From: Cognatishimia sp. 1_MG-2023
Lineage (GTDB): Bacteria > Pseudomonadota > Alphaproteobacteria > Rhodobacterales > Rhodobacteraceae
NCBI RefSeq assembly: GCF_030548175.1
Contig: NZ_JAUORX010000001.1
Coordinates: 496,001 to 560,000, forward strand
Length of the DNA: 64,000 nucleotides
Reading direction: 5' to 3'
Shown here: positions 1 to 64,000 of the stretch, one piece after another
Layout: the number at the start of each line of letters is the position of its first letter
Numbering within the stretch: the first letter of the stretch is position 1
Notes under the pieces: generated by a model
The model's database searches: none
Told to the model about the DNA's origin: nothing
The model's input: the letters and a program-made list of their open reading frames with translations, nothing else
Translations under genes and position numbers: made by a program

Positions 1-1224
1 CGCAAGGCGATGATCCACAAATGCCAATGGAATCAATATCCCTACGCCCAAAACAGCACCGGGGGCCGCGTAACCAATTGTGGTCAGAGGCAACAATAGA
101 CGTGGCAAGCTGCGCCCTGACAAGCGCACCCCATAGACCAAGAACACACCTGCCAATACGGTGACAACGGAGGCAATCCCGCCAACGGTTAGCGTATTGG
201 TTAGCGCGCGCAAAAGGCCTGCATCCGTCCAGCGATCTGGGTTGCCTAGGGCGTGGCTTAGGATCACCGACAGGGGCAGAACGAAGCCGAACAAGAAAGG
301 CAGCAAGCATGCCGATGTTGCTGCTAGGGCAGAAAAACCAGTCAGTTTTGTCTTTTTCGCCGGGCGATGGCGGCTGGAAAGGTTGAAAAACTTGATCTTA
401 CGGCGGCTAATTTTCTCGAGCGTGACCAAAAAGATAACAAGGACCAGAACGACAGAGGCAATTTGAGCAGCACCGCCAACGTTATGGCTTTCGAGCCAAA
501 CATTGAAAATACCGGTGGTTAGGGTTTGCACCGCAAAGTAATCAACGGTGCCAAAATCGTTCACCGTTTCCATCATGACAATGGCCGCACCCGCAGCGAT
601 AGCAGGTCGCGCTAATGGCAGGCCGACACGTAGGAAACGACCAATAGCCCCTGCCCCCAAAGACTGCGCAACTTCTTCGGCGGAGGCGGATTGTTCTTTG
701 AAAGCGGCGCGCGCAAGAATGTAGACATATGGGAACAACGACGCGGCCAAGACCAAGATCGCAGCGCCCATGGATCGTATTTCTGGAAACCAGTAGTCTC
801 GTGAATTCTCCCATGAAAACAAAGCCCTTAGCCCAGTTTGGATTGGCCCTGCGTATTCCAGGAAATCGACCAGCGCATAGGCCCCTACGTAGGCAGGGAT
901 CGCCAGCGGAAGCAGCAGCAACCACTCCAACCAACGGGACAAAGGAAAGCTATATCGCGTGATCAACCATGCGGCGCCCGTGCCGATACAAGCGGCTAAA
1001 AGCCCGACGCTGACCATCAAGATAACCGTGGTTTGCAGATACCGAGGTAACGTTGTTGCCAAAAGATGTGGCCAGATATTTTCGGTTGGGAAGAAGGCTA
1101 AGACAGCCACAGCGACAATCGGAATAAGAACAATTGCGCAAATCAAAACAGCTCCGATGGACCATGGATTTAAGGCCAAGCCCAATGTGGAACGCGGATT
1201 GAGGGTCTGTGATAGCAGTTTCAT
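1..1224 (-). CDS. Fe(III)-type ABC transporter permease, 3' end cut by window edge
   Basis: The frame is open from an ATG at 1224 to the left edge, 408 codons, so only the N-terminal part is present. It is an inner-membrane permease of the FbpB/AfuB kind, a family in which two permease halves are fused (about 550 residues). The visible part has many hydrophobic segments: about residues 22-44, 64-84, 98-120, 152-172 and 205-220, then a second group after residue 280. The EAA loop that contacts the ATPase lies at about residues 178-211 (AEEVAQSLGAG, then RVGLPLARP). The family imports iron or other substrates delivered by a periplasmic binding protein. The partner genes are outside the window, so the substrate is inferred. 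A thiamine or phosphonate-type importer is less likely. Confidence 0.93.
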   Translation of the reverse strand, partial: MKLLSQTLNPRSTLGLALNPWSIGAVLICAIVLIPIVAVAVLAFFPTENIWPHLLATTLPRYLQTTVILMVSVGLLAACIGTGAAWLITRYSFPLSRWLEWLLLLPLAIPAYVGAYALVDFLEYAGPIQTGLRALFSWENSRDYWFPEIRSMGAAILVLAASLFPYVYILARAAFKEQSASAEEVAQSLGAGAIGRFLRVGLPLARPAIAAGAAIVMMETVNDFGTVDYFAVQTLTTGIFNVWLESHNVGGAAQIASVVLVLVIFLVTLEKISRRKIKFFNLSSRHRPAKKTKLTGFSALAATSACLLPFLFGFVLPLSVILSHALGNPDRWTDAGLLRALTNTLTVGGIASVVTVLAGVFLVYGVRLSGRSLPRLLLPLTTIGYAAPGAVLGVGILIPLAFVDHRLA

Positions 1225-1308
1225 GTCGCTCTGTTGCCTGAATCTGGTTTCACTGTCCAGAAACGAAGCTATATTGTGAACCAAAGAAGTAGAAAGAATA
1301 GTGTTTAT

Positions 1309-2184
1309 ATGCAGGTCGTTTTACATTTTGGTGCGCCATATACAGATGAAAACCGCCTGCAACTTTGCCTAGGCAAAAACCGAGAGGCTTTGGCTGAGGC
1401 TGGCACTGTCATTCCGCGCCCCTCTGCGTATCGGCGCCGGATGAAACCGGTGATCAACCGGTTCAAAGAAGGAACTGGCGACGACGAGCTTCGGATGGAG
1501 TTTTTCGACGAAGTTGTTGGCGACAGAGAAGCGGATCGGGTTGTCTTTTCGATGGACAACTTTTTGGGCGTACCACGGCTTGCTGTATCTAACGACTCGT
1601 TTTTTCCCGGTCATTTCAATCGCATAGGCGCGTTCCTTCATCTTTTTGATGGGGCTGATGTTGAGCTGTATTACGCGATTTGCAACCCTGCCAACTTTGT
1701 TCAGGGATTGATGAAAGGCCATCAAGGCGAGGACATCAATGCGCTGCTTAGCCATAGCGATCCGATGAATTTGCGGTGGTCTGAGTTCATGGAACGGCTT
1801 TGCGAAAACTTTCCAGCGACGCCGGTAACCGCGTGGTGCAACGAAGATACGCCGCTGATTTGGGATAAGTTGATCCGCGATTTGGCGGGTGTCGATGACA
1901 CTTTCGATCTGCGCGGGAACTTTGGGTTCATCAAAGAAATCATGTCAGATGAAGGGTTTAGCCGGTTTTCTGACTTTCTAAAACAACGACCTGACATGTC
2001 TGTCGAGCAAAAACAGCGCGTAACAGCAGCGTTTTTGGAAAAGTTCGCGGTGGAAGATGTGTTGGAAGAAGACATTGATTATCCGGGTTGGACGGATGAA
2101 CATGTTGCCGCTGTAACAGAGATGTATGAGGCGGATGTTGACTTTATCCAGACGCTGCCAAATGTGCGGTTCTTGCAGCCCTAA
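1309..2184 (+). CDS. Hypothetical protein, degenerate sulfotransferase-like
   Basis: This 291-residue soluble protein has no signal peptide or membrane segment. I chose the ATG at 1309 because the protein then opens with a beta strand and loop (MQVVLHFGAP, then TDENRLQL and a leucine-rich helix). That resembles the start of PAPS-dependent sulfotransferase-like proteins (usually H-x-G-x-x-K-T-G-T-T-x-L-Q), but the lysine and threonines that bind the phosphosulfate are missing. An upstream ATG at 1234 would add 25 unconvincing residues. It diverges from the permease gene, with about 85 bp between start codons. The function is unknown. Similarity to sulfotransferases is my reading of one N-terminal motif and should be held loosely. 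Confidence 0.72.
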   Translation: MQVVLHFGAPYTDENRLQLCLGKNREALAEAGTVIPRPSAYRRRMKPVINRFKEGTGDDELRMEFFDEVVGDREADRVVFSMDNFLGVPRLAVSNDSFFPGHFNRIGAFLHLFDGADVELYYAICNPANFVQGLMKGHQGEDINALLSHSDPMNLRWSEFMERLCENFPATPVTAWCNEDTPLIWDKLIRDLAGVDDTFDLRGNFGFIKEIMSDEGFSRFSDFLKQRPDMSVEQKQRVTAAFLEKFAVEDVLEEDIDYPGWTDEHVAAVTEMYEADVDFIQTLPNVRFLQP

Positions 2185-2210
2185 TATCACGCAACGCGCG
2201 CCGCTATAAT

Positions 2211-2260
2211 TTTTGGTAAATGTGAGATTCGTACGTTTCATGTGCTGAAACGTACGATTC
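2211..2260 (+). repeat. Hairpin repeat, copy 1 of 2
   Basis: A 50-bp segment starts with TTTTGGTAAATGTG and carries an inverted repeat: ATTCGTACGTTTCA, a short loop, then GAAACGTACGATTC. Copy 2 lies at 56068-56118 in the same orientation. The three 14-nt blocks are identical between copies; only the loop and a 2-3 nt spacer differ. Here it lies between two convergent genes and is followed by CCTTTTTC, so it could also act as a terminator for the rightward gene. Confidence 0.8.
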
Positions 2261-2288
2261 CTTTTTCATTCCTATGCAAATAGCAGAT

Positions 2289-3587
2289 TTAGGCCGGCAC
2301 GCCCCCTGTCGGCGCTTGCACAAATGACGTCTCCGCAATTTCGCGCGCGTGGATTCCGAGAACCATCAAACCGGGCCAAAGCAGATATGCCTCGATCTCA
2401 ATATTCTCGCCGAAGGACAGCAGAAGGATCACCATCAGGATGCCGAGCGGCAAGCGGCCTCTGGTCGAGGCGATGGTATCGGCGAGCGCGAGGAGCGTTT
2501 GAAAGACCAGCGGGATCATTAACGCCAGAAATCCGGTGACCCCTTTTACGAACAACAACCCGTACCACGTGTGATGTGTGCCGATGGGCATGTATTCGAC
2601 GATGTGGCCGCCGGGGGCTGGGCGGCCGTGTCCGAACCAGATCGCTTCTTCCCACCAGCGTTCTTCGGCGATGCGTTGCAAGGTCGCGCGCACGCGGGTG
2701 CTGTCGGCGCGGGCGTTTTTGAATGTGGCGATGCCGGTTGTTAAGGTTTGGATCAACCGATCTGCTGTCATCGCGAGGCTGGCGGTGAGTCCTGCGGCGG
2801 TGAACCATGCCCAGCGTTTGCTCATCAGACCCAAGGCGCGTGGGGGCATGGTGCAGAGGACAAGACCAACAAGACCCATGCGGGATTTTGAGGCGAGCAC
2901 CATCAGTGTTCCGGCGGCGATGCCGATGGCGCGCCAGTTGCGGTTTTCTTCCTCTAGCGCAAAGAGCACCATCATCACGCCTAGTAGCGCGGCAAAGGGA
3001 GACCATGGGGCGAAGAACTGCCATCTTGGGGACCACGTGGCGGGATCGTAGGTGAAGAGGAAGACGGTGAAGTATTCCGGCCCCGGCCCGCCGACGACTT
3101 TTAGGGGTGATGTGAAAATCCGTTCAGGCAATCCGATGTAGGGGGCAGCGAGCATCAGAGGCGCGAGGCAGAGCACCCATAGGCCGACAATGCATTGACC
3201 GCGGATCAAGATGCTTCGGCGAATGGGCAGGACAGCGCCAGCCAAAGGGAATAGCGCCATCAGAGCCCAGCCTTTGGCCCAGCCAATTGTAGATTTGATG
3301 GTTTGCGCAGCGCTGAAGTTCCAATTGATGTGCCCCAGCCACAGGATTGGGAGCATTGCGCCCATGCCCAGTATCCATGCCCAGACCACTGGCGGGATTG
3401 GATGCGGCTTGAGGTCCACGCGCATGGCGGGGCCTAGGTAAAGCGCCACAACGGCTAAGGTGCCAAGCGACCACGCGATCACGGGGCCTGCGATATAGAG
3501 CGCGCCGATGGCATAGAGCGGCCACGTGTAGGTGAGCGTTTTATAGGCGAGCCATTCGGCGGGATTTTCTGGGGAGAGCTTATCCAT
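2289..3587 (-). CDS. O-antigen ligase/polymerase-like (Wzy-type) membrane protein
   Basis: This 432-residue protein has about ten hydrophobic segments and a larger loop in its second half (about residues 280-340), including HGRPAPGG and GTHHTWYGL. That layout is typical of the Wzy/WaaL family, which joins polysaccharide repeat units on undecaprenyl carrier at the outer face of the inner membrane. The ATG at 3587 overlaps the end of the chain-length gene (ATGGATAA, 8 bp), so the two are probably translationally coupled. A start 8 codons upstream is possible but would deepen the overlap. The neighbours (Wzz-, Wza- and Wzx-like proteins and glycosyltransferases) place it in exopolysaccharide assembly. 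Whether it acts as polymerase or ligase cannot be read from sequence alone. Confidence 0.88.
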   Translation of the reverse strand: MDKLSPENPAEWLAYKTLTYTWPLYAIGALYIAGPVIAWSLGTLAVVALYLGPAMRVDLKPHPIPPVVWAWILGMGAMLPILWLGHINWNFSAAQTIKSTIGWAKGWALMALFPLAGAVLPIRRSILIRGQCIVGLWVLCLAPLMLAAPYIGLPERIFTSPLKVVGGPGPEYFTVFLFTYDPATWSPRWQFFAPWSPFAALLGVMMVLFALEEENRNWRAIGIAAGTLMVLASKSRMGLVGLVLCTMPPRALGLMSKRWAWFTAAGLTASLAMTADRLIQTLTTGIATFKNARADSTRVRATLQRIAEERWWEEAIWFGHGRPAPGGHIVEYMPIGTHHTWYGLLFVKGVTGFLALMIPLVFQTLLALADTIASTRGRLPLGILMVILLLSFGENIEIEAYLLWPGLMVLGIHAREIAETSFVQAPTGGVPA

Positions 3588-5037
3588 TGTCTTCGCGTTC
3601 CCGCAGACCAAGCAGCCAGTTGATTAGGCCCCGACGTACCCAACCCAAGGTCAGCGCCATGAGCATTAGCAAGGTTGCTGCGATGCCTGCCAACAGGGCG
3701 ATTTTCTTTCTGGGCGACGAAGGATCGGTTGGTAATGATGGATTTTCAAGCACTTGCACCAAAGGATAGGACGCAAAGACATCGGTTTTGGATGACTGCG
3801 CGCGGGCGATGGCCGAGGCAAAGACCGCTTCGGCAACTTGGAAGTCACGCTGCAAATCCTCGAGTTGGGCGGCGGCGCGTGACGCGCGTTCTAAGCGGCG
3901 GCGTTCTTGGTTGAAGCGGTTGTTAAGCGTGTCAAACTGCGCTTGCAGGCCTGCGCGGTCAGCCTCGTTGCGTAACAGATCGGCTAAGAGTGTTGTTCGG
4001 TCGCCAAATTGCGACACGTTGAGGCGCGCGGCGGTCTGACGGGGCAACCCAGTGATTGCGATGGCCGCGCGCAAGGTGGCCTCTTGCGCTTGGGTATAGG
4101 CCTGTTCCGCCTCTTTACGGCGGGGATGCTGGGAGCCGTAACGCGAGCGGGCCTCTGACAATGCGGCGGCTTTGTCGGCGATGTCAGCGACAAGGGCGAG
4201 GTATTCCTGGTCTGAATAGAGATCAAGCGCGCGGGCGGCGTGTTGGGCGGAAAGGCCTAGGTTGGCCTCGAGTGCCGAGACATAGGCGGTTTTTTCCTCG
4301 AGGTCCGCCTTGAGCGCAAAGGCACGGGCGTAGCGGGCATCGTTTTCGGCCACTTGGGCGGCGAATTGATCGCGCGACAGAAAGCCGGTTTCGTTTTGCA
4401 AAGCCCCTACGGCGGTGCGGGTGGCCAATACGCTGTCGCGGTATTCTTCGATGGCCTGCACAGCGCCTTCTTCGCGAACGAATTGATCGTCATCGCGCAG
4501 CGCGTCTACTTCGGTGAAGAAAGCGTTAAGCACGGCCTCGTTGCGGGCGCGGGCCTCTGCCGGGCTGCCGCCGGTGATTTCGATGTGGATCAGACCGGTT
4601 TGATCCACAAGCGTGACTTTGGGGCGCGGCAAGGCATTGGCGGGCGTGCCGAGTTGCTGGGCGGCGGCGTTGATGATGCGGTCCGCGCGGATCAGGCGTT
4701 TGTAGGTCTGGGTGGGGCTGATGGAATTGTTGGCAAAGGCGGATGACGCGTAGCTGCTGGCTTGGCCAATGCTGTCGATATTGACCGAGGACGAGACCCC
4801 TGCCCCCGGTAAGATCAGCGACATCTGCGAAGTGTAACTGGGTGGGACGCTGGTCAGGTAGCCGACGATGGGGGTCCAGATTGCAGCGGCCCAAATCAGG
4901 AAGACGCCGGAATAGCGAATGACGCGCCGCACCATGTAGCCCGGTTGGCCGGGTTTGCGTTTGCGCAGCAAAGCGTCCAAGCGACTGAGGTAGGCGGCGT
5001 TGCTTTGGTAATTTGAAATGTCAGATTGAAATGCCAT
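3580..5037 (-). CDS. Polysaccharide chain-length determinant (Wzz/GumC-like)
   Basis: This 485-residue inner-membrane protein has a transmembrane segment near residues 40-60, a long periplasmic part rich in helices and coiled coil (about 130-420), and a second transmembrane segment near 450-470. The proline-rich stretch before the last segment (ENPSLPTDPSSPRKK) is the family hallmark. No tyrosine-kinase domain is fused to it. Such proteins set the chain length of the exported polymer. The ATG at 5037 begins MAFQSDISNY; the ATG five codons upstream has no better ribosome site. It is read with the Wzy-like gene. A 9-mer AACGACCTA lies at 5072-5080, just upstream, and recurs twice near the regulator gene. 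Confidence 0.9.
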   Translation of the reverse strand: MAFQSDISNYQSNAAYLSRLDALLRKRKPGQPGYMVRRVIRYSGVFLIWAAAIWTPIVGYLTSVPPSYTSQMSLILPGAGVSSSVNIDSIGQASSYASSAFANNSISPTQTYKRLIRADRIINAAAQQLGTPANALPRPKVTLVDQTGLIHIEITGGSPAEARARNEAVLNAFFTEVDALRDDDQFVREEGAVQAIEEYRDSVLATRTAVGALQNETGFLSRDQFAAQVAENDARYARAFALKADLEEKTAYVSALEANLGLSAQHAARALDLYSDQEYLALVADIADKAAALSEARSRYGSQHPRRKEAEQAYTQAQEATLRAAIAITGLPRQTAARLNVSQFGDRTTLLADLLRNEADRAGLQAQFDTLNNRFNQERRRLERASRAAAQLEDLQRDFQVAEAVFASAIARAQSSKTDVFASYPLVQVLENPSLPTDPSSPRKKIALLAGIAATLLMLMALTLGWVRRGLINWLLGLREREDNG

Positions 5038-5156
5038 GGACCTGTCTTTCAAGAATGCTCTTGGATCAGACTAGGTCGTTTGATGGCTTGATATATGAGG
5101 GATTTCGTGAGTGTCCGAGGGCAAACGGGCTGCCCTTGGGACATTGGGATAGGTCG

Positions 5157-5771
5157 TTAAAACACGCCTTGGTCGCGGGCGATCAGGGCCGCTTGGGTCC
5201 GGTTGCCGACCTCTAGTTTGCGATAGAGCGTTTTGATGTGCAGTTTGACGGTGGGTTCCGACAGATCGAGATCGCGGGCGATTTCTTTGTTGGATTTGCC
5301 TTCGGTCAAGCCGCGCAGCACTTGGGTTTCGCGTTCTGTCAGGCCTTTTAGCAAGGGATGATCATTGCCCTCTGGTTCTGCGGTCATGAAATCAAGTGGA
5401 GCGTATTTTTCGCCCATGGCCATGAATTTGATCGCGTTGACCAGTGATTTCGCGGGCAAGGTTTTGGGGATGAACCCGACGGCGCCCATTTCAAGCGCTT
5501 GCTCTGCAACCTCGCGCGAGGCTTCTCCGGACATCAAGGCGACGCGGTGGACGCCATTGCGTTCTGATGCGATTTTCAACCCCTCGAGGCCGTTCATACC
5601 GGGCATGTTGTAATCCAGCAGGACCAAATCATAGGTGTATTCGCCATCAATAAGGGCGCAGGCCGCGTCTAGATCGGCGGCGGTGTGGGTTTCAATGTTT
5701 TCTTCGTTTCCCATGAAGGCCACCAACGCATCGCGCAGCAGGTCATGGTCATCGGCAATTAATATTCTCAA
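5157..5771 (-). CDS. LuxR/NarL-family response regulator (copy 1)
   Basis: This protein has an N-terminal receiver domain with the acidic pair D7-D8 and phospho-acceptor D53 (LVLLDYNMPG), then a C-terminal LuxR helix-turn-helix (LTERETQVLRGLTEGKSNKE, residues about 140-200). I prefer a TTG start at 5771: GAGGG lies 8-9 nt upstream, and the 204-residue product then lines up from its first residue with the 202-residue second copy at 42216-42824, including D53. An upstream in-frame start at 5819 adds 16 unrelated residues. It lies between the wzz-like gene and the divergent TagA/sugar transferase gene. Three copies of AACGACCTA lie at 5072, 5149 and 5789. I infer that it regulates the polysaccharide locus and is phosphorylated by the hybrid kinase at 8027-10549. 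Confidence 0.93.
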   Translation of the reverse strand: MRILIADDHDLLRDALVAFMGNEENIETHTAADLDAACALIDGEYTYDLVLLDYNMPGMNGLEGLKIASERNGVHRVALMSGEASREVAEQALEMGAVGFIPKTLPAKSLVNAIKFMAMGEKYAPLDFMTAEPEGNDHPLLKGLTERETQVLRGLTEGKSNKEIARDLDLSEPTVKLHIKTLYRKLEVGNRTQAALIARDQGVF

Positions 5772-6020
5772 AGTCGAACCCTCGCTCGATAGGTCGTTAT
5801 ATTTGCAATACTCACCCACAACTGTGGCGCAAATGGGAATATTCCGGGGGAAACATCAGGCTACTACTCTACCCAAAGGGATATGATTTTTTCCAAAGGC
5901 ATGAATTAAAACGTCTTTTTTCGTCACCGCCATCACAATAGACCATATTTCAGCCATAAGCGTTAACGCGGCCTCTCTGTTTTTGCCTGATGTTGAATGA
6001 AGGTTAACGGAGGCGAGACT

Positions 6021-7391
6021 ATGACTTTTCATTCACAGGTGGCCCTACAGAGCGGTCCAAACACCCAAGCCGTGCTGCCGCACATTACGGTTATGGGGCA
6101 AAGCATTGTCAGCGCGACTGCGCAGGCAGCGGTGCAGGCCATGTTGGCCCCGGGGCGGCGGTGTATTTCGTTTTTGAACGCGCATTGTGTGAATGTCGCG
6201 ACGCGTGATCCTTATTACAAGGCAGCGTTGGCGCGGGCGGATATGGTTCTGCCGGATGGGATTGGGGTTGAGCTGGCGGCGAAGATGGAGGGCAAGACCA
6301 TCACCGCCAATCTGAACGGTACGGATTTGGCACCGAAGCTTTTGAAAGAGGCCGCACAGCGGGGGCTATCGGTGTTCTTGTTTGGTGGCACACCGGGTAC
6401 GGCGGAACGGGCGGCGGATACGATTTGTCGTCAGGTGCCGGGATTGCGGATTGCGGGAACGCGCGATGGCTATGGCGGGACGCAGGGTGCGGTTGAGGCA
6501 ATCAATGCGTCAAAGGCAGATATTCTGCTGGTGGCCATGGGCGTGCCGATGCAGGAGTTGTGGCTGGATCAGAACTTTGGCCAGTTGAAAACGCAGGTAT
6601 GTCTGTCGGTTGGCGGGTTGTTGGATTTCTGGGCGGGCAATGTGCGGCGTGCGCCGAAGGTGGTGCGCAAAGCCAAGGCGGAATGGGTCTGGCGGTTGAT
6701 GATGGAACCGCGTCGTTTGGCGAAACGGTATTTGATCGGCAATGTCACCTTTTTGGCGCGGGCCGCGCATTGGTCGTTGACGCAAGCCAATCGGTCTGCT
6801 GTTTTGAAACGGGTTATGGATTTAACGCTCTGCCTGTCGAGTTTGTTGATCCTTGGACCGGTCTTGTTGATTTTGATGGGGCTTATTCGTCTGGACAGCA
6901 AAGGCCCTGCCCTGTTTCGCCAAGAACGCGTTGGAAAAGATGGGAAACCGTTCACCTTGTATAAACTGCGGTCGATGGCCGTGGATTCCGAAGCTAAGCG
7001 CGCGGCGCTATTGGCGCAGTCGGATCGAGATGGGGTTTGCTTTAAGGCCAAGAACGACCCGCGGCTGACGCGGCTAGGACGGGTGCTGCGCCGGTACTCT
7101 TTGGATGAGTTGCCGCAAATTCTGAATATCATCAAAGGCGAGATGTCTGTGGTTGGTCCACGCCCTGCCCTGCCGCAAGAGGTTGCGGTCTATCCGGCGC
7201 GTGCGCTGAAACGCTTGGCGGTGAAGCCGGGGCTGACGGGGCTGTGGCAAGTGTCTGGGCGAGCAGACATTGGATTTGATCAGATGATCGAGATGGATCT
7301 GGCCTATGCGAAGTCGCGCTCTGTTCTGTTGGACAGCATGCTGATTTGGCTCACGGTGCGGACCATCGTTTCGGGGCGCGGTGCCTACTGA
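6021..7391 (+). CDS. Fused WecG/TagA/CpsF glycosyltransferase and initiating sugar-phosphate transferase
   Basis: This 456-residue protein combines two enzymes. Residues about 15-235 are a WecG/TagA/CpsF-type glycosyltransferase (SFLNAHCVNVATRDP, LPDGIGVELA, VAMGVPMQELW). Residues about 255-456 are a bacterial sugar transferase of the WbaP/ExoY type, with one membrane segment (about 265-285), then FRQERVGKDGKPF, RRYSLDELPQILNI and VGPRPALP. The second half would load the first sugar phosphate onto undecaprenyl phosphate, and the first half would add the next sugar. The start at 6021 has GGAGGCG at the right distance; an ATG at 5997 lies before that site. The two activities are more often separate proteins. 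It diverges from the response-regulator gene. Confidence 0.92.
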   Translation: MTFHSQVALQSGPNTQAVLPHITVMGQSIVSATAQAAVQAMLAPGRRCISFLNAHCVNVATRDPYYKAALARADMVLPDGIGVELAAKMEGKTITANLNGTDLAPKLLKEAAQRGLSVFLFGGTPGTAERAADTICRQVPGLRIAGTRDGYGGTQGAVEAINASKADILLVAMGVPMQELWLDQNFGQLKTQVCLSVGGLLDFWAGNVRRAPKVVRKAKAEWVWRLMMEPRRLAKRYLIGNVTFLARAAHWSLTQANRSAVLKRVMDLTLCLSSLLILGPVLLILMGLIRLDSKGPALFRQERVGKDGKPFTLYKLRSMAVDSEAKRAALLAQSDRDGVCFKAKNDPRLTRLGRVLRRYSLDELPQILNIIKGEMSVVGPRPALPQEVAVYPARALKRLAVKPGLTGLWQVSGRADIGFDQMIEMDLAYAKSRSVLLDSMLIWLTVRTIVSGRGAY

Positions 7392-7399
7392 CCCTAATG

Positions 7400-7419
7400 A
7401 CCTATCCGGATGGATAGGT
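7400..7419. promoter_or_regulatory. 20-bp palindromic operator, copy 1 of 2
   Basis: The sequence ACCTATCCGGATGGATAGGT has perfect 8-bp arms around a 4-nt centre; a flanking G/C pair extends it to 9 bp. It lies 67 nt upstream of the secreted sulfite-oxidase-fold gene at 7487 and just after the stop of the fused transferase. The same arms with a different centre occur at 42984-43003, upstream of the paralogous gene. It suits a dimeric regulator, and I infer the LuxR-type response regulators. Confidence 0.8.
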
Positions 7420-7486
7420 CCCTAACCACCCGAGCCACAGATTTTGAAAGTGATCTGCGCAATGATGAGGCATGGAAGGGAGTACC

Positions 7487-8002
7487 ATGAAACTTCAGAA
7501 GATGATGCTGACACTGGTTTTGACCGCATTGACGTTCGTTGCCCCAGTCTTTGCCAATACCACGACAGCATCGCCTGATGCTTCTGAAGCTGTGCTTGAA
7601 GTCTCGGGGATGAGGAGCAGCACAGAGGTGACGGTCACGTTGGACATCACGGCTTTACGGGCCATCGGCACAACAGAGATCGTCACCTCAACTATCTGGA
7701 CCGACGGGGTCCATCGTTTTTCAGGGGTGTTGTTGCGCGATTTGCTTAAACATGTTGGCGCAACTTCCGGCGTAGTCGTTCAAGCACAGGCACTGAACGA
7801 CTACGCCATCCAAATTCCGTTTGATGACGCCATCATGTCAGAGGCCCTTGTGGCCTTTGAAATGGATGGCGCACCGATGCATCGTAGAGCCAAAGGACCG
7901 CTTTGGATTGTGTACCCATTTGACCGCGCAGCAAAATTTCGCACAGAAACCATTTACGCGCGTTCCATTTGGCAGCTTAATAGGCTTCACATCGTTAAGT
8001 GA
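7487..8002 (+). CDS. Secreted sulfite-oxidase-fold protein, cofactor ligand missing (copy 1)
   Basis: This 171-residue protein has a Sec signal peptide (about residues 1-24, ending PVFA). The mature part resembles the oxidoreductase molybdopterin-binding fold: STIWTDGVHRFSGVLLRDLL, LNDYAIQIPFDDA, and RRAKGPLWIVYPFD followed by ETIYARSIWQL. It has no cysteine, so the usual molybdenum ligand is absent, and it is far shorter than the enzymes. It probably does not act as a redox enzyme. The ATG at 7487 has GGAAGGGAG before it. The hybrid kinase gene begins 24 bp downstream, so the two look co-transcribed. A paralogue lies at 43081-43587. I infer a periplasmic ligand-binding or accessory sensing role beside the kinase. 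Confidence 0.85.
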   Translation: MKLQKMMLTLVLTALTFVAPVFANTTTASPDASEAVLEVSGMRSSTEVTVTLDITALRAIGTTEIVTSTIWTDGVHRFSGVLLRDLLKHVGATSGVVVQAQALNDYAIQIPFDDAIMSEALVAFEMDGAPMHRRAKGPLWIVYPFDRAAKFRTETIYARSIWQLNRLHIVK

Positions 8003-8026
8003 TTTCACACATTAAGGCGAATTGAA

Positions 8027-10549
8027 GTGGCATTTTGGACGCGCGTATCTGACATCTATTCATCCAAAGACAGTAAGGCCGGTCGATGGGTCTTTGCGGC
8101 AGCCACAGTTATGTGCCTGGCGATTATGAGTTTTCTGGCGCGGAGCGTCATTGTCGACCTAAACGAACTGCGCTCTGCCAAGACGGATACGGTACAGTGG
8201 ACACTGTCGCAGGTTGAGATTGAGTATCTGAATTTTCGGCTTTCTATACACGAGGCACAGGAGAACGCGCCGCCGGACCTTGAGCGGTTGCGCAAGGATT
8301 TTGACGTGTTCTTTAGCCGCCATGACATTATTGCGCAGGGGTTGGTGTTTAAGGACGCGCGTCAGGTCGAAGCCTTTGCGGCCTCTGCCGAGGCGATTGC
8401 AGCGTTTCTGAATGAAACGGCCCCTTTGATTGACGGGGATGACGCAGCATTGTTTGCGGCATTGCCGCAGATTAATGCCGAGGTGGAGGCCTTGGGCCCG
8501 GCTGTGCGCGGGCTTTATGTGTCTGGTCTGGGGCATTTTACGATTCAGTCTGATCGCTTGCGTGAACGCCTGTCTGCAACGCTATGGCAGTTGACTTGGG
8601 TCACGATGGTTTTGATTGCGACGCTTGCGGTATTGGCGGTTTATTCCCGTGCGACGGCCACAAAGAGCCGGATGCGTGGCCGGGAATTGGCGCGAGCGAA
8701 TGCGCATATGGAGACGATTCTGTCGACCTCTTTGGATGGCGTGATTGTGTCAGATCACACGGGGCGCGTGGTGGATTTCAACGCCGCGGCTGAGGCGATC
8801 TTTGGTTATAAGCTTGAGGATATTCGCGGGCAGTTGATTGGTGATTTGATTGTGCCCCCTGAACTGCGGGCCGCGCATCAGGCAGGGATGGACCGCATGA
8901 TCCGCACGGGCGAGAAAAAGCTGGTGGGACATGGGCGCATTCGGATTGAAGCGGCGCGCGCGGATGGGACAATCTTTCCGGTAGAACTGGCGTTGCAATC
9001 CGCGACTGGTGCGGATGGCGAGATATTGATCGCGTTTTTGCGAGATATTTCTGCGCAGGTTGAGGCCGAAGAAGAGCTGCGCCAAGCGCGAGATCAGGCG
9101 CTTGCGGGGGAAAAGGCCAAGGCAGAATTTTTGACCGTTATGAGCCATGAAATTCGTACGCCGTTGAGCGGGTTGTTGGGCAATCTGTCGTTGTTGAGTG
9201 ATACTCAGCTAGATGCTGAGCAGGCGCAATTCACTGGAAACATGAGCATTTCCGGGCGGCAGTTGCTGAAACATGTGAATTCCATTCTGGATATTGCTCG
9301 GTTTGAAAGTGGTAAATTGCCAATTGAGGAGCGCGCCTTTCATCTGGGTGCCTTTTTGCAAGAGATTGTGGATAGCCAAAGTGGCCCTGCTGAAAACCGA
9401 CAGACGGCCATTGGCTGGAGCTGGATTGGCCCTTCGTTGGATTGGGTGCATGGCGATGAAGGGTTGCTGGAGCAAATTCTGCTGAACCTTGTGGGAAATG
9501 CGATCAAGTTTACTGAAAACGGACGGATCGACATTGAGGTTGAGCAAACTGGACATAAAGACGGGGCGCCGCTGATTGAGATGCGGGTGATCGACACGGG
9601 AATTGGGATTGCCGAAGCGGATCAAGAGCGGATCTTTGAAGATTTCGAAACTGGCGCGCGTCATGGTGGGCAGATTGGCAGCACGGGGCTGGGTCTTGGG
9701 ATTTCGAAACGGCTGGCCTCGTTGATGCGTGGCGAGATCGGCGTGGAAAGCACGGTTGGTGAGGGCAGCGTGTTTTGGCTGCGCTTGCCGATGCCAAAGG
9801 GGCACAAACCTGCGGCGGCTTCTGGTGAGGATGCGGATGCGGCGTTGGTGGATTGCTTGCAGATTTTGCTGGTTGAAGACAACGAGATGAACGCCTTTGT
9901 CGTTGAAAAGATGTTGCAGGCTGAGGGGCACCAAGTGACCTGGGCGCAGGATGGGTTGGAGGCGATTGAATGGGCTGAAAAGGCCACGTTTGATGTGATC
10001 TTGATGGACATCAACATGCCTCGGCTGGGCGGGCTAGAAGCCACGCAGCGTATTCGGGCAGAGATTGATCATGCCAAAGACACGCCTATTTTCGCCTTTT
10101 CTGCCAATGTTTTACCTGAAGACACCAAGCGGTTCCGCGAAAGTGGAATGGATGGGTTTATCGGCAAGCCTGTGCAGATCGAAGAGATGCGCGCGGCTTT
10201 GGCAAGTGTGGGGCGTGGTCCGGTTGTGGCTGACACGCCTGTAGCGGAAACGCAGGACGCGCGCGCTATGTTTGGGGAGAATTACGACCAATTCCTGACG
10301 CGTTTCTTAGATGAGGCTGATGAGTTGGCAGCCTGGGTGCAAACGGCAGAGGACCGTGAAGAGATCGTGCAGCGATGCCATAAGATCAGCGCGACGGCGG
10401 CATTGTTTGGCGCGCAAGCGTTTCATGCGGCTTTGCAGCGATTGGAACAAGAGGCCAAGCCAGAGGGCGCAGCGGATTTGGCAGCGCCCAAAGAACAGGT
10501 GGCGCAGGCTTGGGCCACAGCCCGTGAGGGGCTGGTGGCGAACGCTTAG
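8027..10549 (+). CDS. Hybrid sensor histidine kinase (PAS, kinase, receiver, Hpt)
   Basis: This 840-residue protein starts at a GTG with AAGG upstream. In order it has a transmembrane segment (about 22-44), a periplasmic domain of about 140 residues, a second transmembrane segment (about 188-206), a PAS domain (about 228-345), a dimerisation domain with phospho-acceptor H374 (MSHEIRTPLSG), an ATPase domain with N box (LLNLVGNAIKFTENG) and G boxes (DTGIGIAE, GLGLGISKRL), a receiver with D661 (LMDINMPRLGG), and a C-terminal Hpt-like domain with H785 (CHKISATAALFGA). This is a complete phosphorelay. It follows the secreted sulfite-oxidase-fold gene, suggesting a shared signal. The LuxR-type regulators at 5157 and 42216 are candidate outputs. 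Its end overlaps the convergent wza-like gene by 4 bp. Confidence 0.95.
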   Translation: MAFWTRVSDIYSSKDSKAGRWVFAAATVMCLAIMSFLARSVIVDLNELRSAKTDTVQWTLSQVEIEYLNFRLSIHEAQENAPPDLERLRKDFDVFFSRHDIIAQGLVFKDARQVEAFAASAEAIAAFLNETAPLIDGDDAALFAALPQINAEVEALGPAVRGLYVSGLGHFTIQSDRLRERLSATLWQLTWVTMVLIATLAVLAVYSRATATKSRMRGRELARANAHMETILSTSLDGVIVSDHTGRVVDFNAAAEAIFGYKLEDIRGQLIGDLIVPPELRAAHQAGMDRMIRTGEKKLVGHGRIRIEAARADGTIFPVELALQSATGADGEILIAFLRDISAQVEAEEELRQARDQALAGEKAKAEFLTVMSHEIRTPLSGLLGNLSLLSDTQLDAEQAQFTGNMSISGRQLLKHVNSILDIARFESGKLPIEERAFHLGAFLQEIVDSQSGPAENRQTAIGWSWIGPSLDWVHGDEGLLEQILLNLVGNAIKFTENGRIDIEVEQTGHKDGAPLIEMRVIDTGIGIAEADQERIFEDFETGARHGGQIGSTGLGLGISKRLASLMRGEIGVESTVGEGSVFWLRLPMPKGHKPAAASGEDADAALVDCLQILLVEDNEMNAFVVEKMLQAEGHQVTWAQDGLEAIEWAEKATFDVILMDINMPRLGGLEATQRIRAEIDHAKDTPIFAFSANVLPEDTKRFRESGMDGFIGKPVQIEEMRAALASVGRGPVVADTPVAETQDARAMFGENYDQFLTRFLDEADELAAWVQTAEDREEIVQRCHKISATAALFGAQAFHAALQRLEQEAKPEGAADLAAPKEQVAQAWATAREGLVANA

Positions 10550-11751
10550 TTTAGGGCAGCACCCACGGTGATCAGGCCCAATACGCGGGCGGCTTCTGCA
10601 ACATTGGTGACAGTGCTGTCGTAGCAGGCGATGCCGTCGCCGGGCAGAATGAAGGGATCATAATCGTCGCGGTCGGCGCGGCGGAGCATGTCCTCGATGT
10701 CGCGCTCGATCACAACCGAGACTTTGGTTTCTGGATTGCGCGACATCAACAGTGCGGAACGATGGGCGCTGGTCACGCGTGATCCACCGACGCAGTTTGC
10801 ATCCACTACGGCCTGTAAGTATCGCGTACCATAGGGCATTTCACGCACGTCACGGCCAATGGCGGAGGGTGCGTTGCCGGTTGCGGGTTGTGTCAGGTTG
10901 GATAGGAAAAGCGTCACGCCCGGTGGGCTGATGGGGCTTGGGCGCATCAGGTCATCTTGGAAACATTGGCGGGATGGCACGACCACGGTGTCGCCGGTGA
11001 TGAGCATGACATCGACACTGTTTTGGCCCTCGAAAACGCCCCGAAGATCCAGTTTATAGACGCGGCCCTTGCGGTGTAATTCGACGGCAGACAGGTCTGC
11101 ATCTGGGCGAATGCCCCCTGCGGCGCGTAGAGCTGCGGAGAGATTACGGGCCTCGGTTGAGGCGCCCAGCGCTTGGGCGCGGTTTTGGTCTATGGCGTCG
11201 CCCGCGACTTTGCCAAGTTCGATTTGGTGGGGTTCAAAGACGGCACCGGATACGCCAACGCTGACAGAGGCGAAATCGGCGGCACGGACGGAAACGGCAG
11301 GCGGTTCGTCGTATAGGCCTGCTTTCATCAGTGCGAGGACAAGGGAGAGTTCAACTTCGGAACTGGATTGGCCTTGGGTGCGGATGGGTTTGATGAAGGG
11401 CAGTTTTAACGTGCCATCGCGTGAGACCACGTAGCGACCAGATAGCGATTCATCTTCTGCGATACGGATGTCCAGCAGGTCGTTGCGTGAAAAGCGTTCG
11501 CCTAGCAGCGCCTGAGCGGCAAAGCCTTTGCCGCCATTACCGCCGCGATATGGCAGGCAGGTTTCAGCGTTCATGCGGGCGGAGGTCAGGTAGCTTTGGT
11601 CTTGGCGGGTGACAACATCACGATATTGGGCCTGATAGCCCTGCCCGGTTGCGATGGGTTCAATGTTGTTTGGACGGCTCACTGCAGCACAGCTGCTCAG
11701 TAGCGCTGCTGCGGCCATGAGGGCCAAAGGATTTGATTTAAAAGTCGCCAC
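10546..11751 (-). CDS. Polysaccharide export lipoprotein (Wza-like)
   Basis: This 401-residue protein opens with a lipoprotein signal and the lipobox LLSSC (C21). A poly-export domain follows (about residues 85-160: FSRNDLLDIRIAEDES, RDGTLKLPF), then SLBB-like repeats (about 160-270). Such proteins form the outer-membrane channel for capsule or exopolysaccharide. The tail beyond about residue 290 is long and ends in a hydrophobic stretch. It converges with the kinase gene and diverges from the flippase gene, with about 195 bp between the two starts. Confidence 0.9.
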   Translation of the reverse strand: MATFKSNPLALMAAAALLSSCAAVSRPNNIEPIATGQGYQAQYRDVVTRQDQSYLTSARMNAETCLPYRGGNGGKGFAAQALLGERFSRNDLLDIRIAEDESLSGRYVVSRDGTLKLPFIKPIRTQGQSSSEVELSLVLALMKAGLYDEPPAVSVRAADFASVSVGVSGAVFEPHQIELGKVAGDAIDQNRAQALGASTEARNLSAALRAAGGIRPDADLSAVELHRKGRVYKLDLRGVFEGQNSVDVMLITGDTVVVPSRQCFQDDLMRPSPISPPGVTLFLSNLTQPATGNAPSAIGRDVREMPYGTRYLQAVVDANCVGGSRVTSAHRSALLMSRNPETKVSVVIERDIEDMLRRADRDDYDPFILPGDGIACYDSTVTNVAEAARVLGLITVGAALN

Positions 11752-11946
11752 TATCGCCCCGATCTTCTTTTTTGCCGAGATGACACCATAGCGGTGATCG
11801 AAATCCAGCCATACACGCTATGGCGGATCGTTTTCCTATCCATTTGGGTCAATTCTGCACCAGCTGTGCCATGCATTGACCGCTTGCGTTGCTCCTGTGA
11901 GGGGGCGGAGCGGGCAAAGTGAGGTGACCTTAAGGGGAACTGACAC

Positions 11947-13170
11947 ATGTCTTGGCGCAACACAGATTCGAATTTCTTAGCCCACCTGATGGCCTATGGC
12001 GCATCTGAGGTGGCTAGCAAGCTGTCACGCTTGTTTGTGGTGGTCATGGTGGCGCGGACCTTGGGTGTAGAGCAAATCGGGCTGGCTGCTGCGGCTCTGG
12101 CGATTTGTGATCTGCTTAAGAGCGTCACGCAAAATGGGATTTGCCAGCGGATCATCGCGGCCCCCAAGGCTGAATTGCCGGGCATCTGCGTGACCGCGCA
12201 TCGGCTGTATTGGTGGCTTGGGTTTGGTTTGTTTGGCGTGCAACTGTTGGTGGCTGCGGGTCTGTGGGTTTGGGCGCATCCGGTTGTGGGTGGCTTGGTT
12301 GCCGTGGCCGCGCTGGAATATCTGTTTATGCCTGGTGGTTTGGTGCAAGCGGCCCTCGCGATGCGAGAGGGCAAGCTGACGCAGACCGCGAGTATTGCGG
12401 GTGGTCAAATCGTCGGTGCCAACCTGTTGAGCGTTGCGCTTGTTTTTGTTTTTCCGTCCCCCCTGGTGCTGGTTCTACCGCGCGTCTTAACGGCGCCTTA
12501 TTGGTTGATCGCCATGCGTCGGCTACGTCCCTGGCAGAAAGATGCCGCGGTGGAGCCAGCACCTTTTTTGCCCTTCATTACATTTGGTGTGCCGGTTCTT
12601 GGGATCGAGTTGATCAAGGCCTTGCGTCTGCATGCGGATAAGCTGTTGGTTGGCTTGTTGCTGGGGGCCGATGGGCTGGGGCTGTATTTCATGGCCTTTA
12701 ACGCAGGGCTAAGCATTGCCACGAGCTATGTCGCGGCCTTTGAGAAAGTGGTGTTCCCGCATTTGGCGGCAAAGTCGATCTCGGCAGGGCGGATGGCGTT
12801 GACAGGGCTTGGGCTGATTGCGCCGGTGGTTTTAGCACAGTCTTTGTTTGCACCGGTTTATGTGCCGCTGTTGTTGGGCCCGGGCTGGGACGCGGTGGTG
12901 CCGGTTGTGTCTATCCTATGCCTTTGCGCCCTGCCCCTGACGTTTTGGTCGGTGGCCGCGGCAGAGCTGCGGTTGGCGCAAAAGCCAGAGATCGAATTTC
13001 TGGTCACGCTGTTCCTGACAGTTGCTTTGGCGGTCAGCGCAATTGTGACCGCCCCCATGGGATTGCTGGCTATGGCCACGGGCTATGTGGTGAGCGTGAC
13101 CGTCGTGCTGTGTGGAGCGGCGGTGCCGCGCCTGATCTTTCCTTTATTTCAACGTCATCAAGAGGTGTAA
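11947..13170 (+). CDS. Polysaccharide flippase (Wzx-like)
   Basis: This 407-residue protein has about 11-12 membrane segments spread along its whole length, as in the Wzx/MATE-type polysaccharide transporters that move lipid-linked repeat units across the inner membrane. An early segment reads ASEVASKLSRLFVVVMVART, a typical start for the family. The ATG at 11947 is preceded by AAGGGG. It is the first gene of a tight four-gene run: the next gene begins 2 bp after its stop. Together with the Wzy-, Wzz- and Wza-like proteins it completes a Wzx/Wzy-dependent export set. Confidence 0.88.
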   Translation: MSWRNTDSNFLAHLMAYGASEVASKLSRLFVVVMVARTLGVEQIGLAAAALAICDLLKSVTQNGICQRIIAAPKAELPGICVTAHRLYWWLGFGLFGVQLLVAAGLWVWAHPVVGGLVAVAALEYLFMPGGLVQAALAMREGKLTQTASIAGGQIVGANLLSVALVFVFPSPLVLVLPRVLTAPYWLIAMRRLRPWQKDAAVEPAPFLPFITFGVPVLGIELIKALRLHADKLLVGLLLGADGLGLYFMAFNAGLSIATSYVAAFEKVVFPHLAAKSISAGRMALTGLGLIAPVVLAQSLFAPVYVPLLLGPGWDAVVPVVSILCLCALPLTFWSVAAAELRLAQKPEIEFLVTLFLTVALAVSAIVTAPMGLLAMATGYVVSVTVVLCGAAVPRLIFPLFQRHQEV

Positions 13171-13172
13171 CG

Positions 13173-14090
13173 ATGCCTAAGTTTTCCATTATTCTTCCTT
13201 GCCACAATGCCGAAGACACGTTGCACGAAACGATTACATCGGTTTTGGCGCAGAGCCATGGTGATTGGGAATTGGTTTGCATCAATGACGGGTCAAGTGA
13301 TTGGACGGCCTCGATACTAGAGGGTTGGGCCACACAGGACGCGCGCGTTCGGGTGCTAACCCTCTCTGGGCGTGGTCCTGCTGTGGCGCGCAACATGGGG
13401 TGTGCCCATGCGCGTGGGGATATTCTGTGCTTTCTGGATGCCGACGACATTTGGGATTGCGAGAAGCTGACTCAATTGGCGCGGGTATTTGAGGATGACG
13501 CGATTGATGGTGTGTTTGCTCAGGTCGCGTTTTTCGCGGAAACGGGCGTCGCGTTCACACATTCCACGGTACGAAAAGGCGCGCTGACCATTCCGATGTT
13601 GATGGGGGAGAACCCGGTTTGCACGATGTCGAACTTTGCCCTGCGTCGCACGCAGTTTCTTAAGTGCGGCGGCTTTGCGCAGGGGTTTGTGCATAACGAA
13701 GATTTGGAATGGTTGATCCGTTTGGTGGGGCATGGCGCACGTATTGAAGGGCTGCCGATTGTTCAGGTTTGGTACCGCACCTCTGCTGCGGGATTGTCTG
13801 CGGATTTGGCGGCGATGGCGACGTCACGGCGGCAAGCGCTGAAAACCGCGCGGAATTTTGGGTTCACGCCCAGCGCCCAGTCCGAAGCGATTTATCTACG
13901 GTATTTGGCGCGTCGAGCGCTTCGGCTGAACCACACCGGGTTGATCGCGTTGAAGTTCGCGGCTGCGGGGCTTTGGAAAAGTCCGGTCGCCTTTTTGTTC
14001 CCCCTGCACCGCGGTGCGTTGACCGCTTTGGCCGCGTTATCTGCGCCGCTGATGCCTGACGCCATGCGCCGTGCGCTGTTTGCACGATAA
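13173..14090 (+). CDS. Family 2 glycosyltransferase
   Basis: This 305-residue protein has the GT-A fold of family 2: FSIILPCHNAEDTLHETI at the N-terminus, INDGSSDWT, then CFLDADDIWD as the metal-binding DxD region, and NEDLEWLIRLVG in the acceptor part. The ATG at 13173 lies 2 bp after the flippase stop, with AGAGG upstream. The frame stays open leftward to 12918 inside the flippase gene, but that extension is antiparallel to no known domain and is rejected. The sugar and acceptor cannot be predicted. It is translated with the flippase and the next glycosyltransferase. Confidence 0.92.
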   Translation: MPKFSIILPCHNAEDTLHETITSVLAQSHGDWELVCINDGSSDWTASILEGWATQDARVRVLTLSGRGPAVARNMGCAHARGDILCFLDADDIWDCEKLTQLARVFEDDAIDGVFAQVAFFAETGVAFTHSTVRKGALTIPMLMGENPVCTMSNFALRRTQFLKCGGFAQGFVHNEDLEWLIRLVGHGARIEGLPIVQVWYRTSAAGLSADLAAMATSRRQALKTARNFGFTPSAQSEAIYLRYLARRALRLNHTGLIALKFAAAGLWKSPVAFLFPLHRGALTALAALSAPLMPDAMRRALFAR

Positions 14091-14101
14091 GGAGAGCCCT
14101 G

Positions 14102-15106
14102 ATGCCCCTCGCAAGTCTTGTTGTTCCGGCCTTTAACGTTGAGGCCACGGTGGCGGAAACGCTTCGTTCGCTCTTGGCGCAAAGCTTTCGCGACTTTGAA
14201 GTGCTCGTGATTGATGATGGGTCTACGGATCGCACGCAGGCGGTTGTCGCGCCTTTTCTAGAGGACAGCCGTGTGCGTTATGTCAAACAGGCCAATCGCG
14301 GCTTGGCCGGGGCGCGGAACCGCGGCATCGAAGAGGCGCGCGCGCCCTATGTGGGGTTTTGCGATGCTGATGATCTGTGGGCGCCCGATAAGCTAAGCCG
14401 CCATATTGCACATTTGGAAAGCAATCCGCGTTTGGGGCTAAGTTATTCTGGCTCTGCGATGATTGATGAAAACAGTCGCCCGATTGGGATCAATCAATCC
14501 CCTGCCCTAAAGCGAATTGATAGCGCGCATATTTTGAAACGTAATCCTGTTGGCAATGGCTCTGCCGCCGTTCTGCGACGGGCGGCTTTGCAGGAGATTG
14601 CGTTTTATCCGTTGGGGGCGGATCGGAGGGCCAGTTATTTTGACGAGACGTTCCGGCAATCTGAAGACATTGAATGCTGGCTGCGCCTGTCCTTGACGAC
14701 AGATTGGGACATCGAAGGCATTCCCGGGCACCTGACGCTGTATCGCGTGGTGGGGGATGGGTTATCGGCGCAGACCGAGCGGCAGTTGGCCTCTTGGGAA
14801 AACGTCATCAACAAATTGCGCCCCTTGCACCCACGCTTTTTCGCCCAGCACGAGGGAGCAGCGCGGGCTTATCAGTATCGGTATCTGGCGCGGCGTGCGG
14901 TGAGCAGTGGTCGTGGCATCGATGCGATGCGGTATCTGCGCCTGTCTTGGGCGCAATCTGCAGAGCCGCTTTGGGCGGAACCGCGCAAAACGTTGATCAC
15001 TTGGGCGGCCGCGGGCGTTCTTAGGATGTTCAAAGCCAATCCAATGACTGCCGTTCGGATGCTTTCGCGTCCTGCTGATTTAACAAAAGGGAAGGATTTC
15101 CAATGA
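14102..15106 (+). CDS. Family 2 glycosyltransferase
   Basis: This 334-residue GT-A enzyme opens with SLVVPAFNVEATVAETLRSL, continues with VLVIDDGSTDRTQ and carries the DxD-type motif in FCDADDLWAPDK (about residues 84-95). SEDIECWLRLS supplies the acceptor-side acidic residues. It is a paralogue of the preceding gene in layout though not in detail. The start has GGAGAG upstream and lies 11 bp after the previous stop. Its stop overlaps the next start (ATGA), so the genes are probably coupled. Confidence 0.92.
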   Translation: MPLASLVVPAFNVEATVAETLRSLLAQSFRDFEVLVIDDGSTDRTQAVVAPFLEDSRVRYVKQANRGLAGARNRGIEEARAPYVGFCDADDLWAPDKLSRHIAHLESNPRLGLSYSGSAMIDENSRPIGINQSPALKRIDSAHILKRNPVGNGSAAVLRRAALQEIAFYPLGADRRASYFDETFRQSEDIECWLRLSLTTDWDIEGIPGHLTLYRVVGDGLSAQTERQLASWENVINKLRPLHPRFFAQHEGAARAYQYRYLARRAVSSGRGIDAMRYLRLSWAQSAEPLWAEPRKTLITWAAAGVLRMFKANPMTAVRMLSRPADLTKGKDFQ

Positions 15107-16113
15107 CTAAGCCAATTGTATTGCACTTGCTGGATGACGTTACGCCCGGTGGGGTGACACGGGTTGTCGATCATCTGATGGCCTCACCTGTTCTCAATGC
15201 GCAAGCGGTGCATCATCGCCGCGTTTTGAATGGCAATAGACTTAGCGCGCCGGCGATGCAGGCCGATATTATCGTGTCACATCTAACGATGAGTTGGCGC
15301 AATTTGCCGATGCTGATTTCGCTACGCGCTAAACATCCGAATGCAGTTTTGATCCATGTTGAGCATAGCTACACCAAAAGCTTTACCGCGCTGAATGTTA
15401 CAAATCGCGAGCGGTTCTTTACCTTGCTGCGCACTGGATTTGCTTTGTTTGATCAGGTTGTCGCGGTCAGCCGCGCACAGGGCAATTGGTTGGTCACAAG
15501 GGGGCTAGTGGCGCAGGACCGGTTGCAGGTGATCCGTTCTGCGGTGGATTTAATGGGGTTCGCCGCCCTGCCCGCCCCAAGTGGTGTTCCCAAGGTGTTT
15601 GGCGCAATTGGGCGGCTGCATGAGCAAAAGGGTTTTGATGGGTTGATCGCGGCCTTTGCCAAGGTGGATGCCCCGGACATTCGGTTGAAGGTATTCGGCG
15701 AAGGGCCGATGCAAGCGACGCTAGAGGGGCTGGCCGCAGCAGACCCGCGTGTGACCTTAGAAGGGTTCCGCCCTGATCCGGTGCAGGCCATGGCCGAGAT
15801 CGACGCCTTGCTTGTGCCATCCCGCTGGGAGGCCTTTGGTTTGGTTGCGCAAGAAGCTTTGGCTGCTGGGCGTATGACTTTGGTTGCGCCCATTGATGGG
15901 TTGTTGGATCAAGAAATCGACGGCGCGCGCGTTGTGTCTGGACTGGGCAATAGCGTGTGGACTCAGGCGATAACGGCGGCTTGTACTGTGAAGGCGGGGC
16001 CATCTGTGGTAAACCAAACTGATATGGCAGAGCGCCAAAAGCAACGGTTTCAAAAAGACTGGAGCCGCCTGTTTGGTGAAGCGTTGCAAAAGGAAATGCA
16101 GCCAGCGGCCTAG
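15103..16113 (+). CDS. Family 4 (GT-B) glycosyltransferase
   Basis: This 336-residue protein has the two-lobed GT-B layout. The N-lobe begins LHLLDDVTPGGVTRVVDHLM, and the C-lobe holds AIGRLHEQKGFDGLIAAF and the nucleotide-sugar motif PSRWEAFGLVAQEALAAG with its E-x7-E spacing (about residues 228-245). It is the last gene of the flippase/glycosyltransferase run and overlaps its predecessor by 4 bp. No terminator is obvious behind it. It probably adds one of the later sugars of the exopolysaccharide unit. Confidence 0.92.
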   Translation: MTKPIVLHLLDDVTPGGVTRVVDHLMASPVLNAQAVHHRRVLNGNRLSAPAMQADIIVSHLTMSWRNLPMLISLRAKHPNAVLIHVEHSYTKSFTALNVTNRERFFTLLRTGFALFDQVVAVSRAQGNWLVTRGLVAQDRLQVIRSAVDLMGFAALPAPSGVPKVFGAIGRLHEQKGFDGLIAAFAKVDAPDIRLKVFGEGPMQATLEGLAAADPRVTLEGFRPDPVQAMAEIDALLVPSRWEAFGLVAQEALAAGRMTLVAPIDGLLDQEIDGARVVSGLGNSVWTQAITAACTVKAGPSVVNQTDMAERQKQRFQKDWSRLFGEALQKEMQPAA

Positions 16114-16429
16114 GTGGTTCGTCGCTGGGCTACGGGAGCATGCACCAGCCCCTTTTTTGGTGGGGTCTGCCCTGCCAGCGCTAAGAGCCGATATTCACGC
16201 GTGGTTTTAGCGTGTTCGTTAAGAACGCCGTTTCGGTCAGTTAGTTGGTGTTCTAGCGGAATGACTGTTAGCGGCGTCGGTGTGGACCGCGTTGTGTTTG
16301 ACGTCAGCGCTTTTGGGCCCTGATCTCGCGTAGAGCTTCTTTCAGGAGATCAGCCACTTCTCTCATGCGAGGCAGCTTATCAATAAATTTGAGAGAGCAG
16401 AATGGGATCGGTGTTTTCGTGAGGGTCAT
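16110..16429 (-). pseudogene. Two-frame candidate gene, possible frameshifted remnant
   Basis: The 640-bp gap between the last glycosyltransferase and nrdJ holds one leftward candidate. A 41-codon frame starts at the ATG at 16429 with AAAGGA 8 nt upstream and ends at a TGA at 16304. Its product is charged and helical (LPRMREVADLLKEALREIRA). In the -1 frame coding-like sequence continues for about 65 codons to a TAG at 16110 (TVIPLEHQLTDRNGVLNEHA, then TTREYRLLALAG), without a good start of its own. Either this is a broken gene, or only the 41-residue protein is real. I recognise neither part. Confidence 0.4.
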
Positions 16430-16754
16430 GCGGCATCCTTTCAAAGCGCGAACCTATGCGGGTTGCGCCAAAGGCCTGAATCGCTCCGGTTCGGCGATTG
16501 AATATGAAAAGGCTCCGGAGCCGATGGGAACACTTAGGGAGCAAAGTGAACTAGGGGGCAATAGGCTGCGCCAGTTGTGCGCGTTTGCACACTTTTGTGG
16601 AACTCCATTGCCAAAAGATACTCTAAACCACTGACAAATAAAGAAAACCACCGACAGGGAAACTGCCGATGGTCATTTGATCTGTGCGGAGTGGTCAAAA
16701 AACACCCCAAAGTGGCCAAGTTATGCGGTGTCTAACACACAACCAACCGCCGGT
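16430..16754. other. Non-coding stretch between the candidate remnant and nrdJ
   Basis: I see no convincing gene here. Short open frames exist on both strands but lack ribosome sites and look like chance. A small palindrome GGCTCCGGAGCC lies near 16513-16524. The nrdJ transcript must end here, but I could not identify a clean intrinsic terminator. Confidence 0.5.
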
Positions 16755-19037
16755 TTAGCCACATTTGCTGTGGCCGCAGCTGCGGCATGTCATGCAGCCT
16801 TCGACCATTTGCAGATCGTATTGACCACAGGATGGGCAAGCTTTGCCTTTTGGCGCTTCGCCGACAGCAATGACTTCGGCTTGAGGGTCAGATTTTAACC
16901 CCATGCCTTCGCCTTCGATCATGCCGATGGAGATCATGTGTTTTTCGATCACGCCGCCGATGGCTGCCAGAATGGATGGGATGTATTTGCCATCCATCCA
17001 AGAACCACCACGTGGATCAAAGACCGCTTTCAGCTCTTCCACCACAAAGGACACATCACCGCCACGACGGAACACTGCAGAGATCATGCGGGTAAGCGCA
17101 AGGGTCCAAGCGTAGTGTTCCATGTTTTTGGAGTTGATGAAGACTTCGAATGGGCGACGGACACCATTCACGATCACATCATTTACGGTGAGGTAAATTG
17201 CGTGCTCACTGTCGTGCCATTTCAGTTTGTATGTCGCGCCCTCTAGGGACTGCGGACGCTCCAGCGGTTCGGACATATAGATGACTTCGCCGGTATCGGT
17301 GAGGTGATCTGCTGGGTTTTCACCCGGAGCTTTGTCTTCGCTTTCGGAAACTGTCAGAACGGAGCCTGTGATGTCGTTTGGACGATAGGTTGTGCAGCCT
17401 TTACAGCCGGTGTCCCATGCTTCCATGTAAACATCTTTGAAGGCGTCAAAGCTGATGTCTTCTGGGCAGTTGATGGTCTTGGAGATCGAGCTGTCGATCC
17501 ATTTTTGTGCTGCGGCTTGCATGCGCACGTGGTCAAGCGGCGCAAGGGTTTGCGCGTTGACGAAATAATCCGGCAGTTCTTTGTCGCCAAATTTTTCACG
17601 CCACAATTTCACAGCGTAATCAACGACTTCTTCTTCGGTGCGTGAGCCGTCTTTTTGCAGAACTTTACGGGTGTATGCATAGGCAAAGACCGGTTCGATG
17701 CCGGAAGACACGTTGCCCGCATAAAGGCTGATTGTGCCGGTTGGGGCAATGGATGTCAGAAGCGCGTTACGGATGCCGTGCTTTGCAATGTCTGCCTTTA
17801 GGTCGTCATCTAGGAACTGAACCATGCCGCCGTTGACGTATTTGTCTGCGTCAAACAGTGGGAACGCGCCCTTCTCTTTCGCAAGTTCCATAGACGCGCG
17901 ATATGACGCGTGTGCGATGGCTTTCATCCAAGCTTCGGTTTGCTCAGCTGCTTCTTCAGAGCCGTATTTCAGGCCCAGCATCAGCAGTGCGTCGGCAAGG
18001 CCGGTCACGCCAAGGCCGATCCGGCGTTTGGCTTGGGCTTCTTGCGCTTGGCGCTCTAGCGGGAAGTTGGATGCGTCAACCACGTTGTCCATCATACGGA
18101 CAGCGGTTTTCACGAGGTCTGTTAGGGCCTCTTCGTTCAGCTCTGCGGCATCTTCGAACGGTGCAGTTACAAGACGTGCTAGGTTTATGGAGCCAAGCAA
18201 GCACGCGCCATATGGCGGCAGAGGTTGCTCGCCGCATGGGTTCGTTGCTGCGATGGTTTCAACGTAGCTGAGGTTGTTGGATTTGTTGATCCGGTCGATG
18301 AAGATCACGCCTGGCTCGGCCTGATCATAGGTGTTCTGCATGATCTTATTCCACAAATCCCGCGCATTGACGGTTTTGTAGACTTTATCTGCGAAGACCA
18401 ATTCCCAAGAGCCATCTGCTTTGACGGCTTCCATGAAATCATCAGTGACCAGTACGGACATGTTGAACATGCGAAGGCGCGCTGGATCAGATTTGGCTGT
18501 GATGAAATGCTCTACGTCCGGGTGGTCACAACGCATGGTCGCCATCATCGCGCCACGGCGTGAGCCTGCGGACATGATGGTGCGGCACATCGCGTCCCAC
18601 ACATCCATAAAGGACAACGGGCCAGAGGCGTCTGCTGCAACACCTTTTACGTCAGACCCTTTTGGACGCACTGTCGAGAAGTCATATCCGATGCCCCCAC
18701 CCTGCTGCATGGTGAGTGCGGCTTCTTTGAGCATGTCAAAGATACCAGACATGCTGTCAGGAATCGTGCCCATAACGAAGCAGTTGAACAATGTAACTTT
18801 ACGCGCAGTGCCCGCACCTGCTGTGATGCGGCCCGCTGGAAGATACTTGAAGTCTTCCAATGCGGCGTAGAATTTGTCTTCCCACTGTTCTGGCTTTTTC
18901 TCGACTTTTGCCAAGTCGCGCGCGATGCGGCGCCAGCTGTCTTCGACCGTTTCATCAATGGGCGTACCGTCCGCCTGTTTAAAGCGGTATTTCATATCCC
19001 AAATGGATTCGGCGATCGGGGCAGCAAAACGACTCAT
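16755..19037 (-). CDS. nrdJ: Adenosylcobalamin-dependent (class II) ribonucleotide reductase
   Basis: This 760-residue enzyme makes deoxynucleotides without oxygen using a B12 radical. Visible motifs are CFVMGTIPDSMSGIF near the N-terminal disulfide cysteine, MQQGGGIGYDFS, the active-site NPCGEQPLPPYGACLLGS (about residues 265-282), and the glycine-rich APTGTISLYAGNVSSGIEP. The C-terminus has two CxxC pairs (ACPSCGQ and CMTCRSCGHSKCG) that shuttle electrons and bind zinc. Length fits the family. The ATG at 19037 follows GAGGAAAC. I see no cobalamin riboswitch or clear NrdR box in the short divergent space before DUF1489. Confidence 0.96.
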   Translation of the reverse strand: MSRFAAPIAESIWDMKYRFKQADGTPIDETVEDSWRRIARDLAKVEKKPEQWEDKFYAALEDFKYLPAGRITAGAGTARKVTLFNCFVMGTIPDSMSGIFDMLKEAALTMQQGGGIGYDFSTVRPKGSDVKGVAADASGPLSFMDVWDAMCRTIMSAGSRRGAMMATMRCDHPDVEHFITAKSDPARLRMFNMSVLVTDDFMEAVKADGSWELVFADKVYKTVNARDLWNKIMQNTYDQAEPGVIFIDRINKSNNLSYVETIAATNPCGEQPLPPYGACLLGSINLARLVTAPFEDAAELNEEALTDLVKTAVRMMDNVVDASNFPLERQAQEAQAKRRIGLGVTGLADALLMLGLKYGSEEAAEQTEAWMKAIAHASYRASMELAKEKGAFPLFDADKYVNGGMVQFLDDDLKADIAKHGIRNALLTSIAPTGTISLYAGNVSSGIEPVFAYAYTRKVLQKDGSRTEEEVVDYAVKLWREKFGDKELPDYFVNAQTLAPLDHVRMQAAAQKWIDSSISKTINCPEDISFDAFKDVYMEAWDTGCKGCTTYRPNDITGSVLTVSESEDKAPGENPADHLTDTGEVIYMSEPLERPQSLEGATYKLKWHDSEHAIYLTVNDVIVNGVRRPFEVFINSKNMEHYAWTLALTRMISAVFRRGGDVSFVVEELKAVFDPRGGSWMDGKYIPSILAAIGGVIEKHMISIGMIEGEGMGLKSDPQAEVIAVGEAPKGKACPSCGQYDLQMVEGCMTCRSCGHSKCG

Positions 19038-19163
19038 CGGTTTCCTCGGTCTGTTTAGGTTTTTATATGTACTGACAGTTTTTTGAGGGGCTTGAAAGCC
19101 CTGTTGAGAGGACTACTATAATTCGAAACCGGAAAATAACACAACAGGTAGTAGGTCTCTTTT

Positions 19164-19592
19164 GTGAAATATCTAAATCTAGTGAAGCTAAGCGTTGGTA
19201 CAGATAGCGTAGATACGTTAGACGAATGGCAAAAAACCAAGCGTGCTCAGACAGATGATGGGTTTTCACACCATGTGACACGTATGTGGCCCAAGCGAGA
19301 GAAAGAGATTCTTGCGGGCGGGTCGATCTTTTGGGTGATTAAGGGTGCGATCCAAGCACGTCAACAGATCGTTCGCTTTGATGAGGTCATTGGAGCTGAT
19401 GGTATTCGTCGATGCGATTTCGTCCTAGCACCCGAATTGATCCGCACCCAATCGGCGTTACGCCGACCGTTTCAAGGCTGGCGATACCTCAAGTTAGAGG
19501 ATTCTCCGCCTGACCTGCCCAAGGGACGTAAAGCAGAAGAGCCATTGCCAACTGAATTGGCAATGGCTCTTGCTGAGATCGGTGTGATCTAA
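19164..19592 (+). CDS. DUF1489 family protein
   Basis: This 142-residue soluble protein begins at a GTG (VKYLNLVKLSVGTDSVDTL), has HHVTRMWPKREKEILAGGSI and GAIQARQQIVRFDEV in the middle, and FVLAPELIRTQSALRRPFQG toward the end. This matches DUF1489, a small family common in alphaproteobacteria and of unknown function. It diverges from nrdJ with about 125 bp between starts. Its last codons contain a perfect 14-bp inverted repeat (19538-19570). Confidence 0.85.
   Translation: MKYLNLVKLSVGTDSVDTLDEWQKTKRAQTDDGFSHHVTRMWPKREKEILAGGSIFWVIKGAIQARQQIVRFDEVIGADGIRRCDFVLAPELIRTQSALRRPFQGWRYLKLEDSPPDLPKGRKAEEPLPTELAMALAEIGVI
19538..19570. repeat. Perfect 14-bp inverted repeat inside a gene end
   Basis: AGAGCCATTGCCAA, a 5-nt loop, then its exact complement TTGGCAATGGCTCT lie within the last ten or so codons of the DUF1489 gene. 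No U-tract follows on the plus strand, so it is not a standard terminator for that gene. It lies 26 bp from the end of the convergent isomerase gene. Confidence 0.85.
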
Positions 19593-19595
19593 GGG

Positions 19596-20195
19596 TTACT
19601 CAAGCTCTGCAAGGTGCTGATCCAGATCAGCAAGCCGATCTTGGCCCCAGAATTTAGCCCCATCATCGACGACATAGAATGGCGCACCGAACACGCCTGC
19701 TGCGTAGCCCTCTTCAAGATTGCGCGAATACGTTTCGGCACCTGTCAAAAGACCGCTGTCTGCAAGACCAGCATCAAATCCATTCTTTTCCAGACAATCG
19801 CGGATTACGTCATCTTGGGCAATGTCGCGCTCTTCGGACCAACATGCGCGCAGAACAGATTGCACCAAGGCCCCCACATCGCCTGTGCCTGCGTTTTGGG
19901 CGGCAATGATGGCATAGGATGATGGGGCCATGTTGGTTGGCCAAAAGGCTGGCTTTAGGTGAAACGGCATTTCAAGTGTCTTCGCCCGCCGCACCAAATC
20001 TTGTGCGCGATACTCGATTCGACTTGGGTGCCGATCTTTTGGAGGTGTCCCGCCTGTCCGGGCAAAGAGCGCCATTAAGTCCAGTGGTTTGTATGTAATG
20101 CTGGCGCCATGTTTTGAGGCGACATTTTCTAGGCCACTCCCGGCTAAGTAGGCATACGGAGAAATAGTTGCAAAATAATAGTCTATATGTGCCAT
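19596..20195 (-). CDS. 2-hydroxychromene-2-carboxylate isomerase (DsbA-like)
   Basis: This 199-residue protein has the thioredoxin/DsbA fold of the glutathione-dependent HCCA isomerases: IDYYFATISPYAYLAG at the N-terminus with a serine in place of the active cysteine, KPLDLMALFARTGGTPP, and near the end VFGAPFYVVDDGAKFWGQDR with the cis-proline loop. In naphthalene breakdown the family isomerises a ring-fission product. In roseobacters such genes are often found away from such pathways, so the real substrate is unknown. It converges with DUF1489 and diverges from prs. Confidence 0.85.
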   Translation of the reverse strand: MAHIDYYFATISPYAYLAGSGLENVASKHGASITYKPLDLMALFARTGGTPPKDRHPSRIEYRAQDLVRRAKTLEMPFHLKPAFWPTNMAPSSYAIIAAQNAGTGDVGALVQSVLRACWSEERDIAQDDVIRDCLEKNGFDAGLADSGLLTGAETYSRNLEEGYAAGVFGAPFYVVDDGAKFWGQDRLADLDQHLAELE

Positions 20196-20299
20196 TTGGC
20201 CCCCTTAGGTCACAGCATCGCTTTGCCAAAACGTAGCGACATGCTAAGGCGTGCGCAACGTCACGAATCTGTCATCTGCGACAATGGGGAATTCCGCAT

Positions 20300-21307
20300 A
20301 TGCCGAGCACTATGGAACCGAAACTGATCACCGGGAACGCCAATAAGCCGTTGGCAACTGCCATTGCCCGGCGCATGACAATTCATCGCAATCTTGGATT
20401 GGTCGACGCGCGCGTTGAACGCTTTAACGACGGCGAGATTTTCGTCGAAGTTTTTGAAAACGTTCGCGGTGAAGACATGTTTATCATTCAGCCGACGAGC
20501 AATCCGGCGAACGATAACTTGATGGAATTACTGATTATGGCCGATGCTTTGCGTCGGTCTTCTGCTAAGCGCATCACCGCTGTGATCCCATACTTTGGCT
20601 ATGCACGCCAAGATCGCCGCGCTAAGGCACGTACACCGATCTCTGCCAAACTGGTTGCCAACATGCTGGTCGAAGCTGGTGTTGAGCGTGTTTTGACTAT
20701 GGATTTGCACGCGGCGCAGATTCAGGGGTTCTTTGATATTCCGGTCGACAACTTGTATGCCTCTCCGATCTTTGCATTGGACATCAAGCAGCAATTCAAA
20801 GGCAACATGGAAGACATCATGGTTGTGTCTCCGGACGTTGGCGGCGTTGCCCGTGCGCGCGAGCTTGCAAAGCGTATTAATGCCCCATTGTCGATCGTTG
20901 ATAAGCGCCGCGAGAAGGCCGGTGAAGTTGCTGAGATGACTGTTATCGGTGATGTGACTGGTAAGAAATGTATCATCGTAGATGACATGTGCGATACGGC
21001 TGGCACGCTGTGTAAAGCCGCTGAAGTGCTGCTGGAACATGGCGCGACTGAAGTGCACGCTTATATCTCTCATGGTGTTATGTCTGGTCCTGCTGTTGAG
21101 CGTGTGACCAACTCTGTCATGAAGAGCTTGGTGATCACCGATTCAATTCAGCCAACTGGTCCTGTCAGCAATGCGCCAAACATTCGCATCCTGCCAACAG
21201 CTCCGATCTTTGCGCATGCGATCATGAATATTTGGAACGGTGCGTCGGTCTCATCCCTATTCGAGACAGACACGCTTGAAGGCGCTTATGAGGGGTTGTT
21301 GAGCTAA
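20300..21307 (+). CDS. prs: Ribose-phosphate pyrophosphokinase
   Basis: This 335-residue cytosolic enzyme makes PRPP from ribose 5-phosphate and ATP. Visible motifs are [38 protein letters not shown] (the ATP-binding flexible loop region), the metal-binding [18 protein letters not shown], and the PRPP loop [14 protein letters not shown]. Length is about 20 residues over the E. coli enzyme, as is usual in this group. The ATG at 20300 lies close to a weak GGGGAA; an ATG at 20312 would give nearly the same protein. It stands alone and ends in a strong terminator. Confidence 0.96.
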
Positions 21308-21335
21308 ATAGCCCGACACCTTACCGCTAAAATAC

Positions 21336-21363
21336 AAAACGCGCCCTGTGGGCGCGTTTTTCG
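21336..21363 (+). terminator. Intrinsic terminator after prs
   Basis: AAAACGCGCCC, loop TGT, GGGCGCGTTTTTCG forms an 11-bp stem followed by a U-run, 29 bp after the prs stop. The A-run on the other side means it may also serve the convergent lectin gene. Confidence 0.93.
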
Positions 21364-21369
21364 TTGGGC

Positions 21370-21720
21370 CTATGGGACGTCCCACGCATCTTCGTCGTCT
21401 ATCTCACCAAATGCGATCCAGCTTAACCGAACGCGCGCGACCTGGCTGTCTTGCCATGTACGAAAGACCAAATCAAAGCCGTCTTCTGTTACTTTTTCGG
21501 CGGCGATGTCGGCGCGTAAGTTCGACCCGTTGCTGACATCCCAAAGTGACAGGGCCACTTGGACAACGGGTTTGTTTACGAATGCTTCTGAGAAATTGAT
21601 GCGTTTGCGGCGTTCACGCGGGCCTTTACCGGTCCACATATCGCCGCCATGCTGGAAATCCGAGAACAACTGATGTTCCCCTTGGTCGATCCCTAACGTG
21701 CGGCCGCGCATTTTTTGCAT
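21370..21720 (-). CDS. H-type lectin domain protein
   Basis: This 116-residue protein consists almost wholly of an H-type lectin domain (about residues 40-105): FSEAFVNKPVVQVALSLWDV, then DGFDLVFRTWQDSQVARVRL and SWIAFG. In snails and slime moulds this fold binds N-acetylgalactosamine. The bacterial versions are little studied. There is no signal peptide, so a cytosolic site is likely. The ATG at 21720 has AAGGA 7 nt upstream. It lies between prs and the atp operon and is probably transcribed alone. Confidence 0.85.
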   Translation of the reverse strand: MQKMRGRTLGIDQGEHQLFSDFQHGGDMWTGKGPRERRKRINFSEAFVNKPVVQVALSLWDVSNGSNLRADIAAEKVTEDGFDLVFRTWQDSQVARVRLSWIAFGEIDDEDAWDVP

Positions 21721-21770
21721 GATACATTCCTTAAGTCTGCCGAAACATTACAACTTTTGGAACTGATCTG

Positions 21771-21806
21771 TAAATAAAAACAGGCCCCGCCAAATGGCGA
21801 GGCCTG
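21771..21806 (-). terminator. Intrinsic terminator of the atp operon
   Basis: On the minus strand a 12-bp stem with one mismatch (CAGGCCTCGCCA / TGGCGGGGCCTG) is followed by TTTTTATTT. It lies 22 bp beyond the atpC stop. The plus strand has a shorter T-run. Confidence 0.88.
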
Positions 21807-21827
21807 CTTTTGTTAAATCAAAGGCGC

Positions 21828-22226
21828 TTAAACGTTCAGAAGAGAACGCAAAGCCTCTAGATCTGCCACGTTTTTCGCAGCTACGTCTTTTAGATCAGCA
21901 GAAGCAGTTTCGACCGCTTCTTTCGCTGTGGTGATCAAAGCATCCATATCCGCGGCAGTTACGTCCGCAGTTGGGATAGCTTTTTCTGCCAAAACAGACG
22001 TGCCCTGGGCGTTGATATCCGCAAAACCGCCAGTAACAGCGTAGCTTTGGGAACCATCCGGACCTTCTACAGTCAGGACGCCTGGGCGCAGGGTGGTGAT
22101 GGTTGGCGCGTGATCAGGCATTGCTGTCATGTCGCCATCCGCACCCGGAATCTGCACGGCCGAAGCTTGCATAGAGGCAAGCGCACGTTCCGGGCTGACC
22201 AGATCGAATTGCATGGTTTGTGCCAT
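21828..22226 (-). CDS. atpC: F1 ATP synthase epsilon subunit
   Basis: This 132-residue subunit of the F1 stalk has the N-terminal beta barrel ([50 protein letters not shown]) and a short C-terminal helical pair rich in alanine. The subunit couples rotation and can inhibit ATP hydrolysis. It is the last gene of the operon, 58 bp after atpD, a gap with small GC-rich inverted repeats (22250-22276). Confidence 0.95.
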
Positions 22227-22284
22227 TGGGGCCTCCTTTCAGGGTTCCCCTGCCCCGCCAATGCGGCGCAAGGGAGTTCCGTTC

Positions 22285-23724
<1,440 letters not shown>

Positions 23725-24600
23725 TTAGAGCGCTTCAGCGCCCGAGATAATTTCAATAAGCTCGCTTGTAATCACGGCCTGACGTGAGCGGTTAAACTCG
23801 ATTGTCAGTTTGTCGATCATTTCGCCCGCGTTCCGGGTTGCGTTGTCCATCGCGGACATACGCGCACCTTGCTCAGACGCACCGTTTTCAAGAAGAGCTG
23901 CAAAGATCTGTGTCGCGACACCGCGCGGCAGCAAGTCGGCCAGAATGGCTTCTTCACTTGGCTCATAGTCATACAGAGTAGACGCACCCGCATCTTCCTC
24001 AGCTTCGAAGGTCGCTGGGATGATTTGTTGTGCTGTCGGGATCTGTGAAACCACGTTTACGAACTTCGCAAAGAAGATCGTAGCAACGTCAAACTCACCA
24101 CCGTCAAAGCGTGCGAGGATGTCACGTGCAATATCTTGCGCGTTGTCATAGCCCACTCGTTTAACTTCGGTCAGGTCAACATGGCCGATAAACGCATCAC
24201 CAAGTTCACGTTTGATAGAATCGCGACCCTTTTTACCAACAGTCAAAACCTTAACAGTTTTGCCTGCAGCTTTGAGTTCCAATGCTTTCGCACGCGCCAA
24301 CTTGGCGATGTTAGAGTTGAAGCCGCCGCACAAGCCACGCTCAGCAGTCATAACCACCAAAAGGTGAGTTTGATCGCTGCCGGTGCCTGACAAAAGCTTC
24401 GGTGCAGTGTCGGAGCCGCCTACAGACGCCGCGAGCCCACCCAGAACGGCATTAAACCGTTCTGTGTAAGGACGAGACGCTTCGGCAGCATCCTGCGCGC
24501 GGCGAAGTTTCGCCGCGGCAACCATCTGCATGGCCTTTGTGATCTTCCGAGTGTTTTTCACACTCTGGATCCGGTTTTTAAGGTCCTTCAGACTAGGCAT
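23725..24600 (-). CDS. atpG: F1 ATP synthase gamma subunit
   Basis: This 291-residue central shaft has the conserved N-terminal helix ([35 protein letters not shown]), the middle [16 protein letters not shown], and the C-terminal helix with [17 protein letters not shown]. It transmits rotation from the membrane ring to the catalytic head. It lies 12 bp after atpA. Confidence 0.98.
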
Positions 24601-24612
24601 TGTCCGAACCCC

Positions 24613-26151
24613 TTATGCGAAGTCAGCTGCGAATTCGTCGAGCGCTGCTTTCACTTTGTCTGCTGCTTCGCCTTTGATCTTAGGATCTTCATCCGTGATC
24701 CACTGAAGCAGGTCTGCGTTTTTACCACGCAGGTGCGCCAGAAGGGCTGCTTCGTAGCGGCCAACGTCTTTTACGTCGACTTTGTCGAGGTAACCGTTGG
24801 TGCCTGCGAAGATGAGGCAGACGATTTCAGAGTTGGACAGTGGCGAATACTGAGGCTGTTTCATCAGCTCGGTCAAACGCGCACCACGTGCCAGAAGCTG
24901 CTGTGTTGCGGCGTCTAGGTCGGAACCAAACTGAGCAAACGCAGCCATCTCACGATACTGAGCCAGAGACAGTTTAACTGGACCAGCAACCGAAGACATC
25001 GCTTTGGTTTGTGCAGATGAACCAACACGAGAAACGGACAGACCAGTGTTCACCGCTGGACGGATACCTTGGTAGAACAATTCAGTTTCCAAGAAGATCT
25101 GACCGTCGGTGATGGAAATCACGTTGGTTGGAATAAACGCAGAAACGTCACCGCCCTGAGTTTCAATAACTGGTAGAGCAGTCAAAGAACCAGAACCGTT
25201 ATCTTCGTTCAGCTTAGAGGAACGCTCTAGCAGACGAGAGTGAAGATAGAAAACGTCACCTGGGTACGCTTCACGTCCTGGTGGGCGACGCAGAAGCAAA
25301 GACATCTGACGGTAGGACACAGCTTGCTTGGACAGATCATCATAAACGATCAGAGCGTGCTTGCCGCTGTCACGGAAGTATTCCGCCATAGAAGTCGCAG
25401 CATATGGTGCCAGGAACTGCATAGGTGCAGGATCAGACGCCGTCGCAGCAACAACGATGGAATATTCAATCGCGCCAGTTTCTTCGAGCTTTTTAACAAG
25501 CTGAGCAACTGTGGAACGCTTTTGACCAACCGCAACGTAAACGCAGAACAATTTCTTGCTGTCGTCGTCGCCTGCAGCTTCGTTGTAGGATTTTTGGTTC
25601 AGGATTGTGTCGAGCGCAATCGCTGTTTTACCTGTTTGACGGTCACCAATGATCAGCTCTCGCTGGCCACGGCCGATTGGGATCATCGCATCAACAGATT
25701 TCAGACCAGTCGCCATCGGTTCGTGAACCGATTTACGTGGAATGATGCCCGGTGCTTTAACATCCGCAACGCTACGCTTGGATGTTTTGATCGGACCTTT
25801 GCCGTCAAGTGGGTTACCCAAACCGTCAACAACGCGGCCAAGAAGCTCTGGGCCAACTGGAACGTCAACGATAGAGTTGGTGCGCTTAACAGTGTCACCT
25901 TCTTTAATGTCGCGGTCGGAACCAAAGATAACAACACCAACGTTGTCGCTTTCAAGGTTCAACGCCATTCCCATGATACCACCTGGGAACTCGACCATTT
26001 CACCGGCTTGAACGTTGTCCAGGCCGTAGACGCGGGCAATACCGTCACCTACGGAAAGAACACGACCAACTTCGGCCACTTCGGCGTCCTGACCAAAGTT
26101 TTTGATCTGGTCTTTTAGGATCGCCGAAATTTCGGCTGCTTGGATACCCAT
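24613..26151 (-). CDS. atpA: F1 ATP synthase alpha subunit
   Basis: This 512-residue non-catalytic nucleotide-binding subunit has the N-terminal barrel ([20 protein letters not shown]), Walker [16 protein letters not shown], and [20 protein letters not shown] with the arginine-finger neighbourhood. Length fits the family. It starts directly after the atpH stop. A 292-codon antisense frame inside it is a shadow. Confidence 0.98.
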
Positions 26152-26712
26152 TTATCCGACCTCTTTCATTGCATTCTGGAGTGAGTTGAGCTTGGAGCGG
26201 ATCGACGTGTCGATCATCTTCGAGCCCACCTTAACGACAAGACCGCCAATCAAAGACTGATCAACGGTCGCATTAATTTTGACATCTTTGCCAACACGCG
26301 CTTTCAGCGTTTTGGCAAGCTTGTCAGATTGTGTTTTGGTCAGCGCTTTTGCAGAGGTTACCTCTGCAGTCACTTCGCCTTTGTCTTCGGCGATCAGCGC
26401 ACGCAGTCCGCTAACCAACTGAGGCAAGGCAAACAGGCGGCGGTTCTCAGCCATAAGGCTTAGAGTATTCGCCAGAACTGTTGGCAGACCCATTTTAGCT
26501 GCAACTGCAGTGATAGCGTCGCCCTGTTCAGCGCGGCTCACGATTGGCGAGTTGATAAACTCGCGCAATTCAGCACTATCTTCCAAAGCTGCATGCAGAT
26601 CATCAAGACCCTTCTCCAATTCAGAGACGGCTTTTGACTCTTTTGCGATCTCGAAGACCGCAGTGGCATAGCGCGCAGCTATACCTTGCGAAATCGAAGC
26701 TGGTTCGGACAC
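26152..26712 (-). CDS. atpH: F1 ATP synthase delta subunit
   Basis: This 186-residue peripheral-stalk subunit links F1 to F0. I chose the GTG at 26712 because the protein then opens [20 protein letters not shown], as in relatives, with GGAAGG upstream; the ATG at 26838 would run through the FNR-type box. Other motifs are [34 protein letters not shown] and, at the end, [20 protein letters not shown]. It is the first gene of atpHAGDC. The F0 genes are not nearby, as is usual in the group. Confidence 0.95.
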
Positions 26713-26776
26713 GTCCACCCTTCCGATATTTTGGCCTCGGTTCACTGCGAAACAGCTTCCGAGGACGTTTCTAGTT

Positions 26777-26790
26777 TTGATCCAAATCAA
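26777..26790. promoter_or_regulatory. FNR/FnrL-type box upstream of the atp operon
   Basis: TTGATCCAAATCAA matches the FNR consensus TTGAT-N4-ATCAA at all ten fixed positions. Its centre is 71 nt upstream of the atpH GTG. Flanking bases extend the symmetry (GTTTTGATCC and its mirror). I could not place a convincing -10 at the usual activator spacing, so it might repress or act from upstream. Confidence 0.65.
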
Positions 26791-27082
26791 AACATTAAAA
26801 TCCAGCCGGGGTTTAGCAGAGGCTCGTTGAGCTAGCAATAACGTTTAACGAAAAGGTCACACACCAAAAACCCCTTATTTATAAGGCCTTGCATGGGGTG
26901 CGACCGAATGGCTTCATAATGTTACATAAATCTAACAGAGTTTCGACCTATTTCGCCCGATTCCCTGTCCGTGGTCGGTCTCAAAAAGCGGGACAAATGT
27001 TCGCTTAGACAGTTTCACTCGCAATCAAACCGGAGAACGACTGCGCGAGAATTCAAGGCAGTGTGCGTTTGAATTTAGACGG

Positions 27083-27820
27083 TCAAATTGGTGCGACTTC
27101 GGGCTTTGGCGCGAGAATTTCCATTGGTTTGCGAACTGTCTGACGCAACCCACCTGTCGGAGCGTGAACCCGTTTGCTTGCCTCAACCATCAGCACCCCC
27201 CCGGAGACAACAGGTGACAACGCACGTCCCGTCCCTTCCCACAATTGCGCCGTTTTGCGCCAGAACCGTCTATGGCTTGGCGGCTGGAATAAGGTTGTGC
27301 GATGACGCTCTGGCATGAAGCCGTGATTGCGTAGCTGAGCTTCTAACTGTCCTGTTGAGTATGGACGCCCATAACCAAATGGCGTTGTGTCTGATCGAGA
27401 CCACATCCCAGCCCGATGCGGCACAATGAACAATGCGCGGCCACCAGGGCCAAGTACACGAAACGCTTCGTCTAACAAATTGGTTGGACGATCACAGTTT
27501 TCCAAGCCATGCATCATAATCAGGCGATCAACACGCCCTGTTTCAAGCGGCCATAACGTTTCTTCGCACAACACCGATACATTCGGCATCCCTGCAGGCC
27601 ATGGCATCACACCCTGAGGCGCAGGCATCAGCCCGACGACGCGACGTGCCTGTGTCAGGTATGGACGTAAGAGTGGGACAGCAAAGCCAAATCCGACGAC
27701 AGTTTGGCCTGTTACATCTGGCCAAAGCTGCTTTACCTCATCCCGCACTGCTTTTTGCGCAGCACGTCCAAGCATGCTACGATAATAAAAGTTGCGAAGG
27801 TCCTTCACATCAAGATGCAT
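27083..27820 (-). CDS. SAM-dependent methyltransferase-like protein
   Basis: This 245-residue protein has a class I methyltransferase fold in weakened form. The first strand and loop read [16 protein letters not shown] instead of the usual GxGxG, and the later core has [17 protein letters not shown] and [20 protein letters not shown], the typical strand and turn of the family. The C-terminus is long and basic. It diverges from gloB (about 100 bp between starts), a pairing I believe is common in roseobacters. The substrate is unknown. Confidence 0.82.
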
Positions 27821-27919
27821 TGCACGCGCTCACAGAATGGGCAAATCTAGCGTCAACATAGAGGGTTTCGTCGCAGATTGAACCTGTCATGTTGCAGAAG
27901 CAGCAAAAAGGAAGCAGCC

Positions 27920-28687
27920 ATGCCACTAGAAATTGTGACCGTGCCGTGTTTGACGGATAACTACGCCTTTCTATTGCACGCCCCGATTAGTGGATTAACG
28001 GCGCTTGTCGATGCGCCGGAAGCGGCGCCAATCGAAGCTGAACTCGCTAAGCGCGGGTGGAACCTCGATTTTATTCTGATCACTCATCACCATGCGGACC
28101 ACATTCAAGCGGTCGACGCGTTGCGTGAAAAATTTGACACGACAGTTATTGGAGCAGAGGCTGACGCGCATCGCCTCCCCGCATTAGATATGAAGGTGAA
28201 AGACGGTACCGTGTTTTCACTGGCCAGTGAAGAAGTGCGGGTTATGGATGTTTCCGGCCACACAAACGGTCATATCGCGTTTTATTTGCCAAACGCGAAG
28301 GCGTTGTTTTCTGCAGATAGCTTAATGGCTTTGGGATGTGGTCGCCTATTCGAAGGTACAGCCGAAGAAATGTTTGCGAGCCTGTCAAAGATGGCGGCAC
28401 TACCTGCAGAGACGACCGTTTTTTCAGGCCATGAATATACACAAGCGAATGCGAAATTTGCGCTGACTGTTGATCCCAACAACGAAGACCTTTTGGCACG
28501 CGTTGCGTCGATAGATGCGGCCCGGGAAAAGGGTGAGGCAACCGTCCCATCCAACCTAGGTTTGGAACTGGCGACAAACCCGTTTTTGCGCCCACATATC
28601 GCCGAATTGCAAACACAGCTTAATATGGTCGGGGCCTCGCCTGATGCGGTTTTCGCTGAAATTCGTCGCCGCAAAGATAACTTCTAA
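27920..28687 (+). CDS. gloB: Hydroxyacylglutathione hydrolase (glyoxalase II)
   Basis: This 255-residue metallo-beta-lactamase-fold enzyme hydrolyses S-lactoylglutathione, the second step of methylglyoxal detoxification. Metal ligands are H56, H58, D60 and H61 (LITHHHADHIQ), with further ligands in VSGHTNGHIAFYL, LFSADSLMALGCGRLFEG and SGHEYTQAN. The C-terminal FAEIRRRKDNF is the glutathione-side end. I chose the ATG at 27920 (AAGGAAG upstream); an upstream ATG at 27878 adds residues outside the family. Confidence 0.96.
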   Translation: MPLEIVTVPCLTDNYAFLLHAPISGLTALVDAPEAAPIEAELAKRGWNLDFILITHHHADHIQAVDALREKFDTTVIGAEADAHRLPALDMKVKDGTVFSLASEEVRVMDVSGHTNGHIAFYLPNAKALFSADSLMALGCGRLFEGTAEEMFASLSKMAALPAETTVFSGHEYTQANAKFALTVDPNNEDLLARVASIDAAREKGEATVPSNLGLELATNPFLRPHIAELQTQLNMVGASPDAVFAEIRRRKDNF

Positions 28688-28690
28688 TAA

Positions 28691-28906
28691 TTAAGCTAAT
28701 CTTTTGGGCTTATTGCCTTTCGGCTTTTCTTCTGTCAGGCTGAAAACATAGGAAAATTTCGCGTCGCCGCTCACCGCCGCCGCACCCGAAAAGACATGCC
28801 AAATTTCGCCGCAAAGCGTGACGAATGTAGCAAAGGTCACAACTTTGACGTCAAAAGTGAGCAAAAAAATCAAGAAAGGCCTTGAAGCTGGCTGTAGATC
28901 GACCAA
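28691..28906 (-). CDS. Possible small protein (71 codons)
   Basis: A leftward frame between gloB and clpA could encode up to 71 residues from a TTG at 28906, or fewer from an internal GTG. It has a hydrophobic middle (FLIFLLTFDVKVVTFATFV) and a charged tail (SLTEEKPKGNKPKRLA). No good ribosome site is visible for the long form. It may be real or chance in a 290-bp gap. I do not recognise it. Confidence 0.28.
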   Translation of the reverse strand: MVDLQPASRPFLIFLLTFDVKVVTFATFVTLCGEIWHVFSGAAAVSGDAKFSYVFSLTEEKPKGNKPKRLA

Positions 28907-28979
28907 ACTTTAAGACTATCAGGCCATGGTGTTTTTGGGAGCTTTCCCAGACATGCCGCAAACGGAAGGAGTGCGAGCA

Positions 28980-31313
28980 GTGCCTTCATTCTCGACAACA
29001 TTAGAACAGGCGATCCATACCGCATTGGCGCAAGCCAACGCGCGTCGCCATGAATTTGCAACACTAGAGCATCTCCTCCTTTCCTTATTGGACGAGCCAG
29101 ACGCCCTTCGCGTTATGCAGGCGTGCAGCGTTGACCTAGAAGGTCTGCGCCAAACGCTTGTTGAGTTTATCGAAGAAGACCTGGCAAATCTGGTAACGGA
29201 CATTGAAGGATCAGAAGCGGTCCCAACCGCTGCCTTCCAACGCGTCATTCAACGCGCCGCGATCCATGTACAATCGTCTGGTCGTACAGAGGTCACTGGT
29301 GCCAATGTTTTGGTTGCCATCTTTGCGGAGCGCGAAAGCAATGCGGCATACTTCCTGCAAGAGCAGGATATGACCCGATATGACGCAGTCAACTATATCG
29401 CTCATGGCGTCGCCAAAGATCCGTCATATGGCGAAAATCGCCCGATCACTGGCAGCGATGATGAAGATGATGATGAACCGACAATCTCTTCGAGCGCCTC
29501 TTCGGACGAGAAAAAAGAAAGCGCGCTGGCAAAGTACTGCGTGGACCTGAACAAAAAGGCCAACGCAGGTGATGTTGACCCGCTTATCGGGCGTGACCAC
29601 GAAGTTGAACGTTGTATTCAAGTTTTGTGCCGCCGTCGGAAAAACAACCCGTTGTTGGTGGGTGATCCGGGCGTTGGTAAAACCGCTATCGCGGAAGGCT
29701 TGGCGCATCGTATCGTAAATGGCCAAACGCCTGAGGTTTTATCCTCGACCACTATCTTCTCGCTCGACATGGGTGCGTTGCTGGCCGGGACTCGGTATCG
29801 TGGCGACTTTGAAGAACGACTAAAGGCTGTTGTCACTGAACTTGAAGATCATCCTGATGGCGTTCTTTTCATTGATGAGATTCACACAGTGATTGGCGCC
29901 GGTGCGACGTCTGGTGGCGCTATGGATGCATCCAACTTGCTAAAACCTGCTTTGCAGGGTGGTAAGCTGCGCACTATGGGCTCAACGACATATAAAGAGT
30001 TCCGTCAGCATTTTGAAAAAGACCGCGCTTTGTCCCGTCGTTTTCAAAAGATCGACGTGAGTGAGCCGTCTGTGCCGGATACGATTAAGATCCTGAAAGG
30101 TCTTAAGGAGTATTTTGAAGAGCACCACAGTGTAAAATACACTGCTGATGCGATCAAAACGGCTGTGGAACTTTCTGCGCGTTATATTAATGATCGGAAA
30201 CTGCCTGACAAAGCGATTGATGTCATCGACGAGGCTGGCGCGGCTCAGCATCTGGTCGTTGCCTCTAAGCGTCGCAAAACGATCGGCACAAAAGAGATTG
30301 AAGACGTCGTTGCCAAGATTGCGCGCATTCCACCAAAGAATGTGTCCAAAAACGATGCTGAGGTTCTTAAAGACTTAGAGAAGTCTTTGAAACGTGTTGT
30401 GTTTGGTCAGGACAAAGCAATCGAAGCTCTGTCGAGTGCAATCAAACTTGCGCGCGCCGGTTTGCGTGAGCCTGAAAAACCAATCGGGAACTATCTGTTC
30501 GCTGGTCCAACTGGTGTCGGTAAAACCGAAGTTGCCAAGCAATTGGCAAACACGTTGGGTGTGGAATTGCTACGCTTTGACATGTCCGAGTATATGGAGA
30601 AGCACGCCGTATCACGCTTGATCGGTGCGCCTCCGGGTTACGTTGGCTTTGATCAAGGTGGTCAGCTGACCGACGGTGTCGATCAGCATCCACATTGTGT
30701 GCTTTTGCTGGACGAAATGGAAAAGGCGCACCCGGATGTTTACAACATTCTGTTGCAGGTCATGGACCACGGTTCTTTGACGGATCACAACGGGCGCACT
30801 GTTGATTTCCGCAATGTGATCTTGATCATGACATCCAATGCGGGTGCGACTGAGCAAGCGAAGGCTGCGATTGGCTTTGGACGGGATCGTCGTGAGGGTG
30901 AAGACACCGCTGCGATTGAACGTACCTTTACGCCAGAGTTCCGCAATCGTTTGGATGCGGTCATCTCGTTCTCTCCCCTACCCAAGGATACTATCCTGCA
31001 GGTGGTCGAGAAATTCGTTCTGCAGCTTGAAGCGCAATTGTTGGATCGTAATGTTCACATTGAGCTTACCCAGCCAGCAGCCGTTTGGCTGGCGGACAAG
31101 GGATATGATGACAAAATGGGTGCGCGTCCTCTTGGGCGGGTTATTCAAGAGTACATCAAGAAGCCGTTGGCCGAAGAGCTGCTATTTGGGAAACTCGCCA
31201 AAGGTGGTGTTGTGAAAGTGACAACCAAAGATGGCGAGCTACATCTTAAGCTATCAGGGCCTGATAAGCCGCGGATTACGGGCAATAAGCCACCGCTGCT
31301 AACAGCTGAATAA
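28980..31313 (+). CDS. clpA: ATP-dependent Clp protease ATPase subunit ClpA
   Basis: This 777-residue AAA+ unfoldase feeds proteins to ClpP. It has an N-domain (about 1-150), an acidic linker, a first AAA domain with Walker A GDPGVGKTAIAEGLA, a second with GPTGVGKTEVAKQL, and LDEMEKAHPDVYNILLQVMD as Walker B. The tail has GARPLGRVIQEYIKKPL. I chose the GTG at 28980 (GGAAGGAG upstream), which gives the usual N-terminus VPSFSTTLEQAIHTAL; the ATG at 28926 precedes that site. The adaptor gene clpS is not in the window. A strong terminator follows. Confidence 0.96.
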   Translation: MPSFSTTLEQAIHTALAQANARRHEFATLEHLLLSLLDEPDALRVMQACSVDLEGLRQTLVEFIEEDLANLVTDIEGSEAVPTAAFQRVIQRAAIHVQSSGRTEVTGANVLVAIFAERESNAAYFLQEQDMTRYDAVNYIAHGVAKDPSYGENRPITGSDDEDDDEPTISSSASSDEKKESALAKYCVDLNKKANAGDVDPLIGRDHEVERCIQVLCRRRKNNPLLVGDPGVGKTAIAEGLAHRIVNGQTPEVLSSTTIFSLDMGALLAGTRYRGDFEERLKAVVTELEDHPDGVLFIDEIHTVIGAGATSGGAMDASNLLKPALQGGKLRTMGSTTYKEFRQHFEKDRALSRRFQKIDVSEPSVPDTIKILKGLKEYFEEHHSVKYTADAIKTAVELSARYINDRKLPDKAIDVIDEAGAAQHLVVASKRRKTIGTKEIEDVVAKIARIPPKNVSKNDAEVLKDLEKSLKRVVFGQDKAIEALSSAIKLARAGLREPEKPIGNYLFAGPTGVGKTEVAKQLANTLGVELLRFDMSEYMEKHAVSRLIGAPPGYVGFDQGGQLTDGVDQHPHCVLLLDEMEKAHPDVYNILLQVMDHGSLTDHNGRTVDFRNVILIMTSNAGATEQAKAAIGFGRDRREGEDTAAIERTFTPEFRNRLDAVISFSPLPKDTILQVVEKFVLQLEAQLLDRNVHIELTQPAAVWLADKGYDDKMGARPLGRVIQEYIKKPLAEELLFGKLAKGGVVKVTTKDGELHLKLSGPDKPRITGNKPPLLTAE

Positions 31314-31317
31314 AAAG

Positions 31318-31346
31318 AAACCCCGCCGATTTGGCGGGGTTTTTCT
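31318..31346. terminator. Bidirectional intrinsic terminator
   Basis: AAACCCCGCC, a 5-nt loop, GGCGGGGTTTTTC gives a 10-bp stem with U-runs on both strands. It lies between clpA and the convergent OmpA-like gene and can serve both. Confidence 0.92.
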
Positions 31347-31363
31347 TTGTTCCATTTACACTC

Positions 31364-33322
31364 TTATTTCTCGGTAAACTTCAATTCGATGCGTCGGTTC
31401 TTTGCGCGGGCTTCGCGTGTATCGGCGGGATCAATTGGTTGATATTCACCAAAGCCATTTGCGGATAAGCGCGCGGGCGAAAGCCCCAAATCACTCGCCA
31501 TAAAGCGGACGACTGACAGCGCACGTGCTTGCGAAAGCTCCCAGTTATCGCGGAATTGCGCGCCGTTCACGATTGGCACATTGTCCGTATGGCCATCCAC
31601 TTGAAGCACCCAGTTAATCTCTGGAGGGATTTCATCCGCAACTTCGCGCAACAGCTGCGCGACACCTGCAATTTGCTCGCGCCCCTGGAAGCTAAGATCA
31701 GCGCCACCAGATGGGAATAGCACCTCGGAGCTGAACACAAAGCGGTCCCCGACAATTCTCACGCCTTCGCGCGTTGCCAGAAGATCGCGCATGCGCCCAA
31801 AGAACTCCGAGCGGTATTTCTCTAGGTCTTTGGCAGCTATTTCTAACCGCTTTCGCTCGGCCTCTTCAAGCTCGCGTCGTTTACGTTCTTCTTCGGCGGC
31901 ACGGCGCCCCTCAGAAGCTGCCCGAGCGAGGGCTGCATTGAGGTCGCTTCCCAAGGAAGACAGCTGAACCTGCGCAGCTGCATCACGTGCTTTGCTATCA
32001 TCAAGTAAGGCCTGCAGAGCGCCAAGCTGTTCGCGCAATGCCGCGACCTGTTGGTTTAGCAGAGTAGCCTGCTTTTCGCTTTCGGTTGCTTCTGATCGCG
32101 TATCCTCTAGCGCTTGGTTTGCTAGGGCGAGCAGACGTTTCTGTTGTTCAGCTTCGCTGAGTTGGGTGGCGGCAGCTTGTTCTGCTGCAAGCTTTGCGGC
32201 CACTGCGGCTGCCAAAGCATTTTCCAGCTCGGCAACTCCGGCTTGCGTCCCTTCCACGTCTGACTGCGCCGCTGCTAACAAAGCTTCAGCCGTGGCTAGA
32301 CGCACTTCTAGATCAGCGGTTTTGGACTTATTTTCATCGGCCACCAGCAAAGCAGCCGCAAGTTGTTCAACCGTAGCTTCGGCGCCAGTCTTTGTGTTGT
32401 CTAATTCGGTAAGCGCACTCGTCAACTCTTTGCTTAGAGCTTCTTCATTGATCAAGACCGCGGCCAATTTCCGATCCAGTTCCTGACGCACGGCTTCGGC
32501 GGCGGCAAGAAGCGTGAGCGTTTCTTCGGCCTCTTTGCGCTGTGCCTCAAGCGACAAGGTCATCGCCGTAAGTTCCGCATCAGAATTTTTAAGTCGTTCG
32601 CGCAAAGCTTCGGCTGCAGCTACTTCGGCGAGCCGGGCAATCTCTTCTTCTGTCAGCTTGCCCTGTAGTTCGGATACCTGCGTGGCAAGAGCCGCGTTTG
32701 TTTCTGCATCGAGCTGTGCTTTGGACCGAAGCTCTGCAATCATCAGATCGAGTGCTTCACGTTCTGCCGCGGCCAGACGCGCGGTTTCGACTTGCGCGTC
32801 AATTTCTGTGCGGGCCTGGGCTAGTGCCAAATTCAACGCCTCTTGCTCTGACAGCAATGTCTGGCGTTCCCCTTCTAGGGCTGCGACATTCCCCAAAGCT
32901 TCGTCGCGTTGTGACAACAACGCTGCGACTTGGGCTTCGAAACTTGTGATCTCTGTACGCGCCGCTGACAGCGCTTCTGCCGTTTTGTTGCGCTCTTCTG
33001 TTAAGGCTGCGATCAAAGCAGTCTGGCGCTCTGCAAGTGCGCGGGTATTGGTTAATGTGGCGCGCAGGCCTTCTACCTGCGTTTCCAGTTGCGATGACTT
33101 TTGCTGTTCCAGCCCAAGTGCCGCGCCCAAGGCTGCGATTTCGACGGACAGTTCATCAAGCTGGCTTTCTTGTCCCGTGATCGTTTCTTGCAGCACAAAT
33201 TGCACCACCATGAAAATGGTCAGCACGAACATCAGGACCAGTAAAAGCCCCGTCATCGCATCCACGAAACCCGGCCAGATCGAAGCCTGGAAACGTTGCC
33301 CGGAGCGTCGTGAAAGCGCCAT
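31364..33322 (-). CDS. OmpA/MotB-like protein with very long coiled coil
   Basis: This 652-residue protein has a single transmembrane helix near residues 24-47, with a MotB-like aspartate D21 just before it (GFVDAMTGLLLVLMF). An alanine- and glutamate-rich coiled coil of about 450 residues follows (about 50-505), then a C-terminal OmpA peptidoglycan-binding domain (about 515-652: VLQVDGHTDNVPI, NWELSQARALSV, NGFGEYQPI, KNRRIELKF). With the ExbB/MotA-like protein encoded 3 bp upstream it forms a predicted proton-channel motor anchored in the wall. A straight coil this long would far exceed the usual width of the periplasm. Its role is unknown. ZorB of Zorya defence has a similar plan but a much shorter middle. 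Confidence 0.9.
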   Translation of the reverse strand: MALSRRSGQRFQASIWPGFVDAMTGLLLVLMFVLTIFMVVQFVLQETITGQESQLDELSVEIAALGAALGLEQQKSSQLETQVEGLRATLTNTRALAERQTALIAALTEERNKTAEALSAARTEITSFEAQVAALLSQRDEALGNVAALEGERQTLLSEQEALNLALAQARTEIDAQVETARLAAAEREALDLMIAELRSKAQLDAETNAALATQVSELQGKLTEEEIARLAEVAAAEALRERLKNSDAELTAMTLSLEAQRKEAEETLTLLAAAEAVRQELDRKLAAVLINEEALSKELTSALTELDNTKTGAEATVEQLAAALLVADENKSKTADLEVRLATAEALLAAAQSDVEGTQAGVAELENALAAAVAAKLAAEQAAATQLSEAEQQKRLLALANQALEDTRSEATESEKQATLLNQQVAALREQLGALQALLDDSKARDAAAQVQLSSLGSDLNAALARAASEGRRAAEEERKRRELEEAERKRLEIAAKDLEKYRSEFFGRMRDLLATREGVRIVGDRFVFSSEVLFPSGGADLSFQGREQIAGVAQLLREVADEIPPEINWVLQVDGHTDNVPIVNGAQFRDNWELSQARALSVVRFMASDLGLSPARLSANGFGEYQPIDPADTREARAKNRRIELKFTEK

Positions 33323-33325
33323 TGG

Positions 33326-34543
33326 TTAGCTCTCCTGCGCGCTTGATGAATTGTTCGTAGGCTTCCGGCGGCGCGGCACTGCCTGTTTTTCACCAAGCAA
33401 AGTGATGGCACGGGTCAATGCGGACAGATCAGTGCGAAGCTCTGTAATCGTATCCTGACGACCTGCAGAAATCTCTTCGAGGATGCGCAGCATTTGAACA
33501 TCAATCGAACGCAGGCGCATGCGGCTTTCGGCGTCAACGCCTTCGCCTGTTCCTTGGTTTTGCAGCACCTCAATCAAACGCTCCTGCCCTTCGGCAACAC
33601 GCGACATGGCGGCGGTTGATCCAGTTTCAGTACCAAGCTGCTGGGTGAGTGCCGAAACCGATTGCGTCAAAGCACCAACTTGGCCTTCGACACGTGTGCG
33701 GCTTTCTTCAGCTTTTGTGAACATTTGCTGAAGCTGGTCCATTTGCTCAGCCATATGTTCAAGCACTTCGCCAAGGACATTGTGCTCTATACCATGTTCC
33801 CCTTCGCCGGCGGAAAAGCCAACACGGGTGATGGAACTTAGCCATTCTTCAAGCTCGCGATAGAAACGGTTTTGCCCCTGCCCTGCAAAAAGCTCGAGTA
33901 GGCCAACAACTAACGATCCAGCCAAACCCAACAGTGAGGATGCAAAAGCAATGCCCATGCCGCTTAGCTGGCTTTCGAGCCCGGTCATCAAGCGTTGGAA
34001 GACAGCAAGCCCCTCTTCGCCCTCGGTTGGTGCAAGGCTACGAATGGTATCAACGACGGCGGGAACTGTTGTTGCCAAACCATAAAACGTTCCGAGCAAG
34101 CCGAGGAAAATCAGCATGTTCACAATATAACGCGTGATCTCACGACCTTCGTCGATGCGGGTTGCAACGGAATCTAAGATTGAGCGCGTTGATGTTGCAC
34201 TGATTTGCCCACGGGCCCCACGCGACCGCAGTAAGGATGCCAGTGGAACCAACAAACGAGGTGGTTCTAGGTATTGGAAATCTTCGTTTTGCAGCGCGAA
34301 ACTTTTGATCCAACGTGCAGAGGCAATAAGGGACAAGACCTGTAGGAAACAGGCAATGACACCGATGAAGAATACGAAAACGATAAACCCATTAAGATAT
34401 GGGTTTGCCGTGAACACGGGGAGGACACTGGGCAAAGCGATATAGGTGATGACCCCGGTAAACCCGAGAACAATCAACATCTGTATGATCTGTCGCACTG
34501 GGTGCGAGAAATGCGGCTCGGCCTCTCGGTCTGGCTGTTCCAT
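33326..34543 (-). CDS. MotA/TolQ/ExbB-type proton channel protein with coiled-coil tail
   Basis: This 405-residue protein has four hydrophobic segments (about 20-41, 51-75, 140-162, 196-222). Segments three and four carry the family pattern (LIFLGLLGTFYGLATTVPAV and MGIAFASSLLGLAGSLVVGL). A cytoplasmic tail of about 160 residues (about 235-385) is predicted coiled coil (EHMAEQMDQLQQMFTKAEES). It is encoded 3 bp before the OmpA/MotB-like partner, so the two are surely co-made. The tail recalls ZorA, but no ZorC/D/E genes are near. I infer a housekeeping motor complex rather than a defence system. Confidence 0.88.
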   Translation of the reverse strand: MEQPDREAEPHFSHPVRQIIQMLIVLGFTGVITYIALPSVLPVFTANPYLNGFIVFVFFIGVIACFLQVLSLIASARWIKSFALQNEDFQYLEPPRLLVPLASLLRSRGARGQISATSTRSILDSVATRIDEGREITRYIVNMLIFLGLLGTFYGLATTVPAVVDTIRSLAPTEGEEGLAVFQRLMTGLESQLSGMGIAFASSLLGLAGSLVVGLLELFAGQGQNRFYRELEEWLSSITRVGFSAGEGEHGIEHNVLGEVLEHMAEQMDQLQQMFTKAEESRTRVEGQVGALTQSVSALTQQLGTETGSTAAMSRVAEGQERLIEVLQNQGTGEGVDAESRMRLRSIDVQMLRILEEISAGRQDTITELRTDLSALTRAITLLGEKQAVPRRRKPTNNSSSAQES

Positions 34544-34630
34544 TTGGCCAGCTCCTGACGCTGTTATTTTCTTTGTCCACAGTAGGGCCGCGTGCCTGCT
34601 GTGCCAAGGTTTTTTGCGCCTGAGAAGGAG

Positions 34631-35158
34631 TTAGGCGGTTAATTCTTTAACGCGGGCGGATAGCCAATCCAGTTCTGCGTCTTCAATCCCTAATTCCGTC
34701 AAATGCGACGCGGTATTATAGAGGTATTCCGTATTAGGCCCCCGTCCACCAACTGCGGTAGAAATCACATGCGCCTGCTGTTCCAACGACAAATGGATGT
34801 ATTGCCGATGATCCGGGTCAATTACATAAGTCACGGTCGTCACATTACGCCCATCGGTCAATGTGACATCGCAATGGGTTTCTAAATACGCGGAGGACAC
34901 CAATTCGCGTTCGCGCAGTTCCGCCATTGCGGCGTCTTCTGTGCCGGGTTTCACCCGTAGCGCCAACCCTTGGCAAGTTGCACCTTCGGCGGCGTCCAGC
35001 GCTAAGACCAAACCAGGGTGCTCTTCGGTGCCGCGATGGTGAATGGATGACATGCAAAAGCTGCGGTGCCATCCGTTGAGTGTTGCGACCGATTGCTCAG
35101 CCACTTCAAATCCAGGGTTCCAAAGCAAAGAACCGTACCCAAATACCCAAAGAGTCAT
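34631..35158 (-). CDS. chaC: Gamma-glutamylcyclotransferase (ChaC type)
   Basis: This 175-residue cytosolic protein has the ChaC motif VFGYGSLLWNPGF at its N-terminus, then RSFCMSSIHHRGTEEHPGLV, and the catalytic glutamate region in RERELVSSAYLET. The family cleaves glutathione to 5-oxoproline and Cys-Gly. It diverges from the DUF2125 gene and lies downstream of the ExbB-like gene on the same strand after about 85 bp. Confidence 0.92.
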   Translation of the reverse strand: MTLWVFGYGSLLWNPGFEVAEQSVATLNGWHRSFCMSSIHHRGTEEHPGLVLALDAAEGATCQGLALRVKPGTEDAAMAELRERELVSSAYLETHCDVTLTDGRNVTTVTYVIDPDHRQYIHLSLEQQAHVISTAVGGRGPNTEYLYNTASHLTELGIEDAELDWLSARVKELTA

Positions 35159-35233
35159 ATGTCATCCATGTCTGGCGTTCATCGTTCCGCGCGTTTAAAC
35201 ACCAATGCGCTAAGACTGCAAAGGGGCCAATGC

Positions 35234-36220
35234 ATGAAACGTCTTTTGATCGCCATTCTTGTGGCCTCTTTGGGGTGGTTTGGTTATTGGTTTGTCGGTT
35301 CTGTTGGAATTCAAACAGGCTATGAAGAATGGTTCGAAGCGCGGCGGGCGGACGGCTGGCAAGCTGAATATAAGGCTTTGCATCTTCGTGGTTTCCCCAA
35401 CCGTTTTGACACAACTTTCGAAGACATTGCTTTGGCAGATCCAAATACAGGTTTTGCTTGGGAAGCGCCGTTTTTTCAGCTCTTTGCCTTAAGCTATCGG
35501 CCAAATCATATCATCGCCGTGTGGCCAGAAGATCATCAGCTATCAACGCCCCAAAGTAAAATTGCCATCCGCTCTGGGTCCATGCAGGCATCTGCGGTGT
35601 TTGAACCCAACAGCAAGTTAACGCTAAAGCGCGGAAATCTTGCTATAGAAAGTGCCGAAATCTCATCTGACGCGGGTTGGACGCTTTCAGCAGAGAGCTT
35701 ATTGTTCGCACTCTCGCAAAACGAGGAAACTGACACGCTGTATCAGTTTGCGTTTCAAGGACAGGGCGTTGCGCCACCGCAAGACCTGCAGAATAGCGTA
35801 CTCCCTAAAACAATGAGTGCTTTGAACCTAGATGCCTCTGTTGAGTTTGATCGCAGCTGGGACATTTTAGCGCTAGAGCAGCAGCGCCCACAACCAACCC
35901 AGATCTCGATCAGAACAGCTGATGCAAAATGGGGTGACCTAGAACTGCAAGTTGCAGGCGACCTTGCGGTTGATAATGCAGGCGTGCCGACCGGTTCGGT
36001 GACAATACGGGTCAGCAAATGGCGCGAGATACTAGAAATCGCACGAACCACTCAGCAATTTCCGCAGATCAGCTTGGATACTGTTGAGCAAGGCTTGGAG
36101 CTAATGTCATCACTAACAGGTTCGGGCGAAAACATTGATGTCACGCTGAACTTCAAACGCGGGATGGTGTTCGCGGGGCCTCTGCCACTGGGCCCTGCCC
36201 CTAAGCTCGCGCTGCGTTAA
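35234..36220 (+). CDS. DUF2125 domain protein
   Basis: This 328-residue protein has an N-terminal membrane anchor or signal (KRLLIAILVASLGWFGYWFV) and then GIQTGYEEWFEARRADGWQA and LRGFPNRFDTTFEDIALADP, the hallmark of DUF2125. The rest is beta-rich and ends APKLALR. The family is alphaproteobacterial, periplasmic and uncharacterised. I chose the ATG at 35234; the frame stays open to 35066 but that part overlaps the divergent chaC gene and lacks domain features. It converges with the extensin-family gene. Confidence 0.88.
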   Translation: MKRLLIAILVASLGWFGYWFVGSVGIQTGYEEWFEARRADGWQAEYKALHLRGFPNRFDTTFEDIALADPNTGFAWEAPFFQLFALSYRPNHIIAVWPEDHQLSTPQSKIAIRSGSMQASAVFEPNSKLTLKRGNLAIESAEISSDAGWTLSAESLLFALSQNEETDTLYQFAFQGQGVAPPQDLQNSVLPKTMSALNLDASVEFDRSWDILALEQQRPQPTQISIRTADAKWGDLELQVAGDLAVDNAGVPTGSVTIRVSKWREILEIARTTQQFPQISLDTVEQGLELMSSLTGSGENIDVTLNFKRGMVFAGPLPLGPAPKLALR

Positions 36221-36223
36221 GCT

Positions 36224-36988
36224 TTAGCGGCAATAGGCTCCGCCCCGATGGCGGGCGATGTCAAAGTGGAAATGGTCACGATGGTATTTGTCGGCGTTGG
36301 GGCCAAGAACCGTTCCAAAAGGACCGCAGGCTGCGCCATGCATCTGTTTTAGGATGCGACCCTTTTTGCCTTTGCCCCAATCTTTTAGCACCGAAATCCG
36401 GTCGCCGTTGCTTAGGTGGAATGCCGAAATATCAATCGCGCGGCCTTTGCCATGCTCTGAAATTTTGGCACCCGGTTTGCTGTTTCTTGTTCGGCATGAA
36501 TATCCAGCAGCAACTTGAACTTTCACAACACCGCCACCCTGTCGACCTACAGCGCGTGACATTCCGCGATCCATCCAGGTCTTAAGCGCGTGTGCCGTAT
36601 CGCATTCCATGACAACCGGAGTAGAGAGCTGCACACCTGAAATAGAGTAGAGCCTGACAGCATCTTTGATCCCGCACCCGCTTAGCTTTCCGGGAACGCG
36701 TCCAACGTTGATCCCTTGCAGGTCGCGATCACGGCAAATCCGCCCGATTTTTTGCCCAGACGACGTTGTACGCGTGACAGAGGAAACCGGTTTAGGTGAA
36801 AAATTCGCAGCTCTTGAAACAGCGGGTCGAACCAATGGCCGCAACGAAATGGATGGCGCAAGGCTGGGTAAAGCGACCGGGAACACATCTACCCTTGCAA
36901 CCGGACGCAATGAACGTGTTGGCGCGTCTGCGGTTGCGGCCGAAGCAGCGAGAACTATTGCTAAAAATCCCGCTCTTAGCTTCATCAA
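36224..36988 (-). CDS. Extensin-family secreted protein
   Basis: This 254-residue protein has a signal peptide (about 1-21, ending ATA), a proline-rich low-complexity stretch (about 25-75), and a C-terminal extensin-like domain with cysteines (GRICRDRDLQGINVGRV, AAGYSCRTRN, SEHGKGRAIDISAFHLSNG, DHFHFDIARH). The SEHGKGRAIDI and HFHFD motifs resemble metal-binding D-Ala-D-Ala peptidase-like folds, so a cell-wall role is plausible. Its ATG overlaps the stop of the dehydrogenase gene (ATGA), so it is read with hisC and that gene. Confidence 0.88.
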   Translation of the reverse strand: MMKLRAGFLAIVLAASAATADAPTRSLRPVARVDVFPVALPSLAPSISLRPLVRPAVSRAANFSPKPVSSVTRTTSSGQKIGRICRDRDLQGINVGRVPGKLSGCGIKDAVRLYSISGVQLSTPVVMECDTAHALKTWMDRGMSRAVGRQGGGVVKVQVAAGYSCRTRNSKPGAKISEHGKGRAIDISAFHLSNGDRISVLKDWGKGKKGRILKQMHGAACGPFGTVLGPNADKYHRDHFHFDIARHRGGAYCR

Positions 36989-37902
36989 TGCGCCTTCCCT
37001 CGGCCAAAGTCTGGCGCGTCTGTATCTTGCCCCGCCTCAATAATGCCCCGGCGAATTTCGCGTGTGCGCGTAAAGTAATCGTGCAAATGTTCGCCGTCGC
37101 CCTGTCGAATAGCCCGCTGTAACGCAAACAACTCTTCGGTAAAGCGCCCAAGGATTTCTAGAGTAGCGTCTTTGTTGCTTAGGAAAACATCGCGCCACAT
37201 CGTCGGATCGCTTGCGGCAATTCGTGTAAAGTCGCGGAAACCGGATGCGGAGTATTTGATGACTTCGCTTTCAGAAACGCGGCGTAGGTCGTCTGCGACA
37301 CCGACCATTGTATAAGCGATCAAATGCGGTGTGTGCGATGTAACAGCAAGAACGAGATCATGGTGATCAGCGTCCATTTGTTCAACGTCTGCCCCCATCC
37401 CCTTCCAGAGATCAGAGACCTTTTGTACGGCGTCTAAATCCGTTTCTTCGTCGACGATCAGCAAGCACCAGCGGTTATCGAACAGCTCTGCAAAGCCAGA
37501 CTCGGGACCGGAATGCTCGGTCCCTGCGATCGGGTGAGCCGGAACGAAATGCACGCCCTCAGGTAGGTGCGGCGATACTGCGTCAATGACTTGCCGTTTC
37601 ACCGATCCAACGTCAGATACAGTCGCACCTGGTTTAAGCGATCCACCAATTTCGGCAGCGACATCGCCCATCACACCAACGGGAACGCATAGCACTACAA
37701 GGTCTGCATCTTTGACAGCCTCGGCGGCAGTGTCGCAAATACGATCACATAGGCCGATCTTGCGCGCGGTATCGCGTGTCGTTTGGCTGCGGGCAAAACC
37801 AGTGACCTCGCCAGCAAGACCTGCGCGTTTGATCGCCCAGAACATCGAGGATGCGATTAATCCTAAGCCAATCAGCGCGACACGATCATAGACCTGACTC
37901 AT
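36985..37902 (-). CDS. Prephenate/arogenate dehydrogenase
   Basis: This 305-residue NAD-dependent enzyme of tyrosine synthesis has the Rossmann motif [38 protein letters not shown], and the substrate-binding [19 protein letters not shown]. The C-terminal part is helical ([20 protein letters not shown]). It could be of the cyclohexadienyl (TyrC) type. Its ATG overlaps the hisC stop by 4 bp. hisC-type aminotransferases often serve the same pathway, so the pair is a sensible unit. Confidence 0.93.
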
Positions 37903-38984
37903 GCCGCCCCTTCCTTAAAACTTTTGACCGCATGGGCGACACGACGGCACCCTGCTTCGTCGCCCACAGTTATCCGTAGGCAATTAGGAAGCCCGTATCC
38001 CGCGACTTTGCGAACGATAACACCCTGTTTCTTAAGGTATTCATCGCAGGCGCTTGCCTCGTCCTCTGATGCGAAGCGCGCCAAGATAAAGTTGGCACAA
38101 GACGTGTCAGAAGGCACTCCAATTTCAGCAAGCGCTTCGGCCAACCACGCCCGCAGCCGCGCATTATCTTTGCGGCAACGCGCTACGAATTCCGTGTCGC
38201 GTACAGCGGCTTCAGCCACCTGCATTTGCACATCTGAAAGATTGAAAGGCGGACGCACTCGGTTCAAAATGTCGATCAATTCTTTCGGGCCATAGCCCCA
38301 GCCGATCCGCATCCCGCCCAAACCATAGATTTTGGAAAAGGTGCGGGTCATGATCACATTGTCACGGCTATCAACAAGTGCTGCGCCCCCGTCATACCCT
38401 TCGACATATTCAGTATAGGCGCCATCGTGTACTAAGATCGCGCCTTCGGGCAGGCCTGCGGCCAAACGAGCGACTTCGTTGCCACCAATCATTGTGCCAG
38501 TTGGGTTGGCAGGATTGGCGATGAAGACAATTTTGGTTTTGTCTGTGCAAGCCTTTAGGATTGCATCGACATCGACGACACGCTCGCGCTCTGCAACGTT
38601 TACAGGTGTTGCACCACAGGCGAGTGTCAGAATCGGGTACATCGAGAACCCGTGTTCGGTGTAGATCACCTCATCACCAGGGCCTGCGAAACATTGCGCA
38701 ATGAGATGAAGAATTTCGTCCGATCCGACGCCACAGATGATTTGGTCAGCTTTCAGGCCATGCACCTCGGCAATTGCGGTGCGCAAATCAGCATGATCAG
38801 TCCCAGGGTAGCGATGCAAGTTCAAACCAGCCTTGCGAAAGGCTTCCTTGGAAGCATCACCAGCTCCGTAAGGGTTTTCGTTTGAAGACAGTTTTACGAT
38901 GTCTGTGACACCAGCCACCGTTGACTGTCCGCCCTGATAGAGAGCGATTTCCAGAATTCCGGGCTGCGGTTGGATCTTGGTCAT
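37899..38984 (-). CDS. hisC: Histidinol-phosphate aminotransferase
   Basis: This 361-residue PLP enzyme of fold type I has [17 protein letters not shown] at the substrate side, [16 protein letters not shown], and the PLP lysine in [18 protein letters not shown]. Length fits HisC. Beside a prephenate dehydrogenase it may also transaminate aromatic precursors. The ATG at 38984 follows AAGGA. It heads a three-gene unit with the dehydrogenase and the extensin-family gene. Confidence 0.92.
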
Positions 38985-39132
38985 GTCCGTTCCTTACACT
39001 TCAAACCCGTTCTAATTCGGTTATCAGAGAGAAGGAATAGCTATTCGAAACTGGCACTCCTTCTGCGACGTTTGTTGCGGCAATGCCCAGTCATAGTGCT
39101 AAACAGCGAAACAACGACACGTTTCGGCCAAA

Positions 39133-39167
39133 CAAAAGAAAAGGCCGTGCTGAATACCAGCACGGCC
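39133..39167 (-). terminator. Intrinsic terminator of rpsD
   Basis: On the minus strand GGCCGTGCTG, a 5-nt loop, CAGCACGGCC gives a perfect 10-bp stem followed by TTTTCTTTTG, 26 bp beyond the rpsD stop. Confidence 0.95.
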
Positions 39168-39192
39168 CAAAGTCTTTGAATGTCGGCGAAGA

Positions 39193-39813
39193 TTAGTTCT
39201 TCGCGTAGAATTCAACAACCAGATTTGGCTCCATAACAACTGGGTACGGCACGTCGGACAAGCCAGGTGCACGTGTGAAAGTTGCTGTCATTTTGGAGTG
39301 GTCAACGTCGATGTAATCAGGAACATCGCGCTCAGCCAATTGTGTCGCTTCGATCAGAACAGCCAATTGCTTGGACTTGTCACGAACTTCGATCACGTCA
39401 CCTTCTTTTACACGGTAAGAAGGAATGTTAACGCGCTTGCCGTTAACTTTTACGTGGCCGTGGTTCACGAACTGACGTGCAGCAAATACTGTTGCAACGA
39501 ATTTCGCGCGGTAAACAACAGCGTCCAGACGACGCTCCAGAAGACCGATCAAGTTTTCACCTGTATCGCCTTTTACACGCTCAGCTTCGGCATAGATGCG
39601 ACGGAACTGTTTCTCGGTCATGTCGCCGTAGTAACCTTTTAGCTTTTGCTTTGCGCGCAGCTGGATACCAAAGTCGGACATTTTGCCTTTACGGCGCTGA
39701 CCATGCTGGCCTGGGCCATATTCACGGCGGTTTACTGGAGACTTAGGACGGCCCCAGATGTTTTCGCCCATGCGGCGGTCAATTTTATACTTGGCAGACG
39801 TACGTTTAGTCAC
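39193..39813 (-). CDS. rpsD: 30S ribosomal protein S4
   Basis: This 206-residue protein binds 16S rRNA early in 30S assembly. I chose the GTG at 39813 (AAGGAG 8 nt upstream), giving [20 protein letters not shown]. The S4 RNA-binding domain (about 94-155) has [40 protein letters not shown] and the end ends VVEFYAKN. The frame is open upstream to 39909 but without a site. It stands alone with its own terminator. Confidence 0.97.
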
Positions 39814-40027
39814 GGCTGATCTCCTTCGTTTAGGTTTCGAAGGGCGTTGTCCTCTATTCGGATTTTGCCGAATTGACAGGAATCCCCTTGCGGGGGCCAC
39901 CAACACCAATGAAGCCGCGCTTATACGCGTAGCACTTGCGGAGTCAACGGGGATGAAGAAAAGAAATGCGGTTTTTCCGCTCCCCTAGGGAAGAAGGAAA
40001 AACCGATGCTAGTCTTGCTATGTCAGC

Positions 40028-41089
40028 CTATGCTGCCTCGTGGCGCAAAATCGCGGCCTCTGATGCTGTCAGTTGACGGCGTGCATGGTCCCCATAGCTA
40101 TAAGGACGCGCCGCAAACTCAGGATTGATACCCAGCAGTCTTGTGCGATCCTCGTCACCAAGGGAGGACATGGCAGCGTCTGCTGGGTGGAAACTTTCGG
40201 TTTCGACACCATTTGCAAAAAGGATTTCGTGACGCGGCAGTAAAAGATGCACGTAAGTCACTTCGCGCAGTTTGAAATCAACTTTCACATTGCGGCCATT
40301 TTCAAGCTGGCGCGCCGAAACCAACACTTCTGGTGTATTAAATAGTGCCCGAGCCACTTCGCCACGCACCAAAACCCGGTGATCAGGCGAAACGATCAAA
40401 GCACGCTGAGGGAATTCATGACCCAATGCGCCTGGCTTGATCCGAATTGGCCGCAACTTAGGCAATGCAAACAAACGTGCCCCTGTCATCCGACGAGACC
40501 CGATCCACTGAATTTCTTGCGGACCGTTGTCTTTGGTTAGGACCAGATCACCTTCGCGCAGCTTTTCAATCAGGCGTGGGCCTTTGGGCGTGTCGATCCG
40601 CGTGCCAGGAGTAAAACAAATCGTCCCTGCCCCATCCGCCTCTGAGGAATGGGTTTCGTGCATCTCCAACGTATGGTGAACAACCCAAAGATCGGAATCT
40701 TTGGGCGGAATTTCATCAATAAACATCAATAGCGGCGCGCCACCGTCAACGTCGATAAGGGTGACAGTGTAGCTGTTACGCCCATTGGTCACGACAAAGC
40801 TGCTGTCGCGCATTGGGTCGTCTGTTTCGACTTGATCTAACTTTGTTGTATTGGCCAACGCCGCCCCAACAAGCTTGCGTACCATGCGTGCCGCTTTGCG
40901 CCGCAACATCACTTCGCCTTCGCCGCGCTCCAATCGCAACAGTTCTGTTGGCCCGTCCACGCGGATAGCATCTCCACGCCATGACCACACCGCGCCTTGC
41001 TCAATAGCGCTTATAGGTGCGGCCGTAAGACCATCTACTTCTGTTTGCGACCAGGAGATGACGAACGTGCCCAAAAAGCCCGTTCCCAT
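40028..41089 (-). CDS. Hint (Hedgehog/intein-like) domain protein
   Basis: This 353-residue protein has an N-terminal part of about 155 residues of unknown fold and a Hint domain (about 157-300): CFTPGTRIDTPKGPRLIEKL with the leading cysteine, then REGDLVLTKDNG, VSPDHRVLVRG and YVHLLLPRHEILFANGVETE. In hedgehog proteins and inteins the cysteine and the TxxH motif cut the chain before the cysteine. Such proteins abound in roseobacters, often secreted by type I systems, but this one lacks visible calcium-binding repeats. Its function is unknown. About 210 bp separate it from rpsD. Confidence 0.88.
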   Translation of the reverse strand: MGTGFLGTFVISWSQTEVDGLTAAPISAIEQGAVWSWRGDAIRVDGPTELLRLERGEGEVMLRRKAARMVRKLVGAALANTTKLDQVETDDPMRDSSFVVTNGRNSYTVTLIDVDGGAPLLMFIDEIPPKDSDLWVVHHTLEMHETHSSEADGAGTICFTPGTRIDTPKGPRLIEKLREGDLVLTKDNGPQEIQWIGSRRMTGARLFALPKLRPIRIKPGALGHEFPQRALIVSPDHRVLVRGEVARALFNTPEVLVSARQLENGRNVKVDFKLREVTYVHLLLPRHEILFANGVETESFHPADAAMSSLGDEDRTRLLGINPEFAARPYSYGDHARRQLTASEAAILRHEAA

Positions 41090-41187
41090 TTGCCTGTGTC
41101 CTGCCTCATTATTTTTATTAATGAGACGTTAGCAAAAGTGATTCGTTCTGGGAAGTGCAAAATGAATCTCGCAGTGAGACCATACGC

Positions 41188-42108
41188 TTAAAAGTCAAAC
41201 TTGATGCGTATTGCACCCAACACTTGCCCCTCTGGCTGGCCACTAAACTCTGGGCTCAACCATGATGCGCCATAGTAAATGCTGTACTTCTTTCGCTGCA
41301 TCTCAACGCCAGCACGAATACGATGACGTGTGTTCTCAAGCGAAATACCTGAGGACGTGGGCAAGTAAATGCTGCTATCCACATAAGCGATGTCGGCACC
41401 GATGAAGAACGCCATGCCATCTTCTCTTTGCTGGATTGTGCGATAGCGAAGGCCTGTGATTGGATCACGCACCAGAAGATCGCCCTGACCGATGTTACCA
41501 ATTGTTAGGTCAAAACCGGCGCGAACTAGTGTTTCGTCTCCGGCCCGTGCTTCTAGGAAAGGTCGAAGAGACGCATTTGAACCTAGCGACAGTGATTTAC
41601 CAACCTCAGCCACCGCTGAAAGCGTTGTTTTGTTGCCGACTTGGCTGCCCAACACACCAGACGACGGACCCTCTATTCCAAAGCTGTCATGTAAGAAGTT
41701 CTGAAAATCGCCTAACCCATTTTGCGGGCCAAGGATAGTCAGGTCACCACCAAGCGAGAATTCAAGCGAGTTGCGTTGGAAGTGCGTATGCGCACCAACC
41801 GATAGAGCCGCTGCATAAGGGCGATCGCCTGCTGGTGGTGATTGTAGATTTGAAGGCGCAATAATTTGGCCAAGTATACGCAGTTCAACAATTTCACCCA
41901 TATCTTCAGGGAGTTGGTCCATCCATTTTGGCCCAAACACATGGCTGCCAACGATAGAACCTGACCGCCAGCGATCATGCCCGTCCCCCAAAAAGTCGTT
42001 CACAATCAAACGGCCATAACCGAGCTGCTCGGCCTGCGCCGAAATTGGGATAACAATCTGAGCAAGACCAAGGACGGAAAGCCCAAGGGATAAAAGTAAA
42101 TGTCGCAT
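41188..42108 (-). CDS. LpxR-like outer-membrane lipid A deacylase family (DUF2219)
   Basis: This 306-residue protein has a signal peptide (about 1-26, ending SAQA) and then a beta-barrel pattern. The N-terminal NDFLGDGHDRWRSGS is the family signature, followed by RPYAAALSVGAHTHF and a C-terminal aromatic ending (IRIKFDF) typical of barrel insertion. LpxR removes the 3'-acyloxyacyl group of lipid A. Here activity is assumed only by family. I chose the ATG at 42108, which gives the signal peptide directly; the frame extends to 42174 without benefit. Confidence 0.85.
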   Translation of the reverse strand: MRHLLLSLGLSVLGLAQIVIPISAQAEQLGYGRLIVNDFLGDGHDRWRSGSIVGSHVFGPKWMDQLPEDMGEIVELRILGQIIAPSNLQSPPAGDRPYAAALSVGAHTHFQRNSLEFSLGGDLTILGPQNGLGDFQNFLHDSFGIEGPSSGVLGSQVGNKTTLSAVAEVGKSLSLGSNASLRPFLEARAGDETLVRAGFDLTIGNIGQGDLLVRDPITGLRYRTIQQREDGMAFFIGADIAYVDSSIYLPTSSGISLENTRHRIRAGVEMQRKKYSIYYGASWLSPEFSGQPEGQVLGAIRIKFDF

Positions 42109-42215
42109 AGCTGCCTCAACAGGAATTCTTGTTGCTGGCGACATACCTAAAGATTTGGTACAAAAAAAAGGCAATAAAGCGAATATTCAGATTATTTTCA
42201 GCTAAGAGGCGAGCA

Positions 42216-42824
42216 TCACACTAAACCAGCCTCTTTCGCAATCATCGCGGCTTGCGTCCGATTTTTGGCAGCCAACTTTCGGCACAGCGTCCGCACATGA
42301 AGCTTGATCGTCACTTCTTGCAATCCCAACTCACGCGCGATTTCTTTGTTAGACAGCCCTTGGCTGATACAATTCAAAACTTCTCTTTCACGTTTACTGA
42401 GTATTTTGATGAGCCCTTTGACAACCTCATCCTCTTGAGTGAATTCCAAGGGCACAAAGACTTCATCAGAAACCATAGTATTGACAGCCTTCAGGAAATC
42501 GCTTGCCGTCATTACCTTAGTCAAAAACCCAATTGCACCTTTCTGAATCGCCCCTTCTACGACAGACTTAGGCGCACTGATTGATAGGATAGCTATGCCA
42601 CGTGCCAAATTGGCCTTCACCGCCAATTCTAAGCCCGCAAGCCCATTCATATCTGGCATGTCATAATCCAAGAGCGCCAAATCAAACGGCCCGGCTGTCT
42701 GGCAGAAGTCTAATGCCTCATGCAAAGATTTGGCCGTCACAACACGGGCACTACCCATATTTTCTAGGTAAGCACCAAGTAATTCACGCACGAGTGCATG
42801 ATTATCTGCAATGAGTATTCGCAT
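42216..42824 (-). CDS. LuxR/NarL-family response regulator (copy 2)
   Basis: This 202-residue protein is collinear with the regulator at 5157-5771. It has MRILIADNHALVRELL, phospho-acceptor D53 (LALLDYDMPDMNG), GFLTKVMTASDF, and a C-terminal LuxR helix-turn-helix (LSKREREVLNCISQGLSNKE, residues about 138-195). The acidic pair is D7-N8 instead of two aspartates. It diverges from the second sulfite-oxidase-fold gene; the 256 bp between them hold an 11-bp inverted repeat and the 20-bp palindrome. No kinase gene is adjacent, so it may receive phosphate from the hybrid kinase at 8027-10549. Confidence 0.94.
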   Translation of the reverse strand: MRILIADNHALVRELLGAYLENMGSARVVTAKSLHEALDFCQTAGPFDLALLDYDMPDMNGLAGLELAVKANLARGIAILSISAPKSVVEGAIQKGAIGFLTKVMTASDFLKAVNTMVSDEVFVPLEFTQEDEVVKGLIKILSKREREVLNCISQGLSNKEIARELGLQEVTIKLHVRTLCRKLAAKNRTQAAMIAKEAGLV

Positions 42825-42932
42825 ATCAGTGGCATTGGTATTTTGTTGGTAAGAGTATTCAGTCTAAGCCATTCAAGGCCTTCACCTTGAGGAGCAAACT
42901 GTGATCTTAGATAAAGGCAGGACTATACCCTC

Positions 42933-42959
42933 AATTGCATTTTACCGAAAAATGCAATT
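42933..42959. promoter_or_regulatory. 11-bp perfect inverted repeat in divergent promoter region
   Basis: AATTGCATTTT, loop ACCGA, AAAATGCAATT lies between response regulator 2 and the second sulfite-oxidase-fold gene, 25 bp from the 20-bp palindrome. It has no clear U-tract beyond the stem, and its position between divergent genes makes an operator more likely than a terminator. Confidence 0.6.
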
Positions 42960-42983
42960 CAAATCCAGTGATTTTCGAGACCC

Positions 42984-43003
42984 ACCTATCCGAACGGATA
43001 GGT
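42984..43003. promoter_or_regulatory. 20-bp palindromic operator, copy 2 of 2
   Basis: ACCTATCCGAACGGATAGGT has the same 8-bp arms as the site at 7400-7419, with another 4-nt centre. It lies 77 nt before the ATG of the second secreted sulfite-oxidase-fold gene and about 160 bp from the start of response regulator 2. Shared arms upstream of paralogous genes argue for one regulator, or two with the same specificity. Confidence 0.8.
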
Positions 43004-43080
43004 CTCATTCCAATTGAGCAGGTGCTCTAGCTTACAATTCTATGCCAAAACTCAAATCATAAACTAACTTAGGTTAAGCT

Positions 43081-43587
43081 ATGATCCTTCGCATTTTTTG
43101 TTTTGCACTCCTTTCTCTTTGTCTTTCAACTACTGCACGTGCTGAAGCGTTACCCGAACCCAAAGGGCAGGTTCTTTTGACTGTTTCCGGCTCTATTGAG
43201 AAGAGAAATGCAAAACAGATCGCCATCTTTGATCGTGACATGCTTCTCGACCTACCAGTCACACAATTTGAGACGACAACAATTTGGACAGACGGGCTTC
43301 AAAGTTTCAGCGGCGTTTCACTTCATGACCTCAAAGAACAAATCGGCATGGATGGTGAGACACTTATTGCCAGCGCGATCAACGACTACAGCGTAGAAAT
43401 CCCACTTTCAGACGCGAAAGAAGGGGGACCAATCATAGCCTACCTTCGCAACGGAACTGAAATGTCAGTGCGCAGCAAGGGGCCGCTATGGATTGTTTAT
43501 CCATATGATACGGTTCCTGAATACCGATCTGAAACGATCTATTCTCGCAGCATCTGGCAATTGGACCGTCTGGAAGTCATCAAGTAG
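43081..43587 (+). CDS. Secreted sulfite-oxidase-fold protein, cofactor ligand missing (copy 2)
   Basis: This 168-residue protein has a signal peptide (about 1-21, ending ARA). It shares with copy 1 the blocks TTIWTDGLQSFSGVSLHDL, INDYSVEIPLSDA, RSKGPLWIVYPYD and SETIYSRSIWQLDRLEVIK. The mature chain has no cysteine, so molybdopterin cannot be held in the usual way. The ATG at 43081 is the first in frame. It diverges from response regulator 2 and has the 20-bp palindrome upstream. No kinase gene follows, unlike copy 1. I infer a periplasmic signal-binding or accessory role. Confidence 0.85.
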   Translation: MILRIFCFALLSLCLSTTARAEALPEPKGQVLLTVSGSIEKRNAKQIAIFDRDMLLDLPVTQFETTTIWTDGLQSFSGVSLHDLKEQIGMDGETLIASAINDYSVEIPLSDAKEGGPIIAYLRNGTEMSVRSKGPLWIVYPYDTVPEYRSETIYSRSIWQLDRLEVIK

Positions 43588-43892
43588 CCTGCGCGGATAA
43601 CGTTAAGCGACGAACACCTAATCTTAGTCCAACACCCTCCAGCCTATAGAACAACACGCTCTGACAGGGAATCATCCCGCTGAATCTTGGGCCAACCAGA
43701 TCAGCCTTGGAATTTCTTACCGATACGGAAAACCGTTATCGCCATCGGTGCCGTAACCGTTAACGCAAACAGAAGCAGTCAGGTCACGTTTAACGCTAAC
43801 ATACTGACAAAAAACGTGTTTTACCTTTTTCCCCAGCCCTATTCGCTCTATACGGCGGCCAACTCCACGTGCTTATAAAAAGAGGACATTCC
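43588..43892. other. Intergenic stretch before gap
   Basis: About 305 bp without a gene. It holds repeated GTTAACG/GTTTAACG-like words near 43758-43798 and probably the gap promoter. A short open frame at 43687-43878 lacks a ribosome site and looks like chance. I see no clear terminator or RNA gene. Confidence 0.5.
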
Positions 43893-44894
43893 ATGACCGT
43901 CACCCTAGGCATCAACGGATTTGGCCGCATCGGTCGCTGCACTTTGATGCAAATCGCAGAAGCTGCTCGTGACGATGTAAAAGTTGTTAAGCTAAACGCA
44001 ACAGGCCCACTCGAAACTGCGGCGCATCTTATCCGCTATGACTCGATCCATGGGCGCTTCATCAACGATGTTACCGTTCAAAACGGCACAATGGATGTCG
44101 GCCAAGGGCCAATGCGCGTCTATTCAACCTACAACATGGATGAGTTGGACTGGACGGGCGTTGATGTTGTTCTGGAATGCACCGGCCAATTCAATGACGG
44201 CGAAAAGGCAGCCAAGCACTTAGAACGTGGCGCTAAAAAAGTTCTGATCTCCGCGCCTGCTAAGAATGTCCAACGTACCGTTGTGTTTGGGGTTAATGAT
44301 CATCTGCTCAATGCGAATGACAACATGATCTCAAACGGCTCTTGCACGACAAACTGCTTGGCTCCGCTTGCAAAAGTCCTGCACGAAAACATTGGTATCG
44401 AGAACGGTCTGATGACCACGATCCACAGCTACACAGGCGATCAGCCAACTCTGGACCGCCGTCACAGTGACTTGTACCGCGCACGGTCAGCAGCCATGGC
44501 AATGATCCCAACCTCAACCGGCGCTGCGAAAGCCTTGGGCGAAGTGCTTCCGGATCTAAAAGGCAAGCTTGATGGCACAGCAATACGTGTCCCTACGCCC
44601 AACGTTTCTGCCGTTGATCTGACTTTTGTAGCTTCCAAAGATGTCACTGCAGCTGATGTGAATGAAATCGTTCGCGAAGCGGCTGCGACAACAATGAAAG
44701 GCGTGTTGGGCTACGATCCAGAGCCAAAAGTCTCTATCGACTTTAATCACACAACAGAAAGCTCCATCTTTGCACCAGATCAAACCAAAGTTGTTGGCGG
44801 GCGAACCGTTCGCGTTTTGGCTTGGTATGACAACGAGTGGGGCTTTTCTACTCGTATGGCAGATGTTGCCGCGAAAATGGGTCAGCTGATCTAA
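43893..44894 (+). CDS. gap: Glyceraldehyde-3-phosphate dehydrogenase, type I
   Basis: This 333-residue glycolytic enzyme has the NAD-binding LGINGFGRIGRCTLMQI, the catalytic SNGSCTTNCLAPLAKVLH, and SYTGDQPTLDRRHSDLYRAR, ending WGFSTRMADVAAKMG. I chose the ATG at 43893 (AGAGGA upstream); the frame begins at 43869 without benefit. The motif after the first turn and the RRHSDL loop are typical of the type found in roseobacters, where several gap copies exist. A hairpin and a tiny membrane-protein gene follow. Confidence 0.95.
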   Translation: MTVTLGINGFGRIGRCTLMQIAEAARDDVKVVKLNATGPLETAAHLIRYDSIHGRFINDVTVQNGTMDVGQGPMRVYSTYNMDELDWTGVDVVLECTGQFNDGEKAAKHLERGAKKVLISAPAKNVQRTVVFGVNDHLLNANDNMISNGSCTTNCLAPLAKVLHENIGIENGLMTTIHSYTGDQPTLDRRHSDLYRARSAAMAMIPTSTGAAKALGEVLPDLKGKLDGTAIRVPTPNVSAVDLTFVASKDVTAADVNEIVREAAATTMKGVLGYDPEPKVSIDFNHTTESSIFAPDQTKVVGGRTVRVLAWYDNEWGFSTRMADVAAKMGQLI

Positions 44895-44920
44895 ACAGCT
44901 GTTCTATATCCAAAATTATT

Positions 44921-44981
44921 GCGCCCCCGCAGACTGTCAGGCATACCCTTTAACAAGGTATCCAATAGTCTCCGGGGGCGC
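44921..44981 (+). promoter_or_regulatory. Long hairpin over the ribosome site of the next gene
   Basis: GCGCCCCCGCAGACT (44921-44935) and AGTCTCCGGGGGCGC (44967-44981) pair over 15 positions with one mismatch. An inner stem ATACC/GGTAT sits in the loop. The right arm contains the only G-rich ribosome-site candidate and ends 9 nt before the ATG at 44991. It might block translation of the small gene, stabilise the gap mRNA, or act as a weak terminator; no U-run follows. Confidence 0.65.
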
Positions 44982-44990
44982 AGCAATTTC

Positions 44991-45134
44991 ATGACCAACC
45001 CGATCGCAATCTTCTTAGGTCTCGCCATTGTCCTCGCAGTCATCGCGGATCAATATTTCCTTGATGGGGCTGGTAGCTTATTAGCAGGACGAAAGTTTGC
45101 AGAGCTGATCGAATGGATCGCGTTCTGGCGCTAA
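44991..45134 (+). CDS. Small single-span membrane protein (47 residues)
   Basis: This 47-residue protein has one hydrophobic helix (about residues 5-22: IAIFLGLAIVLAVIADQYF) followed by an amphipathic end, LLAGRKFAELIEWIAFWR. It lies 96 bp behind gap in the same direction and ends 1 bp before the convergent beta-helix gene. The ATG at 44991 is preferred; an upstream ATG at 44919 lies before the hairpin. The composition and position look real, and I believe relatives occur beside gap in other roseobacters. The function is unknown. Confidence 0.72.
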   Translation: MTNPIAIFLGLAIVLAVIADQYFLDGAGSLLAGRKFAELIEWIAFWR

Positions 45135-45135
45135 C

Positions 45136-47418
45136 TTAGGTCATTGAGACCTTCAACGTCACATCACCGTGCAAGGCCTCTTGCCAGTTCAAACGCACCT
45201 GATCCCCATTCGCCCCCTGCTGTAAATCAACATATGGCGTTGCCCAGCGCGTTTGGTTGCTGCTTGTGCGCAACCGAGAGGTCGCGACCACAGATTCAAC
45301 AGTTCGTGCTTGGCCGCCAAAGGGCAGATGTCCGTCTGTATCAACCGTCCACGCCGTCGCCGCTGTATTCTGATCATGTTTGACCACCAGCGGATTATAG
45401 GCCGGCGTTTCTATTTGGTGGAACGTATTTCCATCAAATCGAATATTCTTACCCTTGGACATATTTAACGGAGCGAATGAACTGTCCACACGATCAACAC
45501 GGTCAATCGTCCCGTTAATACTTCGGAACTTATTCCCTGACACGCTTAAGCCGCCAATGAAGTGCCCTGTTCCATAGGGCTTGATAACCAAATACCCGAA
45601 CCAAGGGGCGACGTTCCCTGATAGGAACATGTTGTCATCAATGCTCATCGCGGAAAATGAAAAGCCGTTTGTAAAATCCGGACTCGCATCATGTTCATTC
45701 GTCCATTCAATCGAACAGTTATCAACGTAGTTCCCGGTGATCGTTGTCGAACAATGCCCGCTCATGATCACGATGCCGGCCGTGCGGATACCGTTCGTTT
45801 CGCCATCCCCTTGGAAAAAGTGATTGCCAATGATTGTGTTATTTGACCCACCCAGCACTGCAAAATGTCGAAATTGCGTCGAGCGATTGTTGCGCAGCTT
45901 AATATCATTGGCATTCGTATTCAGAACAATCGAACTACGATCCTGCGAGCGCTGCGCAGCCTCGCCGCTAATGAATTGACAGCGATCAATCAGCATACCT
46001 TGACAGCCTTCGCCATGGCTTGTGATCCCGCGATCTGCTGGGCGATTGATCCAACAATCTCGCAAATGAAAAATCACGCCCGAAGGGGCCAATAGGATGC
46101 CACTGGCAATGTTGTTACATAGAAACTCAACATCCGAGATCGAAAAACTCTGGAGCTTACTGAAACCAGAGAAATCCAAAACATATTTGAACCGAGTAAA
46201 CGTATAGGATTGTGTGCCAGCCGCGTCATACAACGGGGCGCTCAAGGTTACTTCTTGTGTCGCGTCATTTTTAGACCTGACATAAACCTCTCGCCCTACC
46301 CCGTTACCAGTGACCAACGAACCAACTTGAACATTCGCAATGTTCGCAACATTCGTAAGCGTAAGCGCATTGCTGGTTGAATATGTCCCCTGAGACGTCA
46401 CAACTGTGGGCGCCCAACTTGCATCGCTGGTTACATAGAACTGCCCATTCGCAAGGTGCCGGCGTTGCGCAAACGAGGCACGGTTTGGCACAATCGCTTG
46501 CATATCAATCGGCGAAGAAATCGTGATGCGACGTCCGCCAAGATCCAAAGACTCATGATCAGAACTATTCAAAAGCGATTGAAAAGCCTTTTCAAAGGCT
46601 AGCTGCTCATTCCCAAAAGCATCGATGTATGCGGGCAGATCAAAGTTCTTCGTCAAATCCAAGATGGCCGAACGCGGCATGCTCAATGTGCCTTCGAACC
46701 GAACACGCTCTGTGAACTTCACATTAGAATTCAACAAATACGTCCCTTTGGAAATCAGCACCGTGCGCCCATCTGCTGCATCATTGGCCGCGATAAAGGC
46801 GGCTGTATCATCCGTAGTCCCATCGCCTACAGCCCCGTAGTCACGCACATCAACCATAGCCATCATGTCGCGCAAAAATGCAGACGTTAGGTCCTCGACA
46901 ACGATGTCATCAATACGTACGACCCCACCTGACGCCCCAGTCAGATCAAGCCCCACATGTGCGTAATCAGGCTGCGCACCCCATGGCATATCCACACCAC
47001 CACGAACGCCGGACCCAATGATTGCCGAAATCTCAACAACCTCACCGTAGCTCGTCAATGATGTCGAAGGCCCAACCTCGACCAACCCACTCACATGGCT
47101 GCCACCTGCCGTTCCGGCCCAAGCCGCAATACGCACCGCTGGCAAAGCCCCACTCATCGCCTTCACCCGTGCAGTCACCCGCAAATAGCACCCCGGTAGA
47201 ACAGGCGTTTGCCCCATGTGCCGCAATCGCTGCGTTGCAGACGTCTTTTGCAGCTCCAAGCATCCCGCGAAATCAGCGTCGGCTGGGACAAATGCCGCAT
47301 TCGACGCGCCGCTATAAGTGTCTGATCCCGGCGTCCCATCACCACTAGACCAAACCCCAAGCCCAGCCGAGAATGCCGGCGGCATCAAGACAACACCATC
47401 TGTGATTGCTTTGTTCAT
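45136..47418 (-). CDS. Large right-handed beta-helix (pectate-lyase-3 type) protein
   Basis: This 760-residue protein has an N-terminal beta-sandwich-like part (about 1-190), then the pectate lyase superfamily entry MVDVRDYGAVGDGTTDDTAA (about 200-220) followed by a long run of beta-helix coils with asparagine-rich turns (GGSNNTIIGNHFFQGDGETN, STTITGNYVDNC). No signal peptide is visible. The family includes polysaccharide-active enzymes and phage tailspikes. I chose the ATG at 47418 (AAGGGG upstream). It may act on or shape a surface glycan, but nothing shows a catalytic centre. Confidence 0.85.
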   Translation of the reverse strand: MNKAITDGVVLMPPAFSAGLGVWSSGDGTPGSDTYSGASNAAFVPADADFAGCLELQKTSATQRLRHMGQTPVLPGCYLRVTARVKAMSGALPAVRIAAWAGTAGGSHVSGLVEVGPSTSLTSYGEVVEISAIIGSGVRGGVDMPWGAQPDYAHVGLDLTGASGGVVRIDDIVVEDLTSAFLRDMMAMVDVRDYGAVGDGTTDDTAAFIAANDAADGRTVLISKGTYLLNSNVKFTERVRFEGTLSMPRSAILDLTKNFDLPAYIDAFGNEQLAFEKAFQSLLNSSDHESLDLGGRRITISSPIDMQAIVPNRASFAQRRHLANGQFYVTSDASWAPTVVTSQGTYSTSNALTLTNVANIANVQVGSLVTGNGVGREVYVRSKNDATQEVTLSAPLYDAAGTQSYTFTRFKYVLDFSGFSKLQSFSISDVEFLCNNIASGILLAPSGVIFHLRDCWINRPADRGITSHGEGCQGMLIDRCQFISGEAAQRSQDRSSIVLNTNANDIKLRNNRSTQFRHFAVLGGSNNTIIGNHFFQGDGETNGIRTAGIVIMSGHCSTTITGNYVDNCSIEWTNEHDASPDFTNGFSFSAMSIDDNMFLSGNVAPWFGYLVIKPYGTGHFIGGLSVSGNKFRSINGTIDRVDRVDSSFAPLNMSKGKNIRFDGNTFHQIETPAYNPLVVKHDQNTAATAWTVDTDGHLPFGGQARTVESVVATSRLRTSSNQTRWATPYVDLQQGANGDQVRLNWQEALHGDVTLKVSMT

Positions 47419-47537
47419 CGAAAACCCCTTTTCACTGATTGGCGTCACAGCGTGATCAGCACGGACGCGCTCTCGTTTGGGGTTTACCGAGCGTTCATTA
47501 ACGATAACTCAGGCCAGCGTACGCTGGGTGTTGCGTT

Positions 47538-47930
47538 TTATGCGGCTGGCGCAGCTTGCAAATACCGCACGCCGTTGATCCGCCAACGGTCTTCGATCAA
47601 CAGCATCTGATATTCAAGTTCATGAAACACGCCATGAGTATCCTTAAACAATACCTTTTGCCGATAGGTTCCGCGCAGCTCTTTGAGCTCCAAGAAACGA
47701 AAATCAGATGGGCGCCAAACCATGGGATATCCATTGCGCACCATCGCGCCAAAACGTGCTGGTGATCCAATCAGGTTCTGAATGGACGGGCTAGCAAACC
47801 CGTAAGCCGCCTCCACGTCATCCTCTTGAAACGCTTCGATTTGCCTGGAAATCACATCTTGAATCTCAGCATCTTGTGCATTCAGAACCGAGGCCCAGAC
47901 CGCCAACGCGGCAGCAAAAATCAAACGCAT
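47538..47930 (-). CDS. DUF4864 secreted protein
   Basis: This 130-residue protein has a signal peptide (about 1-18, ending LNA) and a small cystatin/NTF2-like domain: VISRQIEAFQEDDVEAAYGF, ASPSIQNLIGSPARFGAMVR, ELEYQMLLIEDRWRINGVRY. This matches DUF4864, a periplasmic family of unknown function. The ATG at 47930 follows AGGA; the frame starts six codons earlier. Confidence 0.85.
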   Translation of the reverse strand: MRLIFAAALAVWASVLNAQDAEIQDVISRQIEAFQEDDVEAAYGFASPSIQNLIGSPARFGAMVRNGYPMVWRPSDFRFLELKELRGTYRQKVLFKDTHGVFHELEYQMLLIEDRWRINGVRYLQAAPAA

Positions 47931-47991
47931 GTCAATTCCTCCTGTCACAGAAGGTTAGAGCGAATTCCGTTTTTGTCCAATTTCATGAGCG

Positions 47992-48021
47992 CAAAGAAAA
48001 CCGGCGGCCAATTGGCCGCCG
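47992..48021 (-). terminator. Intrinsic terminator of lysS
   Basis: A perfect 20-bp palindrome CGGCGGCCAATTGGCCGCCG lies just beyond the lysS stop and is followed on the minus strand by GTTTTCTTT. Confidence 0.85.
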
Positions 48022-48027
48022 TTTCGT

Positions 48028-49671
48028 TTACATCAATTCGCCGTTCAATCCGGCTTCGATCAAGGCAATGGTCTCTGGCACACCATAGAGCGCAATAAAG
48101 CCCCCAAACCGTGGCCCCTGCGATGCGCCTAATAGCACTTCGTAGATAGCTTTGAACCAATCGCGCAGCGGATCAAAGCCATGGATCTTACCAACAGCAA
48201 AGACAATGGATTGCAAAAATTCATCGCTCGCAAAATTCGCTTCTGGCAACGCGTCATCATTCCCCATCGCAGCATTCTTTTCAGCAATCACTGCCAACGC
48301 AGCCTCTGGCGAGGACAATGCCTTTGCCAGATCGGTCAACGCTGCACGTTCTTGATCTGTAGGCGCACGGAACACTTTGTTAGGCTTAACAAAGTCATTG
48401 AAATACCGCACAGCAAAGCCCGCGGCTTGATCCATCGTTGGATTGCTCTCCGGCGTCGCATCTGGTGCGTATTTGTTGATAAAGCCCCACATCGCCGCCT
48501 TATCTTCAGCGCTCGACGCACTTGCCAAGTTCAACAACATCGAGAATGGCACAACCATGTCAGACTCTGGCACTTTGCCACCGTGGATATGCCAAACTGG
48601 ATTGTTCAACTGACCTTTGATGTCCTGCCCATGATAGGCGCGCAGTTGCTGATGATATTCATCAACAGCCTTTGGGATAACATCAAAATGCATCCGCTTT
48701 GCCGTCTTTGGCTTGAGGTACATGAAATACGACAGGCTTTCTGACGACGCATAGGTCAGCCACTCGTCAATCGACACGCCATTACCAGACGTCTTTGAGA
48801 TCTTCTGGCCGTTTTCATCCAAGAACAATTCATATGTGAAATGCTCTGGCGCACGCGCGCCCAAAATCCGGCAGATGCGGTCATAGATTGGAGTGTTAGT
48901 GGAGTGATCTTTTCCGTACATCTCAAAGTCGACACCCAGTGCCGCCCAACGCGCACCAAAATCCGGCTTCCATTGCAGCTTCACATTGCCGCCGGTCACA
49001 GGCAGCGTCCACTCTTTGCCCTCTTCGTCGTCAAAGGTGATCGTGTAATTCTCCGCATCCACCTTTTTCATGGGCACATACAAAACGCGACCGGTCTCTG
49101 GGTGGATCGGCAAAAAGATCGAATAGGTCGCAGCCCGTTCTTCACGCAGAGATTTCAGCATGACCGCCATAACCTCATCGTATTTTTCAACGGCGCGCTT
49201 TAGAATCTCGTCAAACTTACCAGAGCCATAGAACTCATTGGCCGAGATAAATTCATACTCAAAGCCAAACGTATCCAAAAAGCGGCGCAGCATAGCGTTG
49301 TTATGATCGCCAAAGCTGTCATGTGTTCCAAACGGATCAGGAACAGACGTCAGCGGCTTTTGCAGATGCTCTGCCAAGCTTTCCGAGTTCGGAACATTGC
49401 TTGGCACTTTGCGCATACCGTCCAAGTCGTCAGAGAAACAAACGAGCTTTGTAGGAATATCAGAAATCGTTTCAAACGCAGTTCGGATCATAGTCGTCCG
49501 CGCGACCTCACCAAAGGTGCCGATATGCGGCAAACCTGAGGGGCCGTAACCTGTTTGGAACAGCACATAGCCCTTTTCTGGCGGCTGCTTTTCATAGCGT
49601 TTGAGCACCCGGCGCGCTTCTTCAAATGGCCAGGCTTTCGAGCTCATCGCAGCATCACGCAGATCAGACAT
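48028..49671 (-). CDS. lysS: Lysyl-tRNA synthetase, class I
   Basis: This 547-residue enzyme is of the archaeal-type class I family that alphaproteobacteria use instead of class II. The HIGH motif is in [15 protein letters not shown] and the KMSKS motif is KISKTSGNG. The rest has the helical anticodon region. It charges tRNA-Lys. The ATG at 49671 has GGAG 6 nt upstream. It is transcribed alone, convergent with no gene, and ends in a strong palindrome. Confidence 0.95.
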
Positions 49672-49913
49672 TGTATTCTCCAGAAATCAGCCGCCACGCC
49701 CTATGCGTTGGCGACCGGAGATGCATAGTTTGCGAATGCAGCATGGTCAACATTTCTTCGGGACGCTTCATAGTCGCAACAATCAGAAATATCCATTTCA
49801 GCAGATGACTACAGCTTGAATCCCCCGATCTGCGTAATACCTCACTCTAAGCTTGCCCCGCTGCAAACTGCTCCATATCCTGCAATCAAAAGCGCTGGAA
49901 CAAAGGCCCGAAT

Positions 49914-50339
49914 ATGACTCAAGAGATTCCCCATCCCCTGACACCTCAAGATTGCTTAATTGCGATGATGGTGGCGATTTCAGCGTCGGATGAAAACATC
50001 CGAACGGCGGAGTTGATCAAAATCCAATCGGCCGTCAACAACCTACCGGTTTTCGGCGATTATGACATCGACCGGATCACAGTTGTAAGCCAAACCGTTT
50101 TTGACCTTTTCGAACAAGAAGACGGCCTTGCCGCTCTATTCGGTCTGATCAGCGATAACCTTCCTGAAGAGTTGTACGAAACGGCATATGCCCTCGCCTG
50201 CGATGTTGCTGCGGCAGATGGCCTAATCCTAGAAGGTGAGCTCCGTCTACTAGAGGAAATGCGCTACGAGCTGAACATTGATCGCTTGCACGCCGCTGCC
50301 ATCGAGCGTGGCGCACGTGCGCGTCATATGACCATCTAA
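49914..50339 (+). CDS. TerB-family protein
   Basis: This 141-residue all-helical protein matches the TerB fold: LTPQDCLIAMMVAISASDEN with the acidic turn, RTAELIKIQSAVNNLP, then ALACDVAAADGLILEGELRL, the second acidic metal-site motif. TerB proteins are linked to tellurite and stress response, but lone copies like this one are widespread with no known role. It lies between lysS and MYG1 and has a terminator behind it. Confidence 0.85.
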   Translation: MTQEIPHPLTPQDCLIAMMVAISASDENIRTAELIKIQSAVNNLPVFGDYDIDRITVVSQTVFDLFEQEDGLAALFGLISDNLPEELYETAYALACDVAAADGLILEGELRLLEEMRYELNIDRLHAAAIERGARARHMTI

Positions 50340-50366
50340 ACGGTCATCACAGCATTACCAATCACC

Positions 50367-50397
50367 AAACCCGGTATCCCAATGGTTGCCGGGTTTT
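50367..50397 (+). terminator. Intrinsic terminator between TerB-like and MYG1 genes
   Basis: AAACCCGG, a loop of about 14 nt, CCGGGTTTTATG. The stem of 8 bp is followed by a short T-run. It can serve the rightward gene and, more weakly, the leftward one. Confidence 0.7.
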
Positions 50398-50402
50398 ATG
50401 TT

Positions 50403-51320
50403 TTAAGTGGCTTCCTTCACAGCGATTTCAGCCATTTCCAAAATCGCGTCTCGCGAATTCGCGACCGCGATAAAACGCGCGTTGTGGCAGAATTTGGCAC
50501 CCTGTACGCCGCTTGCTTCTTCGAGCGCTGCATCAGATAGGCCAGCCCAAGAGGCCGGTAAATCGGCACGTTGATCAAAGGTGTCGTTTGAAAGCTTGAT
50601 ACCATTCAAGGTCCAATCCCCTCCGCGTGGATTAACCACAAAGAGAATATGATCTGCCTCTGCCTTAACCAAGACAGATCGATACGGCATGCCCATCGGC
50701 AGCTCGAGAATAGGCGATGTTCCAGCTTTCGCGATGGCCTCAACAACCACGCTTTCCGCACGGGATTTCGCGGCAAGGTTACGGATTTGCGCCTCTACAA
50801 AGCCTTGCGCCATTGGAAGTGCTGCAAAAAACGCATCATCATCTGCGGTTGGCGATGGATCATCAAACACAGGCTTCAAGCTGCCCAATAACGCGGGCAA
50901 CGTCAGGATCGACAGCGGCCCCGCCACAGACGGATCCATCGCGCCATTGTCCAAAAGGTCAATCGGCAGCACAAATTTGCTGTCAAATTTCGCGTGAATA
51001 AGTTCAACATCATCCGCGGGCACATTCATCGCAGACAGATAAGCGCGCCCGTACTGCGCCCAAATCAGACCAAAGGAACTGAACGGCTGCTCATCTTCGC
51101 GCATCGGTCCCGGCCGCTGGTGATGATCAAATATCTGCGCGTCTGGATCGAACTGTCCACCAACATCATAGATAATCTTTTTAGCCGAAGGCATGAGCCA
51201 CTGCTTGTCACGTGTGCGCAACAAAGTCGCATCAGGGAACAGGCGCGTCAGCACAACCGAGGACAGCAATTCATCCGCATGAAAGCCCCCGGAATGGGTG
51301 ACAAGATGAGTAATGGTCAT
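50403..51320 (-). CDS. MYG1 family (DHH-like) hydrolase
   Basis: This 305-residue protein belongs to the MYG1/GAMM1 family related to DHH phosphoesterases: LVTHSGGFHADELLSSVVLT at the start, then DAQIFDHHQRPGPM with the paired histidines, ALPMAQGFVEAQIRNLA and near the end NSRDAILEMAEIA. The eukaryotic member is a 3'-5' exoribonuclease; bacterial function is not established. I chose the ATG at 51320 (GGAGC upstream); the frame runs on to 51359 without a site. Confidence 0.88.
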   Translation of the reverse strand: MTITHLVTHSGGFHADELLSSVVLTRLFPDATLLRTRDKQWLMPSAKKIIYDVGGQFDPDAQIFDHHQRPGPMREDEQPFSSFGLIWAQYGRAYLSAMNVPADDVELIHAKFDSKFVLPIDLLDNGAMDPSVAGPLSILTLPALLGSLKPVFDDPSPTADDDAFFAALPMAQGFVEAQIRNLAAKSRAESVVVEAIAKAGTSPILELPMGMPYRSVLVKAEADHILFVVNPRGGDWTLNGIKLSNDTFDQRADLPASWAGLSDAALEEASGVQGAKFCHNARFIAVANSRDAILEMAEIAVKEAT

Positions 51321-51443
51321 GTGTATGCTCCAGCGTCGGTCATGAGAAAAGGCGACCAACGCGGCCGCCCTTAAAGAGGTTACAGGTCGTTTGTCAAAGC
51401 TGGGCGACTAGATCAAGGATAAGATCGCCGAGCAGCCACCAGT

Positions 51444-51911
51444 TCAACCTCGGCCGCGATATGTCGGCACACCTTGATCTGGGATAAAGACGCCCGGCAG
51501 CTCGGCACCGGTTTGATAAAACACATCAATCGGGATGCCGCCGCGCGGGAACCAATACCCGCCGACGCGCAGCCATTTTGGTTCTAGCAATTCAACAAGC
51601 CGCTTGCCGATCGACACCGTGCAATCCTCGTGAAAGGCACCGTGATTACGGAACGATCCCAAAAAGAGCTTAAGCGACTTACTTTCCACAAGAAAATCAC
51701 CCGGCACATAGTCAATCACGATATGGGCGAAATCTGGTTGGCCTGTTAACGGACAAAGCGACGTAAACTCCGGCGCTGTAAAGCGCACCGCGTAGTTTGT
51801 TCCGGCTTGCGGGTTTGGCACTTTTTCCAATAACGCCTCTTCCGGTGAGTTGGGCAATTCAGTCTTGCCACCCAATTGAGTCAACCCAGCGTAAATGCTT
51901 TCATCAGCCAT
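51444..51911 (-). CDS. queF: 7-cyano-7-deazaguanine (preQ0) reductase
   Basis: This 155-residue enzyme reduces preQ0 to preQ1 in queuosine synthesis. The nucleophile is the cysteine in [16 protein letters not shown], followed by the family block [20 protein letters not shown]. The length marks it as the short (type I) form. The ATG at 51911 lies 10 nt after the queE stop with GGAGAG upstream; the frame is open to 51998 inside queE. It is the last gene of queCDEF. Confidence 0.95.
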
Positions 51912-51921
51912 GTGTCTCTCC

Positions 51922-52641
51922 TTAGACCCCACGTTTATTGCCCCAAACAAGGACATGTAATTGCGGCAAAATACGGGGAGTAAACCATTGATCCCCAAGT
52001 GTTTTTTCGATCAACCAAGTGTATCGTTCCATGATGCCATCCATATCAATCACCGCATCATCGGCATCAGGTGGTGGCGGCGTGTGATTGCCCGGTTGCA
52101 GATACAAAGGTACCTGCGGGTAACGCGCAGCGACGTCCTTGGCCCATTGGTAATCCACCGTATCAAAGACAACGATTTTCATCGCGATCTCGGCATTACC
52201 AGCAGCAACGAGGCACGCATCAAACTTGTCCCAATCCACAACCTCTCCCGAAGACGGTGGTTTGGGAGACAGGATCAGAGGCGACAGTTCAGAAAACCAA
52301 TCGCGTGCCACTGACCCCTGCGTTTCTAAAGCAAATTCATAGCCCTCGGCCTTGCCCAAAGCGATCAGCGGGCCAAAATCCTGAATGGCAGGGTTGCCGC
52401 CGGATAATGAAACCGTCAGCGGTTTTCCACCTGACAGCGTACGCACCTTTGACCAGACGTCCTCTGTCGCCATGGCTGTCCATGTGTGGCGGTATTCCTG
52501 ATCAACAGCATGCAGACTGTCGCACCAGCTGCAGCGATAATCACAGCCCCCAGCCCGTACAAAAACGGTAGGCGCACCGATAACAGCGCCCTCGCCCTGA
52601 ATGGTTGGCCCAAAGATTTCCGCAATCCGTAGCTTGCTCAT
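51922..52641 (-). CDS. queE: 7-carboxy-7-deazaguanine synthase (radical SAM)
   Basis: This 239-residue radical SAM enzyme makes the deazaguanine ring from 6-carboxytetrahydropterin. The iron-sulfur cluster motif is C33-x3-C37-x2-C40 ([12 protein letters not shown]), and [11 protein letters not shown] supplies the SAM loop. [20 protein letters not shown] is the typical N-terminus. Its ATG overlaps the queD stop by 4 bp. Confidence 0.95.
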
Positions 52642-52994
52642 GGTCGGTACTCAGCCCAAGTCTTTGGTGTTTCAGACACCCGCACCGCGGTCACCTGTTC
52701 CCACTTAGGTTTTGCCCAATCAAACACTTCTTTTGCCAGCCGTTCAGACGTAACCATATCATGACCGAATACATCGTTCAGATGCCGATGATCCAAGCTA
52801 TCATCAATCCACTTTTTCAAGGGCGACAACGCACGGTAATCCAGTACAAATCCGTTCTCGTCCAACTCTGGCGCAGACAGTTCAACTTCGACAATGTAGT
52901 TGTGCCCGTGCATGCGCGAACAGGGGTGATCCTCTGGCAAACCACACAACTGATGGCTTGCGGAAAAGTGGAACTCTTTTGTGATACGAAACAT
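52638..52994 (-). CDS. queD: 6-carboxytetrahydropterin synthase
   Basis: This 118-residue zinc enzyme of the 6-pyruvoyl tetrahydropterin synthase family has the zinc histidines in FHFSASHQL and [13 protein letters not shown], and the C-terminal [13 protein letters not shown]. It converts dihydroneopterin triphosphate to the queuosine precursor. I chose the ATG at 52994, whose A is the last base of the queC stop (TGATG); the upstream ATG at 53021 lies in queC. Confidence 0.95.
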
Positions 52995-53686
52995 CAGTGC
53001 CCCTCCACCGCAGATTTCCAATACTCGGGATCGGCATAAACCGTTGGATCAGTTACACCTGCAATATCAAAGGCTTCGCGACGCTCGACGCAAGTTCCAC
53101 AGCGACCACAATGGCTTTCCCCACCCTTGTAACAAGACCAGGTATCAGCAAATGGCGTATCAAATTTAGCGCCCGCAACTACGATGTCTGACTTTGGAAC
53201 ATGCACAAAGGGTGTATATAATCGAACCTCGGCATAGCCCTCTAGCGCTTGATTTTGCATCGCCTGAAACGCATCAATAAATCCAGGACGGCAATCCGGA
53301 TAGATAAAGTGATCGCCCCCATGAACGGCTGTCGCAACGGCATCTGCACCCTTGGCAGCAGCCACGCCAAATGCAACTGACAACATGATTGCATTACGGT
53401 TTGGGACAACAGTCACCTTCATGGTTTCTTCAGCATAGTGTCCATCGGGAACGTCGACATCATCGGTTAACGCTGAGCCAGCCAAGAACGCTCCAATGTG
53501 GCGCATGTCGATCAACTCATGCACAACGCCCAATCGCTCTGCCGCAAGGGCTGCAAATTCGACTTCTTTTTTATGGCGCTGCCCGTAATCAAACGAGATC
53601 AACCCCAACAATTCCTGTTCCTCAGCGACTTGGTAAGCAAGAGACACGGAATCCAATCCGCCTGAGCAGATGACGAGAGTTTTCAT
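52994..53686 (-). CDS. queC: 7-cyano-7-deazaguanine synthase
   Basis: This 230-residue ATP-dependent enzyme makes preQ0 from the carboxylate. The PP-loop is VICSGGLDSVSLAYQ, VVPNRNAIMLSVAFGVAAAK follows, and the C-terminal zinc cysteines are in TWSCYKGGESHCGRCGTCVE. It heads queCDEF. Its AAGGG ribosome site is part of a preQ1 riboswitch, so the pathway product should shut off translation. Confidence 0.96.
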   Translation of the reverse strand: MKTLVICSGGLDSVSLAYQVAEEQELLGLISFDYGQRHKKEVEFAALAAERLGVVHELIDMRHIGAFLAGSALTDDVDVPDGHYAEETMKVTVVPNRNAIMLSVAFGVAAAKGADAVATAVHGGDHFIYPDCRPGFIDAFQAMQNQALEGYAEVRLYTPFVHVPKSDIVVAGAKFDTPFADTWSCYKGGESHCGRCGTCVERREAFDIAGVTDPTVYADPEYWKSAVEGH

Positions 53687-53694
53687 TTTTTGAA

Positions 53695-53730
53695 CCCTTG
53701 TTTTAGCGAACCGGGTAGGCTGCGACCGGT
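53695..53730 (-). ncRNA. preQ1-I riboswitch controlling queC
   Basis: On the minus strand ACCGG pairs with CCGGT around a loop TCGCAGCCTAC (the CAGC-CTAC core of the class), followed by the A-rich tail CGCTAAAACAAGGG. The tail ends in AAGGG, which is also the queC ribosome site 8 nt before the ATG. Ligand binding docks the tail in the loop and hides this site. The layout fits the class I preQ1 aptamer of about 35 nt. Confidence 0.88.
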
Positions 53731-53799
53731 ATCCGGGACCATCCCGAACGCGCGGGATTTAGCAAATCAGCATTTCGAAGAAAAGCGAAAAGTCCGTGT

Positions 53800-55290
53800 T
53801 CAGCTTGCGTAGACAAGCCCCCAGCGTTCAATCAGTTTTTGCTGAAGTTTCTTCGCCCGACTGTTCCAACTTTTGGCACCACGCGGCCGTTCGCGTTGAT
53901 CGCGGGTCAGCTTGGAACGTGTGTCTGTATCCGCGACAAAAATGGCAAATGCCATTTCCTCTCCCTGCGAAGATTCCAGGTAACCTGCCAGCCCGCTTAC
54001 GAAATTTAGCGTTCCAGTTTTAGCATAAACATTGATCGGATGATCTTTATTCGGCGATCCGTTTTCATGTTTTAGCGTGATTGGCTTGAGGATGGGGTGC
54101 AAAATTTCTTTACGCTGGAAGGCCGCCAAAGCAAGGGCAAGTTCACTCGCATCCATGCGCGAGCGGTCACTTAAACCGGAATGATCCATGAATTTCGCCT
54201 GCGCCATTCCCAACCGCTCCGCGGCCCATTCAGACATATGCTGACCAGACGCCCGGAGCGACGCGGCGTAGGTGCCGCGCGCCAGTGTTGCGGACAATCC
54301 GACCATCTCGGCCGTTACGTTGGTGGAGTATTTCAGCATGTCGCGCAGCACGTCCGTGAGCGGCCCACTGCTATGGGTTGCCAATGTCTCACCACGTGGA
54401 AAACTTGTTGTTTTCTGGGGGCTTGGCAGCGTTATCCCCCGCGCCCGCGCATGCCAGCGCAAGACCTCACCCGCATAGATTTCAGGCTGACGCATTGGGA
54501 GCCAGCGGCCGCCGGCTTTGTTCAATGCATGGCGCGCTACGGTCCAGTTATCTTTACCATTTTTTGCTGAATACGCGAAAATTGGCGTTTTGTTATCTGT
54601 GAGAGAAACACGGGCGACGTGGACCGGGGGGCGGTGTTTGGCGCTGCGGGCTTCCATGGCTGTGTCGTAGCCGTCTGCGGTCTTTTTCCAGTCGAAATAA
54701 ACGCGATTAAAATTCAAGCAAATGCCTGAAATTGCAGGGGAATACCCGACGTGCCGCGGTTGCTCTGGGTCAATCGTTTCGGCAAACGGTAAGGCGCCGC
54801 CGTAGACGAGAAAACGACCTTCGACCCGCTTGAGGCCAGCCGTTGCTAGTGTCTGCACAAGTTCGCCAAGGTGATCGGTGCTTAGGGTCGGGTCCGCGCC
54901 GCCGACGAGGATCAGGTCACCCCTTAACACCCCGTTTTCAATAGGTTTTGTGGCCACAACGCGTGTTTGAAAACGATGATTTGGGCCAAGGGCGTCTAGG
55001 GCGTAAAGGGCCGTAACGGCCTTTGAAACGCTTGCTGGAGGCAACCCCGTGGTTATGCCGTGCTGTTCTAGGACCTTGCCAGTGCCAATTTCGACCACCG
55101 AAAAGGCCACGTCGCCGTTCAAATTCGCCGCTTTGATCAATTCCTCGACCGTCTTAACCGGTTGTTTTCCAAGGGATTCTGGACGCAGGTGCGGACGCAG
55201 CGAACGCTCGGGCGCGTTGGCGAGCAACGGGGTTGCGACGGTGCTGGTCAGAGCGGTCAGGAAAAATCGGCGGGATAGAAAATTGGACAT
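53800..55290 (-). CDS. dacB: D-Ala-D-Ala carboxypeptidase/endopeptidase (PBP4 type)
   Basis: This 496-residue cell-wall peptidase has the three penicillin-binding motifs: S-x-x-K in LPPASVSKAVTALY (about residue 85), S-x-N in YSTNVTAEMVG, and K-T-G in VYAKTGTLNFVSGLAG, with the long insert of PBP4-type enzymes between the first two. The N-terminus SRRFFLTALTSTVATPLLA has a twin-arginine motif, suggesting Tat export. It trims peptidoglycan stem peptides in the periplasm. It diverges from nothing nearby and lies after the queC leader. Confidence 0.94.
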   Translation of the reverse strand: MSNFLSRRFFLTALTSTVATPLLANAPERSLRPHLRPESLGKQPVKTVEELIKAANLNGDVAFSVVEIGTGKVLEQHGITTGLPPASVSKAVTALYALDALGPNHRFQTRVVATKPIENGVLRGDLILVGGADPTLSTDHLGELVQTLATAGLKRVEGRFLVYGGALPFAETIDPEQPRHVGYSPAISGICLNFNRVYFDWKKTADGYDTAMEARSAKHRPPVHVARVSLTDNKTPIFAYSAKNGKDNWTVARHALNKAGGRWLPMRQPEIYAGEVLRWHARARGITLPSPQKTTSFPRGETLATHSSGPLTDVLRDMLKYSTNVTAEMVGLSATLARGTYAASLRASGQHMSEWAAERLGMAQAKFMDHSGLSDRSRMDASELALALAAFQRKEILHPILKPITLKHENGSPNKDHPINVYAKTGTLNFVSGLAGYLESSQGEEMAFAIFVADTDTRSKLTRDQRERPRGAKSWNSRAKKLQQKLIERWGLVYAS

Positions 55291-55368
55291 GAAAAGAATT
55301 TAGCCTGCGGGATTTGGAAAGAAAACGCAAAACAGCGTTATCTCGAAAATATCAATTAAATAAACGGG

Positions 55369-55974
55369 TTACGGCTTTTCCCATGCACCAGTTGCGCGGA
55401 TTTGGGAGGAGCTGAGATTGACCATGGGCACATTGGCAAAGCACCAGGCCGGCGCCTGCGCAACGCCTAACAGTCTGGAATCCCTACCTTTTATTTGTGC
55501 AAAACGGTAAACATCTGCAGCCTTGGCGGTTCGCGCCGAGGTGCGGTCACCGGGGCGCGCGAGGACGCCAACGGGGACTAAGTCCATGATTTTACGCCAA
55601 TCTTTCCATTTATGGAACTGCGCAAGGTTGTCAGCTCCCATCAGCCAAACAAAGTTAACACCGGGGTAGTCTTTGGTTAACCGTTCCACCGTTTCAGCCG
55701 TGTAGCGCGTGCCTGCGCGGGCCTCAAAATCAGAGATGGTGACACGGGGGTGATCCATGATCTGACGGGCGGCGTCCATACGGCGGGCGATGGCGGCGGG
55801 CCCCTCTTTTTTCAAAGGGTTACCAGGGGTTACAAGCCACCAAACACGATCCAACCCAAAGCGTTTTAGCGCCTCTTGGGTGATATGCACATGGCCCTGA
55901 TGCGGCGGATCAAAGGAGCCGCCCAGCAGGCCGACCGTCATGCCAGATCGTAAATATGTGACGCGTTTTCTCAT
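55369..55974 (-). CDS. nadD: Nicotinate-nucleotide adenylyltransferase
   Basis: This 201-residue enzyme of NAD synthesis has the nucleotidyltransferase motifs [17 protein letters not shown] and, near the end, [13 protein letters not shown] (the SxTxxR-type site), plus [13 protein letters not shown] and [14 protein letters not shown]. The start is uncertain: the ATG at 55974 or that at 55941 would both keep the domain. It shares a divergent region with the DUF1353 gene, which holds the hairpin repeat. Confidence 0.93.
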
Positions 55975-56067
55975 GCGGCGAATAGAAAGGTGACCGCAAT
56001 AAATGTCCAGTCAAATCCGGGTGTTGCGTTCCTTGCGCCGTTAATAGGTTTGGGACGGTGATAAGAA

Positions 56068-56118
56068 TTTTGGTAAATGTGGAAATTCGTACGTTTCACG
56101 GCGCGAAACGTACGATTC
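56068..56118 (+). repeat. Hairpin repeat, copy 2 of 2
   Basis: This 51-bp segment matches 2211-2260 in three identical 14-nt blocks (TTTTGGTAAATGTG, ATTCGTACGTTTCA, GAAACGTACGATTC) and differs in the loop and in a 2-3 nt spacer. Here it lies in the leader of the DUF1353 gene, 28 nt before its ATG, between divergent genes. Confidence 0.8.
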
Positions 56119-56145
56119 GATTTGATTAAATATATTGAGGGTAAG

Positions 56146-56529
56146 ATGGGCGATTTTCACGATGATAATTGGTACGAAAAAGGCGGCCGTCGCGGGTATA
56201 TTTCGGTGCGCGATTTGGACTGGTGCATCGGACGCAAAGACAGCGGGTGGGTTTTGACCATTCCGGCGGGTACAGAATTTGAAAGCTCGGTTCCGGTGCT
56301 GTTGCGATGGGTGTTCCTGCCGGATGATCCGCGATTTTTGAAATCGGCATTGATCCACGATTATCTGATCGAAAGCGGATACCGCCGCGCGTTTGCGGAC
56401 AGCCAATGGTTTGAGGCGGCGTTAAGCGTACACGCCCCGGTGTTGCGCACGTGGGTCGCGTATTCTGGCATGCGGTTTCGGCGGTTTGTGCAGTGGGTGT
56501 TTGGGACGTCCAGCGCGAATAGAGGGTAA
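56146..56529 (+). CDS. DUF1353 family protein
   Basis: This 127-residue protein matches DUF1353, found in phages and scattered bacterial loci: VLTIPAGTEFESSVPVLLRW, DDPRFLKSALIHDYLIESGY and FADSQWFEAALSVHAPVL. A metal-binding role has been guessed for the H-D pair. I chose the ATG at 56146 (GAGGGTAAG upstream); an ATG at 56077 would translate the hairpin repeat. It may be a stray phage-derived gene, but no other phage gene is near. Confidence 0.8.
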   Translation: MGDFHDDNWYEKGGRRGYISVRDLDWCIGRKDSGWVLTIPAGTEFESSVPVLLRWVFLPDDPRFLKSALIHDYLIESGYRRAFADSQWFEAALSVHAPVLRTWVAYSGMRFRRFVQWVFGTSSANRG

Positions 56530-56545
56530 CGGTTTCCCAGAGGGG

Positions 56546-56617
56546 AGCGCCTGACCCTGGGTGGGTGCAAAGCGCCCTCCCGTGGGGAGGGTCGGGCGCT
56601 GCCCGGCGGTGCCGGGC
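56546..56617. repeat. GC-rich compound palindrome (REP-like)
   Basis: Three nested or adjacent stems lie between two convergent genes: AGCGCCTGACCCT with AGGGTCGGGCGCT (one mismatch), CCCTCC with GGGAGG inside, and GCCCGGC-GGT-GCCGGGC next to them. It is much GC-richer than the gene to its right. Such blocks are typical of dispersed intergenic repeats and may also end transcription. Confidence 0.65.
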
Positions 56618-56623
56618 ATATGT

Positions 56624-57400
56624 CTAATCTCGTAAAAAGAAAACGGGAAGTTTGGTCGTCTTTGACGATCCACAAAGTTCGCGGCCGATCTCAAACTGTA
56701 TTGTCTTGTCAGGTTCTTTTTTCAAAATTCTAAAAAAGACGTCCACAGCCACAAGCTGAAACGTTCTGTAGACACTGTGCGAAGCGGCGTTTAACCAATT
56801 TAGAAATTCGTCAAATTTTTCATGGTTCGAGCTCTTACCTCCCATTCGATTGAAATGAAAATTCAGAAACGAACCAAAGACCAAGTCATCTGTCGCTGGG
56901 TACGAACAGTTGGCGTACTCTTTGTGGAACAAGAAACGCCGGTCCGAATTACGCGGAGCAGAGTCCAACCACGCAAGCACGTCTTGTGTTCCACAATGAC
57001 CACTCATTTTATTTCTCATCTTTTTACTGAATCCTAACCATTCACTTTCTAATACATCAGACATTCCATCGGCCCATGTTTTTGAGATCTTTTCCAAAAT
57101 AGCCAAGTCAGATCGGGATTTTGCGCGCCGTTTCAAGGCAATTTCCAATCCTTTCATTGCATATTGCGCTTCAACCACCTTTAAGTTCACCAGTCTCAAA
57201 AAGAGATGAGACCTAGCAGAAGCCAACTTAAGGGTCGGCTCACCCATGGCTTGCGTATTCATGGCCATAATCCAGAGATTAATCAGCTGCATTGTTTCAT
57301 CCGCGGCCAAGGCCAGCACCAAAAAAGCAGATGACGCTTCTTTGCCCAGAATTTCGATATCGTCTTCCAACAATTGCATTTCCAAAAATTCAAAATTCAT
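56624..57400 (-). CDS. AT-rich hypothetical protein
   Basis: This protein of about 258 residues is mostly helical, has no signal peptide, and contains SDLAILEKISKTWADGMSDV and WLGFSKKMRNKMSGHCGTQ. I do not recognise a domain. I chose the ATG at 57400 (GGAG 12 nt upstream); a longer frame to 57583 would overlap the ettA start. The DNA is visibly more AT-rich than the neighbours, with codons such as AAA, TTT and AAT favoured, which suggests recent transfer. It lies between REP-like sequence and ettA. Confidence 0.7.
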   Translation of the reverse strand: MNFEFLEMQLLEDDIEILGKEASSAFLVLALAADETMQLINLWIMAMNTQAMGEPTLKLASARSHLFLRLVNLKVVEAQYAMKGLEIALKRRAKSRSDLAILEKISKTWADGMSDVLESEWLGFSKKMRNKMSGHCGTQDVLAWLDSAPRNSDRRFLFHKEYANCSYPATDDLVFGSFLNFHFNRMGGKSSNHEKFDEFLNWLNAASHSVYRTFQLVAVDVFFRILKKEPDKTIQFEIGRELCGSSKTTKLPVFFLRD

Positions 57401-57499
57401 TCCAAATATTATCTCCACTTGTAGTGCACATTTGCCATCCCCCACCCCATCCGCTATCACGGCCTTCAACGTGAAATCCCCTAAGTCTCGAGGCCCAAA

Positions 57500-59155
57500 A
57501 TGGCAGCTTATCAGTACGTCTATCACATGCAGGGAGTCTCTAAGACTTATCCCGGCGGCAAGAAGTGTTTTGAAAATATCCACCTGAGCTTTTTGCCCGG
57601 TGTGAAGATCGGTGTCGTGGGTGTGAACGGCGCGGGTAAATCGACTTTGATGAAGATCATGGCCGGGTTGGATAAGGACTTTACCGGTGAGGCTTGGGCG
57701 GCTGAGGGCGCTAAGGTTGGCTATTTGCCGCAGGAGCCAAAGTTGGACGAGACCCTAACGGTGCGTGAGAACGTGATGTTGGGTGTGGCGGATAAAAAGG
57801 CCATTCTGGATCGCTATAACGAATTGGCGATGAACTATTCGGATGAGACCGCCGAAGAGATGGCCAAGCTGCAGGATGAGATCGACGCGGATAACCTGTG
57901 GGATCTGGACAGTCAGGTTGATGTCTCTATGGAAGCGCTGCGCTGCCCGCCGGATGACGCTAAGATTGCGGATCTGTCTGGTGGTGAGGCGCGTCGTGTG
58001 GCGCTGTGTAAGCTGTTGCTGGAAGCGCCAGACATGCTGTTGCTGGATGAACCGACCAACCACTTGGACGCGGAAACGATTGCTTGGTTGCAGCAGCATT
58101 TGATCGACTACAAAGGAACGATCCTGTGTGTGACCCACGATCGGTATTTCCTGGATGATATCACCAGCTGGATCCTTGAGTTGGATCGCGGCAAGGGTAT
58201 TCCGTACGAGGGCAACTATTCTGCTTGGCTTGAGCAAAAGGCCAAGCGTCTGTCGCAGGAAGCGCGGGAAGATAAGTCTAAGCAAAAGACGTTGGAGCGC
58301 GAGCTGGAGTGGATGCAGCAAGGGCAGAAGGCGCGTCAGGCGAAATCCAAGGCGCGTATTGCGGCCTATAACGAGCTGGCGGGTCAGTCAGAGCGTGAAA
58401 AGGTTGGTCGCGCGCAGATCGTTATTCCGAATGGTCCGCGTTTGGGCAGCAAGGTTATTGAGGTGTCCGGCCTTGGTAAGCATTTCGGCGACAAGCAGTT
58501 GATTGAGAACCTAGAGTTCAGCTTGCCTCCGGGTGGGATCGTGGGCGTGATTGGCCCGAACGGCGCGGGTAAATCGACGCTGTTTAAGATGCTGACCGGT
58601 CAAGAGCAGCCGGATGCAGGTACGGTTGAGTATGGCGATACAGTGAAGCTGTCCTATGTGGATCAGTCGCGTGACGATCTGAACGACAAAGACACCGTGT
58701 GGGAAGCGATCTCTGGCGGGGCCGAGATTATTGAGCTGGGCGACGCGCAGGTCAATTCGCGGGCCTATTGTTCGTCGTTTAACTTTAAGGGCGGCGATCA
58801 GCAAAAGCCGTTGAACCTGCTGTCTGGTGGTGAACGCAACCGTGTGCATATGGCGCGCTTGCTGAAAGAAGGCGGCAACGTGTTGCTGCTGGATGAACCG
58901 ACCAACGACTTGGACGTTGAGACGCTGCGGGCTTTGGAAGATGCGCTGGTGGATTTCGCCGGCTGTGCGGTTGTGATTTCGCACGATCGTTTCTTCCTCG
59001 ACCGGATTTGTACGCACATGCTGGCGTTCGAAGGCGAAGCACATGTGGAGTGGTTCGAAGGTAACTTTGAAGACTACGAAGAAGACAAGAAGCGCCGATT
59101 GGGTGCGGATGCTTTGGAGCCTAAGCGCCTGAAGCATAAGAAGTTTACGCGGTAG
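57500..59155 (+). CDS. ettA: Energy-dependent translational throttle protein EttA (ABC-F)
   Basis: This 551-residue ABC-F ATPase has no membrane part and binds the ribosome. It has two ATPase domains with Walker A GVVGVNGAGKSTLMKI and GVIGPNGAGKSTLFKM, signatures LSGGEARRVAL and LSGGERNRVHM, Walker B LLLDEPTNHLD and LLLDEPTNDLD, and a charged linker between (LEWMQQGQKARQAKSKARIA). EttA gates entry to elongation by energy state. The ATG at 57500 has only a weak GAGG. It is flanked on both sides by AT-rich genes of unknown function, and a strong terminator follows. Confidence 0.95.
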   Translation: MAAYQYVYHMQGVSKTYPGGKKCFENIHLSFLPGVKIGVVGVNGAGKSTLMKIMAGLDKDFTGEAWAAEGAKVGYLPQEPKLDETLTVRENVMLGVADKKAILDRYNELAMNYSDETAEEMAKLQDEIDADNLWDLDSQVDVSMEALRCPPDDAKIADLSGGEARRVALCKLLLEAPDMLLLDEPTNHLDAETIAWLQQHLIDYKGTILCVTHDRYFLDDITSWILELDRGKGIPYEGNYSAWLEQKAKRLSQEAREDKSKQKTLERELEWMQQGQKARQAKSKARIAAYNELAGQSEREKVGRAQIVIPNGPRLGSKVIEVSGLGKHFGDKQLIENLEFSLPPGGIVGVIGPNGAGKSTLFKMLTGQEQPDAGTVEYGDTVKLSYVDQSRDDLNDKDTVWEAISGGAEIIELGDAQVNSRAYCSSFNFKGGDQQKPLNLLSGGERNRVHMARLLKEGGNVLLLDEPTNDLDVETLRALEDALVDFAGCAVVISHDRFFLDRICTHMLAFEGEAHVEWFEGNFEDYEEDKKRRLGADALEPKRLKHKKFTR

Positions 59156-59180
59156 AATTGACACACATAAAATACAACTT

Positions 59181-59214
59181 AAAAGGGTCTTAATTCTAAG
59201 ACCCTTTTTTTTCG
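59181..59214 (+). terminator. Intrinsic terminator after ettA
   Basis: AAAAGGGTCTTA, loop ATTC, TAAGACCCTTTTTTTT forms a 12-bp stem with a long U-run, 25 bp after the ettA stop. Confidence 0.96.
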
Positions 59215-59239
59215 TGCCGCAATTTTATTTGAGTTCTTT

Positions 59240-59848
59240 ATGCATTTAGAAGTAACCCAAGATTTAAACCAAAAAGAGCTCTACTTTGCTCAAAAGGTCC
59301 TAATTCCAAACAAGAGCCGTCCTCGTGGCTTTCGCAACGGAGACCTCGCCAAACTTAAACATGGTTCAAGGTCCGCAGTGGTAATGTTAGGCTCAGCGGG
59401 TTGCCCCTTAGGAAAAATTGCACTCTGGAAAGAGCTGGCTGAAGACTTCAAACTAGAGGAAGGCCAGCGCGCAAAATTCACATTAGAGAAATGTTGTAAA
59501 AGAGATTTTTTGACTTGGTCAAATGGACTACCAAATGCCCAAGATCGTTTTCAAGCTATTCTTATAGCTGAGGCCTCACAAGCAGCGGAGGAAGCCGCGG
59601 ATGCCTCTCAGAAGGCATCTCAAAAAGCCAACTCTCTTAACCAACTTACTACACAGTTGCTACGCGAGGTTCGCGACGAAAAAAACGCTGCGACTGCCGA
59701 ACGAGAAAAAGCATCAAGAGCACGCAAAAGGGCCCTATATTTAGGGGCAGTATCTGGCGTATCATTCTTCATAATCTCTTATGTCTTCGAGGGTATTTTA
59801 GACAAGATAGCACTTAAGGAATGGATCAATACTTTCCTTGGCATTTAA
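59240..59848 (+). CDS. AT-rich hypothetical membrane-anchored protein
   Basis: This 202-residue protein has a soluble N-terminal part (LYFAQKVLIPNKSRPRGFRN, VMLGSAGCPLGKIALWKELA, FLTWSNGLPNAQDRFQAILI), a predicted coiled coil (about 115-165, rich in A, K, E and Q), and a single C-terminal membrane helix (about 172-192: LGAVSGVSFFIISYVFEGIL). I do not recognise it. The ATG at 59240 has no clear ribosome site. AT-rich codon use and position next to a terminator suggest acquisition. A tail-anchored effector or sensor is one guess, with nothing to prove it. Confidence 0.68.
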   Translation: MHLEVTQDLNQKELYFAQKVLIPNKSRPRGFRNGDLAKLKHGSRSAVVMLGSAGCPLGKIALWKELAEDFKLEEGQRAKFTLEKCCKRDFLTWSNGLPNAQDRFQAILIAEASQAAEEAADASQKASQKANSLNQLTTQLLREVRDEKNAATAEREKASRARKRALYLGAVSGVSFFIISYVFEGILDKIALKEWINTFLGI

Positions 59849-59943
59849 ACTAGATAACTCAAGGGCTTCATATCCCACTTCAGTGTTTGTGCGCGGCCAA
59901 ATTCGCGACAAAGCCGCAGCCCGGCCTACAAATTCTTTTCCGG

Positions 59944-60001
59944 TTTGATCCCAATCAATTCGCGCGGCCCACTGACTGGATAGGCTCTGGCCATAACAGA
60001 G
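59944..60001 (+). promoter_or_regulatory. FNR-type promoter segment, upstream copy
   Basis: TTGATCCCAATCAA at 59945-59958 matches TTGAT-N4-ATCAA perfectly. About 20 nt later GGATAGGCTC could serve as a -10 region. The 57 bp from the box onward match 60130-60186 at 47 positions without gaps. It is separated from ydcH by two REP blocks and may be a relic or a second start point. Confidence 0.6.
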
Positions 60002-60005
60002 AGCC

Positions 60006-60077
60006 GTAGGGTGGGTTTCTAACCCACCATCACCGGTTGCAACGATCGTGCAAAGGTGGGGTGAAACCCCACCCTAC
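60006..60077. repeat. 72-bp pair of inverted GTAG-type REP elements
   Basis: Outer arms GTAGGGTGGG and CCCACCCTAC bracket two hairpins (GGGTGGGTTTCTAACCCACC and GGTGGGGTGAAACCCCACC) around the centre TTGCAACGATCGTGCAA. Each hairpin is preceded on its strand by GTAG, the mark of REP elements used by RAYT transposases. A second 72-bp element of the same plan lies at 60451-60522. Confidence 0.85.
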
Positions 60078-60093
60078 GATGAAATCGACCCTT

Positions 60094-60116
60094 GCCGGGT
60101 TGAAGCCCGGCCTACG
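60094..60116 (-). repeat. Single GTAG-type REP element
   Basis: Read on the minus strand it is CGTAGGCCGGGCTTCAACCCGGC: GTAG followed by a CCGGG stem. It matches the element at 61012-61034 at 22 of 23 positions. A truncated relative (GCCGCAGCCCGGCCTAC) lies at 59913-59929. Confidence 0.85.
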
Positions 60117-60128
60117 GATTTTGTATTA

Positions 60129-60186
60129 TTTGATCCCAATCAAGTCGCCCTGTTCGCTGGCCGGATAGGCTCAGGCCATAACAGAT
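60129..60186 (+). promoter_or_regulatory. FNR-type promoter of ydcH, downstream copy
   Basis: TTGATCCCAATCAA at 60130-60143 is a perfect FNR box, and GGATAGGCTC follows about 20 nt later. With the box near -41.5 a -10 would fall about there and the start near 60178, just before the ydcH ribosome site. This is a good class II activator layout. I infer induction when oxygen is low. Confidence 0.65.
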
Positions 60187-60201
60187 GATTGGAGAATGAT
60201 C

Positions 60202-60438
60202 ATGGGTCACACCCCACATGAATTGGCAGCTGAATTCCCGGAACATGCGGTGAAACTCTCGGACCTGAAACAGGCAGATCCGCATTTCGCGCGGTTGGCG
60301 GAGGAGTATCACGCATTGAACCGCGCGGTGCATCGGGCGGAGACCAATGTGGAGCCGGTTGAGGAATTGGCCGAAGTCGAGATGCGCAAGAAGCGCGCGG
60401 CTTTGAAGGATGAGATTTATCGGATTTTGGTTGGGTAA
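60202..60438 (+). CDS. YdcH family (DUF465) small protein
   Basis: This 78-residue helical-hairpin protein has HTPHELAAEFPEHAVKLSDL, then FARLAEEYHALNRAVHRAET and MRKKRAALKDEIYRIL, a clear match to YdcH/DUF465. Its function is unknown. I chose the ATG at 60202 with TGGAGA upstream; an ATG two codons earlier is possible. The FNR-type promoter just upstream suggests expression at low oxygen. Confidence 0.9.
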   Translation: MGHTPHELAAEFPEHAVKLSDLKQADPHFARLAEEYHALNRAVHRAETNVEPVEELAEVEMRKKRAALKDEIYRILVG

Positions 60439-60450
60439 GATTTGTGAGGC

Positions 60451-60522
60451 GTAGGGTGTGCCTTCAGGCGCACCTTTTCACGTTGGTCATTTCGTGGTGG
60501 TGCGCATGAATGCGCACCCTAC
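60451..60522. repeat. 72-bp pair of inverted GTAG-type REP elements at the RAYT stop
   Basis: GTAGGGTGTGCC-TTCA-GGCGCACC and, inverted, GTAGGGTGCGCATTCATGCGCACC are joined by about 23 nt. It has the same length and outer arms as 60006-60077. The stop codon TAG of the transposase gene is part of the second GTAG. Confidence 0.85.
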
Positions 60523-60974
60523 CGGTTGATCGAGCTGTAGGGCCAGTCTTCTGGTGTTTCGGTGTATCCGTGTTTTACCGGGTTGATATAGCAATATTGA
60601 ATATATGCATTCAATTCTTCCCTGTCTCGGATGTGGTGCTCCCAGAACCTGCGTTGCCAGATGGCTTTTTCACGGCGTGATATATGGCTTTGACGTTTCC
60701 GTCCTGCCTCTATCTGAATGGAAAAACGCGCCTTGATAATGCTCCACCGCACTGAATAGTCACTATCACCCTCGGGCAAAGTCCAAACTGTGTGCATGTG
60801 GTTGGGCAGAACGACCCAGGCGTCGATGTGGAAGGGGCGTTCGGATTTGGTTTTGCGGACTGCGTCGCGCAGGACGTTGATTTGGTTGACCAGCAGTGAA
60901 GACCGGCGATCCGCCAAGTTCACCGTAAAGAAGATCGTGGCGCCGGGGATTTTCGGGCGGAGGTAGTGGGACAT
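60519..60974 (-). CDS. REP-associated tyrosine transposase (RAYT)
   Basis: This 151-residue protein belongs to the IS200-like Y1 transposases domesticated for REP elements. It has the HUH metal motif in VVLPNHMHTVWTLPEGD, then SVRWSIIKARFS, AIWQRRFWEHHIRDREEL and the catalytic tyrosine region AYIQYCYINPVKHGYTETP. I chose the ATG at 60974 (MSHYLRPKIPGATIFF); ATGs at 60995 and 61124 lie upstream, the last in dodecin-side sequence. REP elements flank it on both sides, and at least five lie within 1.2 kb. It probably copied them in the past and may still act. Confidence 0.92.
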   Translation of the reverse strand: MSHYLRPKIPGATIFFTVNLADRRSSLLVNQINVLRDAVRKTKSERPFHIDAWVVLPNHMHTVWTLPEGDSDYSVRWSIIKARFSIQIEAGRKRQSHISRREKAIWQRRFWEHHIRDREELNAYIQYCYINPVKHGYTETPEDWPYSSINR

Positions 60975-61011
60975 GGCGCGAGGATGTCGCGACATGGTTA
61001 AGGAAGGGTAA

Positions 61012-61034
61012 GCCGGGCTGAAGCCCGGCCTACG
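61012..61034 (-). repeat. Single GTAG-type REP element upstream of the RAYT gene
   Basis: On the minus strand CGTAGGCCGGGCTTCAGCCCGGC has GTAG and a perfect CCGGG-type stem. It lies 38 nt before the RAYT start on the same strand, and 3 bp from the end of the dodecin gene. Confidence 0.85.
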
Positions 61035-61036
61035 TA

Positions 61037-61237
61037 TTATTCCAGAACGAAAGTTACCTTTAGGGTCACGCGGTATTCGCTGACTTTGCCGTTTGCGACG
61101 ACGACCTTTTGATCTTGGACCCAAGCGCCGGTGACGTTTTTCAGCGTTTTGGTGGCACGGGCCACGCCGGTGTCGACGGCATCGTCAAAGCTTTTGGGGG
61201 AAGAGGCAATAATTTCGGTTACGCGTGCGACGGACAT
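61037..61237 (-). CDS. Dodecin (flavin-storage protein)
   Basis: This 66-residue protein matches dodecin, a 12-mer that binds riboflavin or FMN: ARVTEIIASSPKSFDDAVDT, GVARATKTLKNVTGAWVQDQ with the tryptophan that stacks on flavin, and VSEYRVTLKVTFVLE. The ATG at 61237 has GGAGAC upstream. Its stop adjoins a REP element, which probably ends the transcript. Confidence 0.93.
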   Translation of the reverse strand: MSVARVTEIIASSPKSFDDAVDTGVARATKTLKNVTGAWVQDQKVVVANGKVSEYRVTLKVTFVLE

Positions 61238-61434
61238 AGCAGTCTCCTAAGTTGGTTGGCCTTTAGGGGTAGAGACATAGGACGATTGGGTCATGGGGAC
61301 AGATGCGTTGTGCTTCCCCGTAACAATTCCAGCGTAATTCACACGTCGGTTCACAGGGGTGCCAGATGGGTGAAACATCTGTGGACGCGGCGTGTGCGCG
61401 TTCCCACGTTTCTATTATAAGAGAGGAGACCCCT

Positions 61435-61536
61435 ATGCCCCGTGATGACACAGCATCCGCCCCGAAACACCCCGCGCCGGCCCCTGATGCAGAGGCACCG
61501 CTTCCCTTTAGATTTACAGATTGGGCCGCAATTTAG
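61435..61536 (+). CDS. Small proline- and alanine-rich protein (33 residues)
   Basis: A 33-codon frame starts at 61435 with a strong GAGAGGAGA site and ends in TAG directly followed by the ATG of the next gene (TAGATG). The product begins MPRDDTASAPKHPAPAPDAE and ends with FRFTDWAAI. It has no membrane segment. The good ribosome site and exact coupling suggest it is made, as a real small protein or a leader that drives translation of the next gene. I do not recognise it. Confidence 0.6.
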   Translation: MPRDDTASAPKHPAPAPDAEAPLPFRFTDWAAI

Positions 61537-61896
61537 ATGAAACGACTGGTGATTTTGGGCCCTGCCCTTGTGATTTTGGGCATTGCTGCCTTGATTGATC
61601 TGCCCCAAACGCTGGGCGCGCACCCTTGGTGGTCGGTGAAAACGCTAATGTTCGGCGCGCCGATTGGGTTGGTTCTGGGTTATTTTCTGCGGCTGCGCAT
61701 TGCGCCGATTGGATTTAGTGCATTGCTTTTGTTGAGCTATTTCACAGCCAAGACAGGACAGACACGATTTGCGGCCTCTTACGCAGAGGATGCATTTGCG
61801 GGACAGCTTTGGTATTTTGGTTGGATTGCGATCGCGGTTATGGCGGCGGCTTTGCTTGTGAGTATTGGCCGGTGGGCGGTGCTGCGTCGGGATTGA
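61537..61896 (+). CDS. Small integral membrane protein
   Basis: This 119-residue protein has three to four hydrophobic segments (about 3-22, 37-54, 58-70, 90-112) and the loop ASYAEDAFAGQLWYFGWI. No known domain is visible to me. Its ATG directly follows the stop of the 33-codon gene with no spacing, so it depends on that gene for translation. Confidence 0.75.
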   Translation: MKRLVILGPALVILGIAALIDLPQTLGAHPWWSVKTLMFGAPIGLVLGYFLRLRIAPIGFSALLLLSYFTAKTGQTRFAASYAEDAFAGQLWYFGWIAIAVMAAALLVSIGRWAVLRRD

Positions 61897-62047
61897 AAAT
61901 AATCCACTTGGATAGGCAATCTCCCAGAAGTGGTCCAGACCTCGCCATATTCGCGCCCCATTTGAACGTTTGATTAAGGATATAAAGACACCATTGACAC
62001 ACCGGCCAGCAGAAGCGGCCATTCACGTCCAGATATTGGAGCAGGTC

Positions 62048-62245
62048 ATGGCAATCGTTTTATTCTTATTTGGTAGCGTTCTCGGTCTCTTTGGAGCCAT
62101 CCTCCAGCTGTCCCTTGGGGTCGGTGGTTTCGGCGCGGCGCTTCAAACGTATTTGATGATTTCTCTCGGCCTGCCAGTTGTCACTCTCTTGGCAACATTT
62201 CTTCGCTTCCGCAGCGAAGGTAAACACACTTCACAGTTTTCCTAA
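62048..62245 (+). CDS. Small membrane protein (65 residues)
   Basis: This 65-residue protein has two hydrophobic stretches (AIVLFLFGSVLGLFGAILQL and LPVVTLLATFL) and a polar end (RSEGKHTSQFS). I chose the ATG at 62048 (GGAGC upstream); the frame is open to 61970 without a site. No family is recognised. Confidence 0.65.
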   Translation: MAIVLFLFGSVLGLFGAILQLSLGVGGFGAALQTYLMISLGLPVVTLLATFLRFRSEGKHTSQFS

Positions 62246-62291
62246 GGGGCGCGCGGGGGGCATTTTTCGCAGCCTTATAGCGCCTTAACAG

Positions 62292-62344
62292 AACACCCGG
62301 AATCGATACATCCCTCCATCGATTTCCGGGTGTTTTTGTTTTTT
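62292..62344 (+). terminator. Intrinsic terminator
   Basis: AACACCCGGAAATCGAT-type arms (62292-62307 and 62318-62334, one bulge) close a short loop and are followed by TTTTTGTTTTTTT. It ends the rightward small-membrane-protein unit. Confidence 0.9.
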
Positions 62345-62458
62345 TGTGGGCCCCTACGGGGCCGTGCCTCCGGCGGAGGTATTTGGATCAAGAAAAAGCA
62401 TTAATGTGCTGTATTGACGTGGATTTTACGCGAATAGGTCCGGCAGCATAGATGACGC

Positions 62459-62887
62459 TTATCCGCGCAGCACCCAGTTCAGGATGGCTGGTGTTGGCAT
62501 GACGCCGGCTTGGCGTGATTTTTCGCGGCCGCCTTGGAAATGCGCCAAAAGCGGAATGCCTTTGATCCGGTAGGTTTGGCTGGCCTTTGGGTATTCTTCG
62601 GTGTTGAGTTTCACCAAACGCGCCTTGCCTTTTAGGGTGCCGGAGGCTGCTTGAAATTGGGGGCCCATTTGACGGCATGGCCCGCACCACGGCGCCCAGA
62701 AATCCACGATCAGAGGCACGTCATCGTTGCGGGCGGCTTTTTGCAGGGTGGCATAGTCAATTTCAGTGACCTTTCCCGTAATCAGACGCGCGCCGCAGGT
62801 GCCGCATTTGGCGGTGTCATCTAGGCGTTCTTCGGGAACCCGATTGACCTGTCCGCAGTCCAAGCATGTAAGTTTCTTTCCCGCCAT
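62459..62887 (-). CDS. trxC: Thioredoxin 2 with N-terminal zinc site
   Basis: This 142-residue protein has two zinc CxxC pairs (C8-C11 and C28-C31: TCLDCGQ, KCGTCGA) and the thioredoxin fold with active site W67-C68-G-P-C71 (DFWAPWCGPCRQMGPQ), plus KGIPLLAHFQGGRE with the cis-proline. It reduces disulfides in the cytosol and its relatives respond to oxidative stress. I chose the ATG at 62887; the frame stays open to 63118 in unrelated sequence. Confidence 0.94.
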   Translation of the reverse strand: MAGKKLTCLDCGQVNRVPEERLDDTAKCGTCGARLITGKVTEIDYATLQKAARNDDVPLIVDFWAPWCGPCRQMGPQFQAASGTLKGKARLVKLNTEEYPKASQTYRIKGIPLLAHFQGGREKSRQAGVMPTPAILNWVLRG

Positions 62888-62960
62888 TGTCGCCTCGTCT
62901 GATTGATGTGGGGCACATATAGGTGATGGGATGGCGGAAAAGAATGTGTTGTGGGTATTG

Positions 62961-63359
62961 TCACGCAAATTTGCGGTGAATGAGGCCGAGTAGGATGCCG
63001 AAAGTGCCAAATTGCAAGATGGTTGAGACGGCCTCGACACGTACCCATTGCAGGATTGAGGGGGCCGCGTATTTGGCGGGTTCCGCGAGGGATATGTAAG
63101 AGCCGAGGAACAGGCCAAAAGCCACGGCGATGAGGATGCCCTGCCCTAGTTGCACCTCTGGCCCGCGCCAGATGTGGAGTGCGGTGGTCATGATGATGCC
63201 TTGGATAATCATCGCGGCGATGCCCATGGGCATGATGGGTTGATCACGGGTGAAGGTCAGCGCGTCGTAATGGTTTTTGTTAAGCCAAAAGTGCGATCCC
63301 CCCTGCACTGCGAGGGTGATGACCATAAACGCGAGAACGGACAATGTGTGTTTGATCAT
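62961..63359 (-). CDS. Four-span membrane protein, unknown function
   Basis: This 132-residue protein has four hydrophobic segments (about 5-23, 44-65, 77-97, 104-125) with ALTFTRDQPIMPMGIAAMI between the first two. The family is not known to me. The ATG at 63359 overlaps the stop of the VOC gene (ATGA), so it is translated with that gene and probably shares its control. Confidence 0.78.
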   Translation of the reverse strand: MIKHTLSVLAFMVITLAVQGGSHFWLNKNHYDALTFTRDQPIMPMGIAAMIIQGIIMTTALHIWRGPEVQLGQGILIAVAFGLFLGSYISLAEPAKYAAPSILQWVRVEAVSTILQFGTFGILLGLIHRKFA

Positions 63360-63703
63360 TGGGCGGCTCGTTTCCACAGAGCGATGGGTGCGCCGCCGGG
63401 ATCGCGCAGGAATGTAGCAGTACCAGCAGGGCCAACGAGGTCTGCGGCGATGAGGGTTGCGCCGTTGGATGTGGCCTTGGCGGTTTCAACGGCGAGGTCA
63501 TCCACTTCGATATACGGCACCCAGCCAGCCACGCCGTCCATCGCATCGCATGTCGCAGCAAAGGGCATTTCAGCGCTGCCTGCGGTTTGGAAGGTCATGG
63601 GGCCGATGTCTTGCTGTGCCCAACCGAATGTTTTGGACAAGAAACTTTCTGTTTCGCGGCGCGCGGGACCGATGTTGTCAAACCATACAAAGGGGGATGG
63701 CAT
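63356..63703 (-). CDS. VOC (glyoxalase/dioxygenase-fold) family protein
   Basis: This 115-residue protein has the vicinal-oxygen-chelate repeat: FVWFDNIGPARRETESFLSK with an early acidic turn, VAGWVPYIEVDDLAVETAKA, and FLRDPGGAPIALWKRAAQ at the end. The metal ligands are not complete, so it may bind rather than convert a small molecule. The ATG at 63703 has GGAGAA upstream. It diverges from the HxlR regulator, which probably controls it. Confidence 0.87.
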   Translation of the reverse strand: MPSPFVWFDNIGPARRETESFLSKTFGWAQQDIGPMTFQTAGSAEMPFAATCDAMDGVAGWVPYIEVDDLAVETAKATSNGATLIAADLVGPAGTATFLRDPGGAPIALWKRAAQ

Positions 63704-63713
63704 GGGGTTCTCC

Positions 63714-63778
63714 AATTCACTTTTATTTTGCAAGTGAATTACAGGTAGCGCGAGTCGCTTTTAATTTGCAAGTCATTT
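63714..63778. promoter_or_regulatory. Two direct repeats between VOC gene and HxlR regulator
   Basis: CACTTTTATTTTGCAAGTGAATT (63718-63740) and CGCTTTTAATTTGCAAGTCATTT (63756-63778) share 18 of 23 positions and start 38 bp apart. The first also has palindromic ends AATTCACT and AGTGAATT. They lie in the divergent promoter region, where an HxlR-type dimer would be expected to bind. Confidence 0.65.
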
Positions 63779-63799
63779 TCTGCGCCCTACATTAAGGAC

Positions 63800-64000
63800 A
63801 TGAAAACGACTGACTCTCTTTGGCAAGGATGCCCGGTGCGTTATGCGGCTGGGATTTTTGGGGACAAATGGTGCTTTGTTCTGCTGCGCGATGTGTTGCT
63901 GCATGGCAAACGCTATTACGGTGATTTCCTGGGTTCAGAGGAAGGTATTTCAACGAACATCCTAGCTAACCGATTGGCACAGCTAGAGAAATCAGAGATG
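63800..64000 (+). CDS. HxlR-type winged-helix regulator, 3' end cut by window edge
   Basis: The first 67 codons are present, from an ATG with AAGGA upstream. WQGCPVRYAAGIFGDKWCFV, then LRDVLLHGKRYYGDFLGSEE and GISTNILANRLAQLEKSEM match the MarR-like HxlR domain, with the early cysteine that acts as a redox or aldehyde sensor in relatives. It is divergent from the VOC gene. I infer that it represses that gene and itself through the two repeats. Confidence 0.9.
   Translation, partial: MKTTDSLWQGCPVRYAAGIFGDKWCFVLLRDVLLHGKRYYGDFLGSEEGISTNILANRLAQLEKSEM

Follow-up and report, generated by a model that had tools for sequence, protein, structure and literature searches.

An orphan PruR-family protein and a candidate operator of PruR-linked regulators in Cognatishimia sp. 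1_MG-2023

The window, that is, the whole stretch of 64,000 nucleotides from Cognatishimia sp. 1_MG-2023 analysed here, encodes two small secreted proteins of the PruR family at separate loci. The first of these, locus A, contains the orphan gene pruR-A and is laid out as follows.

42216..42824, minus strand: RR-A, a response regulator of the NarL/LuxR type, divergent from pruR-A, whose acidic pair is D-N and not D-D
42985..43002, no strand: perfect palindrome CCTATCC-N4-GGATAGG between the divergent genes for RR-A and PruR-A, a candidate operator
43081..43587, plus strand: PruR-A (P0001), an orphan protein of the PruR family with 168 residues, predicted to bind pterins in the periplasm
43588..43868, no strand: gap without a kinase gene, at the place where six relatives in the genus have a DTB kinase; no detectable remnant

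Beside this locus, the window encodes a Hint-domain protein (40028-41089) and an LpxR-like outer membrane protein (41188-42174). The second locus, locus B, belongs to a polysaccharide gene cluster.

5157..5819, minus strand: RR-B, the NarL/LuxR-type response regulator of the polysaccharide-cluster locus
5868..5885, no strand: imperfect palindrome with three mismatches, between the genes for RR-B and the glycosyltransferase, with a run of six T behind it
5997..7391, plus strand: WecG/TagA glycosyltransferase fused to a bacterial sugar transferase
7401..7418, no strand: perfect palindrome CCTATCC-N4-GGATAGG upstream of pruR-B
7487..8002, plus strand: PruR-B (P0002), a PruR-family protein of 171 residues; the reading frame possibly starts at 7472
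8027..10549, plus strand: DTB hybrid sensor kinase of 840 residues with a DcpA-type periplasmic domain, PAS, HisKA, HATPase and REC domains and a weak Hpt domain
8135..8641, plus strand: DcpA/DTB-type periplasmic domain of this kinase, with a WX7E motif and hydrophobic helices on both flanks
10546..11751, minus strand: polysaccharide export protein (Poly_export; wza-like)
11835..11852, no strand: degenerate palindrome in the divergent wza/flippase promoter region, at 10 of 16 positions, which is chance level by itself
11947..13170, plus strand: polysaccharide biosynthesis protein of the flippase type

PruR-A and PruR-B are secreted members of the PruR family and have the sulfite-oxidase fold. 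Both come close to the expected size of about 170 residues with an N-terminal secretion signal (signal peptides and hydrophobic leaders were called by eye and not by a predictor), and they share 39% identity across an alignment of 170 positions. The blocks IWTDG, NDY, KGPLWIVYP and RSIWQL, which the first-pass annotation of the window had singled out, do occur in both translations, and the mature chains are free of cysteine as it had stated: PruR-B has no cysteine at all, and the two of PruR-A (residues 7 and 14) lie within the N-terminal leader. The cysteine ligand to molybdenum that characterises sulfite oxidase-type enzymes is absent from both mature chains. For comparison we assembled 97 pruR loci, consisting of 80 regions around listed PruR matches, 15 regions from the genus and the two loci of the window; the 80 regions are mostly the best-scoring of the listed matches plus one lower block, and are not a random sample. 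Mature chains lack cysteine in 93 of these 97 PruRs, and the remaining four have one each.

The closest solved structures are those of PruR proteins. In a sequence search of the PDB, the best matches carry the title 'Pterin Binding Protein' (E 2.7e-36 for PruR-A and 2.3e-24 for PruR-B), and the five matching entries represent four distinct sequences, three of them titled pterin-binding protein and one (7kom) Oxidored_molyb domain protein. According to the entry titles in Foldseek all five are PruRs, from Agrobacterium, Klebsiella and Vibrio, and the best solved relative is 7KOS, at about 46% identity. Structure prediction covered PruR-A, not PruR-B, and gave a model with a pLDDT of 93.8. This model superimposes closely on the PruR structures 7KOS and 7KOU (Foldseek TM 0.94 by target; Z 26, rmsd 1.2-1.5, 45-46% identity) and more weakly on sulfite-oxidase-type enzymes (Z 9.5-16.3, 12-24% identity). 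Hence the comparison with molybdenum enzymes that the first-pass annotation had proposed as a check finds a shared fold, with PruR as the nearest neighbour.

Judged by its residues, the site itself is not empty in either protein. Asn101, Tyr103 and Trp159 of PruR-A correspond to the pterin-site residues Asn102, Tyr104 and Trp160 of A. tumefaciens PruR, as numbered in the accessible part of a 2026 review (PMC13259868), and the offset of one agrees with the structural alignment of residues 21-167 on 22-168 of 7kou. The same Asn, Tyr and Trp are kept in PruR-B. Across the 97 PruRs, the three columns hold N in 96, Y in 94 with F in two more, and W in 96.

It is possible to see molybdenum enzymes in these proteins, given the fold of PruR-A and the Pfam profile Oxidored_molyb, which PruR-B matches above the cut-off of 24 (41.6 bits) and PruR-A slightly under it (20.4 bits, E 4e-4); PruR-B also has weak NCBIfam matches to sulfite dehydrogenases. 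Such an identity is ruled out for both proteins by the missing mature cysteine and by PruRs being their best matches. An unrecognised molybdenum enzyme with an alternative ligand is highly improbable as well, since the proteins consist of a single short domain without a cysteine in the mature chain, their nearest solved relatives are PruR pterin-binding proteins, and the truncated site of PruR is described, in the portion of the review at hand, as likely unable to hold the molybdenum cofactor (PMC13259868). In the account given there, small pterins are bound by PruR, which has no molybdenum cysteine and touches DcpA at the latter's periplasmic domain; in many Proteobacteria it is instead paired with a sensor kinase that has a DcpA-type periplasmic domain with a WX7E motif. 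This arrangement is termed PruR-DTB, Ruegeria pomeroyi WP_011045932.1 being one example, and several PruR copies per genome are reported (PMC13259868, as far as accessible). The first-pass annotation had suggested that a sulfite-oxidase fold that lost its molybdenum ligand was recruited as a periplasmic sensing partner. This central idea is correct and, with PruR-DcpA and PruR-DTB described in the accessible review text (PMC13259868), already published; pterin binding and receptor contact by the two window proteins would follow by analogy with these PruRs of other species.

At locus B the pairing with a kinase is evident. The annotation had placed a hybrid kinase directly after one of the two proteins, and indeed the gene at 8027-10549 starts 24 bases past pruR-B. 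It has what is expected of a DTB kinase, namely a periplasmic WX7E motif, which reads W TLSQVEI E, and cytoplasmic PAS, HisKA, HATPase and REC domains. Among 82 DTB kinases the W of this motif is kept in 80, and the E is found in 64 and replaced by D in 17. The Hpt match (20.8 bits) falls below the Pfam cut-off of 24.6, and of 80 full-length DTB kinases, 53 show a crude pattern for the Hpt histidine and 27 do not. A c-di-GMP receptor of the DcpA type was considered for this protein and is ruled out, as there is no Pfam match to GGDEF or EAL. Searches for a solved relative of the periplasmic domain returned nothing significant by sequence (best E 0.14), and Foldseek gave scattered helical bundles (best E 0.14), a result that has no bearing on the novelty of the fold.

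The genomic link to kinases, without which the first-pass reading would be hard to maintain, recurs across the family: the next gene is a kinase in 92 of the 97 pruR loci, namely a DTB kinase in 82 and another kinase in 10, with none in five. The N-termini of the 10 other kinases match the DTB-domain profile at E values of 4e-26 to 1.6e-4 with filters off, and they form a second type of kinase linked to pruR, in which the DTB-like periplasmic domain is divergent (L117, L118, L122, L124, L127, L128, L129, L132, L136 and L076). The co-occurrence analysis that the annotation had also proposed was run against the DTB domain in 295 genomes of the family, one per genus. PruR is found in 167 of them and the DTB domain likewise in 167; 161 have both, six PruR only, six the DTB domain only and 122 neither. 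The DTB-domain search behind these counts scored at most 11 candidates per genome and used other thresholds than the PruR search, and the Fisher value for the co-occurrence ignores relatedness. Copy numbers are unequal in 34 of the 161 genomes with both (PruR more numerous in 19, the DTB domain in 15), indicating that orphans of either kind may not be rare.

Besides the kinase, a regulator gene accompanies most pruR-DTB loci. LuxR-type regulators had been noted near both window proteins, and both are response regulators with a LuxR/GerE helix-turn-helix, encoded on the minus strand at 42216-42824 and 5157-5819. Counting matches at E below 1e-30 within 4.5 kb upstream of pruR, a divergent NarL/LuxR-type regulator is present at 76 of 82 pruR-DTB loci, at none of the 10 loci with another kinase and at three of the five without a kinase. 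The remaining DTB loci have the regulator on the same strand (2/82) or none in the fetched stretch (4/82), some of these being cut by a contig end. RR-A stands apart in its acidic pair: D-N (ADNH) is the sole case among 79 divergent regulators, the other 78 having D-D (one of them escaped the pattern and was read by eye). The response of RR-A to phosphate may therefore be altered or lost.

The intergenic regions point to a possible target of these regulators. Alignment of the gaps between regulator and pruR genes within the genus brought out the palindrome CCTATCC-N4-GGATAGG. Up to three mismatches, the window holds five matches against 1.14 expected, and the source genome (3.16 Mb) has three perfect copies, the control having none at up to one mismatch. 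At up to two mismatches the genome has nine copies and the control four, so that imperfect copies alone have little meaning. Within the genus there are 17 copies at up to one mismatch, in eight of nine genomes, against one in the control. Of the 295 family genomes, 34 have a perfect palindrome, with 48 copies altogether and none for the reversed-pattern control, and 32 of these 34 genomes are PruR-positive. At least 19 of the perfect copies precede a listed PruR match by no more than 400 bases, at least 32 are within 6 kb of one, and 13 of the 48 are on contigs without a PruR among the matches listed.

We also scored sites against the 16 positions of the window copy at 93 loci, these being the 97 loci minus the two of the window and two short regions. 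A site of at least 12 of 16 is found within 500 bp upstream of pruR at 59 of 93 loci, compared with 85 of 1863 control windows from the same regions; the other 34 loci have no such site in that interval. By class, these sites are present at 52 of 75 loci with a DTB kinase and the regulator, at one of 10 with another kinase and no regulator, at three of four with a DTB kinase and no regulator in view, at both loci with the regulator and no kinase, and at one of two with neither. In 51 of the 59 cases the site falls between -130 and -80, relative to a nominal start placed 507 bases ahead of the stop codon, and a further half-site frequently lies a few bases beyond the palindrome. Since it recurs upstream of pruR at 59 of 93 related loci, the palindrome is a candidate operator, which would tie the system to itself and perhaps to the polysaccharide cluster.

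It is possible that the palindrome is a terminator hairpin instead, or the site of a DNA-binding protein unconnected with pruR. Several copies indeed stand directly behind stop codons, as behind uvrC and the sugar transferase gene, and runs of T come after the imperfect copy at 5868 and, about 20 bases on, after the copies in L180 and L181. However, of the 59 sites that precede pruR, a single one is followed by five T within 12 bases, and a single one has five A in the 12 bases before it. Moreover, the letters are conserved beyond what pairing requires, the further half-site is often present, the copy at 42985 sits between divergent genes, and the site is rare in the class with other kinases and no regulator (1/10 vs 52/75). 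We thus consider a terminator or a foreign site unlikely, and favour an operator of the PruR-linked regulator as the candidate role.

Copies also occur away from pruR. The third perfect copy of the source genome (L171:7962-7979, contig 17) is flanked by the 3' end of uvrC on one side and by pgsA-moaD-moaE on the other, uvrC and moaD being named by eye. This uvrC copy is found in four of nine genus genomes, namely the source genome, G299 (with one mismatch), G300 and G301, and in G301 a gene reading towards the palindrome stands between it and pgsA. An additional perfect palindrome of G302 (L178, C5:13149) lies outside both pruR loci near an apparent sigma-factor gene, identified by eye. In G296 and G299 (L180, L181), a one-mismatch copy separates a miaA-like gene from the gene that follows it, both named by eye.

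Why pruR-A has no kinase beside it can be addressed with the nine genus genomes. The first-pass annotation had paired both proteins with two-component genes; of the two, only 7487-8002 directly adjoins a kinase gene, and past 43081-43587 the next gene is GAPDH at 43869. All nine genomes have PruR. The locus A kinase is present in six (G295, G296, G297, G298, G299 and G301) and absent from the source genome, G300 and G302, all three of which retain pruR and the divergent regulator. The identity of locus A across the genus rests on its flanks: GAPDH is found downstream in the fetched stretch in seven of nine genomes, the LpxR-like gene upstream in seven of nine, and at least one of the two in each of the nine. 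A tblastn search of 43588-43868 with nine kinases gave chance-level matches only, the best of which (E 0.02) extends into GAPDH, and no RNA element reaches the gathering score within 42800-43900. In G302 the place of the DTB kinase is taken by a heavy-metal P-type ATPase and a MerR regulator (L067:3075-5933). The usual arrangement, in which pruR and the gene of a DcpA or DTB receptor make up a two-gene operon (a property of the gene order and not of the protein), is found for PruR-B and not for PruR-A, which, having no adjoining receptor gene, is classed as an orphan. Thus, 43081-43587 encodes an orphan PruR whose kinase was lost.

One could suppose that pruR-A and RR-A are functionless and decaying after this loss. 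The missing kinase, of which not even a remnant adjoins pruR-A, and the altered acidic pocket of RR-A, unique among 79 regulators, would be expected of a remnant. However, the reading frame of PruR-A is intact with all three pterin-site residues, a perfect palindrome precedes the gene, and both pruR-A and RR-A are kept in three kinase-less genus genomes, the other two of which retain a D-D pair in the regulator. Decay is therefore an improbable account. Alternatively, PruR-A could use a receptor other than a DTB kinase, or serve on its own as a periplasmic store or scavenger of pterins. The lack of an adjacent receptor would suit this, as would the release of pterins by cells that is mentioned in the accessible review text (PMC13259868). 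We doubt it nonetheless, because the source genome (3.16 Mb, 99.6% complete) has two PruRs and a single DTB-type periplasmic domain in both protein and profile searches, and because the DTB domain is present in 161 of 167 PruR genomes.

A more appealing scenario is that PruR-A acts in trans on the kinase of locus B. A kinase of the locus-B type is present elsewhere in all three genomes without kinase A. In G300 the loss is reciprocal: PruR-A remains although kinase A is gone, and kinase B remains although PruR-B is gone, the locus-B kinase adjoining RR-B (85% identical) with 433 bases and no pruR between them. It follows that PruR-A may serve kinase B in that genome, that is, act in trans. G300 has one additional PruR, linked to a different kinase (L076); the N-terminal part of that kinase also matches the DTB profile (9.5e-16), which leaves room for alternative pairings in this genome. 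In a tree of the 97 PruRs, PruR-A stands beside the G300 orphan (89/42) within a group that includes L065 (96/86); the bootstrap of this tree had not converged and 45 of 94 inner branches are open, so that the tree would suit a single kinase loss as well as several. Taken alone, the partnership of PruR-A with the kinase at 8027-10549, which gene counts and one genome with reciprocal loss suggest, has in our estimate roughly even chances.

What the system regulates may be indicated by its neighbours. Around the pruR pair, a wza-like gene occurs at 18 and a wecG-like gene at 19 of the 97 loci, and the window has such genes in its cluster at 5997-13170. Eight of the 18 loci with a wza-like gene have a site of at least 12 of 16 close to the start of that gene; in the window the best such site reaches 10 of 16, which is chance level. 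We infer that the polysaccharide genes are a likely output of the pruR system, which would fit the role of PruR in Agrobacterium biofilms. As to the ligand, the model NF006598 (PRK09135), presumably one of pteridine reductases, gave 22 matches, none over the cut-off, and none was obtained in control genomes including E. coli either, so that this search is without a positive control. The source genome has 23 matches to a short-chain dehydrogenase family, and at none of these 23 loci does the PruA/FolM-type signature TGx3RxG, given for pteridine reductases in the part of the review consulted (PMC13259868), occur in the expected place, a provisional result as the pattern matched only part of the loci. 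PruA is likewise said there to be missing from Vibrio cholerae (PMC13259868). A different reductase, or a supply from outside the cell, may provide the ligand.

We propose that PruR-A and PruR-B, having lost the molybdenum-binding cysteine and kept the pterin pocket, would act as periplasmic pterin receptors. Once loaded with a pterin, probably a reduced one, PruR would contact the helical periplasmic domain of the DTB kinase at 8027-10549, from which phosphate would pass to the REC domain, a probable Hpt domain and finally the NarL/LuxR-type regulator encoded beside pruR. Binding sites of the regulator would be the CCTATCC-N4-GGATAGG copies that precede the two pruR genes and, in relatives, further sites within the polysaccharide cluster. 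In this way the system would control itself and probably exopolysaccharide genes too. At 43081, where its own kinase was lost, the retained PruR-A would most likely be the trans partner of the sole remaining DTB kinase. We are largely confident in the general frame, in which P0001, P0002, the kinase and the regulators form a PruR-DTB-regulator system.

It is tempting to go further and regard PruRs as exchangeable inputs, with PruR-A rewired to kinase B so that two receptors converge on one DTB kinase, and with G300 as a re-paired case. In the same reading the regulators would govern one regulon through CCTATCC-N4-GGATAGG, comprising the two pruR genes together with the polysaccharide cluster and, possibly, pgsA-moaD-moaE, where moaD-moaE stand for molybdopterin synthase. 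This combined proposal is tentative and somewhat less probable than its opposite. If true, it would supply the output half of PruR-kinase signalling and provide for feedback from pterin sensing to pterin metabolism.

That a molybdenum-enzyme fold can become a periplasmic signal receptor is a published idea and not new. What is added here is a PruR left orphaned, its kinase having been lost in three of the nine genomes of the genus, together with the conserved regulator gene and the candidate operator. In the literature surveyed we met no recognisable earlier account of the palindrome, of an orphan PruR or of the linked regulator, some of which the primary PruR paper may include. In its accessible part, PMC13259868 gives no output for PruR-kinase pairs; a regulator gene, an 18-base candidate operator and candidate targets, namely the system's own genes and the polysaccharide cluster, are predicted here across the family. 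Natural kinase loss and the apparent re-pairing of PruRs with kinases offer a ready test of the specificity of the contact between PruR and its receptor.

Among known systems, molybdenum enzymes of the sulfite oxidase, SoxCD, SorT and YedY types share the fold (Z 9.5-16.3); in contrast to them, the window protein is a single short domain without the cysteine ligand and only 12-24% identical. The hybrid kinase TorS (TIGR02956) is the best NCBIfam match of 8027-10549 (356.8 bits, E 2.6e-106, residues 350-728), yet this score is far under the curated cut-off of 676.5, and the sensor domain and partner protein differ. The PruR-DcpA system of Agrobacterium tumefaciens (7KOS, 7KOU) resembles ours in the PruR fold, at about 46% identity, and in the Asn/Tyr/Trp site. 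Its receptor, however, is a c-di-GMP cyclase/phosphodiesterase, whereas here it is a hybrid histidine kinase, and the PruA-type pteridine reductase signature was, provisionally, not found in the source genome. The likeness to PruR-DTB (DcpA-TorS-BaeS type) extends to the secreted PruR without molybdenum cysteine, the order pruR then kinase, the DcpA-type periplasmic domain with WX7E, the PAS-HisKA-HATPase-REC architecture and the multiple copies per genome. A response regulator, an operator or a receptor-less PruR is not named in the part of the review available (PMC13259868), which presents PruR-DTB as a two-gene operon; the system described here additionally includes a regulator encoded divergently, a palindrome common to both loci and a PruR without a kinase of its own.
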